Shown piece after piece: positions 1 to 64,000 of a DNA stretch of 64,000 bases. The position numbers were made by a program, and so were the translations under genes. Origin of the DNA: Dioscorea cayenensis subsp. rotundata (lineage: Eukaryota > Streptophyta > Magnoliopsida > Dioscoreales > Dioscoreaceae); NCBI RefSeq assembly GCF_009730915.1, contig NC_052471.1, positions 29,608,185 through 29,672,184 of the forward strand, in the 5' to 3' direction. A model generated the notes under the pieces. It ran no database searches and was not told the DNA's origin. It saw only the letters and a program-made list of their open reading frames with translations. How positions within the stretch are numbered: the stretch's first letter is position 1; every line of letters starts with the position of its first letter.

Positions 1-1530
1 CAAATATAGATATACAGCTGTATACACAGCTGTATTCCCTAACAAATGGTACCTAATAATGTATTGTTCCATGATACCTGACAATCCATAAATGCAAACC
101 AATAAATTGAAGTCAAGAAAAAAATAAAAAGCAATAAATTGGTGCCCTAGTATATTAAAAAATTAACTAAGAGATTTAATTACCATATGTATAGCATTGG
201 CTTCTATTAAAAATAGTTTATGTAAATAATGTAATAGTCCATATTAAAAATAGTCTATGTAAATAATGTAACAGTCTATATGAATAATTTACTCAGAACA
301 AGGAATAAAAACATTAAAACCAACCAAGCATAAATAAATAAAACAAAAAAAAAAAAAATCAAACAATAAAACAATCAAGCATAAACCACTTTAATAATGT
401 AGAAAGATTAAAATAGAACAAAGAGGATAAGAGATAAAAGAGGGTACCTTATCACCTTCACTATGGAAGGTCGAAGGGATTTTCATGGGGAACAAAATTT
501 ATTCGAGCAGGAAATGGTTTCAAGACTGATTGGAGAGAAGGAATGGAGAGGGCTAATCGAGAGGGTGGAAGGGGAGGAATGGGGAGGGTTGCGGAGGGCT
601 GAGAAAGGCTGATCAAGGGGGTGGAAGGGAGGAAATGAGGAGGGCTGATTGAGATGCTCGTCGGAGAAGAGAATGGGAGATGATCGAGCTGGAGGTTGGG
701 GGAGAAAGGGAAAGAGAGTAAAGAGTAAAGTAATTAGAGTTAAAAAAATCTGGTTCGGATCTAATATAATTGGATCCGAACTTTGATTATTTTAATATTT
801 GACTATTCACTTTTTTATTGTTTTTCAGTAATCACCTAATAAAAAATTCCACGCGTGAATATTAAGGTTTTAGAAAATATAAAAAAATCACGTGTTGGCC
901 ACGTCAGCATAATTGAACGGCAAACATGATGGTCGTCTCCAATCAGACCAATTGGGCACATTTAAAATAGTATATGGACCAATAAAGAGTTGAAAAAAAT
1001 ATAAGAACTAAAATATTATGTTAAGGACTGTATGGAGAATTACTGAAAAAAATTTTATTCATGCTAGGATGAAAAATTTTAATTAAAGTGTTCATTTAAT
1101 TGTTTGAATTTATTTTAAAATTTTCATGTATTTTGCATGTCATTTTTTTTTTATAGTAGAATAGTATTTTAAGTTATACAAATTTAAAAAATTTAAAGAG
1201 TCAAACTACTCCTTAAAAAAAATTCATCCATTTCTTGAAAATCCACTTACCCAAGAAAATTATAGCAAATTAAAATAATTAAGGCAATTTTTTTTAGAAA
1301 CAAAAAATATTGAATCACATGATTTATTAAATCATTCAATATAACATATTTAATTTTTTATTATTTTAATTTATGTATCTAGTATTTTTAAATATAATAT
1401 ATATTTTTAAATAAAATTGATTTAATAAGTCTTTTATAATTTATTTATTTGTTGATAAAGTTTATAATAATCTTTTTTTAATTAAATTTATAATAATTTT
1501 CAAAACAAATAAATTAAGGTCAATGATGAC
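1..1530. other. Intergenic DNA, no gene recognised; possible transposon end
   Basis: This stretch is AT-rich. A purine-rich block lies at about 470-740, with repeated GGGCTGA, GAGAGGGTGG and GGAGG words; read on the minus strand it looks like a C/T-rich leader. Next to it, 850-1080 holds phrases (ccacgtcagc, ggaccaataaagag, ggactgtatggag) of the kind found in terminal regions of plant Mutator-like elements such as the one at 26787. No coding sequence of recognisable family was found on either strand. The other end of any such element would lie left of the window. Confidence 0.3.
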
Positions 1531-1540
1531 GAGCCTAGAC

Positions 1541-1604
1541 TTCTCTAGAAGCACCTTAAATTGTACACGTGGAGAAATTTTATTGGTTAATAGTTTCTAG
1601 AAGG
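1541..1604 (+). promoter_or_regulatory. Heat-shock-element-like palindromes upstream of the PPPDE gene
   Basis: Two TCTAGAA-centred palindromes lie about 45 bp apart: ttctctagaagc at 1541 and tttctagaagg at 1594. The second fits a two-unit heat-shock element (TTC-nn-GAA). An inverted CCAAT (attggt) lies between them. They sit about 430 bp upstream of the start codon and just before the probable leader exon (about 1640-1706), which is a promoter-proximal position. Regulation by heat is inference only. Confidence 0.3.
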
Positions 1605-2031
1605 CGACTGACCCCGAAACACGGGAACAAAACCAACCCCCAAAAAGGACCTCCTTTTTCCCTCATTTCGCTGTTTGATCGATCGAAACCCTTCAATCTC
1701 GTTTAGGTAATTCGATTTTTCTCACGCATTCCACAATTTTTGCGTTTTTTGGTTCTGATTTGATGTCATTATGGCGTAAAATTCTTGTTTTTAGATGCAT
1801 GATTTTGATTTTATTGATTTTTAGGGTTTGATCCATGTAATTCTTTTTTTGATTGCAAAAAGGCTGGTTTTTTTTAGTCATACGGCTTCATGATCTGCGT
1901 TATATTCACTATTCTTGCTGCTAATTGATCATATTTTTGTGTTTTGAAACGGCATTGATCTTTTGAGTTTTGTAGGTTTTCTTGAATTGAAATCTCACAT
2001 CGAGAGCTCATAGAATTCTGAATCTGAGCAT

Positions 2032-4794
2032 ATGGCTGAGGTATTTCCTGATTTTTTTTTTTTCTATTGCGATTTTTTCTTCATTGTTTGAATTCAATGT
2101 GTTTTGATCTTCATTGATTTGAGTGATGAGAAACTTTTTGCAGGAGGGTCACAAGGTCACCTTGAATGTGTATGATCTCAGTCAAGGGCTTGCTCGCCAG
2201 CTTTCGATGTCATTCCTGGGCAAGGCAATTGAAGGCATATGGTAAGCATATTATCTTTGTATGACATTTTGATAGAATGATTGGTAATAATTGAACAAAT
2301 GTTCATAGATTAACTGTTAGTTAGTTTGGTATGAATTCTAAGAACAACAATGTGGAGATTGTGTTGTGTGGGAGAAGACTTTCAGCTCTTATTGATAATT
2401 TTGGATTATTCCCTTGCTTTGCTATTCAAATCTTTGACTGCTGATGCTAGAGAGTAGTTGAAATAAGACAGCTGCTTCATTTTTCTATTCGTACGGCCTA
2501 CACATAGTAATGCCAGAATTGATATTAAAATTGATCTTATAAGACTTCATGTAAGATGCTTTCTTGTCTTGTCTTTTTTTTTTGGGTGGAATACTTTGAA
2601 ATATGTGGCTCAAGACATGGCTTGTGTCTCTTTCTGAATTGTATACTTTTAAGATATAATTTTGAATTGTCATTGATATGGATGGGAAGATGGTGTGTTT
2701 GAATTCTCTCAAGGGGTGCTGATTGGCTTCTGCCAACTAAGAATGACTTGATCCCATGTATATGCATTTATTTAGTTGTATGAGTTAATGTATTTGACCT
2801 TAGTTTTTAAGTTGTTCAAATATAGTACGCTTTTATGTGGTAATTGTGTACATCATTTCATGATAAACCAAATCAAGTTGCTCTTAGTGGCCATTTTCTG
2901 TTGTTAGAGTGTAGTTTTTGATAGTACCTTGGCTTCATGATATTAAACTTAGAACAAGTTGGATTATATGCAAGAGCAATGGTTTATAGGTATGATTTTA
3001 AGCTGAAAGATCACCATTAGTGAGAGGAAAAGACCATGAATGACTTGATCCCATGTATATGCATTTATTTAGTTGTATGAGTTAATGTATTTGACCTTAG
3101 TTTTTTAAGTTGTTCAAATATAGTACGCTTTTATGTGGTAATTGTGTACATCATTTCATGATAAACCAAATCAAGTTGCTCTTAATGGCCATTTTCTGTT
3201 GTTAGAGTGTAGTTTTTGATAGTACCTTGGCTTCATGATATTAAACTTAGAACAAGTTGGATTATATGCAAGAGCAATGGCTTATAGGTATGATTTTAAG
3301 CTGAAAGTTCACCATTAGTGAGAGGAAAAGACCATGAACTGTTTTATGATTATTCAATTTAAACTAGAATCTTGCTTTGGTTGTAATCTATCTGTCTATC
3401 GATCAATCTATCTATAAGTATTTTTTTGGTCCTCTCTCAAAAACCAGATTGGTTTTGAGACCAACTTTTATCGACTTGTGGACCGTTCTATGTTTATATT
3501 ATGCATAGATATGTGAAATTTTAAGACTGTCCTGGCCTAAAGTTTACAATCAAATAGTAAATATGAAAATTTTAGTTGAATGCCCTGAACATTTCTACTA
3601 CTTAGGAAAAGACCATGAACTTTCTTATAATTATTCCATTTGAATCAGAATCTTGCTTTGGTTGTGACCAATATATATATTCTTACTTTGGTCCTTTCCC
3701 TTGGTTTTGAAACCAACTTTTCTTGACATTTGGACCTTGTAATGTTATGATATATGAGTGAAATTTTTAGGCTGTCCTTGCCTAAAATTAAAGAGGGCTA
3801 GAATATATATCCTGCCATGATGAGAAGTTTCTCAAATTTGCAGCAAGCTATCTGTTAATTTGTTCAAATACACTATCAGATAAGAAATATGAAATTTCAA
3901 TTGCCCTGAACATTTCTACTCTTTAGGACTAATGTGATAATGTTAAGCATTAATTTCTATTCCGGCTCTTATAAGAGGCAGTTAGTGTGATTATTTCCTC
4001 TTTGAAGATTTCATTGTGCAATCTTTTTCTTTAAACGAGGCCAGGCATACCGGCGTGGTGGTGTATGATGAGGAATACTACTTCTCTGGGGGAATTCAGC
4101 ATGATCCTGCTGGAAGAACACCCTATGGGACTCCAATTCATGTAGTCGAACTGGGATTCACACATATCCCCAAGGACGTGTTTAGGGAATATTTGCAAGA
4201 AATCAGCCCACGATACACTCCCGAATCCTACAATATCCTTACACACAACTGCAACAACTTCAGCAATGAGATTGCTCAATTCTTGGTCGGCATTAGCATC
4301 CCTGACTACATCCTCCAGCTCCCGAATGAAGTCATGAGCAGTCCAATGGGCGGTCTGATATGTAAGCTCTCTAAACTTTTCCGTCCAAAAAGTTTTGTTC
4401 ATACATTGTCTTATTATCTTCTATGTTTTCTGCAGTGCCAATGATCCAACGGCTCGATAACACACTTCGATCCGGCGCTGTTCCACAAGCTGCTCAGTTC
4501 ACACCATCACCTACCTTAGCTCAACCAACAACGAACAAACCTCCATCTGGAAAATCTGACAACCAAACCACAGAAGCAAAGAATGTCACCGTAAAGCCAG
4601 CAGCAGCAATTGGGAAGCAATCATCACTGTCAGCTGGTGATGCTCGGGCGAAGGTTCAGGAAGAGATTACGAGAGAGTTCGAGGCGATCATGGCCATGGG
4701 AACTCTGCGTGCAAGCGAGGCCGCTGCTCTTGCGACAAGAAGAATTATGCAGAAGTATGGTCATCTGAAAAGCACTTCAATGTCACAAGGTTAG
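2032..4794 (+). CDS. PPPDE (DeSI-like) putative thiol peptidase
   Basis: The predicted protein has 260 aa from four exons: 2032-2040, 2144-2241, 4045-4361 and 4436-4794. The PPPDE fold spans about residues 7-150. The presumed catalytic histidine is H37 in IWHTGVVVY and the presumed catalytic cysteine is C105 in THNCNNFSNE, so both active-site residues are present. Members of this family are papain-fold isopeptidases that remove SUMO or ubiquitin. The C-terminal 110 residues are low-complexity (Pro/Thr/Gln-rich) and end in a helix-like Ala/Arg-rich stretch. Exon 1 encodes only Met-Ala-Glu. A leader intron (about 1707-1979) precedes the start, and ATG 2032 is the first in-frame ATG of the spliced reading. 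Intron 2 is long (1.8 kb) and contains a tandem duplication. The family assignment is firm; the substrate is unknown. Confidence 0.9.
2741..3336. repeat. Tandem duplication (297-bp unit) in intron 2 of the PPPDE gene
   Basis: A unit starting gaatgacttgatcccatg occurs at 2741 and again at 3038, nearly identical over its whole length. The unit's end (aaagaccatgaa) and the following text (aatcttgctttggttg) recur in more diverged form near 3605-3665. Near-identity of the two main copies points to a recent event. Confidence 0.9.
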
Positions 4795-6240
4795 TGAAAA
4801 TTCTTGTTCAACAAACACACCATTCTTTGGCATCATCAAGCTCATAAAAACTGTGACTCTGTTCTTGATGATTGATTAAATTGTTTTTCCTGGGAACTGT
4901 ACTATAAAAACTCTTGTTTGACTGATTCAGGATTCATCAATTTACACTCTTTTCTACTCTGCCTCTGTGTTGCATGTTTTTTATTCTTTTTTTACATTGA
5001 AAAAGTGTTTGTTTTTTAACCTAAATGATTTTGAAAGTCTCTTGGTAAATTTTTTTTTATAGGATAAATAATTTACTTTTTAGTTCTTGAGTAAAAACAT
5101 TTGGCAGATTTGAGTAACAAGGAAATCAAAACTACTTGAATTTAGTTTTTCCTTTTTTTTTAGTTTGTGATTTTTTTTTTTCAAGTGTGTCTTTTTAAGC
5201 ACCAATGTGTTTTTAGAAAATTTAATATAAATATCTGAATTTCTACCAAAAAGTAAAAAAAAAAATTACTGATTTAACTCAACAAGCTCAATTAGTTATA
5301 AGTTTAGTGTTAATTTGAAGGTATTATTTTAAACCCAAATAAAACATTAATTAAAAAAAGGAAAAGAAAAACTTCAACGGTCATTTTTTTTTTTTTGGAT
5401 AAAACTGTGAGTTTTAATAAGTCAAGGCAAACATCACATTTATAGTTGCATCAAATAAAGTATGCTTCTTTTCAATGTTGTCATATATATATATATATAT
5501 ATATATTCTAATTGTTAATGTGCTAATTGAGATAAACATGTGATTATTTTATATAATTTATATAAATTATCTGATTTCCAGGGGATTTATCGTACTTTAT
5601 ACACTTATGCACATAAATATAACTTATAAAAATTTTGGTGTTTTTCCTTTTAATTTTATTATATATATCTTTTAATTTTTTTTAGTAAAAAAAACAGATA
5701 TATATAAAAATACATCAGCTACAATGCTTAATGATTTTTTAAAATTTTACCATGTCAAGCTGATGAACATACGGTGTTTGCTCAGTATCAAAAGAAATGA
5801 TTTTGATCCTGATTATTTATTTTACCATTCTATTAAAATACCACTGGGCTATTTTTTTATATTTTTAAACTTTAAATTTTTATGTTTGAGCCTTACATAT
5901 ATTATTAAAATATATTAAAAAATTATATAAAATATTATTTTTTAAATAATAAAAATTAAAATTATAAAAACATAATTAGTTGAATTCTCAGGGAATTCAG
6001 AAAAAAGAAGTCTAAGATATATATATATATATTTATGCATAATAATAAAATACTTTTACATTTTGTCATCATCATCATTATTATTAAATATATATATATA
6101 TATATATTTAATTAGATTTTTAAAAATGTATAGAAATTTTCTGAGGGCAAATGTGCAGTTTGATGTTTATGCAGGGGTATAAATGCAAAAACTATTTTTT
6201 TTAATAATTAATAATAAAAATAATAATAATACTAATAATA
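4795..6240. other. Intergenic AT-rich spacer
   Basis: This region lies between the PPPDE gene and LUH. It holds several (AT)n tracts (5485-5505, 6015-6032, 6090-6110) and poly-A/T runs. The probable 3' untranslated region of the PPPDE gene covers its first few hundred bases. The 64-codon ORF at 5724-5918 is AT-rich and resembles no family. No gene is seen. Confidence 0.6.
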
Positions 6241-6930
6241 GAAAAAGCAAGCTAACGGTAGCTTTAATAACGTCAAGCATCATGACCGTCAATCAACTCA
6301 TCGCCAACTCATCACCGAAAAAATCCAACGGTCACAATCACGCCTACCTTCATCGCACGTGCGAACCTCTTTGTATTACACTGGGGCCTACTTCAGCTTT
6401 GGCTCCGAAGCTACGGCTTCTTTTAATCATTTTCTATCCGAACCTACAGCCTCGGTATCCGAATCTATAGGTTTGGATTCGAACCATGAGCTCGAAATCC
6501 AGCTCTTCGATTTCTCTCTCTTTCTCTTCTCGCTGGCGGAGATTGAGAGAAAGGCGAGGGCTTTGGGCTGGATCTCCTCAAAATCATCGAGTTCTAGCGC
6601 TTGTTCTCATAGTTGAGACCCTTGTGATCGGTTTCAAGAGTTGCAATTGAGCTTAGGTGAGTGTTTTCTTGCTTGATTTCTTGGGAAAAATTGGAGTTTT
6701 TGTTGGTTTTGTTTTGAATTCGAGGGGATCATTTGATTTGATTGTAAAATTGGGATTTGTGCGCCGTTTTGGTGGTTGAGATTGATAATGCCGGCTTTGG
6801 TATTTGTTTCTCGGGTGGATGATGGAGTTCTTGACTTTTCGTTAATAGGGATTTGATTTTTGTTTGGTTTTTGTGGTTTTTGTGCGATTAATTGATGATT
6901 TTTGGATTCTTTCTTGATCTTTCAGGAGTG

Positions 6931-6939
6931 ATGCAGTAG
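6931..6939 (+). promoter_or_regulatory. Two-codon upstream ORF (Met-Gln-stop) in the LUH leader
   Basis: The probable leader exon following acceptor ttcag (about 6921-6925) carries ATG CAG TAG at 6931, 57 nt upstream of the LUH start codon. Minimal uORFs of this kind can cause ribosome stalling or reinitiation. The leader also carries a probable intron with donor aggtgagt near 6655. Confidence 0.5.
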
Positions 6940-6996
6940 GAGGAGTGATTTTAATTTATTAGGGTTGTTTTGTGCGGTATTAGATAGAGAGCGAGA

Positions 6997-7053
6997 ATGG
7001 CGCAGAGCAATTGGGAAGCTGACAAGATGTTTGTGTCTCATTCCTCAGTCTCT

Positions 7054-7088
<35 letters not shown>

Positions 7089-10000
7089 TACCTTTCTTGC
7101 ATTTGTTCACTTTTACGGGTTTGATTTCTTGCAGGCTTGATGTTTATATTTATGATTATCTCTTGAAACGGAACTTGCAAACCACTGCAAAGGCTTTCAT
7201 GGCTGAGGGGAAGGTTGCTGCGGATCCAGTAGGTAAAAACTTCATTGCTGTGTTATTTTGACTCAAAAATTTTTTTTTCATGCCCTATAAGTAAATTTCT
7301 CATTTTTTTCTATAAAAACTGTGTTTTTGATTTGATGCCTCATGTATGGAATTTGTCTGTGGTTTGTAGAAATGAGATGCAGTTGATTCTGTGGACGTGC
7401 CAAAAAGAACTTTTTTGATTGGCTTATTGTTGCTGGAGAATGAACTTTCTTGTCGTTCTCGTTCTCGAGTGTATCTTCCTAGTTGTAGATCTTATTCTTT
7501 TCATATAGTTTGGTTTTTTAGTGACGAGTGTTATTGAATTCTATTTTAGTAAGTAGATTGATGGATGAGATCAAAGAACAGTTAATTCTGTGTATGTGCC
7601 AAAAAGAACTGTTTTGATTGGCTTGTGGTTGCCAGAGAATGTACATTCTTGTCGTTCTCGAGTGTATCTTCCTAGTTGTAGATCTTATTCTTTTCATATA
7701 CTTTGGTTTTTCGGTTGTGAGTGTTATTGAATTCTGTTTTAGTAAGTAGATTGATGGATGACATCAAAGAACAGTTAATTCTGTGTATGTGCCAAAAAGA
7801 ACTGTTTTGATTGGCTTATTGTTGCTGGAGAATGAACTTTCTTGTTGTTCTTGAGTGTGTCTTCCTAGTTGTAGATCTTATTATTTTTATATAATTTGGT
7901 TTTTCAGTGATGAGTGTCATTGAATTCTATTTTAGTAACTAGATTGAACGGTAGAAATGATTCATTTGTTTGTTCTGTGTATTTATGTAAAGCAAACAAA
8001 GTTATAGCATGTCATGCAGTTGAGGAGCAAAATTCAATTCAATTTAAATATGGGAAGATAATTATGGCAATGAGTGATCATAGTTTACTGGAGAACTGTA
8101 AATAACGTTGCGCATGTTAAAAGATTCATTATAACCATGGTAAATATAGTTTTTGAGGATGCAGTTGTGCTTCTCATGTCCAACTTTCTGCAGAAACTTA
8201 TAACTTTTATTTCTTTGCTAAATAAAGAATCATTTGTGAGATGTACATACAGACATGATATTTCAGAAACTAGCTCACCTTTTTCCTTCAATGATTAGCA
8301 ATTGACGCACCAGGAGGTTTTCTCTTCGAGTGGTGGTCTGTCTTTTGGGATATCTTCATTGCAAGAACCAATGAAAAGCATTCTGAAGTTGCTGCTGCAT
8401 ATATAGAGGTATGGATTCTAATCACTTCTTTACCACTTAAAGGCTACTGTAATCTTTACTTTTTAAGTTGCATCATGATCTATCCTCTATTTGGCATACA
8501 GACTCAACAAATCAAGGCCAGGGAACAACAACAGTTGCAGATGCAGCAAATGCAGTTATTCCAGCAAAGACATGCTCAATTGCAGCGGACTAATTCTAAT
8601 CATCCTTCTCTAGCTGGGCCCATGAATGCAATTAATGCTGATGGTATCTTGGGGCAATCAACTGCTAGTGGCTTGGCTGCCAAAATCTACGAAGAACGTT
8701 TGAAGCAACCCCATCCAATGGATTCTGAGCCTCCCCCTCAACTTCTTGACGCCAGTAGGATGGCCCTTCTCAAGTCAGCTACTAGTCATGCAGGGTATGT
8801 TTTTTATAGTGTTCTTTTGAGCACTTAGAAGTGTGCAGTAGTTTCTGGTTGGTTGCAGATCATTTTACCTTTTGTGCATTTCACTTGACAGGCAGTTAGT
8901 CCAGGGCAATGCAGGCAGTGTATCTGCAGCTCTGCAGCAAATTCAAGCTCGAACTCAACAGGCAACTGTAGCATTCATGTTCAAATTTACTTTCTATTTG
9001 TGGGCAATCTGGTTACTATACAGCCTGGAGGCTCTCTTTCAAGTGTCATGATGTTTTACTGTACCTTTGTTACAGGATATCAAAACTGAGGGTAACTTGG
9101 GTGTAGCACAAAGATCATTGCCTATGGATCCCTCATCACTGTATGGGCAGGGCATCATTCAATCAAAATCTGGTTTACCTGGCAGCGGTGAGTTATCTTT
9201 TGTTTGCTTGTTACAGTAAATTTATTATCTGCTCTCTGGATTCCACGAACTGAAGAAAAACAGCCAGGATGTACTCAACAAAACTTTATGCTATTCCTTT
9301 ATATTGGTTGCCATATTCTGTGGGGTTTTCAGGTTTAAAAAGTCCTGTTACTATCAACAAAAACTTTATGCTATTCCTTTATATTGGTTGCCATATTCTG
9401 TGGGGTTTTCAGGTTTAAAAAGTCCTGTTACTATCATTAGTGCCTCTTTTGCAGGTATGAACCAGGGAGTCAGTGGTCTTCCACTTAAGGGCTGGCCTTT
9501 GACTGTAAGTTTAACAGAGATTATGATTTTGTCCTTTAATCTTTATGTACTTTGCTTGAGCAATATATTCTTTTATACAGGGAATTGACCAACTACGCCC
9601 GAGCTTAGGCCCTCAAGTACAGAAGCCATTTTTGTCAACACAAAATCAATTCCAGCTTTTGTCACCTCAGCAGCAGCATCAAATCATAGCACAAGCCCAA
9701 GCACAAGGAAGCCTTAATAGCTCATCTAATTATGGGGATATGGGAAGATTTAGAGCCATGCCAAGGGGTGGTTTGAATGGGAAGGATGGTCAACCCATTG
9801 GAAATGATGGATCAATTGGCTCACCAATGCAATCAAGTTCACCTAAGGTTAGACAGGACCAAGCAGAATATCTTTTGAAGGTCAGTTCTTTTAGAGTAAT
9901 CTTAATGTCTTTTTGCTTTATCTCGATACATTTATAGTTCATGAAATATTTGAAAATCCTCAACGCTGGATTTTCATATATTCAGAAATGAGTCTGAAGT

Positions 10001-12948
10001 TCTTGGAAACCAAGAAATAGACGCATATATTACATGTTCAAAGGTGTTTACATGCATATGCATGTATGTATGTGTGTCTTGCAATTACTGAAACGGTGGC
10101 TTACGAATATAGGAGAGATTTAACCACCAAACATTTTGGGTTAAGATTTGATCAACTGTCATGGTCAGAGAAGACTTGGTGAGAACTTAGCACACCTTGG
10201 TTTGCGTTTACTGAAGCGATTGTATGAAAATATGTAAGGGTGGACCACCAGGGGGTTTCAAAATGATGGCAATCATGGTCATGTAAGAGTTTGTGAGAAC
10301 TCATTTGGATTGCATAAATTCTTGAGTGTTTAGGAACCAAGGAAAATTAAATCTAATCATCCATAACCTTACCAACTTCTAATGTACCTCCATGGTTATT
10401 TGATAATATTGAATAATACATTATAGCTTGTGAATTGCTTGCAGATAAAAATATAGGAATGTAATTCAACTGTCAATGGTTGTGGGACAAGACAACTGAT
10501 GTGAATAATTTTCGTATTCTATTTGATTAATTTCAGCTAAAACTTTTGTCCTATCACCTCTAGAATCTGTTTCCTTAATTTTTTACATGCAAAATATCTG
10601 TTAATAATCCTTAATTACACTATGTTGTTCTTCTGCTACCAGTCAAATTGATAATTCTTCTTATTTACATTTTATGGGACATATGATAATGTTGATTGAT
10701 TTTTCCTTTACTAAATAATCTTCCACCTAATTTATTCTAAATCTTAGTTGAAGGCAGCCCAGGCTCAACAGTCTTCTGCCCAACAATCACAGGAACAGCT
10801 GCAACAGCAACAGCAACTGCAGGTTATGTTCCAATGGAATATTTCAGCTACTTTGGAAGAATCTTTTTATTCGCTAAATATTTACTTCTTCTGTTCCCTG
10901 GCCATTTCTGTCTGCTTGCTGTAGATGATACTGGCTAACTAACTAGTTCTATTTGTTGATGGTGTCCAGAATAATAGAAAAAGGAAACAAACCACTTCTT
11001 CTGGACCAGCTAATAGTACTGGTACAGGGAACACTATCGGTCCTTCCAACTCTCCTCCATCGACTCCATCTACTCGTACACCTGGTGATGGGGTGGCAAT
11101 GTCTGGTAATCTGCAACATGTAGGCGGTATGTCAAAAGGTTTAATGATGTATGGTGCTGATGGGACAGGACTCGCTTCATCTTCAAATCAGATGGTAACC
11201 CTTTTTAGTAATTGGATCCTTGATGCCAAGCATTTTACCATCATGTGGTCTAAAACCAAATATATTCGGATGCCAGGATGATTTGGAGCATTTTGGGGAC
11301 GTTGCTTCTTTGGAAGATAATGTGGAGTCTTTTCTGTCGCACGATGATGGGGATGCCAGAGACATATTTGCTGCACTGAAAAGAAGTCCTGCAGAGCACA
11401 ACACTGACACTTCAAAGGGTAAGGATGTTTTTAGCAACCATTAAGTTGACAGCCTTTGTGAAATACCCATGAGGTAATTGGATTACCTGTTCAGGTTTTT
11501 CCTTTAACGAGGCTGGTTGCCTCCGTTCCAGCAATAGCAAAGTTGTCTGCTGTCACTTCTCTTCTGATGGGAAGCTGTTGGCCAGTGCCGGACATGAGAA
11601 GAAGGTAATGGGCCTTTTGCATTTGGCACATTTTTTCAGCTGAACATCCAGCTCAGTATATGGCACAATACACCAGAACCTATTTATTCATTCAACTCCC
11701 AGATTGAACTGATTGATTGCAAATTCTTTTACAATTACATGTCCCACATAGAAATGTTTTCAGAAATCGTGTCAGCTTAAGGAGCACTAATTTTCTATTG
11801 ATAGGCTGTACTCTGGAACATGGATACAATGAAAACAGAGAGCACTCCTGAAGATCACACACTTATCATTACCGATATTCGCTTTATGCCAAACTCAACT
11901 CAGTTAGCAACATCTGCTTTTGACAGAACTGTGCGACTGTGGAATGCGGCAGACGTAAGGATCTCTACTTCACAACCTTTCTTTCATAATATTTGGATTA
12001 TCATCTTAAATAATTTTTTCCCCTGAGCTGCTGCTAATCATGGCTGTGTCATTTGTGTCATTTGTAGCCAAGCTATTGTTTGCACACTTTTATGGGCCAT
12101 GGGTCTCAAGTGACATCATTAGATTTCCATCCCAAAAAGACAGATGTTCTGTGCTCTTGTGATGGCAATGGTGACATTCGGTTCTGGAATGTCAACCAGT
12201 ACAGTTGTATCCGTAATTCTAAGGTTCCTTTATATACTTTCTTCAATACGCACCCTTTTTGTTACAAGTTTCGTTTCTTGTATATATAATAACTTTTACT
12301 ATCACTTCGACAGGGTGCGACAGCACAAGTGAGATTCCAGCCTCGAGTTGGACTTTATTTAGCAGCGGCTACAGAAAATATTGTGTCCATATTTGATGTT
12401 GAGACCGACAGAAAGACACTGTCATTACAGGTTTTTGCAGAAACTTCATAGCTGCAAACTTCATTCTTCATAATACCGTCAGAGCTTCATTTGTATCTTA
12501 AAAATTCATCTTTCCAGGAACACACCAAAGAGGTTCACTCTGTTTGCTGGGACTCGAGTGGGGACTACTTGGCATCAGTCAGTCAGGATACTGTAAAAGT
12601 CTGGTCAATAAACTCCGGGGAGTGCATTCATCGGCTTAGCTCCAACGGCAACAAGTTCCATTCATGTGTTTTCCATCCTAGCTACCCCAGTCTCTTGATC
12701 GTCGGAGGCTATCAGGTATATATATCCCACACATGCACACACAGTTAAATCTTTTTTCGTCGGTTATATCTTATTTGAGATCGGAATTTATGTGTTGATT
12801 GTAGTCTTTGGAGCTGTGGAATATGGTAGAGAACCAGTCGATGACCGTGCAAGCACATGAAAATTTAATCGCGGCCTTGGCGCAGTCTCCGGTCACCGGA
12901 ATGGTTGCCTCCGCGAGCCATGACAAAACTGTGAAACTGTGGAAGTAG
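6997..12948 (+). CDS. LUH: LEUNIG_HOMOLOG-type transcriptional co-repressor
   Basis: Seventeen coding exons give 795 aa: 6997-7028, 7135-7232, 8299-8408, 8502-8794, 8892-8967, 9076-9187, 9455-9504, 9581-9880, 10748-10822, 10970-11194, 11277-11418, 11495-11604, 11805-11954, 12068-12223, 12314-12430, 12518-12715 and 12805-12948. The protein opens with a LUFS domain containing LisH (residues 1-88; motif [13 protein letters not shown]). A Gln-rich middle and the basic NNRKRK patch follow. Seven WD40 repeats occupy about residues 505-795 and end in [13 protein letters not shown]. The middle blocks [12 protein letters not shown] and [11 protein letters not shown], and the modest Q tracts, match LUH rather than LEUNIG itself. 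LUG/LUH proteins act in the nucleus with SEUSS-type adaptors to repress floral and other genes; LUH (MUM1) also promotes seed mucilage maturation. The reading frame is uninterrupted and every splice join is in phase. Confidence 0.95.
7380..7960. repeat. Tandem triplication (about 195-bp unit) in LUH intron 2
   Basis: The phrase gtgccaaaaagaac occurs at about 7397, 7596 and 7789, and each copy continues through ttcctagttgtagatctta to attgaattct. Periods are 199 and 193 bp. The copies differ by scattered changes, so the array is older than the duplication at 2741. Confidence 0.9.
9277..9432. repeat. Tandem duplication (78-bp unit) in LUH intron 6
   Basis: The unit beginning caacaaaactttatgc at 9277 is repeated at 9355 almost without change. 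Each copy contains a good 3' splice-site-like string, ggttttcag followed by gtttaaa, upstream of the real acceptor at 9454. Confidence 0.9.
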
Positions 12949-13234
12949 GATTTCAAAAAAACTTTTTGGGTTGATTGGTTGTCTTGTGTGATCTTAGAAC
13001 TGGTTATAAATTCATAAGGGATTGAGACTGATGTTTTTTTAATTTTCTTTTTAGTCAGTTATTTGTTGCTTAAAAACAATAATATAAAAAATAGTAGGTA
13101 TGTATCATAAATTGAACTGGAATTTTACTGTAGATCTTTTCAGAATTGCTAAATTACAGTTCCTGGTGTGGGGAAAATAACGGTAAAGGTTGTTGTTGTT
13201 TTCTAAGAAAATAATATTCCTTTTATTTGTTTTT

Positions 13235-13757
13235 TTTACTCCGATTAAGGAAAATTGGTTGAAGTTAGTTGATTATTTATATTTATAAAAAAATTTATTA
13301 TTTTTTAAAATTATATTTATTTAAAATTCAACTAAATGGAGTATATGATTTAATGCTTAGTTGATAGTGATTTATTAAAAATTGTACAAGGACATTAAAT
13401 TAAAAAATAAAATTTTAAAATATTATTTAATACTGTACAAAATTTTTAATGTGACAAAATAAAAAAAACGGAGGGAGTAATACTTTAAAGATTTATAAAA
13501 ATTATTGCTCTTTTTGTCCTGTCATAAATCCATTTTATTTTTATCTGTTATTTTTTAATATCAAGAAGTATTTATTATTTTTTTTTAAATTACTCCTAAC
13601 ATTATATTTAACTCTCTTGTGGAAATTAAATATGAGAGAAATATAAAGATATAAATTAGAAGTAATTTTGAAAAAATAATTATTTTTTTATAAAATTTTG
13701 TGAAATAAATAAATTTTTAAATACGACGGATTAAAAAGGTAGGGAGAGAGTATATCA
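13235..13757. mobile_element. Two Stowaway-like (Tc1/mariner MITE) remnants
   Basis: The string aacggagggagtaa at about 13468 matches the terminal consensus of Stowaway MITEs (TA followed by CTCCCTCCG). A shorter, diverged partner, tactccgatt, lies near 13239. A second pair of ends, tttttgtcctgtcataaatcc near 13512 and ttaaaaaggtagggagagagta near 13731, suggests a second related element immediately next to it. No coding capacity is seen. Boundaries are approximate. Confidence 0.45.
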
Positions 13758-14449
13758 TTAAATAAACAATTATAGAGTTTTATTATATGGAGCTGAAAGA
13801 TTTCATATATAATAATGTTCACTACCCTAATTCTAGTCTGTCCAATTTTCAATCTTTGACGTCCATGTGTTTTGTGGCTAAACTCAGCCGTTCATTCATC
13901 TGTAAAAATTATGTGTTACATAGATTGGGTTAAAAAAAAAAAAAATTCAATTGAAAATGCTTTTAATAATTATTTGAATGGTCATTAGACTTTTAAAAGT
14001 CCAAGTCTTTGTGATGTGATAATTTCCTAACTCAGGTCACACAAGCATATTGTTTGGATCCCTTGATGACAAAAAGGTTCCTATAAAACATAGCCACCAG
14101 AGTCTTTTATTATTTCATTGTTATCATTCATTTCTAATTCTTTCCTCATTTTTATTTGTTTTGTTACTAAAATTATATTTTAGTTATCTAATTTTTACCT
14201 TATCTAATTTGAAACCCATAACTTCTAAATTATTGTATATTATATATATGTATATATATAATTTAATTTTAACAGTAAAAGTTTGTGTTTGGTGAGTACC
14301 TTAATCCCACCACCTCCCACAAAGCACCCCATGATGAACTATATTAAGTTGGAAAATAATTCTTCCTCTAAATTTAATTTGCTAATTAATTAATTTTTTT
14401 AACTGATATTAAAATTTCTTCTTTTATTTTGATAAAAAAAAAGACAACC

Positions 14450-14935
14450 GGCTAAGGGTGTGATCAATTGAGTTTGAGCCAAGCAGCAAATTAGTCAAGC
14501 TTGAGCTCGATTAAAAACTCGCTGTTTGATACTTAGCTAGAACTTGATCGAGTTTTTGTTTTTGTAACTCGAGCTCAACTCAATACATAAACCGAGCTAC
14601 TTGAGCTCGCTCGATTAAACTAGATAAAAACTAATAAATCCGGTTTAATCATAAATAATTTTATACTCAAGTTCACTTTATTAAACTCGATGGAGGCTAA
14701 TAAACCTAGTTTAATCATAAATATTTTCATACTTGAACTCAAACTTAATTATATATATATAACAAACTAATATATAATAATAAATACACGCACAAATATA
14801 ATTACTTGATTAAGTTCTTGAGCACTCGAGTCAACTATTATGATGCTTGAATTCGGCTCGTTTAACTACTCAAGCTATTCGAGTTTGAGCTTTCCCCAAA
14901 TTGAATTCAAGTAGCTTGTGAGAGTATATCATTTA
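14450..14935. repeat. GAGCTCGA-rich dispersed element
   Basis: This segment is dense in gagctcg, cgagctc, ctcgag and cttgag words (for example 14500-14620 and 14815-14915) on an AT-rich background. Such sequence is typical of a non-autonomous DNA-element family common in plant intergenic DNA. It begins near taagggtgtgatc and ends near aagtagcttgtgag. Clear terminal inverted repeats or target duplications could not be fixed by eye. Confidence 0.4.
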
Positions 14936-16090
14936 CTAAAATAATAGTGGCTTAATGATTTTTCAAGAATAAATTTATTGAAAATTTGTATTGTGCTTAT
15001 TGTACATTAAGTCAACAATATTTATTAATAATATTGCGGGAGTAAAATTTTAAACCCTCATCTTTTTGTAAATTTGTATTGAGTTAACAATGGATTTTCA
15101 TTAAAAAATTATATAATATATATATCTTTTACTTTTTTTTTAAATAAAAAAAAGACGTTTGTGTAAAGAAAGAATAAGTGGTATACTACTTGGTCAAAAA
15201 AGAGGGAACTTTATTAAATAAAGGAGAATTTTATTTATTAAATTCCATGCTTTTGGGATTGATCAACAAGTTTCATGGCCTTCACCAACCTTTCTTATTC
15301 ATCACATAACAATGACAAACAAATAAGTCCAAAATGCTGAAATTTCCAAATAATTTACTGAATATATATCTATATAACTCCTTCAAAATCTTCATATTTA
15401 TATATAACTCCTGAAAAACTTTTCATTAAAAAAATTTCAACATATACCACCCCTTCTTTTTTTATAGTTTAAAAAAAAAAAATCAATGCTCTTGTTATTA
15501 TTCATATCCCAAAAAAAGGAAAAAATAAAATAATAAAGATTAATAAATTTTCAAAATTTAAGAATATTATTTGTAAATATCGCTTATTCACTGGTTATTA
15601 TCTTATCTCAATATTTATCCTAATTTTATTTTAAATTATATTATCAGTGAGTTATATTTAAAAATTAAAACTAACAAAGTCCATTTAATATGAAATTTTA
15701 AAAAGAGTAAAAAATATTAATTATCTTTCCTAAAAACTATCACCATGAGGCATGAGGACACTCTTGGGAGAATATTCTTTTAAACATTCATTAATTTTTG
15801 TATTAAAGATAAATTTCTATACATCCCCCTCAAAAAAAGGGTAATATATGTATTCATATCTTCATTAAAGAAAACATATTTAAATATATGCTCAAAACCA
15901 TTCATTAATTTTGGTATTAATGAGAAATTTGCATACATCCCCCTCAACAAAAGTTTACAAGTACTGGGTTAGTTTACACAATGGCAGAAGATTACCAAAA
16001 CTGATTGAAAAAGGGATAAGTAGTTGGTTGATTTTTTTTTTTTTTTAAAAAAAATAATCACAGTTTAAACGATTATAATTCCGTCACTGT
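14936..16090. repeat. Intergenic spacer with a tandem duplication (117-bp period)
   Basis: This is AT-rich spacer without a recognised gene. A block starting cattcattaatttttg at about 15785 and ending acatccccctcaa recurs at about 15901 with several substitutions. The rest is poly-A/T tracts and simple AT sequence. Confidence 0.7.
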
Positions 16091-16330
16091 TATATTATTA
16101 TTTACACCAGTAGATGTCATTGGATTTAGGGACGTTCATAGAATTGTTGTCTACAAACGTTACTGATAGACTGGACATAGAGGATGAATCATATGAGAAT
16201 GTTCGTAGATTTGAAATCTACGAACGTTGCTCTCAACTGTTGGATTTCAATCCAACGATTGAGCACTGTTTCATGTACAGTGTTACTGTAAATTTGAACC
16301 ATCTAACCCTATTTCTACTAGATCAACACC
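16090..16330. repeat. Small element with nested palindromes (GTTGGATT family)
   Basis: Three back-to-back hairpin-forming palindromes are visible: gttcgtagattt/aaatctacgaac with a 1-nt centre (about 16200-16226), gttggatt/aatccaac with a 2-nt loop (about 16237-16256), and cactgt/acagtg (about 16263-16282). The GTTGGATT palindrome and nearby activation-tag-like words recur at about 55.8 kb and, diverged, at 39.8 kb, so this looks like a dispersed non-autonomous element. Confidence 0.5.
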
Positions 16331-16671
16331 AATAAAACTATAATCCAAACCAAAATTAATTAACCCAACTAACCCTTCATTATATCTCACTGTAGCAATT
16401 AATTTGGTATTTTGCTAACACTGCGGACGTCTGCAGATGATGTTTATCCATATATATATATATATATACACCTTTTAATAAAAGTAAGGTCAAATTTATA
16501 AATAAATAAAATTTAGGGGCTTATTTACTAATCTTTCATTTTTCACACTTTTTTGTTTTTTTGTTTTTCTCGTCAACCCTTCAAATTTTCATATTTCAAA
16601 TTCTCAAAACCCTTCTTCTTCGTCTTCGTCTTCGTCTTCGTCTTCTTCTCTTGATTAGGGTTTGAGAGAAG

Positions 16672-16674
16672 AAG

Positions 16675-16714
<40 letters not shown>
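16672..16714. repeat. (GA)n microsatellite in the PMP22 leader
   Basis: About 20 GA dinucleotides end a few bases before the PMP22 start codon. A (TTCGTC)n-like run lies just upstream at 16618-16647. GA tracts in plant 5' leaders can bind BBR/BPC-type GAGA factors; whether this one does is unknown. Confidence 0.85.
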
Positions 16715-16716
<2 letters not shown>

Positions 16717-16717
16717 C

Positions 16718-17466
16718 ATGTCGGAGATTGTATCAGTGGCGTGGCACAAGTATCTTCTTCAATTGCAACAAAACCCTCTGAGGACAAAGGTTTGACTTTG
16801 TTTTCTGTGATGTTGACTTGTGATTCATGGTTCTTGATGTTGTCTTTGTGTTTGACTTTTGTAGGCAATCACTTCTGGGGTGTTGGCTGGATGTAGTGAT
16901 GCTATTGCCCAGAAGATCTCTGGCATCAAGAAGTTGCAACTCAGAAGGATGCTTTTGATCATGGTTTTCTTCTTTCACTTTTCTTTTTGATCATGGTTAT
17001 CTGATTTTTAATGTAATTTTTTGTGGGATTTGTGATCTTGTTTGTTATTAATGGTAAAATTATTGATTTATGATTGTTTGTTTTAAAAAATCATTGTTTA
17101 TTGTCTGATTTAGCAAACAAAATTAGAACTTGTTTCAAATTTGTTCCTGATTTTTTTTTTTTGAAGCCTTTTTCTTTTTGTGATCATATGATTCATCTCT
17201 GATTTAGAAAGCAAAATATGAACTAGTTTCAATTTGTTTTGTTTTTTTGTTTGTTTGTTTGTTTGTTTGTAGCTCTATGGTTTTGCATATGGAGGTCCAT
17301 TTGGCCACTTTCTACACAAGCTCATGGATGCTATTTTCAAAGGGAAGAAAGGGAAAGCAACTGTTGCTAAAAAGGTTGTTCCTTTCTCCAAGATCTGATC
17401 TTTATTATTCAATAATTCTTCTTTATGATTTTTTTTACTTGTTTTTTTAACAAGTGAACATTGTGG

Positions 17467-17497
<31 letters not shown>

Positions 17498-18330
17498 GTT
17501 TTCTGATTCAGGTGTTGTTGGAGCAGTTAACTACTTCACCATGGAACAACATGGTTTTCATGTTTTATTATGGGTTGGTTGTTGAAGGTATATGAATACT
17601 TTTACTTTCAATTCTTGTAATGAAGTCATCTATAGTCTGATTGCAATCGAAAATATACGGGATAATTTTACCTATTGCCCAAATGCTTTGCTTGAATTCT
17701 GAATCTTATATCGTTGCATGACATTGTAGGCCGGCAGTGGAGCTTAGTCAAGAACAAGATCAAGAAGGATTACCCATCAATTCAGCTGACTGCCTGGAGG
17801 GTATGAACTCGATGATATGCAACTCTGATTATACAAAATGTCTTGCATGACATAACCGAACTTTTATTTGCAGTTCTGGCCAATTGTCGGGTGGATTAAC
17901 TACCAGTACATGCCTCTTCAGTTCCGCGTTCTGTTTCATAGCTTTGTTGCTTCTTGCTGGTTTGTTCCTCTCCAGTGATTCTGATTTTTAATTGTTGCAA
18001 TGTGTGCATGATTCATCTATAGTTAATATCTTATACATCAACATTGGTATATGTCTACTATAAATGAAGTGGTTGTGTGTATTTCAAACTCATTTTTGTG
18101 ATGTCCAAATATCTGAATTTTTAGTAGGATTAGACAAATCAGTAGGTTTTAAGAGATTGATGATCTTATTTTATATGGTTGTTTGAGTGTCTGAGATGAA
18201 ATCATCTTTCATTCATAAACATTATATTTTTACTGCATGTATTCACCTGATGTATACTCTATTTTTATTGAATTTCAGGGCGATATTTCTGAATCTGAAA
18301 GCTCGATCGGTCGCTGTGAAGAATGCATAA
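16718..18330 (+). CDS. PMP22: Peroxisomal membrane protein PMP22 (Mpv17/PMP22 family)
   Basis: Seven exons (16718-16789, 16865-16963, 17273-17374, 17512-17587, 17730-17800, 17874-17959, 18279-18330) give 185 aa, the usual size. The N-terminus carries the family hallmarks YLLQLQQNPLRTKAIT and DAIAQKISG. The signature WPIVGWINYQYMPLQFRV lies near residue 145 and the protein ends in a basic tail. Four hydrophobic segments are expected. The plant PMP22 group (rather than mitochondrial Mpv17) is indicated by GKKGKATVAKKVLLEQLT and by the positively charged tail. The protein sits in the peroxisomal membrane; a channel-like role is proposed for the family. All introns are phase-consistent. Intron 3 carries an (AT)n tract. 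Confidence 0.93.
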
Positions 18331-18523
18331 ATATACCAAACTCAGTGATTGATTCGACGTAATTTATAAACTACAATTAGTCATGCTGCTTGATGAACAC
18401 AGTTATTGTCCTTCTTTCATCGCTAATAAACTTTATCGGTTCTTCGTCTTTAGTTAAGAGTTTCATGAAGTATAATGTATTTAAGTTTAATGAAATTCAT
18501 GGAAAAATGAGTACTTGAGATTG

Positions 18524-18559
<36 letters not shown>

Positions 18560-19930
18560 CATTATTAGAAAATTTTCAGGTGAAAATAAGGAGAAAAAAC
18601 AGGTAATGAGAATGGTGGGTATTTAATGAGTGAAGAAGACATGAAAGTAGATTAGTGTTTTGCAATTTTGATTTTCTTAAACAAATTAGCAAAATTGGTT
18701 GGTATGTCCTACAATTAAGTAGTTGTAAATTATGGCCAGCACATTTATGTCCTACCCTTCTTCACCTACTCCTTTACTTTAATATGTCTTCACTCTATAT
18801 ATATTTATATACATTTGTTTGTATAGATTATTTAAAATCTTTAATTTAATTGAGATTTCATCAAAAGACTAAAAGTGCCAATATTTGTTTTTGTTGGGGT
18901 AAAAAAATAACATATTTTTATTGTTGGAGATTGAAATGAACATATGTGTGTGGGTAACTATGCATTTTTATGGATTTGAGTTAAAAACTATATATATATT
19001 AGTACTAATGAGAGGGCCCTTGAAATATATAATATAATATATATATATATATAATAACAAAGAGAGAGAGGGAGAGGGCCCTTGAAATATATATATATAT
19101 ATATTGGATAAGTTAGTACTGTCCAACAAGAAAACAACATAAATCTTTCCAATGGATCATGATGCAATACCAAATATTTATTTAGAAATTTAATAGTAAA
19201 ATGAAAATAAAGTATACATCTTATTCTTATCAAAACTAAATAATAATAATAATAGTTGAATAAAGGTCCAAAATTCTAGTCAATAAAAGAGTAGTTGCAT
19301 CATATGAAATGAATGACTCATGTCAAATTACCAATCAACTTGTAAACTTTTTGACCTTATTTTTAAGACATAATTAAACCACACAAAATTCAATCTTATA
19401 AATAATCTCCAACGTTCAAATATTAATTTTTTTTCTTCAATAAAACATATGCTTGTCTCCAAAATCTAATTAATTAATCTTTCCCACCATGCAAAAATCC
19501 AAGAACACCAAATCAATCATTATCAACTTGTAATAGAGTTTATTATTCAGTTATAAACTACACAAATTCAAGCTTCCAATAATCTCCAAACATTCAAACA
19601 CTAAATGATATCTCTTTCCCCAAATATATATATATATATATATAAATTAAATATTAATCTCCAAAATCTCATCTTTTCCACCATACAATAATCTAAGAAC
19701 ATTAAATCAATGCTTATCAACCAAAATCTCATCTTTTCCACCAAATTTATGAAAATCCTTCTCCAAAAAAAAAAAAAAGAATTTGATTTTGAATCCTCAA
19801 ACCACATCCAAACTCTAAAAGATCTCTCCTTTCTTCATAACAATCAACCAAAAACCTCAAAAAACAAACATATACCACTACCAAGTGAACATATATATAT
19901 ATATATATAAAGGAATGAAAGATTGGTGAT
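18331..19930. other. Intergenic spacer with simple repeats and short duplications
   Basis: The start includes the PMP22 3' region and an (ATT)n microsatellite (about 18523-18560). The phrase gagggcccttgaaatata occurs at about 19011 and 19075. The phrase aaaatctcatcttttccacca occurs at about 19662 and 19722, with a diverged third copy near 19485. Several (AT)n runs are present. No gene is seen. Confidence 0.6.
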
Positions 19931-20312
19931 AGAGAAGCATGCATGCAAGGATTGATTGGAATAAGAGATCATCATCAACGTCTACAACAACATTGGAAGG
20001 AAGGAAGGAAAAGCAAATTCCAAAAACATGGAAAAACAGGATTCAAAAGAAACAAGAAAAAAAGAAAAAAACCTTTCTTTCCTTTTTCTCCGTTCTTTTA
20101 CCTCCGAGAAAAACGTTTCTCCGTTTTCCATTCGCCAACTTCCTCGATGAATCATGGATGCATGCACGACGACGAGAAGGTTTTCGGTTTTCAGTTTTCA
20201 GTTTTCGTTTTCTCGGTTTTCCATTTGAGAAGAGAGAAAAAGGCCTTAGTACCAATCGTGGATCGCCACGTGTTCCCGGATGTGTTCTGGTGCTCCGCCG
20301 GAGAAGCGAGGA

Positions 20313-20660
20313 TCACATCTGCAACCACCGAGCCAGCTGGGTGGGGTTCACAACGCCGGGGACGTGGACCCCATCGGTCTTGAAGACGCGCGCCACGTCA
20401 GCGTACGTTTTCGGCTGGTGGGCCCGGTCCGGTTTCCGGTTCGGTTCCGGGCCGGGCCGGTTTCCGAACAGAGTTCCTTTGGTGAGGAACTCGTGGGCCA
20501 GGTAACCGGCTAAGAGCCGGTTCCCAGCCACCGGCTCGTGTTTCAGCTCGGCTTGACTCGGCGGCTGCGGCGGCGCTCGGGGTGGGTCGGACGAATCACG
20601 ATCCTTCCGCTTCCGATGCCCGCCAGGTGGCATCAATCCGTGCCCTCCGTTGCTTGCCAT
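20313..20660 (-). CDS. Small conserved-looking basic/proline-rich protein, function unknown
   Basis: This is a single-exon ORF of 115 aa. ATG 20660 is the first ATG after the probable promoter: no CAT occurs on the plus strand between it and the TATA-like sites. The N-terminal half is basic and proline-rich (GGHRKRKDRDSSDPPRAPP). The C-terminal half is denser in conserved-looking residues: NRLLAGYLAHEFLTKGT at about 47-63 and a final segment PGVVNPTQLARWLQM. I recall plant proteins with this ending but cannot name the family or a function. No signal peptide or membrane segment lies inside the chosen ORF. The locus is a strong GC island (about 20270-20900) in AT-rich surroundings, so long ORFs also appear on the opposite strand; the codon pattern and sensible protein support the minus strand. 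Confidence 0.7.
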   Translation of the reverse strand: MASNGGHGLMPPGGHRKRKDRDSSDPPRAPPQPPSQAELKHEPVAGNRLLAGYLAHEFLTKGTLFGNRPGPEPNRKPDRAHQPKTYADVARVFKTDGVHVPGVVNPTQLARWLQM

Positions 20661-21020
20661 CGCCACGTCAGCACGAGGATTGAGAGAGAATGAAAACAAC
20701 CCCAAAAAGAATAATAATAATAAATAAATAATAATAATAAGGAGAAAACACGAGGGTATTTCGGTCAAAACACGAAGGGGAAAAAAAAGGGGGATCGAGA
20801 TGGAGGGAATGGACGGAATCCGGCGATCTTCGCCGGAGAAACGTACTGGTGGGCGGCGACGCCGGAGAGGGAGGAGATCAATTAGGTCTCCGGCGATGAG
20901 TTTTAGAGAGAGAAAGTGAGGGATTTTAGAGCGAGAGAACGAGAAACGAAGGGAATAGAGAATGAGGAAGGGTTTGGGATTTTATAGAAAGAAAGAAGTG
21001 AATTTAGAGATTTGGGGATT

Positions 21021-21028
21021 TATTTATA
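21021..21028 (-). promoter_or_regulatory. TATA box for the 115-aa protein gene
   Basis: On the minus strand the sequence reads TATAAATA. A second candidate, TATAAA, lies at 20981-20986. The 300-nt leader that follows has no upstream ATG. Confidence 0.5.
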
Positions 21029-21299
21029 GTGAGGTCCTTTGCAAGACTGCCCTTGGTTTTTAGTATAATTACCAAAACGCCACCGATTTGGAGTTTAATT
21101 ACTAGAATACCCCTTTTGGTTGCCCCTAGGGTTTGGCTGTCTTTTTAGTGTGGACCCCACCCACTGCTGTATACTTGACCTATGGATGTTTGCCACGTCA
21201 TATGTATTTTTTAAAAATTTTTAAATGAAAATAAATTTTTTTGTTTGGGATTTTTTTGTGTTTAATTACTTGGGTGTGATATTGATGTTTATTTGTACA

Positions 21300-21490
21300 A
21301 GAGAAAGTTATGAAGAAAATATTTATTAGGAACTTGACTTGGATGGTTAAGGAATATAAAGTATTTTTTTATTTTGACCGAGGTAAAATTTAATAAAAAT
21401 AAAATTTAGGAACTTGACTTGGATGGTTAAGGAATACAAAGTTTTTTTTTTGTTGGTGTTTATTTTGACCTAGGTAAAATTTAATAAAAA
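21300..21490. repeat. Tandem duplication (about 80-bp unit)
   Basis: The phrase aggaacttgacttggatgg occurs at 21328 and again at about 21407. Both copies run through ttttgacc and ggtaaaatttaataaaaa. The second copy has a small T-rich insertion. Confidence 0.85.
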
Positions 21491-21924
21491 AATAAAATTA
21501 AAAATTTGTTGATCATCAAAATACTTCAATCAATGTCATCTTTATGATAATGTAAAAACTGTCTAACACACATACATAGCTTATGCAAATACAACATATC
21601 TTGACCATTTAAAATTTCTAAAAAAAAAATCATAAATTTTAAAAATTTAAAAATAACATATATTTAAAAAAACAATTTCATATATATATTTACAATAAGC
21701 GACAAGTGTCCCCTCCAAAACTTATTTAAGAGTTTGTCAAGAAATATGCAAGTATGAAGATACACAAATTACGAAACCCTTAGAGATTTCTTAACTTGGT
21801 TAAGCATTGCATTGAACAATAAAAGTCCACCGCGTGCATGTCCGGAAAATTTGAAGAAACCATATTGAGCTAATAAGCTTTTTTGCTATGCAATTATGGG
21901 GAGAAAAGATAAAACTCGTCCCAC

Positions 21925-22185
21925 CATGAAATCCACCTTATATTCGTTTAAACAGTACTATGGACAGTACTTAAACCTAGGAACATTTTGTGAGCATTAC
22001 TGCTATTGTACACATAGCAAGGTTTCTACCCTGCATCTGCTCTAGGGATGGGCATGGGGCGGGGATGAAATCCACCTTATATTCGTTTAAACAGTACCAT
22101 GGACAGTACCTAAACCCAGGAACATTTTGTGAGCATTACTGCTATTGTACACATAGCAAGGTTTCTACCCTGCATCTGCTATTCT
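21925..22185. repeat. Tandem duplication (about 140-bp unit) with a transposon-end-like junction
   Basis: A unit from gatgaaatccaccttata to ctaccctgcatctgct is present twice (about 21926-22042 and 22065-22181) with only a few differences. Between them lies agggatgggcatggggcgg, resembling the terminal sequence of a widespread plant hAT-like non-autonomous family. Confidence 0.8.
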
Positions 22186-23090
22186 GCTCATCCACTGTCA
22201 TGTGATAATCCATTGCACTATGCAATGGTTGTCAAAACAATTTCATTATTAAGATACCTTTTAGAACTGTACGAAAATTATTGTTCAATATATATGTATA
22301 TATAAAGCTCTCCCTAACTAAAATTCCTTGGCAAAACCAATGATCTCTTGGTCTATTAGCATCGAGTCATCTACGTTGGATACTCATGTTCTATCGAAGA
22401 TGCGAGTTCAGATCTTAGGTTACACAAGGTAAAGGTATAAGTACATTGAGGTATTAACTCCACATTTGAGTATACTCCTGCCGTGACTTATTTGATTTAT
22501 AAAAAAAATATTAAAAAATCTTTGGTAGATAAACTTCATGATTTAAAAAAAAAATTAAATTATTTTTTATTTTTTAAATATGACATAAATCATAAAATAA
22601 ACAATGTAGGCTACAAATGACAAAGAAGATTCATTACTTCTTTCATATAACCGAAAGATATGAACATAAATCCATTCCACTTGTCCTTAAATAACTTTCC
22701 AAGAATAATAATAAAAAAAGGTAGAAATATTAAGCATTTGCCAAACTTAGAACCATTCTTTATAAAGTAATATATTTCTAAAAATAATCTTTAACCATGA
22801 AAAATCAAAATGTCCAGAATACCCTTCCTTGTACAACTTGATTCTTCGGAAAGGGGGAAGGGCAAAACAGTCATTCAAATAAATTGTCAAAAATACAATA
22901 GCTGTTGACCAAAATCAAGTAAGAGGGCAGTGAAGTAATTAAAGAACATTATAAAGGGCAAAACTGGTAAAACAAAAATCCCTCGATTAAAGAAGACAAA
23001 AAAAGAGAAGATAAAAGCAAGCCCCATCAAGGAAGGGGTCTAGTGGCATAAGATGTAATTATGTATGAACTCAAGTGGCAATCAGTAAAT
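22186..23090. other. Intergenic AT-rich spacer
   Basis: No coding sequence of known family was found on either strand. The region contains poly-A/T and (AT)n stretches only. Confidence 0.5.
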
Positions 23091-23095
23091 GAGTG

Positions 23096-23470
23096 GGAAT
23101 CTTAAGAAACGGTTATGACTCGTCGGATCGTGACGGGCTACGCCCAGATCGATGACTGAAAATGTGCCACGTGTATGGCTCTCAAAATGGACCACGACCC
23201 TCGAGGCTAACGTGTGCTCATAAAATGACTCAAAAAACCGACCTACAATTTTAACCAAGTCTTATATAAATCCCGTGTGGCCAAGTTATCCTACGTGGCA
23301 TATTTTTATTCGAAGAAGACGGTGGTTAATTAAAGTGGGTGAGATTTGAAGTTCATGATACCTGGCCCAGGGATCATATGGATAACATTATGGGCCAAGC
23401 AGCCCAATTGAACGTGGAAAATCTGGATCTTTTTGGGCCACACATTGTGGGCCTTGTGGGCCTAATTGAT
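23096..23470. promoter_or_regulatory. Promoter-like island without a recognised gene
   Basis: A G-box (gccacgtgt, about 23166), an ABRE-like tacgtggca (about 23292), a TATA-like ttatataaat (about 23262) and five GGGCC/GGCCC words (23390-23462; tgggcc and agcccaatt types, i.e. site II/TCP-like) lie within 375 bp. GC content is higher than in the flanks. No ORF of recognisable family starts nearby on either strand. Confidence 0.35.
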
Positions 23471-23480
23471 AAGGACTTTA

Positions 23481-23695
23481 ACATACTTGTTTTTACTTTC
23501 CACCCCTTGGGGATTAGTGAAATTATTTGGCATACTTGTTTTATTTTACCTTCCACCCCTTGAAGATTAGTGAAATTATTTGGCATACTTGTTTTATTTT
23601 ACCTTCCACCCCTTGAAGATTAGTGAAATTATTTGACATATTTGTTTTTTTTTTTACCTTCCACCACTTGGGGAATAGTGAAATTATTTGGTACA
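23481..23695. repeat. Minisatellite, four copies of about a 58-bp unit
   Basis: The phrase ttccaccccttg...gattagtgaaattatttgg is repeated four times in direct orientation (starting about 23498, 23551, 23607 and 23658). Copies two and three are almost identical; the fourth is more diverged. Confidence 0.9.
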
Positions 23696-26555
23696 TTTTT
23701 TTTTTCTCTTTGTTAATTTTATTTTGCTAGGATATATATCATGTTAAATTATAGTGGAAATTGCCAAAAAACCCCTTTTATATAAAAAAAACCTATATAA
23801 TTCATATCATTAAATGTTATACATAAATGTTAAAACACTTTTATTTTTAATAAAAATAACGCAAGAATTATTTCTTAAAATTAAATATGTATCTATGTTT
23901 ATTGATACAAATTATAGAAATGTTTTTTTACAAAAAATAATAATAATAAATCAAAGGTAAAATGTAAAAAAAAAAATTGGAAGGAATATTTGTAATAATT
24001 TTCTGAAAACTGAGGATGTGAGTATTTATTTCCTTACAAAATGGTAAGAAAACCAAACCATCAAGAAAACAAGCAAAATAGTAAAATGAAATAGACAAGT
24101 TATACAAACATAGACAACCAACAAAGAAAACATTAATAGCAAGTTTGCTTTATTCCAATCTTATCCATGGTAAGTAAAATTAGTCTGCAAGAAATGATCA
24201 AAGTAAGGACTTTAATTAGTGCACCTCAAGATGTTCATCATTTTTATCTGTCAAAGTGTCACAGATTCTTTGGCTGCTGAAGGGTGAATTCCTACCTAGA
24301 ATTACATTAACAAAATATGAATTCATCAAACTCAATAGGATCTTCATATCATTGTTCCATATCGGCATTCATCGAAGGAACTCAATGTGTTTAAAGAGTA
24401 TATATAACTTACATTGCTGTCAAACTGTGCTTTTGCCTACAATTCCCTGTGCATAATAATGAAGTGAATATAGTTTCGGTTTCACTCATTTGCCGGCAAT
24501 AGGATATGAAAGATATCGAAAAAAAATTGGAAAAGTAGTAAATATATGATAACATTGGTCTCACAATGTAAAATATTCTTCTTGCCTTCTGTAGTGATAC
24601 TTCAAGAGGACATGTTAAAAATAACATGCTGTAAAACTAACTCAGAGATTGAATTCTTCATAGGCTGTGGCTCGCTGAGGCCAACAACAGAGAGAGAGAT
24701 GGTGTGTTACAAACCAACAAGAAACACTCAAGATCACAATCATATTATTGTCAACATCAAGAACAATATATAAAGAGAAATTTCAATTGAAAGAGTAAAT
24801 CTATTTCTTTAAGTAACCACAAAATTGAATAGTACTTACTTCAAAAGATATGATTAACCCTTCCTTGTATCTTGCACAACTTTTGCAGCATTAATCATAG
24901 GTAATAAAGTCAGGATGTAGCTGCTATTTTGAAAAGAAGATTACCTACTAGAACAATGTACGAGGGATGTGTTGTATATGGCGGCTTATATACAAAGGGT
25001 ACACGGGAAGAGCGGAGTAGGCGTAAGAATACTACGCTGAACCTCGTTAAATCTTGTGTCTTTGTGTGATTGCTTTCAGGTTTTCCTATTGATTATTGTT
25101 TAATTTTTTAACAGGATGTAATTGTAGTCAGGCTTGTTAGGCTGTCCATGAAAAACAGTTTTCTGCAGAAAACAGGATATAGTATTAGTAACATGAAAAG
25201 AAGATAATATACGGCGAAACAAGTTCTCTGCATCAATGCCTCAGGAGTGAGATTCATTCTGTTTGTAGCATCACTAACAACCCATATGCTGGGAACACTG
25301 GTGCATGAGTACTCATCTATCTAGTGGCATATAACAAAGTTGCAATTAAGCCCAATGTGGAACATGCTCTGATAATTCAGTATTAGGTAGCATAATTAGC
25401 ATGACTACCCATCTTTGAAAATATGGCTCTCATTTCATCATTGAAGCCCCTGTAATTCAGTATTAGATAGCGTAAGAAGCTTGATACAGTAAACCTGATA
25501 AGATGATGTTTTATTAAAATATAATGGGAAGCAATGACTGCTGACTTATTGTTTATTTTTTTAACAAATCTGGCTGTTGATATGGCATCTCAGCAGAAAA
25601 TTCTCTCACAACTAAATTCAAAACAATTAAAATAGCAGTCAAAAGAACAATATCAATATCACCAACATATGACTCAAGCTAAGAACTGACCTTAGATTGA
25701 AGCAAATTCAATAGTGATATATCTGCATTAGATTAGATTGTATCAGAAGAGATTATGATATTAGCAAAAGTTGTCAGCAAAAACAATGGACTGACACTAA
25801 CTTACCCCCAACCCAAAATCACAGCCTGCTTGAGAAGCTCTTTGATGCTCAAAGTCTCATCTGAGATAATAGCTAGCTCCTGAGAAGGTCAAATTATGAA
25901 TGAGAATGTAACATGCACAATTACTAAGTGAGTCAATCAAAAGTGACTTTGCACACATGCTGAGCTGAAAATATGTGCATAATAATGGCCATCTACACAA
26001 ATGTCAATTGCAACCATTGTTAGATGTAAAATAAACACAAAAGTTTGAGATACTAGGAAGAGGTGTCTGAGTTGACATTTTAATTTACTACTTAAATGAC
26101 ACATTTTGATTTGCTAATGAGAGAGAGTTGAATGTTGTTAATTTGATTTGATGTTTGTGTTTTGAATCATGGAAGAATTACTCTGTGTTTGGAATCATTT
26201 GAGAGTGTTAGCATTATATTTGTTGGATTTGCACTAGAGATTATTGTTATTTTAAGAGGAGATTAAACCTACTTGTTAATGAGAGACTTAATTGATTTTT
26301 TAATTCTTTTGATTCTTCTGTTTTGGATCATGGATGAATTATTGTGTTTTTGGAATCATTTAAGAGCATCAACGTAATGAATTTCTTAAGATCTATTAAT
26401 ACAATTGAGAAATCTGAAATTCAGAGGCCTTCCAACCCAATCACACAAATCATCACATTAAATATTGATCGAAATCAACTAAATAACTATGAGGGTTCAT
26501 CCAGGAAATCAATACATATATCATCAATACAAGATAACTCTCATCATATGAGTCT
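23696..26555. other. Long intergenic region, no gene recognised
   Basis: This is AT-rich sequence with only short random ORFs. A segment of about 200 bp (24911-25120) is bounded by the 9-bp direct repeat caggatgta. It contains a TATA-like ttatatacaaagg and looks like a small old LTR-type or other element remnant, but the evidence is thin. A 16-bp perfect palindrome, gttttctgcagaaaac, lies near 25158. The duplicated phrase attcagtatta...tagcat...agc occurs at about 25376 and 25452. Confidence 0.4.
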
Positions 26556-26786
26556 GTATTTGAAATTAATCAACAGAAAAGTAAGATAACTTTGTGTTCA
26601 ATCAAGATTAAGAGCATAGCGTTAAAATTGATTTCAATGCGCTTATTATTTGTAAAGTGTTTAATGTGTGCATGTGCCTTAGTCAAATTGTTCTTCAGTT
26701 AATGCAGAACTTTATCTCTCTAATGGAGTAATTCAGATACTGAAGGAGGATCATCATCATTTGAATAATATGCAAGCAAAGGAGGT
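26556..26786 (-). mobile_element. Ty3/gypsy pol remnant (integrase C-terminal part), fossil
   Basis: Read on the minus strand, this block resembles the region following the integrase core of Ty3/gypsy retrotransposons. It ends exactly at the target duplication of the inserted Mutator-like element; the remainder of the same remnant lies at 28275-29270. It is old and broken, with several breaks, and no LTR was identified. Confidence 0.6.
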
Positions 26787-28274
26787 GGGTAAATTTTTGA
26801 GAAGGTCACTGTGTTTGGCCGATTATCACTTTGGTCACTATGTTTCAATTTGTATCAAAGTGGTCATCATATATTGATTTCTTTTCACCGGGAGGTCACT
26901 CTTGAATTTCCGGCCAATTTTAGCTAACATAGCAACCAGAGATGCCACATTACATTAATATAAACAGTTTTTAACTCGCAGATGTATTGGACACGTCAGC
27001 CCCAAAATATGTCATGTGAAGTTTGCCTAGTCAGCATCCTTGTCAGCTTCTTCTTGCCTCAGCCGTTTAGTCTCCACGCCATGTCAACGGAGCTCGGTGT
27101 CCCGGAGTTTTCGGAGCTCCAAAAACTGTGAAGGCTTTGAAGCATCCTTGTTCAGCTTCGCTTTATTTATTCATCGCCTTCTTTTCAATCAATCTTTTGC
27201 TCTCTTTTGTTCTAGGCGCGATCAACTCTCTCTTCTCTTCAATTCAATCTTGATGGAGGCTGCGAAGGATCCGTCAAAGAGTAGGAGAGCTTGTTCTCGG
27301 TGATTAGATCCATCGATCTCTTGCCATGAATCCTGAATAATAAGTTTGGGGAATCATCAATCCACATCGTGGCTCGTGCTTTTAGTTTTCTCTAATTTTC
27401 TATTAAATTGTTTGGTTTGGATGATAGGGAGGTTAGGGCTTCTGTTCCGGATTTGATTTTGAAATTATGGATTAGATTGTGGTTCTGGATCTAGTGCTCG
27501 TTTGGTAATCAGATGTAAGGATTAGTTTGATTTTTCTTATGAGGATTTGATCTAGTGTTTTGTTATTTGATGGGGGAGAAATCCGACATAGAATTGATTT
27601 AGAAATATATGGGTCGGATAGAGGATTTTTTGTATGTTTATAGACCTAAAAAATGTTTCCTTTTTTCAGAGCTCGGCAACCCGGAGTTTTTGGATATCAA
27701 GCAACGCCTCGGCTCATCATTTGGCTCATCTCCAAAGAAAGCAAAAATCAAAATCAAAACAAGAAAATGAGAAAGATGGAGAAAGACGAGGTGGAAGAGA
27801 CCGGGTTGTCTCTTTCGTTGAGTTCGCTTGGTGGTGTAGATGTTGCTGGCTCCTCCGGCTTTGACGCTGTCGGTGGCGACAAGAAGAGATGACAAACGGA
27901 GATCAAGGATATGGATTTCATTAGGATTATGAGGGAGATGATCTTAAACGAGGCAGAGGAAATGGGGATTCGAGATTCCACATCCATGGTGACTAAAGAC
28001 CGAGGCGAGAAGAAGCTGACTAGGCAAGCTTAACATGACGTGGTTTAGGGTTGATGTGTCAAGCCCAGCTATGCGTTAAAAACTATTTATTATAATGTGA
28101 CGTGACATCTCTGGCTGCCACGTCAGCTAAATATGGCCAAAAATCCAAGAGTGGCATCCCGGTGAAAAGAAATCAGTATATGATGGCAACTCTGATACAA
28201 ATTGAAATATAATGACCAAAGTGATAATCAGCTAAAACATAGTGATCTCCTCAAAAATTTCCCCCAAAGGAGGT
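26777..28274. mobile_element. Mutator-like element (Pack-MULE-like) with 10-bp target duplication
   Basis: The element proper is 26787-28264. Its ends are long inverted repeats of about 265 bp: the left begins gggtaaatttttgaga and the right, reverse-complemented, begins ggggaaatttttgagg. They share phrases such as attatcactttggtca, ttcttttcaccgggag-type text and cttgcctagtcagc. The direct repeat caaaggaggt flanks both sides (26777-26786 and 28265-28274), fitting the 9-10 bp duplication of this superfamily. No transposase is seen. The 0.9-kb interior (about 27060-28000) is richer in GC and exon-like; see the separate entry. The insertion interrupts a Ty3/gypsy pol remnant, so it is the younger of the two. 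Confidence 0.85.
27060..28000 (+). pseudogene. Gene-fragment-like interior of the Mutator-like element
   Basis: A leader-like stretch is followed by a short ORF starting MEAAKDPSKSRRACSR (27253-27303), then intron-like AT-rich DNA, then an exon-like block from about 27668. That block includes an ORF fragment with an EAR-type LxLxL motif (ETGLSLSLSSLGG, about 27800-27840). Two related phrases, gagctcggtgtcccggag (about 27090) and gagctcggcaacccggag (about 27670), suggest an internal duplication or two captured pieces. The pattern is what captured host exons in a Pack-MULE look like. The source gene was not identified and an intact protein is not evident. Confidence 0.4.
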
Positions 28275-29270
28275 GGTTCGCTGCCATAGACTATCTTAAA
28301 AGGAGTCATGCAAATACTTGTGTGAAAAAGTTATATTATAAGAAAGTTCTGCCTAAAGTAGCAGGTCACTTCATAGCTTGGGATTTTCTGATGCAAAATA
28401 TTATAATAGTGCTCAATGCGCTTGTTGAGAGACTCTGTTTCATCATCAATATCTAGATGGTATGTTGAGGACATTGATAAAGAAGTTTCCATTTGCCAAA
28501 TAAATGCTGCTAAAACCGGCTAGTGAAAGTTTTATCTTTATCACTGGTAATGAATAGTTAGTGGTTGTAAAAGGCTACCTGGTGTGTATTTGAAGCCTCT
28601 GCTCTTCGACAATAGAACAAGCCTTGATAAACATCCTGATGCATACTTGGGCAGAAAAATTGCAATGTTAAGCGAGTATAAGTTCGTAGCTGACCAGCAT
28701 GTCCCCCTAAAAGGGATGAGTGGACACCATGATTGTTTTGAACATCTTGAATTATGTTGGCAAGGCAAGGATCTAATTGCTATAATTGTTTATGCACTGC
28801 AACAACGAGCACCGTGAAGTTGAAATTGAAGTTGCTAGTAAAAAATAGCAAGATAGGGCATCCACATCCTAGTTCTCAACTCTGGGCTTGTATTCAATTG
28901 TAAAATAAAATCCCAATAGCTTTGGAAGTCATCTTTGTTGCTCAGGGGGTTGAATTGCGTATGCACGTAATTGTTTGAGTGCTTATAGGTCAATTTTAAT
29001 CACAAATTGATATTAAATTAGATAACGTCTGAACTTGGCAACAACATCAGTAATTGCGTATAGTTCTCTAATATATGTTGATTGATTATGCATTTTGACT
29101 GACATCTTCTTAGAGAAATAGGCTGCTTGTTCAGAGAGGTAACCAAGTAGTCATAGCAAACACCATTTTAAAATTACAACAACATGTTCTGCAAACTAGG
29201 TGCGTATCAGTAGGTAGAATAAAAGATAGGTTATCTAAACTAGACGATTGATGAGTAATATCATCACTAT
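28275..29270 (-). mobile_element. Ty3/gypsy pol remnant (RNase H to integrase), fossil
   Basis: On the minus strand, going downward from about 29270, the order of similarity is RNase H, then integrase core, then the conserved region after the core that ends next to the Mutator-like insertion. This order and the wording of the conserved blocks identify Ty3/gypsy. The copy is fragmentary, with several breaks, no gag and no recognisable LTRs, and is probably old. It is the same remnant as 26556-26786, split by the Mutator-like element. Confidence 0.75.
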
Positions 29271-29525
29271 CATTGGGTAATCAACTTGGGTCACAGCGAT
29301 TTAGACCGGGATATGATTATTTTACATTTTGAATAGTTATTGGGTTTCAATAAAATATTTTTTATTACTACATATGTAATATTTTACAATATTTACTTTT
29401 TTTAATTTATCTTAATAAATAATCCATATTTAAAGTCCTTCTCTATTAAATAAATAATTTTTTAGTAGTTGTGTGAAATTTTAGTATTATAATATAATTA
29501 AATAAAATAGTAATGAGTTACACTT

Positions 29526-29604
29526 GGGGTGATGGCGCAGGTGGTTAGCGCGTAGGGTTCTGCGTGAGCTTCTGAGGTCGAGAGTTCGATTTTCTCTCAC
29601 CCCG
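29526..29604 (+). tRNA. tRNA-Met(elongator)-derived tRNA-like sequence, probable pseudogene
   Basis: The acceptor halves ggggtga and tcacccc pair perfectly. An intact A-box-like tggcgcaggtggttagcgcg forms a D arm with GCGC/GCGC, and the T arm gagagttcgattttctc follows with a B-box-like core. The flanks match plant elongator tRNA-Met (ggtggcgcag, gcgtagg, tgaggtcgagagttcga), but the anticodon region is altered and no CAT anticodon sits in a proper loop. A T8 run seven bases downstream could terminate Pol III. It could also be the head of a tRNA-derived SINE. Confidence 0.6.
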
Positions 29605-29850
29605 ATTCATTTTTTTTATTTTATTTTTTATATTTAATATAAAAAATATTTATAAATGAACTGTCCACGATGAGCCTCTCTGATCCCAATACTTTATTTT
29701 TTTAATTTTTAATTTTTATGTTTAATATTTAATATTTTTTTTATATAAAGTTATAAATGAATGATGAGCCTCTCTGGAGTTTATATATAAATAAACGGTT
29801 CATGATGAGCCTCGATCTGAAGATTAAAAACCCAAAAAGATAAAGCCCTG
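29605..29850. repeat. AT-rich spacer with a thrice-repeated gatgagcctc phrase
   Basis: The phrase cgatgagcctctct or close variants occurs at about 29670, 29763 and 29800, separated by poly-T/TTTAATAT sequence and preceded by ataaatgaa-type text. It looks like a degenerate tandem array directly upstream of the plastid protein gene. Confidence 0.6.
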
Positions 29851-29887
29851 TCAAGCTAAGCTTTTGGGATTCAAGAGAAAAAAAAAA

Positions 29888-30724
29888 ATGGGAGTTTTTT
29901 TGGTTTTAGGTCATCAATGGCGTCCCATTCCCTTCCTCCATTGCCCGCCCTGCTCCTCTCCCTCTCCTTCTCCACCTTCTTCTTATCACCTTCCCTTTTC
30001 CTCTTCATTCTCACCATTCTCTCTCACTTCGGATGCCCCTCCTTTTCCTCCTTCTGCTTCAATTCGGTGTGCTAGTAGTGCCAGGACGCCTGGCCCTGCC
30101 TCTGGTTTGCTTGCTTTCTTTCTTTTCTCCTTCTCTTTTATCTTTTCATTTGATTTGATTTTTTTTTTTTTTACTTATAATTGAGGATTTGCTGTTTTGT
30201 TGTCTGGAATTTAGGGTATGTTCGGTTACTGCTTGTCTGAAAGTGTTTTACATCAATGCAACCAGAAATTTGTGAAATTTTGTTTTTTTATTTTATTTTT
30301 TAATGTTATGTTTGTTGTTCTGCTATAAAGTTGGAATTTTGGAGCTGTGAATTTTATTGAATGGAAGACCTCTTTGCTCTTGTTCAAATTGAGTGTTGTT
30401 GGTTGAGAAATAGAATATCTTTGTCGGTTACATCAATGGTTTTCTGTGTGTATTTCTGAAAGTGTTTGATATCTGATTCAAGCTTTTTTGTTTCATTGTT
30501 TTTCATTCCTCTCTCTGTCCAAACATGTCCTTGGTGACCAGGAAATTGTGAAAAGAAAATTCCCATTGTGTTGCAGCAAAATGGTGTTTTCAAAAAGTGA
30601 AATCAAGAGCTTGTGTTTTGTCAATTAAAGTGATTTTTCCAAAGTTGGTTTATGCTGAAAATCTTGGATCATATGGTTGTTGTTTCTATGGCGTGTTTGC
30701 TATTAGCTTGAGAAACACAGCTAA

Positions 30725-30758
<34 letters not shown>

Positions 30759-31732
30759 CTGAATGAATGAAAAAGTATCTGTTTATTTGTATGGAACTGT
30801 TTGACATCTAGGAATCAAGATATGAGAAAATTATCAATGCTTTATCTAGCCATAGATTGAATGTTTACTTGATTTTACATGAATGTTTAATATTGCTCCC
30901 TCCGATTTGCAACTACAAATGAGATGCTTTGGTTTTTATTCTTCATTTTTAATGTTCATGCTAACTTTATTGTTTGAAAAGCTACATGACTGGCTACACG
31001 ATGGCAAATTGTCATTAGCCTTGAACTTTATAGTTTGGAGCATTTACCGTCACAAATAACTGATCCTCAGATATGCAGAAAATTATATGCCTGCTTAACT
31101 ATTTTGCTTCTCCTATTTTATTGTATGTTTTCCTTTATTTGCATTCTGTTTGATGGCAAATTATATATCGTATGTGCACATAGACAAACCATATAAAGGC
31201 ATCTTATTCACTATGTTTTTGTGTGTAGACTAAACAATGCAAATGTTTGTTGTCATACACGGTCTATCATAATAATGTATGGTGGTTATTATGTAGATGA
31301 GAATGAGAATAAGGCTGTCCTTGACGCTTTTTTCTTGGGCAAGGCTTTCGCAGAGGCATTGAATGAACGGATTGGATCTACTGTGGGAGAGATCTTAAGT
31401 GTCGTCGGTCAATGGCAAGCGGAACAACAAAAGCAAGTGCTGGATTTTCAGGTGATTAGATACAATAAGAACTTTATTTATTTGTTTATTTGGGCCGATG
31501 TCTGCATTGTTACTTTATCATCGTCACATTTATTTCCTTGCAGGATGAAGTACTGGAGAGAGCGAAAAGAGCGAAAGAGCGAGCCGCCCTTGAGGTTACT
31601 GAGCCGAAAGGAGATGTTTCAAAGAGCTTCTCAGGACGAGGAGATGATGGTGTGGGTTCGGCTGTCTTACCGCTGACTCCAAACAGATCCAACCCGGCCA
31701 ATGATCCCTTTCGAGATATGTTCAAGGACTGA
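29888..31732 (+). CDS. Chloroplast protein of the At4g13200 type (plastoglobule-associated family)
   Basis: Three exons (29888-30104, 31297-31451, 31544-31732) give 186 aa. Residues 1 to about 70 are Ser/Pro-rich and poor in acids (CSSPSPSPPSSYHLPF), a chloroplast transit peptide. The conserved part begins DENENKAVLDAFFLGKAFAE, continues through NERIGSTVGEILSVVGQWQ into a charged helix (EVLERAKRAKERAA), and ends PNRSNPANDPFRDMFKD. From memory, the Arabidopsis homologue At4g13200 is an uncharacterised plastoglobule proteome member; its biochemical role is unknown. ATG 29888 is chosen because it is in frame with the conserved exons. The next ATG (29917) is in another frame. Intron 1 is 1.2 kb and carries a (GTT)n microsatellite near 30728. 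Confidence 0.82.
30725..30757. repeat. (GTT)n microsatellite in intron 1 of the plastid protein gene
   Basis: There are about ten uninterrupted GTT units. It lies inside an intron, so no coding effect is expected. Confidence 0.9.
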
Positions 31733-32194
31733 TAATAAGGTTGTTATAAAATCCTTCCTCTTTAGTTTATCACCAAATTAGAACAAATATTTCATATATC
31801 TGTGGCCCTAGAAGTGTGAACTGTTTTATACAAGCTCTATGGAGAATTTCTTATGCCTGATATATTTAGCATTCAATCATGATTTTGGTTTCACAGTGAA
31901 TGTATGACAACAATATGCAGTTGAGAATTGTAGGTGATACTCTTAATTTTGTTTGGACTTGTTTGGTATCATGAAGATAACGAAAGGTTCGAGAATAGAA
32001 ATTCGGAATTTAGGGTTTGTTTTTAGGTTTAAGTTTAGTGATAAAGGTAAAGGCCTAGGATTAATGTTTGCTTTGCATTTTTCAATACAAAAGACTCAGG
32101 CAATTCACAATTGGATTATTTATACAATGAAATTAAATTGAATCTCTTTAATATATGTTTGGTTTGGATCTAATAAATTAGATAACACCAGAAC
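31733..32194. other. Convergent intergenic region
   Basis: The plastid protein gene (+) and the PPR gene (-) face each other here. The 460 bp presumably hold both 3' untranslated regions. No further gene is seen; the 62-codon ORF at 31953-32141 has no recognisable features. Confidence 0.6.
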
Positions 32195-34384
32195 CTAATT
32201 GATATGAATTAGACTTTGTCCGGGCTCTTTGACAACACCATGATTCTTGCTTTCTTCTCGGACTCTATAAACATCATCCCACATCTCGGCTGATGCATAA
32301 ACATTAGCAAGTGCGACATAAGTCTCTGGAGTTTGTCGCTTTCTCTCAACCATCATCTTGGCCACATTGCTTCCAATCGTAACATTCCCATGTAACTCAC
32401 ATCCCCCGAGCATTGCTCCCCAAACATCACCATCTTCTTCATTGATTTCTTTCAACTCGGTTATCAATTTCCAAGCTTCATCAAGCTTCCCGGATCTTAC
32501 CAACAAATCAATCACACAACTGTAGTGATAGCTAGTCGGAGCAATCTTGTACTCATTTCTCATTAAACTGAAGTAATGCAGGCCTTCATCAACCAAACCA
32601 CAGTGACTACAAGCACTCAGAATTGCTACGAAAGTCACTTCATTTGGCCTGAAACCAGTGGTCATCATTTGCTCTAATAGTTCAATGGCTTGATGACCAA
32701 GTCCATGAGCAGAGCAACCACTGATCATCGATGTCCAGGTGATAACATTTTTATCCGCCATTCTGTCGAAAACTCTCTGTGCGTAGTTTAGATTGCCGGA
32801 CTTAGAATACATATCAACAAGACCTGTTTGTACAACCACATGCTCCGTTGCAGTCCTGAGTATATGCCCATGTATCTGCTTGCCCAGGCGCAATGCAGTA
32901 AGACTACTGCATGCGCCTAAAGCCGACACCAAAGTGAAGCGGTTACCGTGAATTGATGACTTGGCTTCGTTATATAACCTTGCAAACAACCTCAGCCCTT
33001 CTCCGGGCAATCCAGCTTGAATGTACCCGGAAATCATGGCTGTCCATGAGATCACATTCTTCTCAGGCATCTCATTAAATAACTCAATTGCCTTTGCTAG
33101 CAAACCATTGTGTGTGTAGCCTCTAATCATCGCATTCCAATGTGTGATGTATCTTTCTGGCAGCATATCAAAAACAACTTGAGCTTGTTCCATGCCGGAG
33201 CACCCGCTGTACATGTCGATCAAGGCACAATCAACAACATGGTTAATTCGAGAGACACCAGTTGTGACAATGAGACCATGAATTTGTCTACCAAGATGAA
33301 GAAACAGGAGATTCGAGCAAGCAGCGAGGATGGAACCAACCACACTGGGATCAACAACGATCATTTTAACAAAATCATTGCCGGGATGAATGATCCTAAG
33401 AGCATCTTCATATAGCTCATTGAAGACATACCCTTTGACCATCATAAGCTTTAAAATCATTGAGTCTTCTTCTTCTTCTTCTTCTTCTTCTTCTTCTTCA
33501 ATGTCCTCTATTGCCCTCTCAGCCGCCCGGACATCACCACACCGGAAGTACATGTTTGCCAATGAGCTTGAAACAGCAGAATCACAGCCAAACCCAGCAA
33601 CCACAAGAAAGGCATGAACTTGAACACCTGATTGCCAATCACTAAGCGCAGCGCACGCCGTCAGAGCGCTCGGTATAGTGAATCCATCAGCAGCCACTTC
33701 AGTCTCCACACACCTCATTCTATAAAACATCTCCAATGCAAGAGCACCCTTTCCAGCATTGGCATAGCCTGAAAGGAAACAATTTCCAAGTTACCACATT
33801 TCTCTCAGGCATTTCATCAAACACCTTGTGGGATTCATCATACCTGAAATCAATGAATTCCAAGTGATCACATTTCTCTCAAGCATTTCATCAAAGACCT
33901 TGTGGGAGGAATCCAAGTCGCCGGATTTAGCATACCTGAAAGGAAATGAATTCCAAGTTACCACATTTCAGTGAGGCATTTCATCAAACATCTTAAAGAA
34001 TATAGCATACATGTTGACAATGGACGTTTGGACGATGATGTTGGGATGGAGGAGACCGCGGGTGAGGAGGAGAGCGTGGAGAGAACGGGAGAGGAGGGGG
34101 TTGGAGAGGGCGGCGGCGGCGCGGCCGGCTGAGGAGGCAGCGAAAGGGTTGGGATGGGGCATGAGGGAGAAGAGTTGGAGGGCGGGGAGAGGATGGTGGG
34201 AATTGGCGTAGGCGGAGATGATGGAGGTCCATAGAGGAGGGTCTCGGGCGGGGCTGGGGATCTCGTCGAAGAGGCGGCGGGCGGCTGCGAGGGAGGCGGC
34301 GCCGGCGTAGGATTGGAGAAGTTGTGTGACGATTACGCGGTTGTGGTCGAGGCCGAGCTTGAGAAGACGAGCGTGGGATCTCAT
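32195..34384 (-). CDS. Pentatricopeptide repeat protein, PLS class with E domain
   Basis: The best model has three exons on the minus strand, 34011-34384, 33844-33935 and 32195-33768, giving 679 aa. It carries tandem PLS-type PPR motifs (for example YITHWNAMIRGYTHNGLLAK, EKNVISWTAMISGYIQAG, DKNVITWTSMISGCSAHG) and a C-terminal E region (DVWGAMLGGCELHGN...) without a DYW domain. Such proteins act in RNA editing or processing in organelles, usually recruiting a DYW partner in trans. A run of Glu (DIEEEEEEEEEEE) from a GAA repeat interrupts the linker near the middle. Members of this family are usually intronless; here two 75-nt stretches (34010-33936 and 33843-33769) contain in-frame stops but have GT...AG ends, and their removal restores a continuous PPR motif. 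If they are not spliced, this is a pseudogene. No obvious transit peptide precedes MRSHARLLKLG, so the N-terminus may be incomplete. Confidence 0.8.
33461..33500. repeat. (TTC)n / Glu-coding microsatellite inside the PPR gene
   Basis: About twelve trinucleotide units encode consecutive Glu residues on the minus strand in the PPR reading frame. Length polymorphism would add or remove residues without changing frame. Confidence 0.9.
33769..34010 (-). repeat. Tandem triplication of a PPR segment forming two intron-like units
   Basis: Three direct copies lie side by side: 34010-33936 (75 nt), 33935-33844 (92 nt) and 33843-33769 (75 nt). Each begins GTATG and ends TTTCAG on the minus strand, and each contains tttgatgaaatgc and acttgga. 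The middle copy encodes a good PPR segment (DSSHKVFDEMLERNVITWNS). The outer two match intron boundaries and carry in-frame stops. Confidence 0.8.
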
Positions 34385-34439
34385 TTATGAATTATTATTT
34401 ATTAGAAAGCATATTGTTATTAAGGATTCTATGCAACCG

Positions 34440-35170
34440 TGTGATACCACTTCAGTCCTCTTCCTCTTCCAATAAGATTATTTTTTTTAAACTTTTATCT
34501 TTTATTTTATCATCTCATTTGAAATTAAAATTTTAAATCTACTGTGTTCCCTATAATGTTCAACATCATAGAGTAGCTAGCGATGAGTTCTTTTTGTATT
34601 TTTATTTTTAACTATTTTTTAAAATTTTATCTTTATCTTATTACCACTGATTTTGAAGATTTTAAATCTACCGTGTGCCTCTTTACCGTCTCTAGGCTAA
34701 GAAATTTTGAGAAGAGAAAATTGACTTTAAGCGGGGTAATATTGTGTGGGAACAGGAATCGAAAATTTCATAAAGTGAATAAGATTTTAAAAAAAGCATT
34801 TACAAAAAAATAGTTCGAGGAGGAAGAACATGGCATGAAATGGGAGAATGCGAAGTCAGCATCCGGCGGTGTCCAAAGTCTGGTTTTCGGTATCCGGATT
34901 GGTGTTTGACATCCGGCAAGCATCTTAGATTTAAAAATTTAATTTAAAATGATATGATAATTTTTTAAAAAAAAAAATTAAATAAAAATACAAAAAATAA
35001 TAATAATAATCATTGGCCAGTATCCGATGTTGGACATCATGGAGAGCACACCGACTGCGAAGGGGCAGTGTGGATTTAAAATTTTAATTTCAAATAAGAT
35101 GATAAGATAAAGATAAAAAATTTTAAAAAAATAAAATAAAAATACAAAAAAAAATTAATAATTGAAGTAA
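34440..35170. repeat. Cluster of AT-rich inverted-repeat copies
   Basis: The phrase gaaattaaaattttaaatc (34520) and related text running ttttatctttatcttat (34617) recur reverse-complemented at about 34930-34990 and 35075-35150 (gatttaaaattttaatttc, ataagataaagataaaa). Between them lie CATCCGG/TATCCGG-containing phrases (34860-34920, 35020-35035). The arrangement suggests two or more nested copies of a non-autonomous element in opposite orientations. Confidence 0.5.
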
Positions 35171-36170
35171 GTGGGTAATTAAATAGGCTGGCATAACTAT
35201 AAATCTGATTTGATAAATTTTTATTGAAAAGAGACACAATCTAGTGGTATCACGGTCGTATAGTGTCCTTACTCTTGTTTGTATAGAATCCTTACTCTTG
35301 TTTGTTTAGAGAGGATTGATTGAGTAATGGTTACCCATTTATTATGACAAAAGGCCCATTGTGAGAATAGGCCCATTAGGGCTTTGTTTTCTCCTTTTTT
35401 TTTTCTTTTGTTGGTTAGAATTTAATTTGTGAGTATTATTGAGACTTGTTTTTTTTAAAAAAAAAAAATTAAAGATATTTCCTGATATCTCTCTGGACAC
35501 TGTTGAATTTCATAAAAAAATAAAATAAAAAATATATAAAAGGTATGATGAAGAAATGACTCATAAAAGTAAATTTAAAGAACTTAAAAAGTAATTTGCC
35601 TTTATTGAAAATAATTTTCTAATTTGAAGTGCTGATTTAGTTTTAATAACTGACAATAGTAGTCATTTACTAATTGAAAATTTATATATATATATATATA
35701 TGACTGGAATACCTGGCTTTCCCTGTATACTTGAGAAACTAATTTCAATGTAATTTTCATAACTCTGAGGATGAACAAATCAGGAATACAAGTTTTCCAA
35801 AATTTGAGGAATTTTAAAAAAGTACATACTTCTCTCAGATATATTATATCACTATAGCTTTAATTTAAAAAAATCAGAGATTGCTGTATATTTAAGTTTA
35901 ATCAGTGTAACATCTACATGAACAACTACACAACTCTAGTTTTTTTAGTTAGTTTGTTGGTTGGTAGATCTATGGAATAATACTTGATCCCCAGGCAATA
36001 CATATTTTGTCTGCTTTAGAAGCAAGACCAACAACTTTAAGAGGAGATCATCAATAGATTCAGATTAAGAGAATCAATGAATCAATGACAAATTAGCTAC
36101 TTAAATCAGCCAAGGACATATTGATGATAATTATTTACCTCTTGTGAAGAGAAAGGTTGCCCTGCAAAAT
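35171..36170. other. Intergenic AT-rich spacer
   Basis: No gene is recognised. The region contains poly-A/T and (AT)n stretches (for example 35682-35700). Confidence 0.5.
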
Positions 36171-36171
36171 T

Positions 36172-37136
36172 GTTGTTCCAGATAGAGATTGGCAAACTAA
36201 ATTTCATTCAAGTGGAGTTTTAGATAGATATAAATATATTGAAGGCCTAATTCTTTTTCTGTCTGAACCAAAAAGTTAATAACAAACCAATTTATAGTTC
36301 TAGGTGAGAAACTTAACCAGGTAGATTCTTCTCAATAAATGTGGCACTTGCAGATGTAGCTCCAACCACTTACAGCCAAATTTTGCATCTGAGACTTTAA
36401 CTGAACAAACCCTAAAAAGGTTCTAATTAGCTCTAGACAACAGAAATTAATCATAGATCGATGAAACCCATAACACTTATGTCTCTACTTCGATGATTGA
36501 TTGGTTGTTCCAGATAGATGATTCTGAACTAAATGTCATTCTAGTGAAGTTTTAAATCTAAATAATTGTACTGAAGGTCTAATTATTTTTTTCTATCTGA
36601 ACCAAAAGTTAATAACAAGCCAATTTATAGTTCTAGTGAAACTTAACCAGGTAGATTCTTCTTCAATATATGTGGCACATGCAGACCTAACTCCAACTAC
36701 TTGCAGCCAATATTTGCATCTTAACCTTTAACGGAACAAACCCGAAAGTTCTAATTAGCTCTAGACAACAGAAATTAATCATAAATTGATGAAATCCATA
36801 ACAAGAGAAAGAAAAACTTATGTCTCAACTTCGATGATTGATTGGTTGTTCCAGATAGATAATGCTAAACTGAATGTCATTCTAGTGAAGTTTTAAATCA
36901 AGGTAATTATATTGAAGGCCTAATTATTTTTTTTCTATCTGAACCAAAAGTTAACAATAAACCAATTTATAGTTCTAATGAAACTGAACCAGGTAGATTC
37001 TTCTTCAATATATGTGGCACTTCAAGATGTAGCCAAAGGTTGCACCTGAAACTTTAACTGGAGCAAACCCGAAGTTCTAATTAACTCCAGACAAAAGAAA
37101 TTAATCATACATTGATGAAATCCCTACTTTGATTAT
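36172..37136. repeat. Tandem triplication (about 335-bp unit) downstream of the PB1 gene
   Basis: The phrase gttgttccagatag begins copies at 36172, 36504 and 36845 (periods 332 and 341). Each copy continues through gaaggcctaatt/gaaggtctaatt, accaatttatagttcta, accaggtagattcttc and gacaacagaaattaatcat. The third copy is shortened. The array lies about 450 bp beyond the PB1 stop codon. No protein of known type is encoded. Confidence 0.92.
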
Positions 37137-37587
37137 GTGTCCTATACTAACACCGTTCAAGAAACAGTAGATCATTTGCCACAAAACTTTCAGAAATGAA
37201 ATACCAATTTTAATGTTTTGGAGAACAAATCAAAGCACACAACTAAGACTCTTCAGTGAAACAAAAATTAACACCAAAATATTTCAATACTTTGGGGAAT
37301 TCACCAAATGCTCAACAACTCACAAGCAGATGAATCAAGTGTTTGCAAAACATTGCCATAAACTTCAACAAATAGTCATTAAAGGAATACCAAGCTGTTA
37401 AAAAAATATAGAATTCACATTCATATAACCATTCCTATCTGTATGCACATGAACCAATACTAATATCAATACTCACACCAACGAAACAATTCACTAGTAA
37501 TAGCAATACCAGAACAAAAAAAACATATAAAACCAAAATATAAAAAGAAAAAATTCAAGGAAAAGATAAAAAGCGAGACCTTTGAGA

Positions 37588-38919
37588 TTAGGAAACTTGT
37601 GATGGCTTGACGATCTTTCCATCAGGATTGAATGCAACGTTTGTGACCGTTTGATATGTGGGCGCTGCTCCAGTGTAATACACGGCTCTCCCTGCGCCAT
37701 CATAGGCAGTGAAACCAGCGTCGTGGCCTTGCGTTCTCACAGCGCCGCCGTCCGGTGGCGGAGCGCTGACGGCGTAGACAGGCGCCGTTGCCTCACGATA
37801 GATCTCCTGCGCCGGCGAGGGAACCATCCTCGGTGGTGGTGCCATGGCGTAGTACCCCTGTCCCGCTTGAGTATGAATCACTGCTCCTTGTTGCTGATAC
37901 ACGCCTGGTCCTGCCGGGATGAAGTATACCTGCCGGTCTCCGCCGGCGACTGACGCGAACCTCCCTCCGGCTGCCATGCCAAGGTGCTCCTGCCAGTATA
38001 CTGGTTGTGGCGCAGGGGGGGTTTTCTCTTGGACTCTCTGTGGGATATAGTACTCAGCTGGGTAAACCCTAGATAGGTTTTCATCGCTCGCTTGGCGCTG
38101 GAAAGCGGGCTGTTCTTGATTCTCAGCGATTTGAAGCCTCTGAAGCTCCGGGATCTGCCGTTGTACCTCAATTGGTTGTTCCGCGCCGATTGCACGGTCG
38201 TCGTTCTTCGGGATCTCCGATCTAGCAAGTGGAGGATGCGCGTGCTCAACGGGCGGTGCGAACTCCTGCGATGGGTCCTTGACCTTGATAGCAGGAGGTG
38301 GTATAAACCCCTTATCCAGACCAAAGAGGTAATCAGGACTCTCCGCCGGAGCCGTCACCGCCGGGGCCTGAGGCGGTGGCGGGGCAGCAACAGAGTTGAG
38401 GGCATCAACGAACCACTGCCGATCCGACTTAGTATCGGAGTTCGTCGACGAGGGTTGCGACGAGACGATGGGAAAGACAAAGAGGCGGAGTCGGGGAGCA
38501 GCCTTCGAGCCGGGGGCGGCGGCACGGCAGAGACGATCATACTCGAGCATCAGATGCTCAAGGTCCTCATCATTGGTGACGGATACGAGGGCATCGAGAT
38601 CCTCACCGGGGAGCTGATACTTGAGGCAAACATCATCGGACCCGGTGATAGAAGCAATACGGGAGAGCACAGTGGGAAGACGAACGGACCGGTCGACGGC
38701 GAGGATCTTAGTGTCTCCACCGACGTAGGAGAGTTGGTTGTCGTGAGGACGGGGTTGGATGCGACCACCGAAGCTGACCATAAGCTTCACACGCTGCGCG
38801 ACGGGGGGAGGCGCCGAGGTATCGTCCCAGGTGGCAGGGTTCTCGCAGTCGATCTCGCGAGAGCGCGGAGAAGAGTCGCCGGAGTCCGGGAACGAAGAGA
38901 AGGAGAAGTTCTTCTCCAT
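37588..38919 (-). CDS. PB1 (octicosapeptide/Phox/Bem1p) domain protein
   Basis: This is an intronless ORF of 443 aa from ATG 38919. A short acidic/Ser-rich N-terminus is followed by a PB1 domain at about residues 43-150. The domain has the basic strand RVKLMVSFGGRI with a conserved Lys (K45) and an acidic OPCA loop (LPGEDLDALVSVTNDEDLEHL in the 102-123 range), so it could bind PB1 partners through either face. The rest is a long Pro/Gln/Tyr-rich low-complexity tail (repeated GxxYY, QPVYW, GQGYYAMAPPP) that ends NPDGKIVKPSQVS. Plant proteins of this class are mostly uncharacterised scaffolds. The frame stays open to 39135, but a TATA box at 38981-38988 puts the transcript start after those upstream codons, so 38919 is preferred. 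High GC content makes long antisense ORFs (for example 38092-38922 on +), which are not real genes. Confidence 0.9.
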   Translation of the reverse strand: MEKNFSFSSFPDSGDSSPRSREIDCENPATWDDTSAPPPVAQRVKLMVSFGGRIQPRPHDNQLSYVGGDTKILAVDRSVRLPTVLSRIASITGSDDVCLKYQLPGEDLDALVSVTNDEDLEHLMLEYDRLCRAAAPGSKAAPRLRLFVFPIVSSQPSSTNSDTKSDRQWFVDALNSVAAPPPPQAPAVTAPAESPDYLFGLDKGFIPPPAIKVKDPSQEFAPPVEHAHPPLARSEIPKNDDRAIGAEQPIEVQRQIPELQRLQIAENQEQPAFQRQASDENLSRVYPAEYYIPQRVQEKTPPAPQPVYWQEHLGMAAGGRFASVAGGDRQVYFIPAGPGVYQQQGAVIHTQAGQGYYAMAPPPRMVPSPAQEIYREATAPVYAVSAPPPDGGAVRTQGHDAGFTAYDGAGRAVYYTGAAPTYQTVTNVAFNPDGKIVKPSQVS

Positions 38920-38980
38920 TGACGAGGATTTTAGGGTTAGGGTTCGCAGAGGAGAGAAAGAGGAAGATGATGTCTTTGGC

Positions 38981-38988
38981 TTTATATA
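38981..38988 (-). promoter_or_regulatory. TATA box of the PB1 gene
   Basis: On the minus strand the sequence reads TATATAAA, 62 nt above the ATG at 38919, leaving a leader of roughly 30-35 nt. This position rules out the longer N-terminal extension. Confidence 0.65.
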
Positions 38989-39169
38989 GGAAGGGGGTCC
39001 ACATGAGATCTCAGGAGAACCGTTGGATTTGCCAGCTGGCACACCTGATGATGTGAAAAAATGGAGGGAAGTGAGATTCGGGGCGTGACGTGAGAAAAGC
39101 GAAGATGTGGGGTCCAATTGTGGGCCCGCATTCAATATTTTTTAAATATTTATTTTATTTATTTATTTA

Positions 39170-40710
39170 CGGAAATTGGTTGTTCATTTCACTTGTTTGT
39201 GAGAGTAGTGGGGACCTATACAGTATGATGTGCCTGCGGTGCAGGCTTGGAGGAAGAAGCGAGGGTTTTGATTGGGTAGAGAAGATGAGGAGACTGGTGG
39301 GTGCCCAATTGGGTTGGGTTTTATGATGATCCGGAGGAGCAGGAGAATGTAATACTGACAAATTACTCAATTACTAGTACCTAGAAATTGGTTTTTAGTG
39401 AAAAAAAAAAAAGAAAAATTGGAATTTGTTGAGTAATTATTAATGAAATGTAAAGTGGAAGGGGGGACATGGAGTACAATTAAATGGTTAAAATTTTAAT
39501 TTTTATTGATAAAAATAAGTAAGTAAATAAATAAAAGGAAATAGAGAAGAAATGGTGGCGTGACAGCAGTGAGCCAGCTGGGTCATGTGACATAGGGAGG
39601 TGGAAAAAAAACAAGTGAGCGTTACAATTGTATATAGCTGGTAAAGGGGTCTAGTGAGCTGGTCTTCCTTCACATTCGGTTTCATTAAAAAAGTCTTAAA
39701 GCAATTGTTTAAATAGCATTATTAGTATGGCAAATTGGCAATGGGTAATTGAGGTTAAGTCCTTAGTACTATATATTTTTAACTGTTTATGATACCGTAG
39801 AACATTGTAGAACACATTTTTGATACTGTTTTTGATGATCAAAATCGTTAAATTATCATCCAACAACTACAATAAACACCTCTAAATTTAAAAACATCCC
39901 TAGATTATCGGTCCTCTATTAATATTACTATTATTACTGGTACTATACTGTATTACTAGTTTAATGTTGTATTATATACAAATAATTAAATATATATTAC
40001 TAGTCGTGGTTCAAAATGGTACATTAATTTTATGATATTGTCAACATCTTTTTTACTTTATTAACACTAAATCCCTCCATAAAATATTCATATTTTTTTA
40101 TTAAAAATATAAATAAATTAAAATATTAATTCGTTTGTATACGCTCTTGACATGACTTATTTATATGTCAAAAAATAAAAAATTATGATGTTTCATTATT
40201 GACCATGGAACATGAAAATATTAATATTTTCAATGACTTCTAATGTTTGGTTGATGAAGTTGTCAATTGCCTAAACTACACGGTGAGAACAAAAAGTATG
40301 CCTCTAGCTCTCTATTCAATTGGAAATTTCAATAACTCAGAATTCATTTATAGCTCAATTTTGAATCTAATAAACTCTAGATATAACTTATAAAAAGAAT
40401 TCCAAATAAATAAAATTCAGAAATTAAGCAAATTCCCTAAACACAATTCAACCAAGAACATACTAATTAACATGCACAAACAAATAAATGCGCACACACA
40501 TAATTTTCAATGAATATCAAGCTTTTATCAAATTTAGGAAAAGAAACACATTATGAGCCTCTAAGAGTTCTTTCATAGTTCTAAACTTCATTTTTACAAT
40601 CACTCTTACCTTTAACAAAGCACAATTGGTATAAATAATGACACTTGAAAAAAAAAAAAAACTTCTAATTCAAAGCATAGAGGATCATAGAAAGTCAATT
40701 AGAAAGCTTG
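39170..40710. repeat. Intergenic spacer with a diverged GTTGGATT-family element
   Basis: This is AT-rich DNA between the divergent PB1 promoter and the 3' end of the NHL gene. At about 39780-39905, words such as gataccgtagaacattgtag, aaatcgttaaattatcatcc and aacacctctaaattt resemble the elements at 16.1 and 55.8 kb. The remainder is simple AT sequence. No gene is seen. Confidence 0.35.
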
Positions 40711-43700
40711 TTAATCTAGTGAAATAGAGATTTCTAAGTTGGTTTCAGTGGAGATGATCTCCTTCTGTGTATCTGCAGAAGGGTGGTCACCACAATCCAA
40801 TTTTATTCTCAGATGCAAAGGTTTCATAAAGACGATATCCTGCAGATCTCCGCATGTATCCGAAAGCAACTTCATGCATACCTCCTCTTCCGGTTTTATA
40901 CTACCGTAGCTCTTCAAACCAAGCACCCTCATTGAATCGAAGTTTTGTCCTCCGGTTCCATGTGCTTTCTTTAGCTTCAAATATAGAACCGCGGAAACAA
41001 CCACCTGCATCAACATCATCAGAAGCTCTTATATTCATTGCATTGAAAAAGCACATCTAGAAGCATTGCAAGCTACAAAAGAAGTTAGAATTTTCAGGCT
41101 CAGCATTTATGATCGATAACTATTTCATTCCTTGATTGTGACGCAAATTAATCATATACTGATGAGTGTATGAGAAGGAAGAACCCACACGAGAAAAAAA
41201 AAATCGGTCGAAGGTGATATAAAAACAGCTGAAGAATCCAAGCTAAAAAGTGTGACTAAGAATTATTTCCCCACTGATAAAGACAAAGAATTAGATGCCA
41301 TCCTTTGAGAGAACCTTTTTTAATAGCTACAAAGAAGATGGCCATCCTGATCAATGACACATTGTACAGCTCTGATGTTAGACTGACAGTTGTCTTTCTA
41401 TAATAGAACAATAAGTTGTTCTCTTTGGAGAAAAAACCAATAGCACTGTCAGGGAGGGAAAATTCTAGCCTACACTTGATGCATTGCAGCAAAAGCATTG
41501 AATTTATCTCATTGTCATTATGTGACACATATCCAAGTGCAATGCACCTTTTGTAAGCAAGACTTTCTTGGTAGACAGACAATTAAACCACAAAGTAACA
41601 ATGTTACTGGAACATGAATACATCTGGACACTTGAATTTAATGCAAACAACAAACACGGTGTAAATAGATAAAATACATGTACATATATATATATATGAT
41701 AGGTATGTTCTGTATACATGTATATAAGCGGGTATATAAACATTTGAATGGATTGTTTCTAGAAAGGGTGGAGGCTATCATAGGAAAACAAGTTGGTGCC
41801 TGAAATGGAAGGGAGACTATCATACTAAACCATATCATATTAATAGAATTCTTAAAATCATGAAATTGATATTTAAAAGATTAGGAAGATAAGAATCAAT
41901 TTCTAAAAAAAATATAGAGTTTATAGAGATAAGAAAAAGATAAGGTTACTAAAAGATTGAAGATTGTGATTGAAAATGAAAAGGAAAAATCAAGTTGGTG
42001 TTGAAATGGAAAGGAGATAGAGCAAAACAAAACCAACTCTCTTCTTGTCTAAATAAACAAAAGTAGGATCCTAGGTGTCATGGCATATCTAAGTGAAGAT
42101 ACCTATCCTCATGTGCATATGTAAATTTTCTTCTAATATCACTAATGGACAGGCAGAAGAAGATAAGGATCGGCACATTAATAAGCTTCTGATAGCACCG
42201 GATTGGTTTAATAGCAGAATCTCCGAATAAACACATTTTTAAATCATGGTTTCTTAGTACTAATGAGGTCAACTAACATGCATAGTATTAATCCGGAGTT
42301 TAAATACATGGACTCATGGTGAACAAAGAGATTTTTCATAATAAGATCAGACTGAATGCAAAAATTTGGATAAATAATCACTGAACAACAAATCAAATTC
42401 ATTTAAGTTGAAAATTTTTATGAGTAAAAGTTCAAGGCATACCTCACCAATACCAGGACTGACATTGACAGTGCAATTGAAATGCACCTTATCACTATCT
42501 TGACTGCATTTACTAGAAGATTTTTCTTCTTCTTCAGGATTTAAGTCAGCCTCAGGCCGAGAAAAGGCAAGGTTATCCAATTCATCAAACCATTGTTGAG
42601 CAACACCAACCTTCAAGAACCAATGAGCAAAAATCAGATTTATGATATTGGCATGAAGCTCAACAAAGGACATTGAGAAGATGAATACCTTCTCAGAGCC
42701 AGCAGCAGGTCCATCTAGTCTAGACAATTCAGCAGCAGATCCTCTTGCTTGACGCCAAATACAATTTTCATCTAAAGGTGCAATAAGTTCTGTTTCCATT
42801 GGGATGTCAACGTTCACCTTTATGTTGCACCTTCCTGCATGAGAAAACAACAAATGATCCAATTGCCAACTAAATAAGAATGGAATGGCAAGGTACTTCT
42901 AAAATTAATAATAGTGGTCTTCATACAAAAATCAGCATTGGATAATCCACAGGAATTTACTTTCTTGAGTGTTAATCAATCAGATATATTGTCCTTGAAA
43001 GAATTTTTTTTTAAGTTATCAAGTTTTGACCAAATGCCAAAAACTAATGGAAGAGAATACTGGTAGCAACCTGGTAGTACACTGAATGGACGGAGATGCT
43101 CATTCCACTGATAGCATGAATTTCCACTGAAACATCATAAACATATAGTTTGATCAGGGTACAATCTCTATTCCAGCTTGGTCATAGACAGATTATATAT
43201 CAATAATATCCTAAATTAAGATGCTAATAAACCAAGCATTGTGATACAGGAATCAAAATATGAAACAAGAACAAGAGCTTGGATGGTATAAGTTTACCTT
43301 CTAAAAATTCTCTCTGGAGGAGAAACCAACCAATATGGTAGCCCAAGGATCCGCAAGTTTGAAAATTGAACACATTCCACTTGTCTTGATTCTCTATGAC
43401 ACTTTAGAACCTTCTGAGCAGCTTTGTGGAGCAAACAGTAGATACGAGTGAGGACAAGAGTAACAACTGACCACAAAGAAACCCATCAATAAATTATTAC
43501 CTGCATCACAGAACACTGTATAGTTATTAAAACTTGCAATTGATGACATCAAGCTTGCATATGGAATCCCCTCTAATGAGAAATAATGAACAAGCCTTTG
43601 TTGAAATGAATTCCAACAAACATCCTTGAATGAGGGAACTCTCTCCAATATCATGTGCCCATACATCTCAGTAATGGTTTTTGTCCCTTCAATGAAGTAT

Positions 43701-46700
43701 CATCATTTAGTAGACACAAGGATAATACAAACTAAGAAAGACAGAAATAAAGAACAAACCTTTTACAACCTTTTTGATTTCCCCAGTACTCATGTCCATG
43801 ATCCATGCCATTTCAAAACTGCAAGTTAGTAAATAGACAAATAAAGACCAGTTGACCAGGTAACTTGCCCTATCCCACACAAGTGCTAGGGAGATATGAA
43901 GGAAAACTATAATAATGCTGTGTTTTTTTTTTTTGTTTCGTAAATAATTGAGTAATTATCTCCTAACCCATTACAAAGTTTTGCTGGCACTGCATGTGAA
44001 TATTCATTATGTTCATCTCATGGTCCCATAACAAAGGAACATTCCCAAACAAATTTTAAAAAGTCATCAAATTCACCAGATTCCCATAATAAAAAAAGCT
44101 ACTTGAGATTCCTGAAAGTTGTCTAACATGACAAATGCATGAACTTACTATTATCTCCATTAAGTAGAATTTCTGTGAAATTTGTACTCTCAAAAAGAGA
44201 CAGAACACACACAATACTAATACTAACATCTAGTATTTCTCATACATTAAGCAGATGGATGCTATCCCAAGCAGCACATAACACCATCATCTTACAAAGA
44301 AAATAATCAGCATTATCACATGCTATATTTTTTCATGCATTAGGTGCACATTACCTGCGATTTATAATCAGAAGATCATCACCCCCTAACTTCACCAAAT
44401 GCCAAGGTAAAGTAACTCCATCTAAATCAACTACCTCAGATGTCAGAGCACTTTCTTTTTGAAATCCAAGTATGTCCATGATCCAGCTCCATATCCTACT
44501 TGATTTTTGAACAGGAACAGGGTAAACTGTCTCCAGCACCCTTCTTTCCATATCAGCTCTCCTTATTGCATTATTCTATCCAAAATGAAGTAATGATAAC
44601 AGCATGTTAAGCAGAATAAGTCTGACATCTAATATTAATTTACAATTGAAACAGCTATAACATAAATAACAATAACTTGCAATTATCATTTGTATCGAAA
44701 GGAAATGAAAATATCAAAAGCTAAATTTGTATGAATCACATCCAATTTTTAATTCCGTGATCTTCAAAGGGAAAGTGATCCCTCAATAAGTCTAATATAA
44801 ATTATTTAAAAACACCTCAATTTTCATAAAAAATCATAGCAGACTTGTGTTGAAAAGTATGCACCTCAGAGTCGACAATGTATAAGGAATTTTCAGCATT
44901 GTCAAAAACAGATGCCGCAGGGCGAAACAACTTGGCCGATTCAAATTCACCATCCTCAAAACCAGGAGAAGAACCAATCTGTAGTCGGCATATGGTCTAA
45001 ATTGCGTGAGAATAGAGAATCAAATAATAAGTTTTCCAATTTATATCTTTACAGAGTTGGAAATTAACAATTTCTTGCTTTTATATACAAGCCGTTATGA
45101 AGTTCCAACATAAATTTTAGACTTTGAAGGAAAACATTAAATGAAAGAGATGAAAATAGATACACAATCAATAATCTTCCCATCTTCATCAGCTATGATA
45201 ACCCGATGATTATTGCAATCAGAAATGAATGCGCGGCCACCATTCTCATCTACAGAGATACACCCTGGAATGGATAAAACCTGTAAGCACATATTCATAA
45301 ACATGATCTCATATTAGCAATTCCAGTCAATACCAAGCAAGATGAAGTGAAGTTTTCCCAACTAAAATGAAAGGACCTTGATATAATCTGTTTCCTTGTG
45401 TTAAATTGGCATGCACCAATAGCACATTTGAAAAGCGACACCAGCATAGACAACTAAAGGCCATATTCCCCAATAATATGATCCATAATTATTAAGCTAA
45501 GATTTCCAAATTTAAATTGATCCTAATACTAATGACCAACCTTGAAATCAATCAATATACATCTTGCATCTTGTCACGCCTTTCAACCTCAAAAGGGTCT
45601 TTTAACTCGAGCCTAAATGTAACACTAATGGGGTTTTTGACCACAGGCCATAGGGAAGATCTTCAGACACTTGAAACTATTAATACCATCATAGAATGGC
45701 AAAAGGTTTGCTAACATTATAACTTTCATATTCACCAAGGCAGAAAAGAAACATTATCTTTAAAGCCAACTCCTTCATTACTCAGTTTTCACCACGTGCA
45801 ATAAATCACGCAAGCCTTTTCAACTTTCAAAGGCCTTAAGAAAGTTTTTCATTCTGATAAACGCTTCTTTGTGGTATTGTTATTTGCTGATGTCTCATTG
45901 TAATAAATTGCGAATCGCAGAATGAAACTTCCACCAACTTGGGACACATAAGCATCAATAAAACAAGTATGAACCATTGAATTCTATCAGGCTAACAACA
46001 GAAGCAACTCTAAAGGGCATCTTCATGAACTGACATAAGGATAAATAGAAGCAAAATGACTTAAAAAAGGTTATTTACAATGACTAATGAAAGAAATAAG
46101 ACATACCAGGATAGGACAAAAGTAAATTTTTCATCATAGGATATATGCAAGGCTCCTTAACCTCATCTCGATGTGGTGTTCCACTAACAGTAGGATTCTG
46201 AACCATCACAGAACCACTCTTATTTAAGGAATAAAATTCCTCAATCTCTGTGAGATAAATTATGATGTCAATCATAAAAATAAAAATTACCAAAAAAAAA
46301 TCTCATAATACAAGACTCCACTATCAGTAATTTAAGAAATAAAGTATAAGCAAGTCATCCAATCTATAATTCTTGGTAAATTCTTCAGGTCAGTAGGATG
46401 ATAGGGCGCATGCATCAAGATTAGTCACCAACTCAAAAAAGTAATAAATGTAGAAATCAGAATGACATTTAAAAAGGCAAGCTTAGTAGAACAATGGCCC
46501 AAATTATCCTCACACTATTTCCTTTTCCTAGACACTTAGATGCAAGTCTTTTAACATGCAAAATTTTATACTTCAAGGAAGTTGTAAACCAGAAGTAACA
46601 AGATTTTCATTAAAATGGATACATTCAGCACATCAGTAAGGTTTACCTTTAACAATGATTCCTATATCCACATCCAGCTTATGGTGGAGGAAACGATTCC

Positions 46701-48826
46701 TAGAACCTTCAAACAACAAGTAGCACCCACCATTTAACATCTGAATAATTTGAAGAAAATGATTACAAACACAGAATCTAGATCTCAATAAATCAAGTCA
46801 ATAGATGAAAAAATTACAAGATCAAAAGATTTGCTTCCACAAGAGATGAACATCTCAAAAATGAAAATATGATTAGCCTTGTTGATAAGTTGACATTGGT
46901 AAAGAAACACTTGTGGTTCGCCCACTACCTTATGTGATAGAGCATTTGACCTGTTTTGTTTCATTCAACTTCCAGCAATAATTACATTATGAAAAATCTG
47001 CCATGTGGCTTTTCATTTTACTAAATGCTACTATTTTAACTAGTCCAAACAAAACTGTTTTAACATTTATCTCATTTGACAATTATTCGAACTATTAGTT
47101 TTGCTGTAAGCCTGTAAGCTGCAAAGACGTGGACATTCTACTAGATAATAAGTTTAAACTAGCACAAAATATCATCTGCTATAATGATGGGAGGTTATCT
47201 AATAAATGGTACACCATGATTTGTCTGGTAACAAGATGAAGCAGCTGTGAATCATTATCAAAAGAGTTAGATAAACGTAATGTGGTTTACATGAATCATT
47301 TTATTTAGCTATATAGCTATGAAGTGGTCATGATTATAGTTGGCAGACACTCCCACACATTGCAAAAATATAAGCTATCATTGTATTAGGCTATTAGCAA
47401 TTAATTTACTGCATCTATAACACATCCACTCACTCCTTTTTAGTCAAGAAACAACCCGAAAGATTGAAACACAGACATGCTGCACTGAGACTAAAAAAAA
47501 ATAATTTTGGTTGCATGTGGAATACTAAGTCCAACAGAAATTAGAAGTAGTGCACAGAATTACTAGACTAAATTCTTCAAGAGAGTGACCTAAGTTCCCC
47601 CAAACTGTTGCCCTTCCAGTAAAACTTGCAGTTATACAGTTAAAAAGGTAGATACTGAAACTTTTACTTACCTCAGGAAAATCCTTGTCAAATAACAAAA
47701 TAGGAAATGTAACATAATTCTCCATTATAGCTTGAGTGATCTGAGTTTGAATGGCTATGGAGTTGACTGAATTAACACTTAGCAACCAAAAAATACTAAG
47801 TCCTCGGTACCTGCAATAGGAAATCAGCTAAAATTTCAATATCCAGAGAATAAATAAAGGTCTATAAGTAATACTATGACCATATGCCACCTACCTCTGC
47901 TGTAGCAATTTTGCTCTTTCAAGGATTGCAACAACTTCCCGATTGTCACATAGTGTGGAGTTCAGCTCGCAGGTCTTCAGGAACACTATGAGACTTCCAT
48001 CTTTGTTAAAAGATAACTTTTCATTGTGTATTTTATTCAACCAACGATGATTTGTTCCTACAATTGTAGACACAAGTTGTCACTAGAAATTCATTTGTAA
48101 AACCATTCTCTAAGGTTGAACTTCACAATACAGCAATTCAAATGAAATGTAGAGTCAAGAAGGGGCTCCATACAAAATTTCACCTTCTACCTCAGAAAAC
48201 ATTGCGTTAATGAAGTTCAAAACTTGTGCCTGCGGAGCCAAAGTAGGTTGCACTTCAGATAACCCTGAACACCTAAAAATCAACTGTTAATAGTACGTCA
48301 AAACTTTACAAAATACAGAGCATTCCTATCGAGCACCGAACAAAAAACCATGCAAACCATCTTCCAGTCTGATTCTATACGCCAAAGATAACAACGGCAT
48401 TGAAAGGCAAAAAGTATAGCTTACCTGCGGGTATGATCCTTCATTCCAATATTCACATCACTTACAAACGAACATTGACGGATCAAAGACACACCAATTC
48501 TATGAGAAAACAACCTCCTTGGCAATGAATCTAACAAAGAATCAAGTGGTACTCCATTAATTCAAAAAAAAAAAACCTCCACACATGAGTAAAGAATCAA
48601 ATGCTCCATATATTTTCAAATTATATTCTCCTCCGTCGAATTTTCATACATTTATATTGAATTTAACCTCGAATTAACATACTAATTCAATAATTAGCAT
48701 GAAATTTTCCAAAAAGAAAAAGAGAGCCATCAGTGACAATGAATAGGACTAGGATTGTATACCTGAGATGAGATGACGAAGGAGAAACCTATGAACAATG
48801 GCAGATCGTCGGAGACTGTGAGCCAT
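40711..48826 (-). CDS. Thioredoxin-like/NHL-repeat protein (EMB1974- or NHLRC2-like)
   Basis: Seventeen exons on the minus strand give 754 aa: 48763-48826, 48425-48530, 48184-48272, 47895-48057, 47672-47810, 46647-46740, 46107-46247, 45164-45264, 44865-44978, 44355-44575, 43760-43818, 43501-43686, 43298-43421, 43071-43126, 42689-42834, 42443-42610 and 40711-41004. The N-terminus (MAHSLRRSAIVHRFLLRHL) is Arg-rich without acids, a likely mitochondrial or plastid presequence. A thioredoxin-like segment follows at about 100-220. NHL-type repeats are visible in CISVDENGGRAFISDCNNHRV and RPAASVFDNAENSLYIVDSE. A beta-rich C-terminal region ends at LEISISLD. The order Trx-like, NHL propeller, beta domain recalls animal NHLRC2. 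In Arabidopsis I believe the counterpart is the embryo-essential NHL protein EMB1974; that match is from memory. All exon joins are in phase. Confidence 0.85.
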
Positions 48827-48978
48827 TGAAGGGAAACAATGGAATCGGATGAGAAGAGATGAAGAAACCCTAGAATTTTTGGGGGAGAAATGGCGGGCGA
48901 TGAAGCGGGTGCCCGGGAAAACCTAGACTCATACTTTGACCATAATACCCTCAAACTATTTGGCATATTACTTAAAAA

Positions 48979-49039
48979 GCCCAGCCCAGCCCAGCCCAAC
49001 CCAACCTACCCCAGCCCAGCCAAGCCCAGCCCAGCCCAG
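48979..49039 (-). promoter_or_regulatory. CCCAG minisatellite / site II (TGGGCY) array upstream of the NHL gene
   Basis: Read toward the NHL gene (minus strand), TGGGCT or TGGGTT occurs about ten times in 61 bp, about 150 bp upstream of the start codon. TGGGCY is the site II element bound by TCP factors in promoters of plant housekeeping and organelle-protein genes. The same tract is a 5-bp minisatellite. Confidence 0.6.
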
Positions 49040-49044
49040 ATATA

Positions 49045-50620
49045 CACTAAAATTACATTGAGTCCCTTATTGGAAGAAAATTTATAGGAACAGTCCTTTT
49101 ATAAAAAAAATACAAAATTTCATTCAAACCCCAACTTAAATATAATATAATATAATATAAATTTCAGTTTTTATTAATGAACAAAGGAAAATTTATAAAA
49201 AATCTTTTTTAAGATGAATTTAATGATTTAGTCCTTTATTAGTAAATATTTAATTTTATTGTATAAAGTTATATTCCAACTCATAAATATATGCTAAATT
49301 CATTTTAGAGTACAAATGTACAATGTTATTTTGGGATGTATTTTAATATTATTAGATTATGAAAATGTGATGATGCCATTTTATAATTATATTTTAATTT
49401 TTACAAGTTTAAAATGAATTAAGCTTCATACAGTTAGATGGTATTATAAATAATTAATTTATTAATCATTTTAACTCAAAATAATAATAATAATAATTAC
49501 TAATGGTTTTCTATTGATTCATATGCTTATGAAATATGATTTCAGTTTTTTTCTTAATTTTTTTCAAAAACATATTATATAATAACAAAATCAAATTGAA
49601 TTACTGATGCATAAGTGTGTTAAGATATTAACTATATAATTATGTATGTTTCTGACTTTTTTTAAATTGGGTGTTTGTTAACTATTTATCAAATAAAACA
49701 TTTTATATTTTAAAACATATTAAACGAAGAACACAAAAAGATAACCACAAAAATAATTATTAATTCATTGGAAAAAAAATATTTATAATTGAGTTTAAAC
49801 CCAAATAATTGTATATTTTTAGACAAAAGTCACTGAACCCAGGAGATGAGCATATGGGAAAGCAGTCTTCATCATCGAATCGCTGCCATCACCTTGCGTG
49901 AGATGGTAATCGAACTCGGGAAGCCACGCTCGATACTCGAGGTGAACATCTTACGCAAAGGACTCGATGTCTTGTATGTTGATAATTATTTATAAGTTCA
50001 TTTTCTTTTTTTCTTTTTTTTAAAAAAATAAAGATCAATTGTAACATCATGAATGGTGTTATCAATGTTTTTGATTGGATGTATGTCATTTGATACTTTG
50101 CATTAAAAAAGGACAAGAGAAAACGTCCAAGAAGTATTAAATGATTTTCAAACATAACAAAGATGCATGTTTTTCTCAAATCTGACAACTTAGAATTGAT
50201 GTGTCTTTAGATTGTGTCCTTAAAAAATTTTCCTACATTTTGGAATTATAACAAAATGTTTATAGTTTTTCAAACCATAATTTTATTTATTTATTTATTA
50301 TTTTTTTAAAGTTAAAGAAACATACATGAAATGACAAGGAAATTTAATTTATATTTTGATTTGAATATTTCTTTGCAAAAGAAAAGAAAGGAGGAATTGC
50401 AAAAGCATTCATGAAATCACAAGAAGGAAATTGATGACAAAAATTTATTAAACTTTTATTATTGAATATGAATTCATTGTCATGTTTTCTTGCTGGTTTT
50501 ATGCTATGAAATAAAAAGAATTGTAGAAGAAGAAGAAGAAGGAGTTAATGTTCATAAAAAAAAAAGAAATCTGCAATTTTTATCTTTTTAAAACTTTAGT
50601 ACTAAGACATGAATCCCTTG
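49045..50620. repeat. Intergenic spacer with a dispersed-repeat copy
   Basis: This is mostly AT-rich DNA without genes. A non-AT segment at about 49840-49980 (ccttgcgtgagatggtaatc, gaactcggg, cttacgcaaaggactcgatg) resembles 51600-51745 (catcttgcgtaggctatgag, ttcaatcccg, cttacgtaaagacccgatg) in the same orientation. Both look like copies of one dispersed element, perhaps SINE-like. Confidence 0.5.
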
Positions 50621-50630
50621 AAAATAAAGA

Positions 50631-50960
50631 GAAGAGAAAAATCAATATCTTTTTATACATTGATTTGTAGATAAATTAAAAAAGAAACAAACCCAAGAAA
50701 AAGAATAAGGAAAAGCATGAAAACTATATATATATATTTACACATATGAGAAGAGAAAGATCACTATCTTCTTATACATTGATTTGTTGATATATAAAGA
50801 AAGAAACAAACACAAGAAGAATTAGTAGAAATGATGATAAAAAACTTTATATATGTAAGAAGAGAAAGATCACTATCTTTTTATACATTGATTTGTAAAC
50901 AAAGAAAGAAACAAGCACTAGCACAAGCACAAGAACAAGAAGAAGAAATCAAGCATGATA
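50631..50960. repeat. Tandem triplication (about 115-bp unit) below the CLE gene
   Basis: The phrase gaagagaaagatcactatct (or a near variant), followed by atacattgatttgt and aaagaaacaaacacaag, starts at about 50631, 50749 and 50859. It lies just beyond the CLE stop codon, probably in or next to its 3' untranslated region. Confidence 0.85.
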
Positions 50961-51070
50961 AAAAAAAAAAAAACTTTATATATATAATTTGAGAGCAAAC
51001 AAACAAGTATTATAATAGCATGCTGCAGCAGAATTCAAAGATCAAGTACTCTAAAAAAAACCAATGGGTA

Positions 51071-51463
51071 TCATTTGTTGGAGTCTGGATTAGCACCACT
51101 TGGAACTTCATGCTTGGATCCTTCAAACATACTGCTGCTATTGTTATTATTCTTGTTGTTTGGAGTTGATGAAATGGGACTTTGATCACTTGCTTTTATT
51201 GTTATCTTCTTCTTCTTCTTCATTGTTTGATGTTGTTGATGATGTTGATAATGATGATGATAATGGTGATGGTGAATGGCGAAGAGAAGCCTCTTGTTGT
51301 TGATAATGGTGTTTGAAAAGGAAGAAGAAGGATAAATGGAAAGGTTGAGTTGATGATGTTGTTTAGTGTAATGGAAAAGAAGAAGAGAAGAAGAAAGAAA
51401 GAAGAGAAGAAGAAGAAGCCATATTGATGAGGTTTTCTTATTGTAAGAGAGAACACCATCCAT
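51071..51463 (-). CDS. CLE peptide precursor, TDIF-type (CLE41/44-like)
   Basis: This is a single-exon ORF of 130 aa from ATG 51463, the first ATG in frame. A hydrophobic stretch at residues 12-30 (SSIWLLLLLFFLSSSLLLF) is a signal peptide or anchor. A variable, low-complexity His/Gln- and Lys/Asn-rich linker follows. The protein ends with the 12-residue CLE motif HEVPSGANPDSN (118-129) plus one Lys. The canonical TDIF peptide of CLE41/44 is HEVPSGPNPISN, so this is TDIF-type with Ala at position 7 (normally Pro/Hyp) and Asp at 10 (normally Ile). TDIF peptides are secreted from phloem, are perceived by the PXY/TDR receptor kinase, keep procambium dividing and block xylem differentiation. Position 7 is normally hydroxylated, so this form cannot carry that modification there. 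The receptor and role of this variant are inferred. Confidence 0.88.
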   Translation of the reverse strand: MDGVLSYNKKTSSIWLLLLLFFLSSSLLLFHYTKQHHQLNLSIYPSSSFSNTIINNKRLLFAIHHHHYHHHYQHHQQHQTMKKKKKITIKASDQSPISSTPNNKNNNNSSSMFEGSKHEVPSGANPDSNK

Positions 51464-51599
51464 GAAAGTATGAAACAACAAATGAAACACTCACAAGCTT
51501 CAACACACTAACATTTTTAATGCAAACTGTACTACCTCTACTTCTTCTTCTTCTTCTTGTGATTTTTTTATTTTTTATTTTTTTAAGAAAGACGACAAG

Positions 51600-51745
51600 C
51601 ATCATAACTCAGAGACGTGCACGTGTAAGGAGCAAAGCTCAACACCGATCCATGTGCCCTCATCTTGCGTAGGCTATGAGATTCAATCCCGAAGTATCCC
51701 CAAAACAAATACCTTACGTAAAGACCCGATGTCAATTGACCAAAG
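51600..51745. repeat. Second copy of the dispersed repeat seen at 49840
   Basis: See the entry starting 49045. Shared words include cttgcgt, gagat, aatc/cccg and cttacg(c/t)aaag, in the same order and spacing. The copy lies directly upstream of the CLE gene. Confidence 0.5.
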
Positions 51746-52828
51746 GACTAGATATAATTAGTTTTTCTTAATAATATAATAATTTGGCTGATTGTTGACT
51801 TGTTGATAGACTTTGTTGATTTTTATAATATAATAATGTGATATTTATACTTTGTTTTTTTATTTATTTTTATGTCATTGTTGACTTATTGTTACCCTTT
51901 GCTTTTTCTAATTTTAAAAACTTTTATATGGTATTTATACTTTGCCTTTTTTTATTTATTTATTATATCTCTATGAATGCATTTTTTTTTTCAAGTTAAC
52001 CGTGCTTTCAAAAAAACAAGAAAATTTGGATGAACCATTTAAATTGTATTAAAGGAAAAAAAAAAAGAAACTTTTTATTTAAAAAACTTATCACAATAAT
52101 ATCAGGGTTATTTTATTCATCAAAATGGTCACGGAGCAATTACATCAAGTGCATGCCTACACCAGACTCTAGAAAATTTATTTTAGGTTTTTTTTAACCC
52201 AATAATTTTAGAAAGAAATTATTAATTTTTTTTTAATAAAAATGATAGCTCGTTTGCTTATTTTTTAAAACTTATAACTTTATTGAATACAAGAGGTGAG
52301 ATAAGAATTTCTTTTTTTAGAAATACAAATAAATCACTGCTAAAATCTTCCATATTTATTGGAAATACATTTTAACGTGTGTATATATATATATATATAT
52401 ATTTAACCAAATAAAATTTGTTTGTGTGTGTGTGTGGTAAAATATACTCAGATGCTAATTTTGTGAATCTTTACAATTATAATTTAAAAATATTTTAAAT
52501 ATAAAACTATATTTTCTTTGTACACATCGAGGACTGCATATTATGTTTCCATATTCACAAAAATAAAATAAAAATAATAATAATAATAATTCAAAATACT
52601 TATTATTTACTTTCCTTTATATGTATATATTATATGGGGTGTGTTTGCCCAAAATATATGTTAATAAACAAATGCATAAATTAATAAATAAAAAAATGAA
52701 AAAAAAATGCAAATATATGAGTTATGTGACTAACTTTTTAAAAACAATTTAAAGTTAAAGATGTAAAATTACAACAATACCCCCACCACTTATCTCCTAT
52801 CCATTCATGGAAATTAGAAAGTAACTTA
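51746..52828. other. Intergenic AT-rich spacer
   Basis: No gene is recognised. The region contains poly-T, (AT)n at about 52384-52402, a short (GT)n at 52423-52435 and an (AAT)n run near 52573. Confidence 0.5.
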
Positions 52829-53617
52829 GGGTGTGTTTGATACACAACTAAGTACATCACAAACAGTACAGAACAGAACAAATAGTTGTGATACAGTACA
52901 ATTTGATATTCTATGGATAGCTTCTCGAGTACTGAATAAAAATATTATAAAATTACTTCTAATACCCTTTATATTATCTTATGTTTGTTTTACAATAAAT
53001 AATTTTACAACAACAAGATATCGTTTTTAATATTTTAATTAATTTTTTTATAATTAATCAATTTAGTAAATCACAATTATGTTTATTTTTTAATTTTCAA
53101 AATATATGTGCAATTCATTTAAAAAATTACATAATAAATTCCGTTAATAAATCAATTAGTTAAATAATATTATTTTTTATATAAAATTACTAATATGTTT
53201 GATATATTTATGAAAATCATATCTATGAGATATAAAGATATTTATATTTATTTTTTATACAAATTAAATTTTTAATTTTTAAATTGAAATATTTAAAAAA
53301 TTTAGGTTAATTTTTATAATTTAAAATTTTAATTTTAAGATATCGATCTTACATTTAAAAAAATGTTGATTAGCGTCGTGGGATGTGATATACATGATTG
53401 TATTTTTTATTCTTTATTAAGAGTAATTTAATCTTTAGTTGTGTTGTACCACGATAAAACTTTTGTACCGAAGTTTTGATGGTCCAAAAATTTTAACTAC
53501 TTGTGATGTACTCTGACATCCCCTTGTGTTGTACTTTCAACTTTTTAGTAAACTAAACAAAGAACAAGAGAAGTTATGCTGTACTGTACCTCAAAATTTT
53601 ACATATCAAATGGACCT
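52829..53617. mobile_element. PIF/Harbinger-type non-autonomous element
   Basis: The left end gggtgtgtttgatacacaa and the right end (reverse-complemented aggtccatttgatatgtaa) are imperfect inverted repeats. Subterminal acagtacagaacag and ggtacagtacagc also correspond. Both ends are flanked by TTA (52826-52828 and 53618-53620), the target preference of PIF/Harbinger elements. The 789-bp interior is AT-rich with no transposase. Confidence 0.6.
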
Positions 53618-53620
53618 TTA

Positions 53621-55730
53621 ATCAAGCTTTACCTTGTCCTCTATGAAATGACTTAAAGAAAAATGTTTTAATAATAATAATAATAATAATGAAAATAAAA
53701 AATACTTATTTAGATCTTAACTTTGCACAGGGTATCAAGCATCGCCAGCATCCATTGATTAGATGTTTAATGTATTATTTATTTATTTATTTATTTAATG
53801 GCACATTTTTGGGAATAAAGAGAAAAGTATTTCTTTTGTCAGATCATCACATAACAAAAGAGATCAGAAATTGACCACTTCTTGCTTTTTATTTTTAAAA
53901 TAATATATTATTTTCATAAACCATGTGGTAATGTTTTTGCTGCACGTTACCTGCCACGTGGCACATCCGTAGGCAATAAAAAAAAATACATATCATATAA
54001 AAAGCATAATTAAAAAAAAAATTAACGGATTTTTTTTTATCTCTATAATTCTCAAATTAGTCCACTTGCCTTTATATATATATTTTTTTATTTACATATA
54101 TATATATATATACACACATCCTTGGCTTCATACACCATTAAACTAAATTATAGATCCCTAAAATTTACTTATATATATATATATAATAAATTCATTTTAT
54201 TTATTACATCTAAATAAAAATTAACATTTTATTAAAAAAAATAACATTACTAAGAATAATTTAGAAATAATATATATATATATCTTATTATTATAAAAAA
54301 CTCTTAACATTTAATAATGTATGTGTCGCGAGAAAGAATTGTATATATATAAAAACAAATAGAATTTTAAGGGAATACATGGGATTGTTTTTATTAAGTG
54401 GAATACACACAAGTAAGTGAATTTTTAATATTGTATAAATGAAAAGCCCTATTTATTTATATACAAAGATTACTATTTTTATATAATAATTTATGATTAT
54501 TATTATTATTATTATTTTACACAATCAACAAACGTTCAATCTCTTACAAATTTACAAATTTATTATATGAGTTGGACAAACATGTGAGGCAATAAAAACC
54601 TGCCACATGCATTTAAGATGATATATAAAAAATTATAAGCTTATAATTCCATACAACTACGAAAAAATAAAAAATAAGATTTCTCCAACACAAGACCCAC
54701 ACTAGGATCTAATAAACTTCTCTATGAACTTTTCTATGTGCATATATGCAATTACAAAGAAAACTTCTCTATGAGCAATCACTAAGTTTTAGGGGTATAT
54801 ATGAAATAACCTAATAAAGAACCCAAAGCTTGTGACTTGCAAACATTTAACAATACATTATATATATATATATATATAAGCTGAAAGAGTGATTTGACTG
54901 GTTTCATTGAATGTAAGTTTGCATGAGGGTCATTATAAGGGGTCTGACATTGGAATTAGAGACTCAATACTTGTGCTTGATGAAGCTTTATTGACCCTTG
55001 TCAGAGCTCTTACTCATCATTTCCATTAGGCATAATCCATGTACACTTAAAACAATTACACATTTTTTAAAATAAATAAATAAATAAAAATATATATATA
55101 TATATATATTATTAAAAAATAATTTATCTTTTTTGGCCAAAATACAAAAACCATAGTTTTTCTTTTCGGTCAATAGAAGTAAACAATAGTTGAACTATTA
55201 CATTTGACAATACAGATAAAACATGTAGCAAAATAAAAAAATTTATATATTAAAAAAAATACATTTTATTTTTTTAAAAAAAGAAAATAAGAAAAAAAAA
55301 CTTTGATTCTAAACCCATATTAACAATAACATCAGCATGAATTTAACCAAGTTATTAAATTCTAATAAAATTTCAAGCTCAAAAATGATAGAGAAAAGGG
55401 ACAACAATAACTACCAAGTATTTCTATTGATGAATAGTTTGCCCTATGAACTGGCACCATTAACATGAACTCAACCCACTCATCAAATCAGGCAATGCCA
55501 TCTCAAGAGAAGTGTAATCTATAATTAAACCATGCAAATTAGTCTCTAATATTTCAACAAATTACAGCACTCTAGTCCTTTCATCAGTGCATTGATGTAT
55601 AATAGGATGATTTTGACACCTAATCCCTAAACCTAAGACAAATTTCTACAATTTAGTTTTTTCACCAGTTCATCATTGTGTACATATGTATACACATATA
55701 TATACACATGGAAAATGGTAATATAGATAC
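53621..55730. other. Intergenic AT-rich spacer
   Basis: No gene is recognised on either strand. The region contains several (AT)n and (ATT)n tracts and an ACGT-core string, ctgccacgtggcac (about 53951), which is a perfect G-box palindrome but has no gene nearby. Confidence 0.5.
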
Positions 55731-55930
55731 ATCTCTAAATTACTATTCTCTAAGGATGTTTAATCACAACCGTTGGATTATTATCCAATGGTTGTTTGTT
55801 ATATAAGTATTGTACACCTTTTAATAGGTACTATATAACACTGTATAATATGTGTTGATATTGTTTATAATGATCATAGCCGTTGGATTATCCAACAGCT
55901 ATTGTGAATGTCTCTAAATTACCAGTCCTC
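55731..55930. repeat. Small element with GTTGGATT palindromes (second copy)
   Basis: Two palindromes, ccgttggatta/ttatccaatgg (about 55779) and gccgttggatta/tccaacagc (about 55879), lie inside a segment bounded by tctctaaattac in direct orientation (about 55733 and 55911). Related to the element at 16090-16330. Confidence 0.5.
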
Positions 55931-57499
55931 ATATATAAATATATATTTAGAAGAGCAATATAATAAGGCCAATCTCAAAAAGATTGTAAGGAAAAGAGGG
56001 AAAAGAGAAAAAAAGAAGCTAAAGACATTGCTTTTGAAAAGACACACAGAAGAAAGGCAGGCATCATGTTCTAAGTGCTGTTGTTCTTACCTATCTCAAG
56101 ACCAGATGGGTGTCTCCAACATGGGGTGCAATCTGGGAATGAGTTGTTATATGATAAAAGACATGACACAAAAATTCAGGTCAATTCTTTCAGGTTTAAA
56201 ACTCAATGAAAATCACCAAATAAACAATGTTTGTATATCAGGGAATAAACAAATCTATAAGATAATCAAGGAACTTCCTGTGATTTATATATAAAAAGAA
56301 AACTAAGACTGGCAAAATAAAGAAAGATAACTGATAGGGTTTAGAAATTCACTTTTTATAGAACCTCTCCAGACTGAAGTCAAATAAACACCACCATAAT
56401 CTGCAGCCAATCTAGTGCCCTGTCAAACTTTGTCAGTCAGACAGCAAGAATTGATGCTTTTAATGCTCATCACAAAAAGGTGCAGCCTTACATGTGTTTG
56501 TGTGTATGTGTCTCAGTGTCTCTGTTCATGAAAATAATCTTAGCATAAATCCATAAAATAATTGCAAAGCTATAATTCAAAGACTAGTAAAAACTTTATA
56601 CTCTACAAAGAAAGCATATGGAAGAGAAATGAAGGAATTTCAGAAGGATAAAGAATAAGTATTCCAAGAAAAAGTAAAGGTTTTTGATGCAATATGATAG
56701 TCCAAGCAGCATAGGATGCAGCAATAGCAAACAGTTAATTGCAGTAAAGCATATAGAATTAGGAATAGGAATCAATGAGGGTCCTCCACCAAAATAAACA
56801 TGCTTACTGGACATGAAAGGAAAACAATTTCAGACAGTGAAGATAGGCATATATTCTCTCAAAAAAAGAGAGAAGATTGTGTCAGCAGCAGTGAATGGGC
56901 ATAAGGAAATATGGCCCAAAAACCTCAAGCATCTGAATGGACAAGCTTTACAAAGAAAGATAGCATACAACCTATCATTGCCTGGCTTGTCCCAAAGTCA
57001 CAAGCATGGGCACAGGACTCTATATGCCCCACAGAGATCAAGGAGGGACCTCTCCAGTGACCACTCATACATACTTATGATCTACAGTGAAATTTCAAAG
57101 AGATGATCTGGACTAAGTATTGGCTTCATTGAAATGATCTATATTAACTTCTAAGTGTGATTTACATAATGAGAAATTTTTAAATACAACAAAGATGAGA
57201 GCACTTCAAAAGAGCTATAAGCCACAAAATGTGAATAAAGCCCATGTCATTTGCCAGGAAAAATAAACAGATAAAAGCAGTTTAAGGGAGAAGCAAATGC
57301 TAACATATCAGTGGAATTAGCAACATGAAAATTTTATCAGCTGTAATCCGCAAGATTCTATCTTTATCAGTGAATATTCACTCCAGGATCCAATTACAAT
57401 GAAAACAAACTCATAACTATTAGGTATCATCCTTCCATAATTTTTAGGAAAGGAGATATGCAAAAATGGAGAAAAGAGAGTTAACCTAAAAACATTGTG
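55931..57499. other. Spacer and probable 3' region of the plastid membrane protein gene
   Basis: ORFs at 55908-56294 and 56813-57106 on + are Lys-rich and match nothing known. The segment just below 57500 is probably 3' untranslated sequence of the minus-strand gene. No other gene is seen. Confidence 0.5.
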
Positions 57500-60400
57500 T
57501 CACCTCAAGCCCAAGGCTTGCCTTATCCCAGTATATATTAGTCCTAGAGATCTCCCGATCAGACACACAAGGAAGAAAGATACAGCATCACTGATCTTCA
57601 CGAAAACAGCTCTAACAAAAGGCATTGTAATATCAGAAAATTCAAGAATCAAGCTGAAGTAGTACCTCCTGCAACCACAACAATAACCATAATGTATTCA
57701 TCACAAATATATAGTTTGCAGTAATCACATTTCTTTCTAGCCACATTAGGTCAAATTAAAATACATCAGCTTTTAGTATAGTATCTTTATATTTAATTAA
57801 GGTAAGTGCATCATAATGATAATCACATACCATCCAACCAAGGCTCTTAATTCCTTGGTTCTTTTAACAGGCAAGGAAAAGGAACTCATGTAAACATGAT
57901 GCAACTGTGAAGCTGTGGTCGACTTCTTGAAAGAAAGTTTCTTCCACCAAAAATGCTTCTCATCTTGGCTCACAACCGGGTCCGCTATTATGTTTTTGGA
58001 GAAAACAAACAAATCAAATCGGTCCTCATACATCGAGACCACTGACTCAAAGTTCTGTTGAATCCACTGGCTCAGTGTCACCTACAGATTAACATCTGAA
58101 TAAGAACAAGACTTGCCTTTTAAAAGAAACAACACATTCAACTAGATACATCAGAACTGCACATTTTTGCCTCCAAGTTAGTTTAAAAATCTATGGACAT
58201 GTTAATATCCAAACTACCCCTTACATGCATGTAATATCAACAATCATGTCTGAACTTATTAGATCATGTTTACAATTTGGGATTCAATGAAATGTTATGT
58301 AAGTACTTATTAAATCATGTTTACCCTTTGGGATTTATAATCTGAAAGTAGCATTTAGATTGCGTGGAATATATTTTTGAAATTGTTATTATTTACTGTA
58401 ATATTTAACTTATATTATGAGTAAGCATCAAAATAAATCCTCAAATTCTTTCTTAATGTTAGGAAGAAAAATTCTTTTAATTATAATCATGAAAATAATC
58501 ACCCAAAGCAATTACAAAAGACTATTGATATGACTATTTATTGGTGATGTTTGACCTATTTTACACAAATGAGAATAATTATTAAAAAAATATCATATTT
58601 CTACTTGGCCTGCCTAGAACAATGGTTTCTTTATCCATACACAATACAAATTTGAAGTTAGAGTAAGTTGGGTTAAGTGTGGTGTAACACTTCTACTGCC
58701 AAAATTTGGATTAATCCAACTTTCAACCAATGTGATAGGGCACAAGCAATATATATCATATGAAGCATACTTCATGGCAAGAGTCCCGCCATAGTTGCCT
58801 TCAATATCCAAGAGTTATTCAGATCACCTAAACCTTTGATTACCTTAAAACACCAAAAAGTTCCCAGTTTAATACAGATCTTCTTTCAGGAGCAATATAA
58901 GTTTAGGCTTTTATAAAACAAATGATTGTCAGAAGAATTTTCTATGATCACCAAGAACTAAGTCAATTGCACTCATTGCCTTTCAGGTAGGAACATGAAC
59001 CAAGTTCCCTATATTATTTGAATGAAAAATAGAAGCTAAACTTTTCAGGTAAGGGAAACACACACCAACAAAGGCCTTCAAAAGCCCTTCACCATTGTAA
59101 TGTTAGAAAAACTGAATAAAACAAACTATTGTCTCGCATGGTCTTCCAAGCCAAAAAAGGCAAGTAAATCTTTTTAGCTTCCAACAAGAATGATAAACCA
59201 AACTTCTTTAGAGTCAAAACTTAAAGGAACACAAAGCAATATTACCTCATTCCGTAACCTCTGAAGTGCTCTGGTAGATAAAGAGCATAAGTTTGAACCA
59301 AAGCCATTCATTTCACTAGACATGCTACTGTCAACAGAGATAAGCTCAAGATAAATATTTGTGATCACATCTGCCAGCATAATTACCAGGTCTTCTAAAA
59401 TATCCACGGCAAATTGGTCTAAGAATTTCTTATCAGTACAGCACCCAGCCCTGGTACAGAGTAATACTTACTAGTGAATAAACAAAGACAACATTCAATA
59501 AGCATAAGAAATAAATTGAATACACTACTTTGAGACACGAGGAATATATGTGAGCGGAGATATGCTGAGATGAGAGATAAAATGCCCCTAATGAAAGAAG
59601 GTGTGTCAACTGTTAACAGCCCTCAGAAAAAAGAAAGTGAAAAAACAACAAATTACTGAAAAAGATTAGTTGTGTGACCTGCAAGACCCAAACTTAAGGA
59701 AAAACAACAGATCTGCATAAAGATCAGCTTTCCCACATCTAAGAACGCCTAGTAGCACTCTATCACCTTCCTTCAATTTCAGGGAAACTCTTTTCAAAAG
59801 ATTCTGAAACAGATATCTAACAATCAAAAATTTGCAGTAATGGCAAAAATAAACAGATCAGAATATCTCAAAACTCCAAAATATTTAAAACCACATCAGG
59901 CTCTTCATTCTCCAGGGTGAATTCGTCTTTCAGCCATTTTATGAAAACTGGCTGTACAGACTCCTTTATAAGTTCTGATGCAGTTTCCAGCCAAGCTTCT
60001 TGGATACCAGCTTCATGAATTCCAGAGATATCATTCAACTGCCAATAAGAAAATTAATTACGTAAATGGCATCATCAAAATCATAGGGAAAATGGGCATA
60101 ATAATCAAAAGGAAAGACATAAGCGACATAATCATCAAAAATAAGTATCAAAGACAATGCCTGCCTCTTTCTGAAGATGGAGCACAGTAGATAAAAACAA
60201 TCGCAACCTAGGTCCCTCAGCAATGGCATGTAGACTTAGAGGATGGTTTTTCCTGTCAGTTTTATAACTAATTGCTTGATCATTCAGTCCTTTGGCCACA
60301 ACATTATATTGGATTGCATTTAAAGCACCCATGAGTTTCTTTTTCACTTCATCCCAAGAATCCATGGAAGTATTTGTACTCCCATTTTCAGCAGATCTGC

Positions 60401-61238
60401 CCAAGAAACAAGTGACTTTAACGTAAATAACAAAGATAAAACTGAATAAACACATTGTGTATGATGGCATATTTACTAAGATCAATGAAAGTCACCCTGA
60501 AAGTATACATCCATATTTTAAGCTGTTTACTCTTACCTACCATAAAAGGTTGAGCTTATTGGAGTTGGTTCTTGTTGCGACCATCATCTTTGTATCCTCC
60601 AAAGTTTCTCTCTTGCGGTACCACTCCAGCCATATGTGCAAATATTATACTTGTTATTAGAAGCACTTGATCAGCAAGAGGCACCCAATTCAGTGACCAT
60701 AAACTCTCAGGGTTTGACAAGGATCCAAAGCAATAACACCTCGAGGTACTCCTTTTCAGATATAGAGTTTCTTCAGCACAAGACAAAATTGGAGTGACAC
60801 AAACATGACCTTGAGGTAAAGAAAATTGAATCGAGAGACTACTTCTGAGAGGGAACCACTCCCTACATTCACAAAATAAAAGTAGGAAGATTCCAAACTA
60901 TGGTCAGGCAAATTGAATAAGTAACAAACCACTTATACTCAATAAACATTCATCAATATCTTAAACCATATATACTTCTCAAATCATGATTCTGAATAAC
61001 TAACACAATGAATATGTAATGAATAATAGTAAAACTTGAAGAATAAGCACTGACCAATGCAAAACCAAGTCCTTAAAAAGAAAGAGTCATGGTACACAAG
61101 AAGATATAGACAGAGAGTGTGATGATACCTTTTAAGCATTCTAGCAAACGCATGTCTGGGGTTCAAACTAATTTTTCTGGGCTGAATTTGGCGCAGCTTT
61201 AGATGCACACAAGACGGTAGAGAAGCGCAATCAGCCAT
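57500..61238 (-). CDS. Plastid membrane protein of an uncharacterised plant family, with one apparent frameshift
   Basis: Eight coding exons on the minus strand: 61129-61238, 60537-60862, 60165-60396, 59895-60038, 59679-59803, 59246-59450, 57831-58081 and 57500-57668, about 520 aa. The first 60 residues (MADCASLPSCVHLKLRQIQPRK...) look like a chloroplast transit peptide. A membrane segment follows (ADQVLLITSIIFAHMAGVVP). Then come a helical middle (LSLHAIAEGPRLRLFLSTVL, GKADLYADLLLFLKFGSCR) and a C-terminal half with VKRTKELRALVGWRYYF and a final hydrophobic region (DAVSFFLVCLIGRSLGLIY). I recognise the family as plant-specific but cannot assign a function. Exon 2 needs a +1 shift near 60581-60590 for its two conserved-looking halves to join; this could be a 1-nt deletion or a sequencing error. 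The exon 3 donor is non-GT: AG followed by GCAGGC fits a GC-AG intron. Confidence 0.75.
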
Positions 61239-61303
61239 TCAGAAACAATATTTGCTTCTTGACTAGTGCATATGTTTGACTCGGATATAATCAAGCATTC
61301 CAA

Positions 61304-62409
61304 TTAATGCATCCCAGTAAGGTTAACCTGCAAAAGGCATGAGAATTTGGCAGGTGATAAGCGTGACAGACTTAATTAAGAAGACACAAACATCAAAATG
61401 GATGGAGGTTCCAATTTATACTCTCCAGTCAAAACTACTACATTATATGCACTTAATCTAACAAGAAAAAATAAATAAATGCTCTCTCAAAATTTAAACA
61501 TATGCAGTAAACAAAAAACCACAAGAAATTCATCAGTGTGGTATTCTATGCATCATACCCCCAAATTAAAAGTTTCAAGCTAAAATTCAACAGAAAGCCA
61601 TGAAAATCCACAAAAGAAGTGATAACTATAAAATACGTTGAGAACAAAAGCCCTAAATAGAGAAGAAGAGAACCAACAGAAGATCTTCACAATCTATACC
61701 TACATTGATAGGGAAGAAGAGAACCGGCAGAAGATCGTAACAATCTATACGCATATGACATGAACTAAATCCAACTAGGAAAAGATTCTTTCAAGATCGC
61801 AAAGAAATGTAGAATTGGAAGAAATTCATCAACCCAATATTATGTACATCATTACACCAAATTCAACGATTCAAGCTCAAATTCCACAAAAAACCATATG
61901 GAAACCTATGAAAATGCAATCAATAATCTAACAAAAAATAGGAACCCTATTTAGAGAGAAGAGAACCAACAGAAACTACTTGCATTATGTGCACTTAATC
62001 AAACTAGAAAAACTAAAAACAAAACAAAAAAAAAAAACTATGTCTAAATCACAAACACAACCCTAGAAACACCAACAAATTCATCAACACGGTGTTCTAA
62101 GCATCACATGCCCAAATTCAAAGATTCAAGCTCAAATTCCAAAAAAATCACAAAAGAAAAAATTATCTAGCAAAAAATGCATTGAAAACACAAAAAAACC
62201 CTAGATAGAAAAGATCCAAACCAACAAAGGATCACAAAAATCTACATGAATTCATGATTTGGAGCTAGGGTTTCGAAAGAGGATGAGTTCTTTACCTGTT
62301 TCTCTCTCCGCATGTTCAACGGGGACGATGCCTTCAGGCTTTGCTTTGAACTTTGGACGAGCTTTGCGAGATCGTTGTTGTTAATCTTGATGCGATCACA
62401 GCCGTCCAT
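61304..62409 (-). CDS. Spliced upstream ORF (45 codons) in the leader of the plastid membrane protein gene
   Basis: A first exon (62296-62409) starts ATG and reads MDGCDRIKINNNDLAKLVQS, then continues Lys/Ser-rich to RREKQ. It joins in phase at 61327 to VNLTGMH and stops at 61304-61306, 65 nt above the main start codon at 61238. Donor (CAG, then GTAAAG) and acceptor (TTTTGCAG) are good. Because the main ORF starts in the second exon, the transcript appears to carry a leader ORF of 45 aa whose sequence looks protein-like rather than random. It could be a regulatory uORF or a separately translated micropeptide. Confidence 0.55.
61440..62250. repeat. Tandem triplication (about 270-295-bp unit) in the leader intron
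   Basis: The phrase aaattcatca...gtattctatgcatcat...tcaagct appears at about 61527, 61822 and 62088, each followed by the same order of words (ccacaaaa, gaaccaacagaag or a variant). A smaller duplication (gaagaagagaaccaacagaag at 61661, gaagaagagaaccggcagaag at 61715) sits inside the first unit. Confidence 0.8.
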
Positions 62410-62419
62410 TTCCGCGGTT

Positions 62420-63060
62420 GAGCTCGGATCCTAGTGAACATTATCTAAACGTTTTTATTTCCTTTTTTTTATCTTAGTTTTAATTATTTGCATATAACCC
62501 CCTGAACTTTACATAATTATATTTTAATTCCTTATTATGTTATGCTCTTTTAACTCTTTTATAATGAGCCCTTAATTCTAACATAAATATGTCATGCTGA
62601 TATTTGTTAATCTAGTCTAATATAGTATGATATTTTTATATATATATTTTACTATGACAAAAAATTATAAAAATATTTATCAATTATGGCCCCAACAATA
62701 ATTGTCAAAAAAACATTTAAGCATGATGGTACGTCAACTACAGTGCTTAATGATCTCTAAAGATTTTATTATATGAAATGGATGAAAACATTCAATGTAA
62801 TATATCATAGAGTCAAAGACTACAATTTGTAATAGTAAATCTTTTATTTTGCAACTCGGCTACTCTTATAAGAACGTAATGAAGAGTATTTTTTATAACA
62901 TTCAACGTATATTATTACGGTGCGGAATTCAACCCGGCACTACTCACCCATCATTTATATGACGTGCCGCTAGAGGGTCTAGTGTTGTCTAATGAAATAA
63001 TAAATTTAATTAAAAAGATTAATTTGTATTTATTTAATTAATATCGCTATTTGCTGGGGA
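62420..63060. other. Divergent intergenic region
   Basis: AT-rich DNA lies between the divergently transcribed leader ORF gene (-) and the gene at 63342 (+). No gene or clear repeat is recognised. Confidence 0.5.
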
Positions 63061-63084
63061 GGAATAAATAAAATTCTGAAAGGG

Positions 63085-63140
63085 AGTGGATCGGGCCCAT
63101 GTTCAAGCAAGCCCAACTCATTCTCGGGCCCATATCACGC
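63085..63140 (+). promoter_or_regulatory. Site II/GGGCCC cluster upstream of the right-edge gene
   Basis: The words tcgggcccatg (63091), agcccaac (63110) and tcgggcccatat (63123) lie about 220-250 bp above the start codon. TGGGCC/GGCCCA motifs are TCP-type sites common in promoters of broadly expressed plant genes. Confidence 0.5.
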
Positions 63141-63341
63141 ACATGGAACATATGGAAACGACTCATAACACGTGGAGGTCATCGAGAGTGGGTGTGGTTT
63201 TACAGTTGTGTTCCGGCGGCACAGAAGAAACCAACCCCAAAAATTCCCCAAAAAATTATTCATTCGTGTCTTGGTCTCGAGGCTCATCTTCTTCGTTGAG
63301 GACCCATCGGAAGCCCTAGATTCTCAGAGAAATCTCCGGCG

Positions 63342-64000
63342 ATGGATGTTCGTACTATTCTCAATGTTAGCTTGGTGATCTTGGCTTCAATCATCTGTCT
63401 GGAAGCTAGGGTAATGTTGATTCTCTCTTTCTCCACTCCGAATTGATGGGTTTTTCCTTGCTCTTTTGATGTTGAAACTTTGTTTCGTTTTTGGATCCGA
63501 TGTGTAAATTGCTAAATTTGGATGTATTTTTGGCTAATCCAGGTTGCCAGCAGCCGATCGGTCGTCTTCTTCGATGGTTCTCAGCATAGATACATCCGGA
63601 GCAATCCATCTGATGGAGAACGGAAGGTGATATTGTAGAAAAATTCGTTGATTTTGGTTTATTCATCATTGTATATTGGATTTACGGGTTTTGTATAGTT
63701 AGATGAATTTTTGGGTTAAATTTGGTGCATTTTTCTTGAAAATCAGCTGTCTGTTTTTGATGTGGTTGATTCGTGATTGCATATAATTCATCTTGATTGT
63801 ATTTAGTTTTGAAAATTTCCTAAGCAAACCTATTTATTAGGAAAAGTGTTAAGCTTAATTTTGATCATTCCTATTCTTAATGCAACTTAGGGTTGTGCAA
63901 CAATTCTTTTCTCAGCTTATGCAGCTCCCTGAATGATTTGTTGTTTTCTTCTGCCGCATTCTAGCACACGCATGAATTGATGATCTCAGTTGTGTTATTG
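63342..64000 (+). CDS. 5' part of a signal-peptide-bearing membrane or secreted protein (truncated by the window)
   Basis: Two exons are visible: 63342-63410 and 63543-63626. The start MDVRTILNVSLVILASIICL is a signal peptide, followed by EARVASSRSVVFFDGSQHRY and IRSNPSDGERK, 51 residues in all. Both donors (GTAATG, GTGATA) and the acceptor at 63542 fit. The next exon lies beyond 64000 or further along the intron. I recall plant proteins opening this way that are predicted type I membrane proteins of the secretory pathway, but cannot name a function. Confidence 0.7.

Follow-up and report, generated by a model that had tools for sequence, protein, structure and literature searches.

Intron gain by tandem duplication is already known, with in vivo support described in a 2012 review (PMC3443670) and with a plant case (PMC4974935), in whose account recently gained introns with a known source sequence are few. 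PMC5084403 puts the share of PPR genes without introns at about 80% for Arabidopsis and rice and at 78.6% for foxtail millet. Here, we describe a PPR gene, of the class that encodes organelle-RNA-binding proteins in plants, in a 64,000-nt stretch of Dioscorea cayenensis subsp. rotundata DNA (the window, to which all coordinates refer), in which two short segments, C1 and C3, flank a related segment, M. By our estimate, the chance is a little better than even that the gene is functional, belongs to the PLS class of PPR genes and contains two short introns derived from its own coding sequence, and it may represent a possible new variant of the known process.

Among the closest described cases is that of ATP2A1 (Hellsten 2011, as related in PMC4974935 and PMC3443670), which the PPR gene would resemble in having an intron that was copied locally from coding sequence and whose removal leaves the protein unchanged. 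Unlike ATP2A1 as related there, the ancestral unit of the PPR gene would have AGGT at neither end, the ends of the unit are the ends of the intron, and the introns are predicted from sequence. The borders of the unit in the joined exons are CAT|GT and CAG|GC, and AG|GT is present only where copies meet; this departs from the Rogers model, in which a duplicated AGGT gives both splice sites. The potato RdRp intron (PMC4974935) likewise concerns a plant gene, a tandem duplication and a donor that was not drawn from a duplicated AGGT. In the potato gene, as described, branch site and acceptor came from an existing intron and the evidence includes RNA reads and phylogeny, whereas the splice signals of the PPR gene would come from coding sequence and the case is known from genomic sequence alone.

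Similar processes have been described outside plants. The introns of the fission yeast genes SPOG_01682 and SOCG_00815 (24-nt tandem repeats) are described as built from a repeated coding unit that contains AGGC sites (PMC3629103); those repeats are short, whereas the PPR gene would have one motif-sized unit per intron. Novel Drosophila introns are attributed in PMC2891723 to exon tandem duplication at AG/GY proto-splice sites followed by intronization, and the same study discusses two non-independent introns from one duplicated region, both of which would find a parallel here; in contrast to the Drosophila introns as reported, both copies in the PPR gene are still readable beside their source. 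Intronization, named in PMC3443670 and PMC4974935, turns coding letters into intron and would fit C1 if C1 was an original motif. It differs from what is seen in C3, which is out of register and so appears to be a copy rather than an original motif. A PPR intron made from the gene's own repeat was not found in the literature searched, outside of which most subscription papers lie. The source exon and two derived units stand side by side in this gene. Should the units prove to be spliced out, the gene would be an example from plants of splice signals drawn from coding sequence and would suggest repeat-coding genes as places of intron gain.

Gene structure and predicted protein

The PPR gene lies on the minus strand from an ATG at 34384 to a stop ending at 32195 and is open apart from C1 and C3, which confirms the first-pass annotation in that only the C1-M-C3 stretch breaks the frame. 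Exon 1 (34011..34384, 374 nt) has an in-frame TAA immediately 5' of its ATG and the 3' end ...CAACAT. It is followed by C1, predicted intron 1 (33936..34010, 75 nt; CAT|GTATGC ... TTTCCTTTCAG|GTATGC), with an in-frame TGA at 33970, and by M, exon 2 (33844..33935, 92 nt), which carries the PPR motif YAKSGDLDSSHKVFDEMLERNVITWNSLISG. C3, predicted intron 2 (33769..33843, 75 nt; CAG|GTATGA ... TTTCCTTTCAG|GCTATG), contains a TAA at 33793 in the gene's frame. Exon 3 (32195..33768, 1574 nt) encodes more PPR motifs and a C-terminal E motif (PF01535, PF13041, PF20431) and ends in TAG. Read unspliced, the gene contains two premature stops, those at 33970 and 33793. The earlier description of the outer units as exactly 75 nt long, interrupted by in-frame stops, beginning GTATG and ending TTTCAG agrees with the sequence throughout.

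Removal of C1 and C3 as GT-AG introns joins exons of 374, 92 and 1574 nt into 2040 nt, or 679 aa and a stop, with no internal stop codon and with PPR motifs unbroken across both joints; the exon lengths and the continuous motif proposed in the first-pass annotation were thus reproduced. In the conceptually spliced protein, Pfam families PF01535 (2.5e-65), PF13041 (5.7e-53) and PF20431, E_motif (3.1e-11), were detected. The predicted gene product is a plant PLS-class PPR protein of the E subgroup, with a PPR array followed by the E motif. An in-frame GAA repeat at 33465-33499 encodes a run of glutamates within the protein.

Alternative ways of keeping the frame were enumerated and comprised 22 single introns (40-400 nt) and 61 GT-AG pairs (within 34060-33720, introns of 60-160 nt). 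Among the 61 pairs, only C1 with C3 yields the complete motif NMYAKSGDLDSSHKVFDEMLERNVITWNSLISGYANAG (list read by eye). Retention of C1 ends the protein at codon 139, and skipping of M shifts the frame.

Splice-like signals

C1 and C3 both begin GTATG and end TTTCCTTTCAG, where M ends TTGATTTCAG at the equivalent place. The pyrimidine tract reads TTTCC in C1 and C3 versus TTGA in M, and about 22 nt before the 3' end both outer units have TAAC, where M has TCAC instead. The TAAC at 33957..33960 in C1 and that at 33790..33793 in C3 (both minus strand), each with its second A 22 nt before the acceptor, are putative branch sites. Splice sites were ranked with plant matrices over the 126 AGs and 123 GTs of the gene, and donors also by U1 pairing energy. 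By the matrices, the best three of the 126 acceptors are the ends of C3 (rank 1), M and C1 (rank 3), and the best of the 123 donors are 33843 (C3, rank 1) and 33935, the start of M, which has no role as a donor in the favoured model; these two donors tie for third by U1 pairing energy. The C1 donor at 34010 (CAT|GTATGC), on which the full-length protein depends, is weak, ranking 10th of 123 by matrix and 70th by U1 energy. Both units show U2-type intron anatomy, with GT-AG ends, a pyrimidine tract, a branch-like site and a spliceable length, judged by a branch consensus, matrices and a minimum length, and with the first donor weak. C3 is the stronger predicted intron, being out of frame and ranking first in the gene for both donor and acceptor, and C1, which lies in frame, is the weaker. 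The claim is firmer for C3 than for C1.

Of 176085 units of 60-150 nt in the PPR coding sequence, 682 (0.39%) have exact GT..AG ends. With all rotations allowed, some precise GT-AG removal would be possible after 26% of random tandem duplications in this sequence, and the duplication route therefore needs no rare luck. The first-pass annotation had traced the splice sites to an AG|GT junction carried by the duplicated exon, which does not hold at the CAT|GT and CAG|GC borders. The sole AGGT inside M (33897..33900, minus strand) does not serve as a splice site in the model by which the PPR motif is restored, and the classical route through it, AAG|GTCTTT (33900-33897), was rejected, since a join of M to C3 at this site would put the 3' end of C3 out of frame.

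Similarity among C1, M and C3

The three copies were also recovered independently, in register, as repeat family D1. Local alignment scores were 83 (C1-C3), 82 (C3-M) and 60 (C1-M), compared with maxima of 20-24 among 300 shuffles of each pair, so that the outer units are, as stated earlier, still recognisable as relatives of the exon. The remaining coding sequence scored 22 against C1, 34 against C3 and 41 against M, with shuffle maxima of 28, 25 and 31. An assembly artefact was rejected as the source of the copies, which differ by 15-20%. C1 and C3 differ at 14 of 75 positions and, in the alignment of the 75-nt units to the 92-nt M that had been suggested previously, C1 and M differ at 15 of 74 and C3 and M at 11 of 74; these distances are based on about 75 columns. 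PPR motifs are mutually alike, and several other genes match the C3 core at 91% over 43 nt.

C1 and C3 are each a net 17 nt shorter than M (18 missing, 1 extra), the exact site of the 18-nt gap in the C1 alignment being uncertain. Relative to M they have six substitutions in common, together with the extra T and the 18-nt shortening. Some of the shared substitutions may be ancestral and lost by M; P and V are usual here and present in many loci. The CC in the pyrimidine tract, the extra T and the shortening look like derived states. Over the 3' 59 columns, the smallest difference is that between C1 and C3 (7/59 versus 10/58 and 9/58), and with all columns counted the nearest relative of C3 is M. 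Private changes number nine in C1 and five in C3, and seven of the nine in C1 fall at codon positions 1-2, so there is no sign of coding constraint in C1.

Register and other PPR loci

The shared core TTTGATGAAATG is found at 33988, 33895 and 33821. The cores of C1 and M are 93 nt apart in one frame, the normal PPR spacing, and those of M and C3 are 74 nt apart, out of register. Another PPR gene of the genome, L006, aligns without gaps over C1 and M (98/144 nt; 39/56 in the C1 part, 59/88 in the M part), and its aligned sequence reads as two ordinary neighbouring motifs. At least two further genomic places match nearly the C1-M span at 71-72%.

Two genome searches gave at least 32 and at least 23 matches, with very common words skipped. 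In the search with C3 (at least 23 matches), C1 (76.1 bits) and M (74.3 bits) came next after C3 itself among the matches listed, and the other 20 listed had 64.4 bits or less, mainly over C3 positions 17-60. The 25 loci examined outside the PPR gene, drawn from the matches of both searches, contained 20 distinct matched sequences, 17 of them in open frames longer than 1 kb, and the frame continued at least 60 nt beyond the match in 19 of the 20. Matches at L003, L005 and L022 lie within short frames and look decayed. L003 and L020 share ISGYCSNECYL, which lies in a 1905-nt open frame in L020 and in a 150-nt frame in L003; the pair may illustrate how a decayed PPR copy looks in this genome.

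None of the 25 loci resembled a further copy of the predicted intron, and an introner or transposon origin was not seen among the loci examined from the matches listed. Another PPR gene as the donor of C3 was also rejected, the best score among the 25 loci being 72 versus 82 for M and 83 for C1, though such a gene could still have supplied the core. The idea that PPR borders are usually acceptor-like was discarded as well: TCA-GG occurs at 4 of 25 distinct PPR borders in the loci examined, and is available but not the rule.

Proposed origin and alternative explanations

We infer the following mechanism and order of events. One 31-codon PPR motif would have been duplicated in tandem between breaks at two repeat borders, ISG|YA and NM|YA, joining TTTCAGG to TATGC. 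This join would have created CAG|GTATG because it has one C fewer than the in-register join. The sequence coding for 'LIS' would already have been acceptor-like (ATTGATTTCAG|G), allowing precise removal of one copy as a GT-AG intron. Shortened by 18 nt and enriched in pyrimidines towards its 3' end, this intron unit would then have been copied to the opposite flank of the exon, either through a further local duplication with deletion or through intron copying. The homology of intron to adjacent exon that marks tandem duplication is present, and in C1 it could be that of neighbouring PPR motifs. A wider generalization, which we regard as doubtful, is that PPR arrays can breed introns: the border TTTCAG|G(Y) would serve as a ready acceptor, unequal exchange between neighbours would give a motif-sized copy, loss of a single base at the join would give CAG|GTATG, and precise removal as an intron would immediately rescue the out-of-frame repeat, which could then be copied locally in its intron form.

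The first-pass annotation had proposed two introns born by tandem duplication. Its derivation of both outer units from exon sequence stands; separate births of the two are very improbable. Each unit does adjoin M and has private changes (nine and five), as two independent duplications with one intron each would leave, but C1 and C3 share their length, the extra T and the CC of the pyrimidine tract, which suggests that one intron-like unit was copied, and they are the closest pair over the 3' columns. Nor is duplication the sole reading of C1, as its register with M is normal, like that in L006, and C1 may therefore not have come from M by duplication. It may instead have begun as an original in-register motif that decayed, losing six codons and gaining the TGA, and that was either intronized or is kept in the mRNA as a recent nonsense mutation, with C3, which looks like a copy, the only spliced one. 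The 93-nt spacing (versus 74 nt from M to C3), the ungapped alignment to the two ordinary motifs of L006, the single in-frame stop of C1 and the weakness of its donor all agree with such a history. We nevertheless consider it unlikely: C1 matches C3 in length and in having the extra T and the CC, 25 codons do not suffice for a motif, seven of its nine private changes lie outside third positions, and its acceptor is the third best in the gene. Motif register also arises by duplication, so register does not decide the origin of C1 by itself.

A young pseudogene or damaged allele, in which out-of-frame copying of a PPR repeat was followed by decay of the copies and loss of translation, with GT and AG ends due to chance, would account for the two premature stops and the weak first donor. 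Furthermore, no obvious long targeting leader precedes MRSHARLL (authors' judgement), and the three other PPR matches in short frames indicate that decay happens in this genome. Neutral decay was simulated (2000 simulations each) over the range of 0.083-0.108 substitutions per site obtained by halving the K80 distances C3-M and C1-C3, and yielded 5.1-6.5 expected stops in the joined coding sequence, where none is present (P 0.006 and 0.002). For the difference between C1 and C3 the 95% interval is 0.107-0.28, near the lower end of which P is about 0.04. This result, against loss of translation, suggests that the PPR gene stayed alive long with C1 and C3 present, and does not exclude a recent stop in a C1 that is otherwise in frame. 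Together with unit ends that are exactly GT..AG, as in only 0.39% of placements, it makes a pseudogene quite unlikely. If, as favoured here, the gene has two introns derived from its own coding sequence, the second could have come by intron transposition, an excised intron being inserted exactly at AG|G of the mRNA and returned to the gene via cDNA. In favour of that route, the unit runs exactly from GT to AG and carries no flanking exon letters at ISG|Y, but local duplication of unit and exon followed by deletion between TTTCAG or GTATG repeats yields the same product, and according to the 2012 review (PMC3443670) reverse splicing had been demonstrated solely at an intron's original site, in non-physiological conditions. 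Transposition is very improbable.

Other features of the window

An Rfam scan of the whole window gave no match at the gathering score. A bacterial-mode scan called a tRNA-Arg (anticodon gcg) at 29525-29605, which may be false. An 80-nt tandem duplication at 9275-9436, 98% alike and with TTTTCAG|GTTT in each copy, seems intronic and is a possible seed of a new splice site. The surrounding gene is putatively LEUNIG-like; Pfam assigned no family to the two pieces of it that were searched. Six more tandem arrays with periods of 53-341 nt lie in the 64 kb, at 2741-3338, 7380-7947, 21926-22180, 23491-23691, 36172-37020 and 50624-50918, and local duplication may be frequent in the window.
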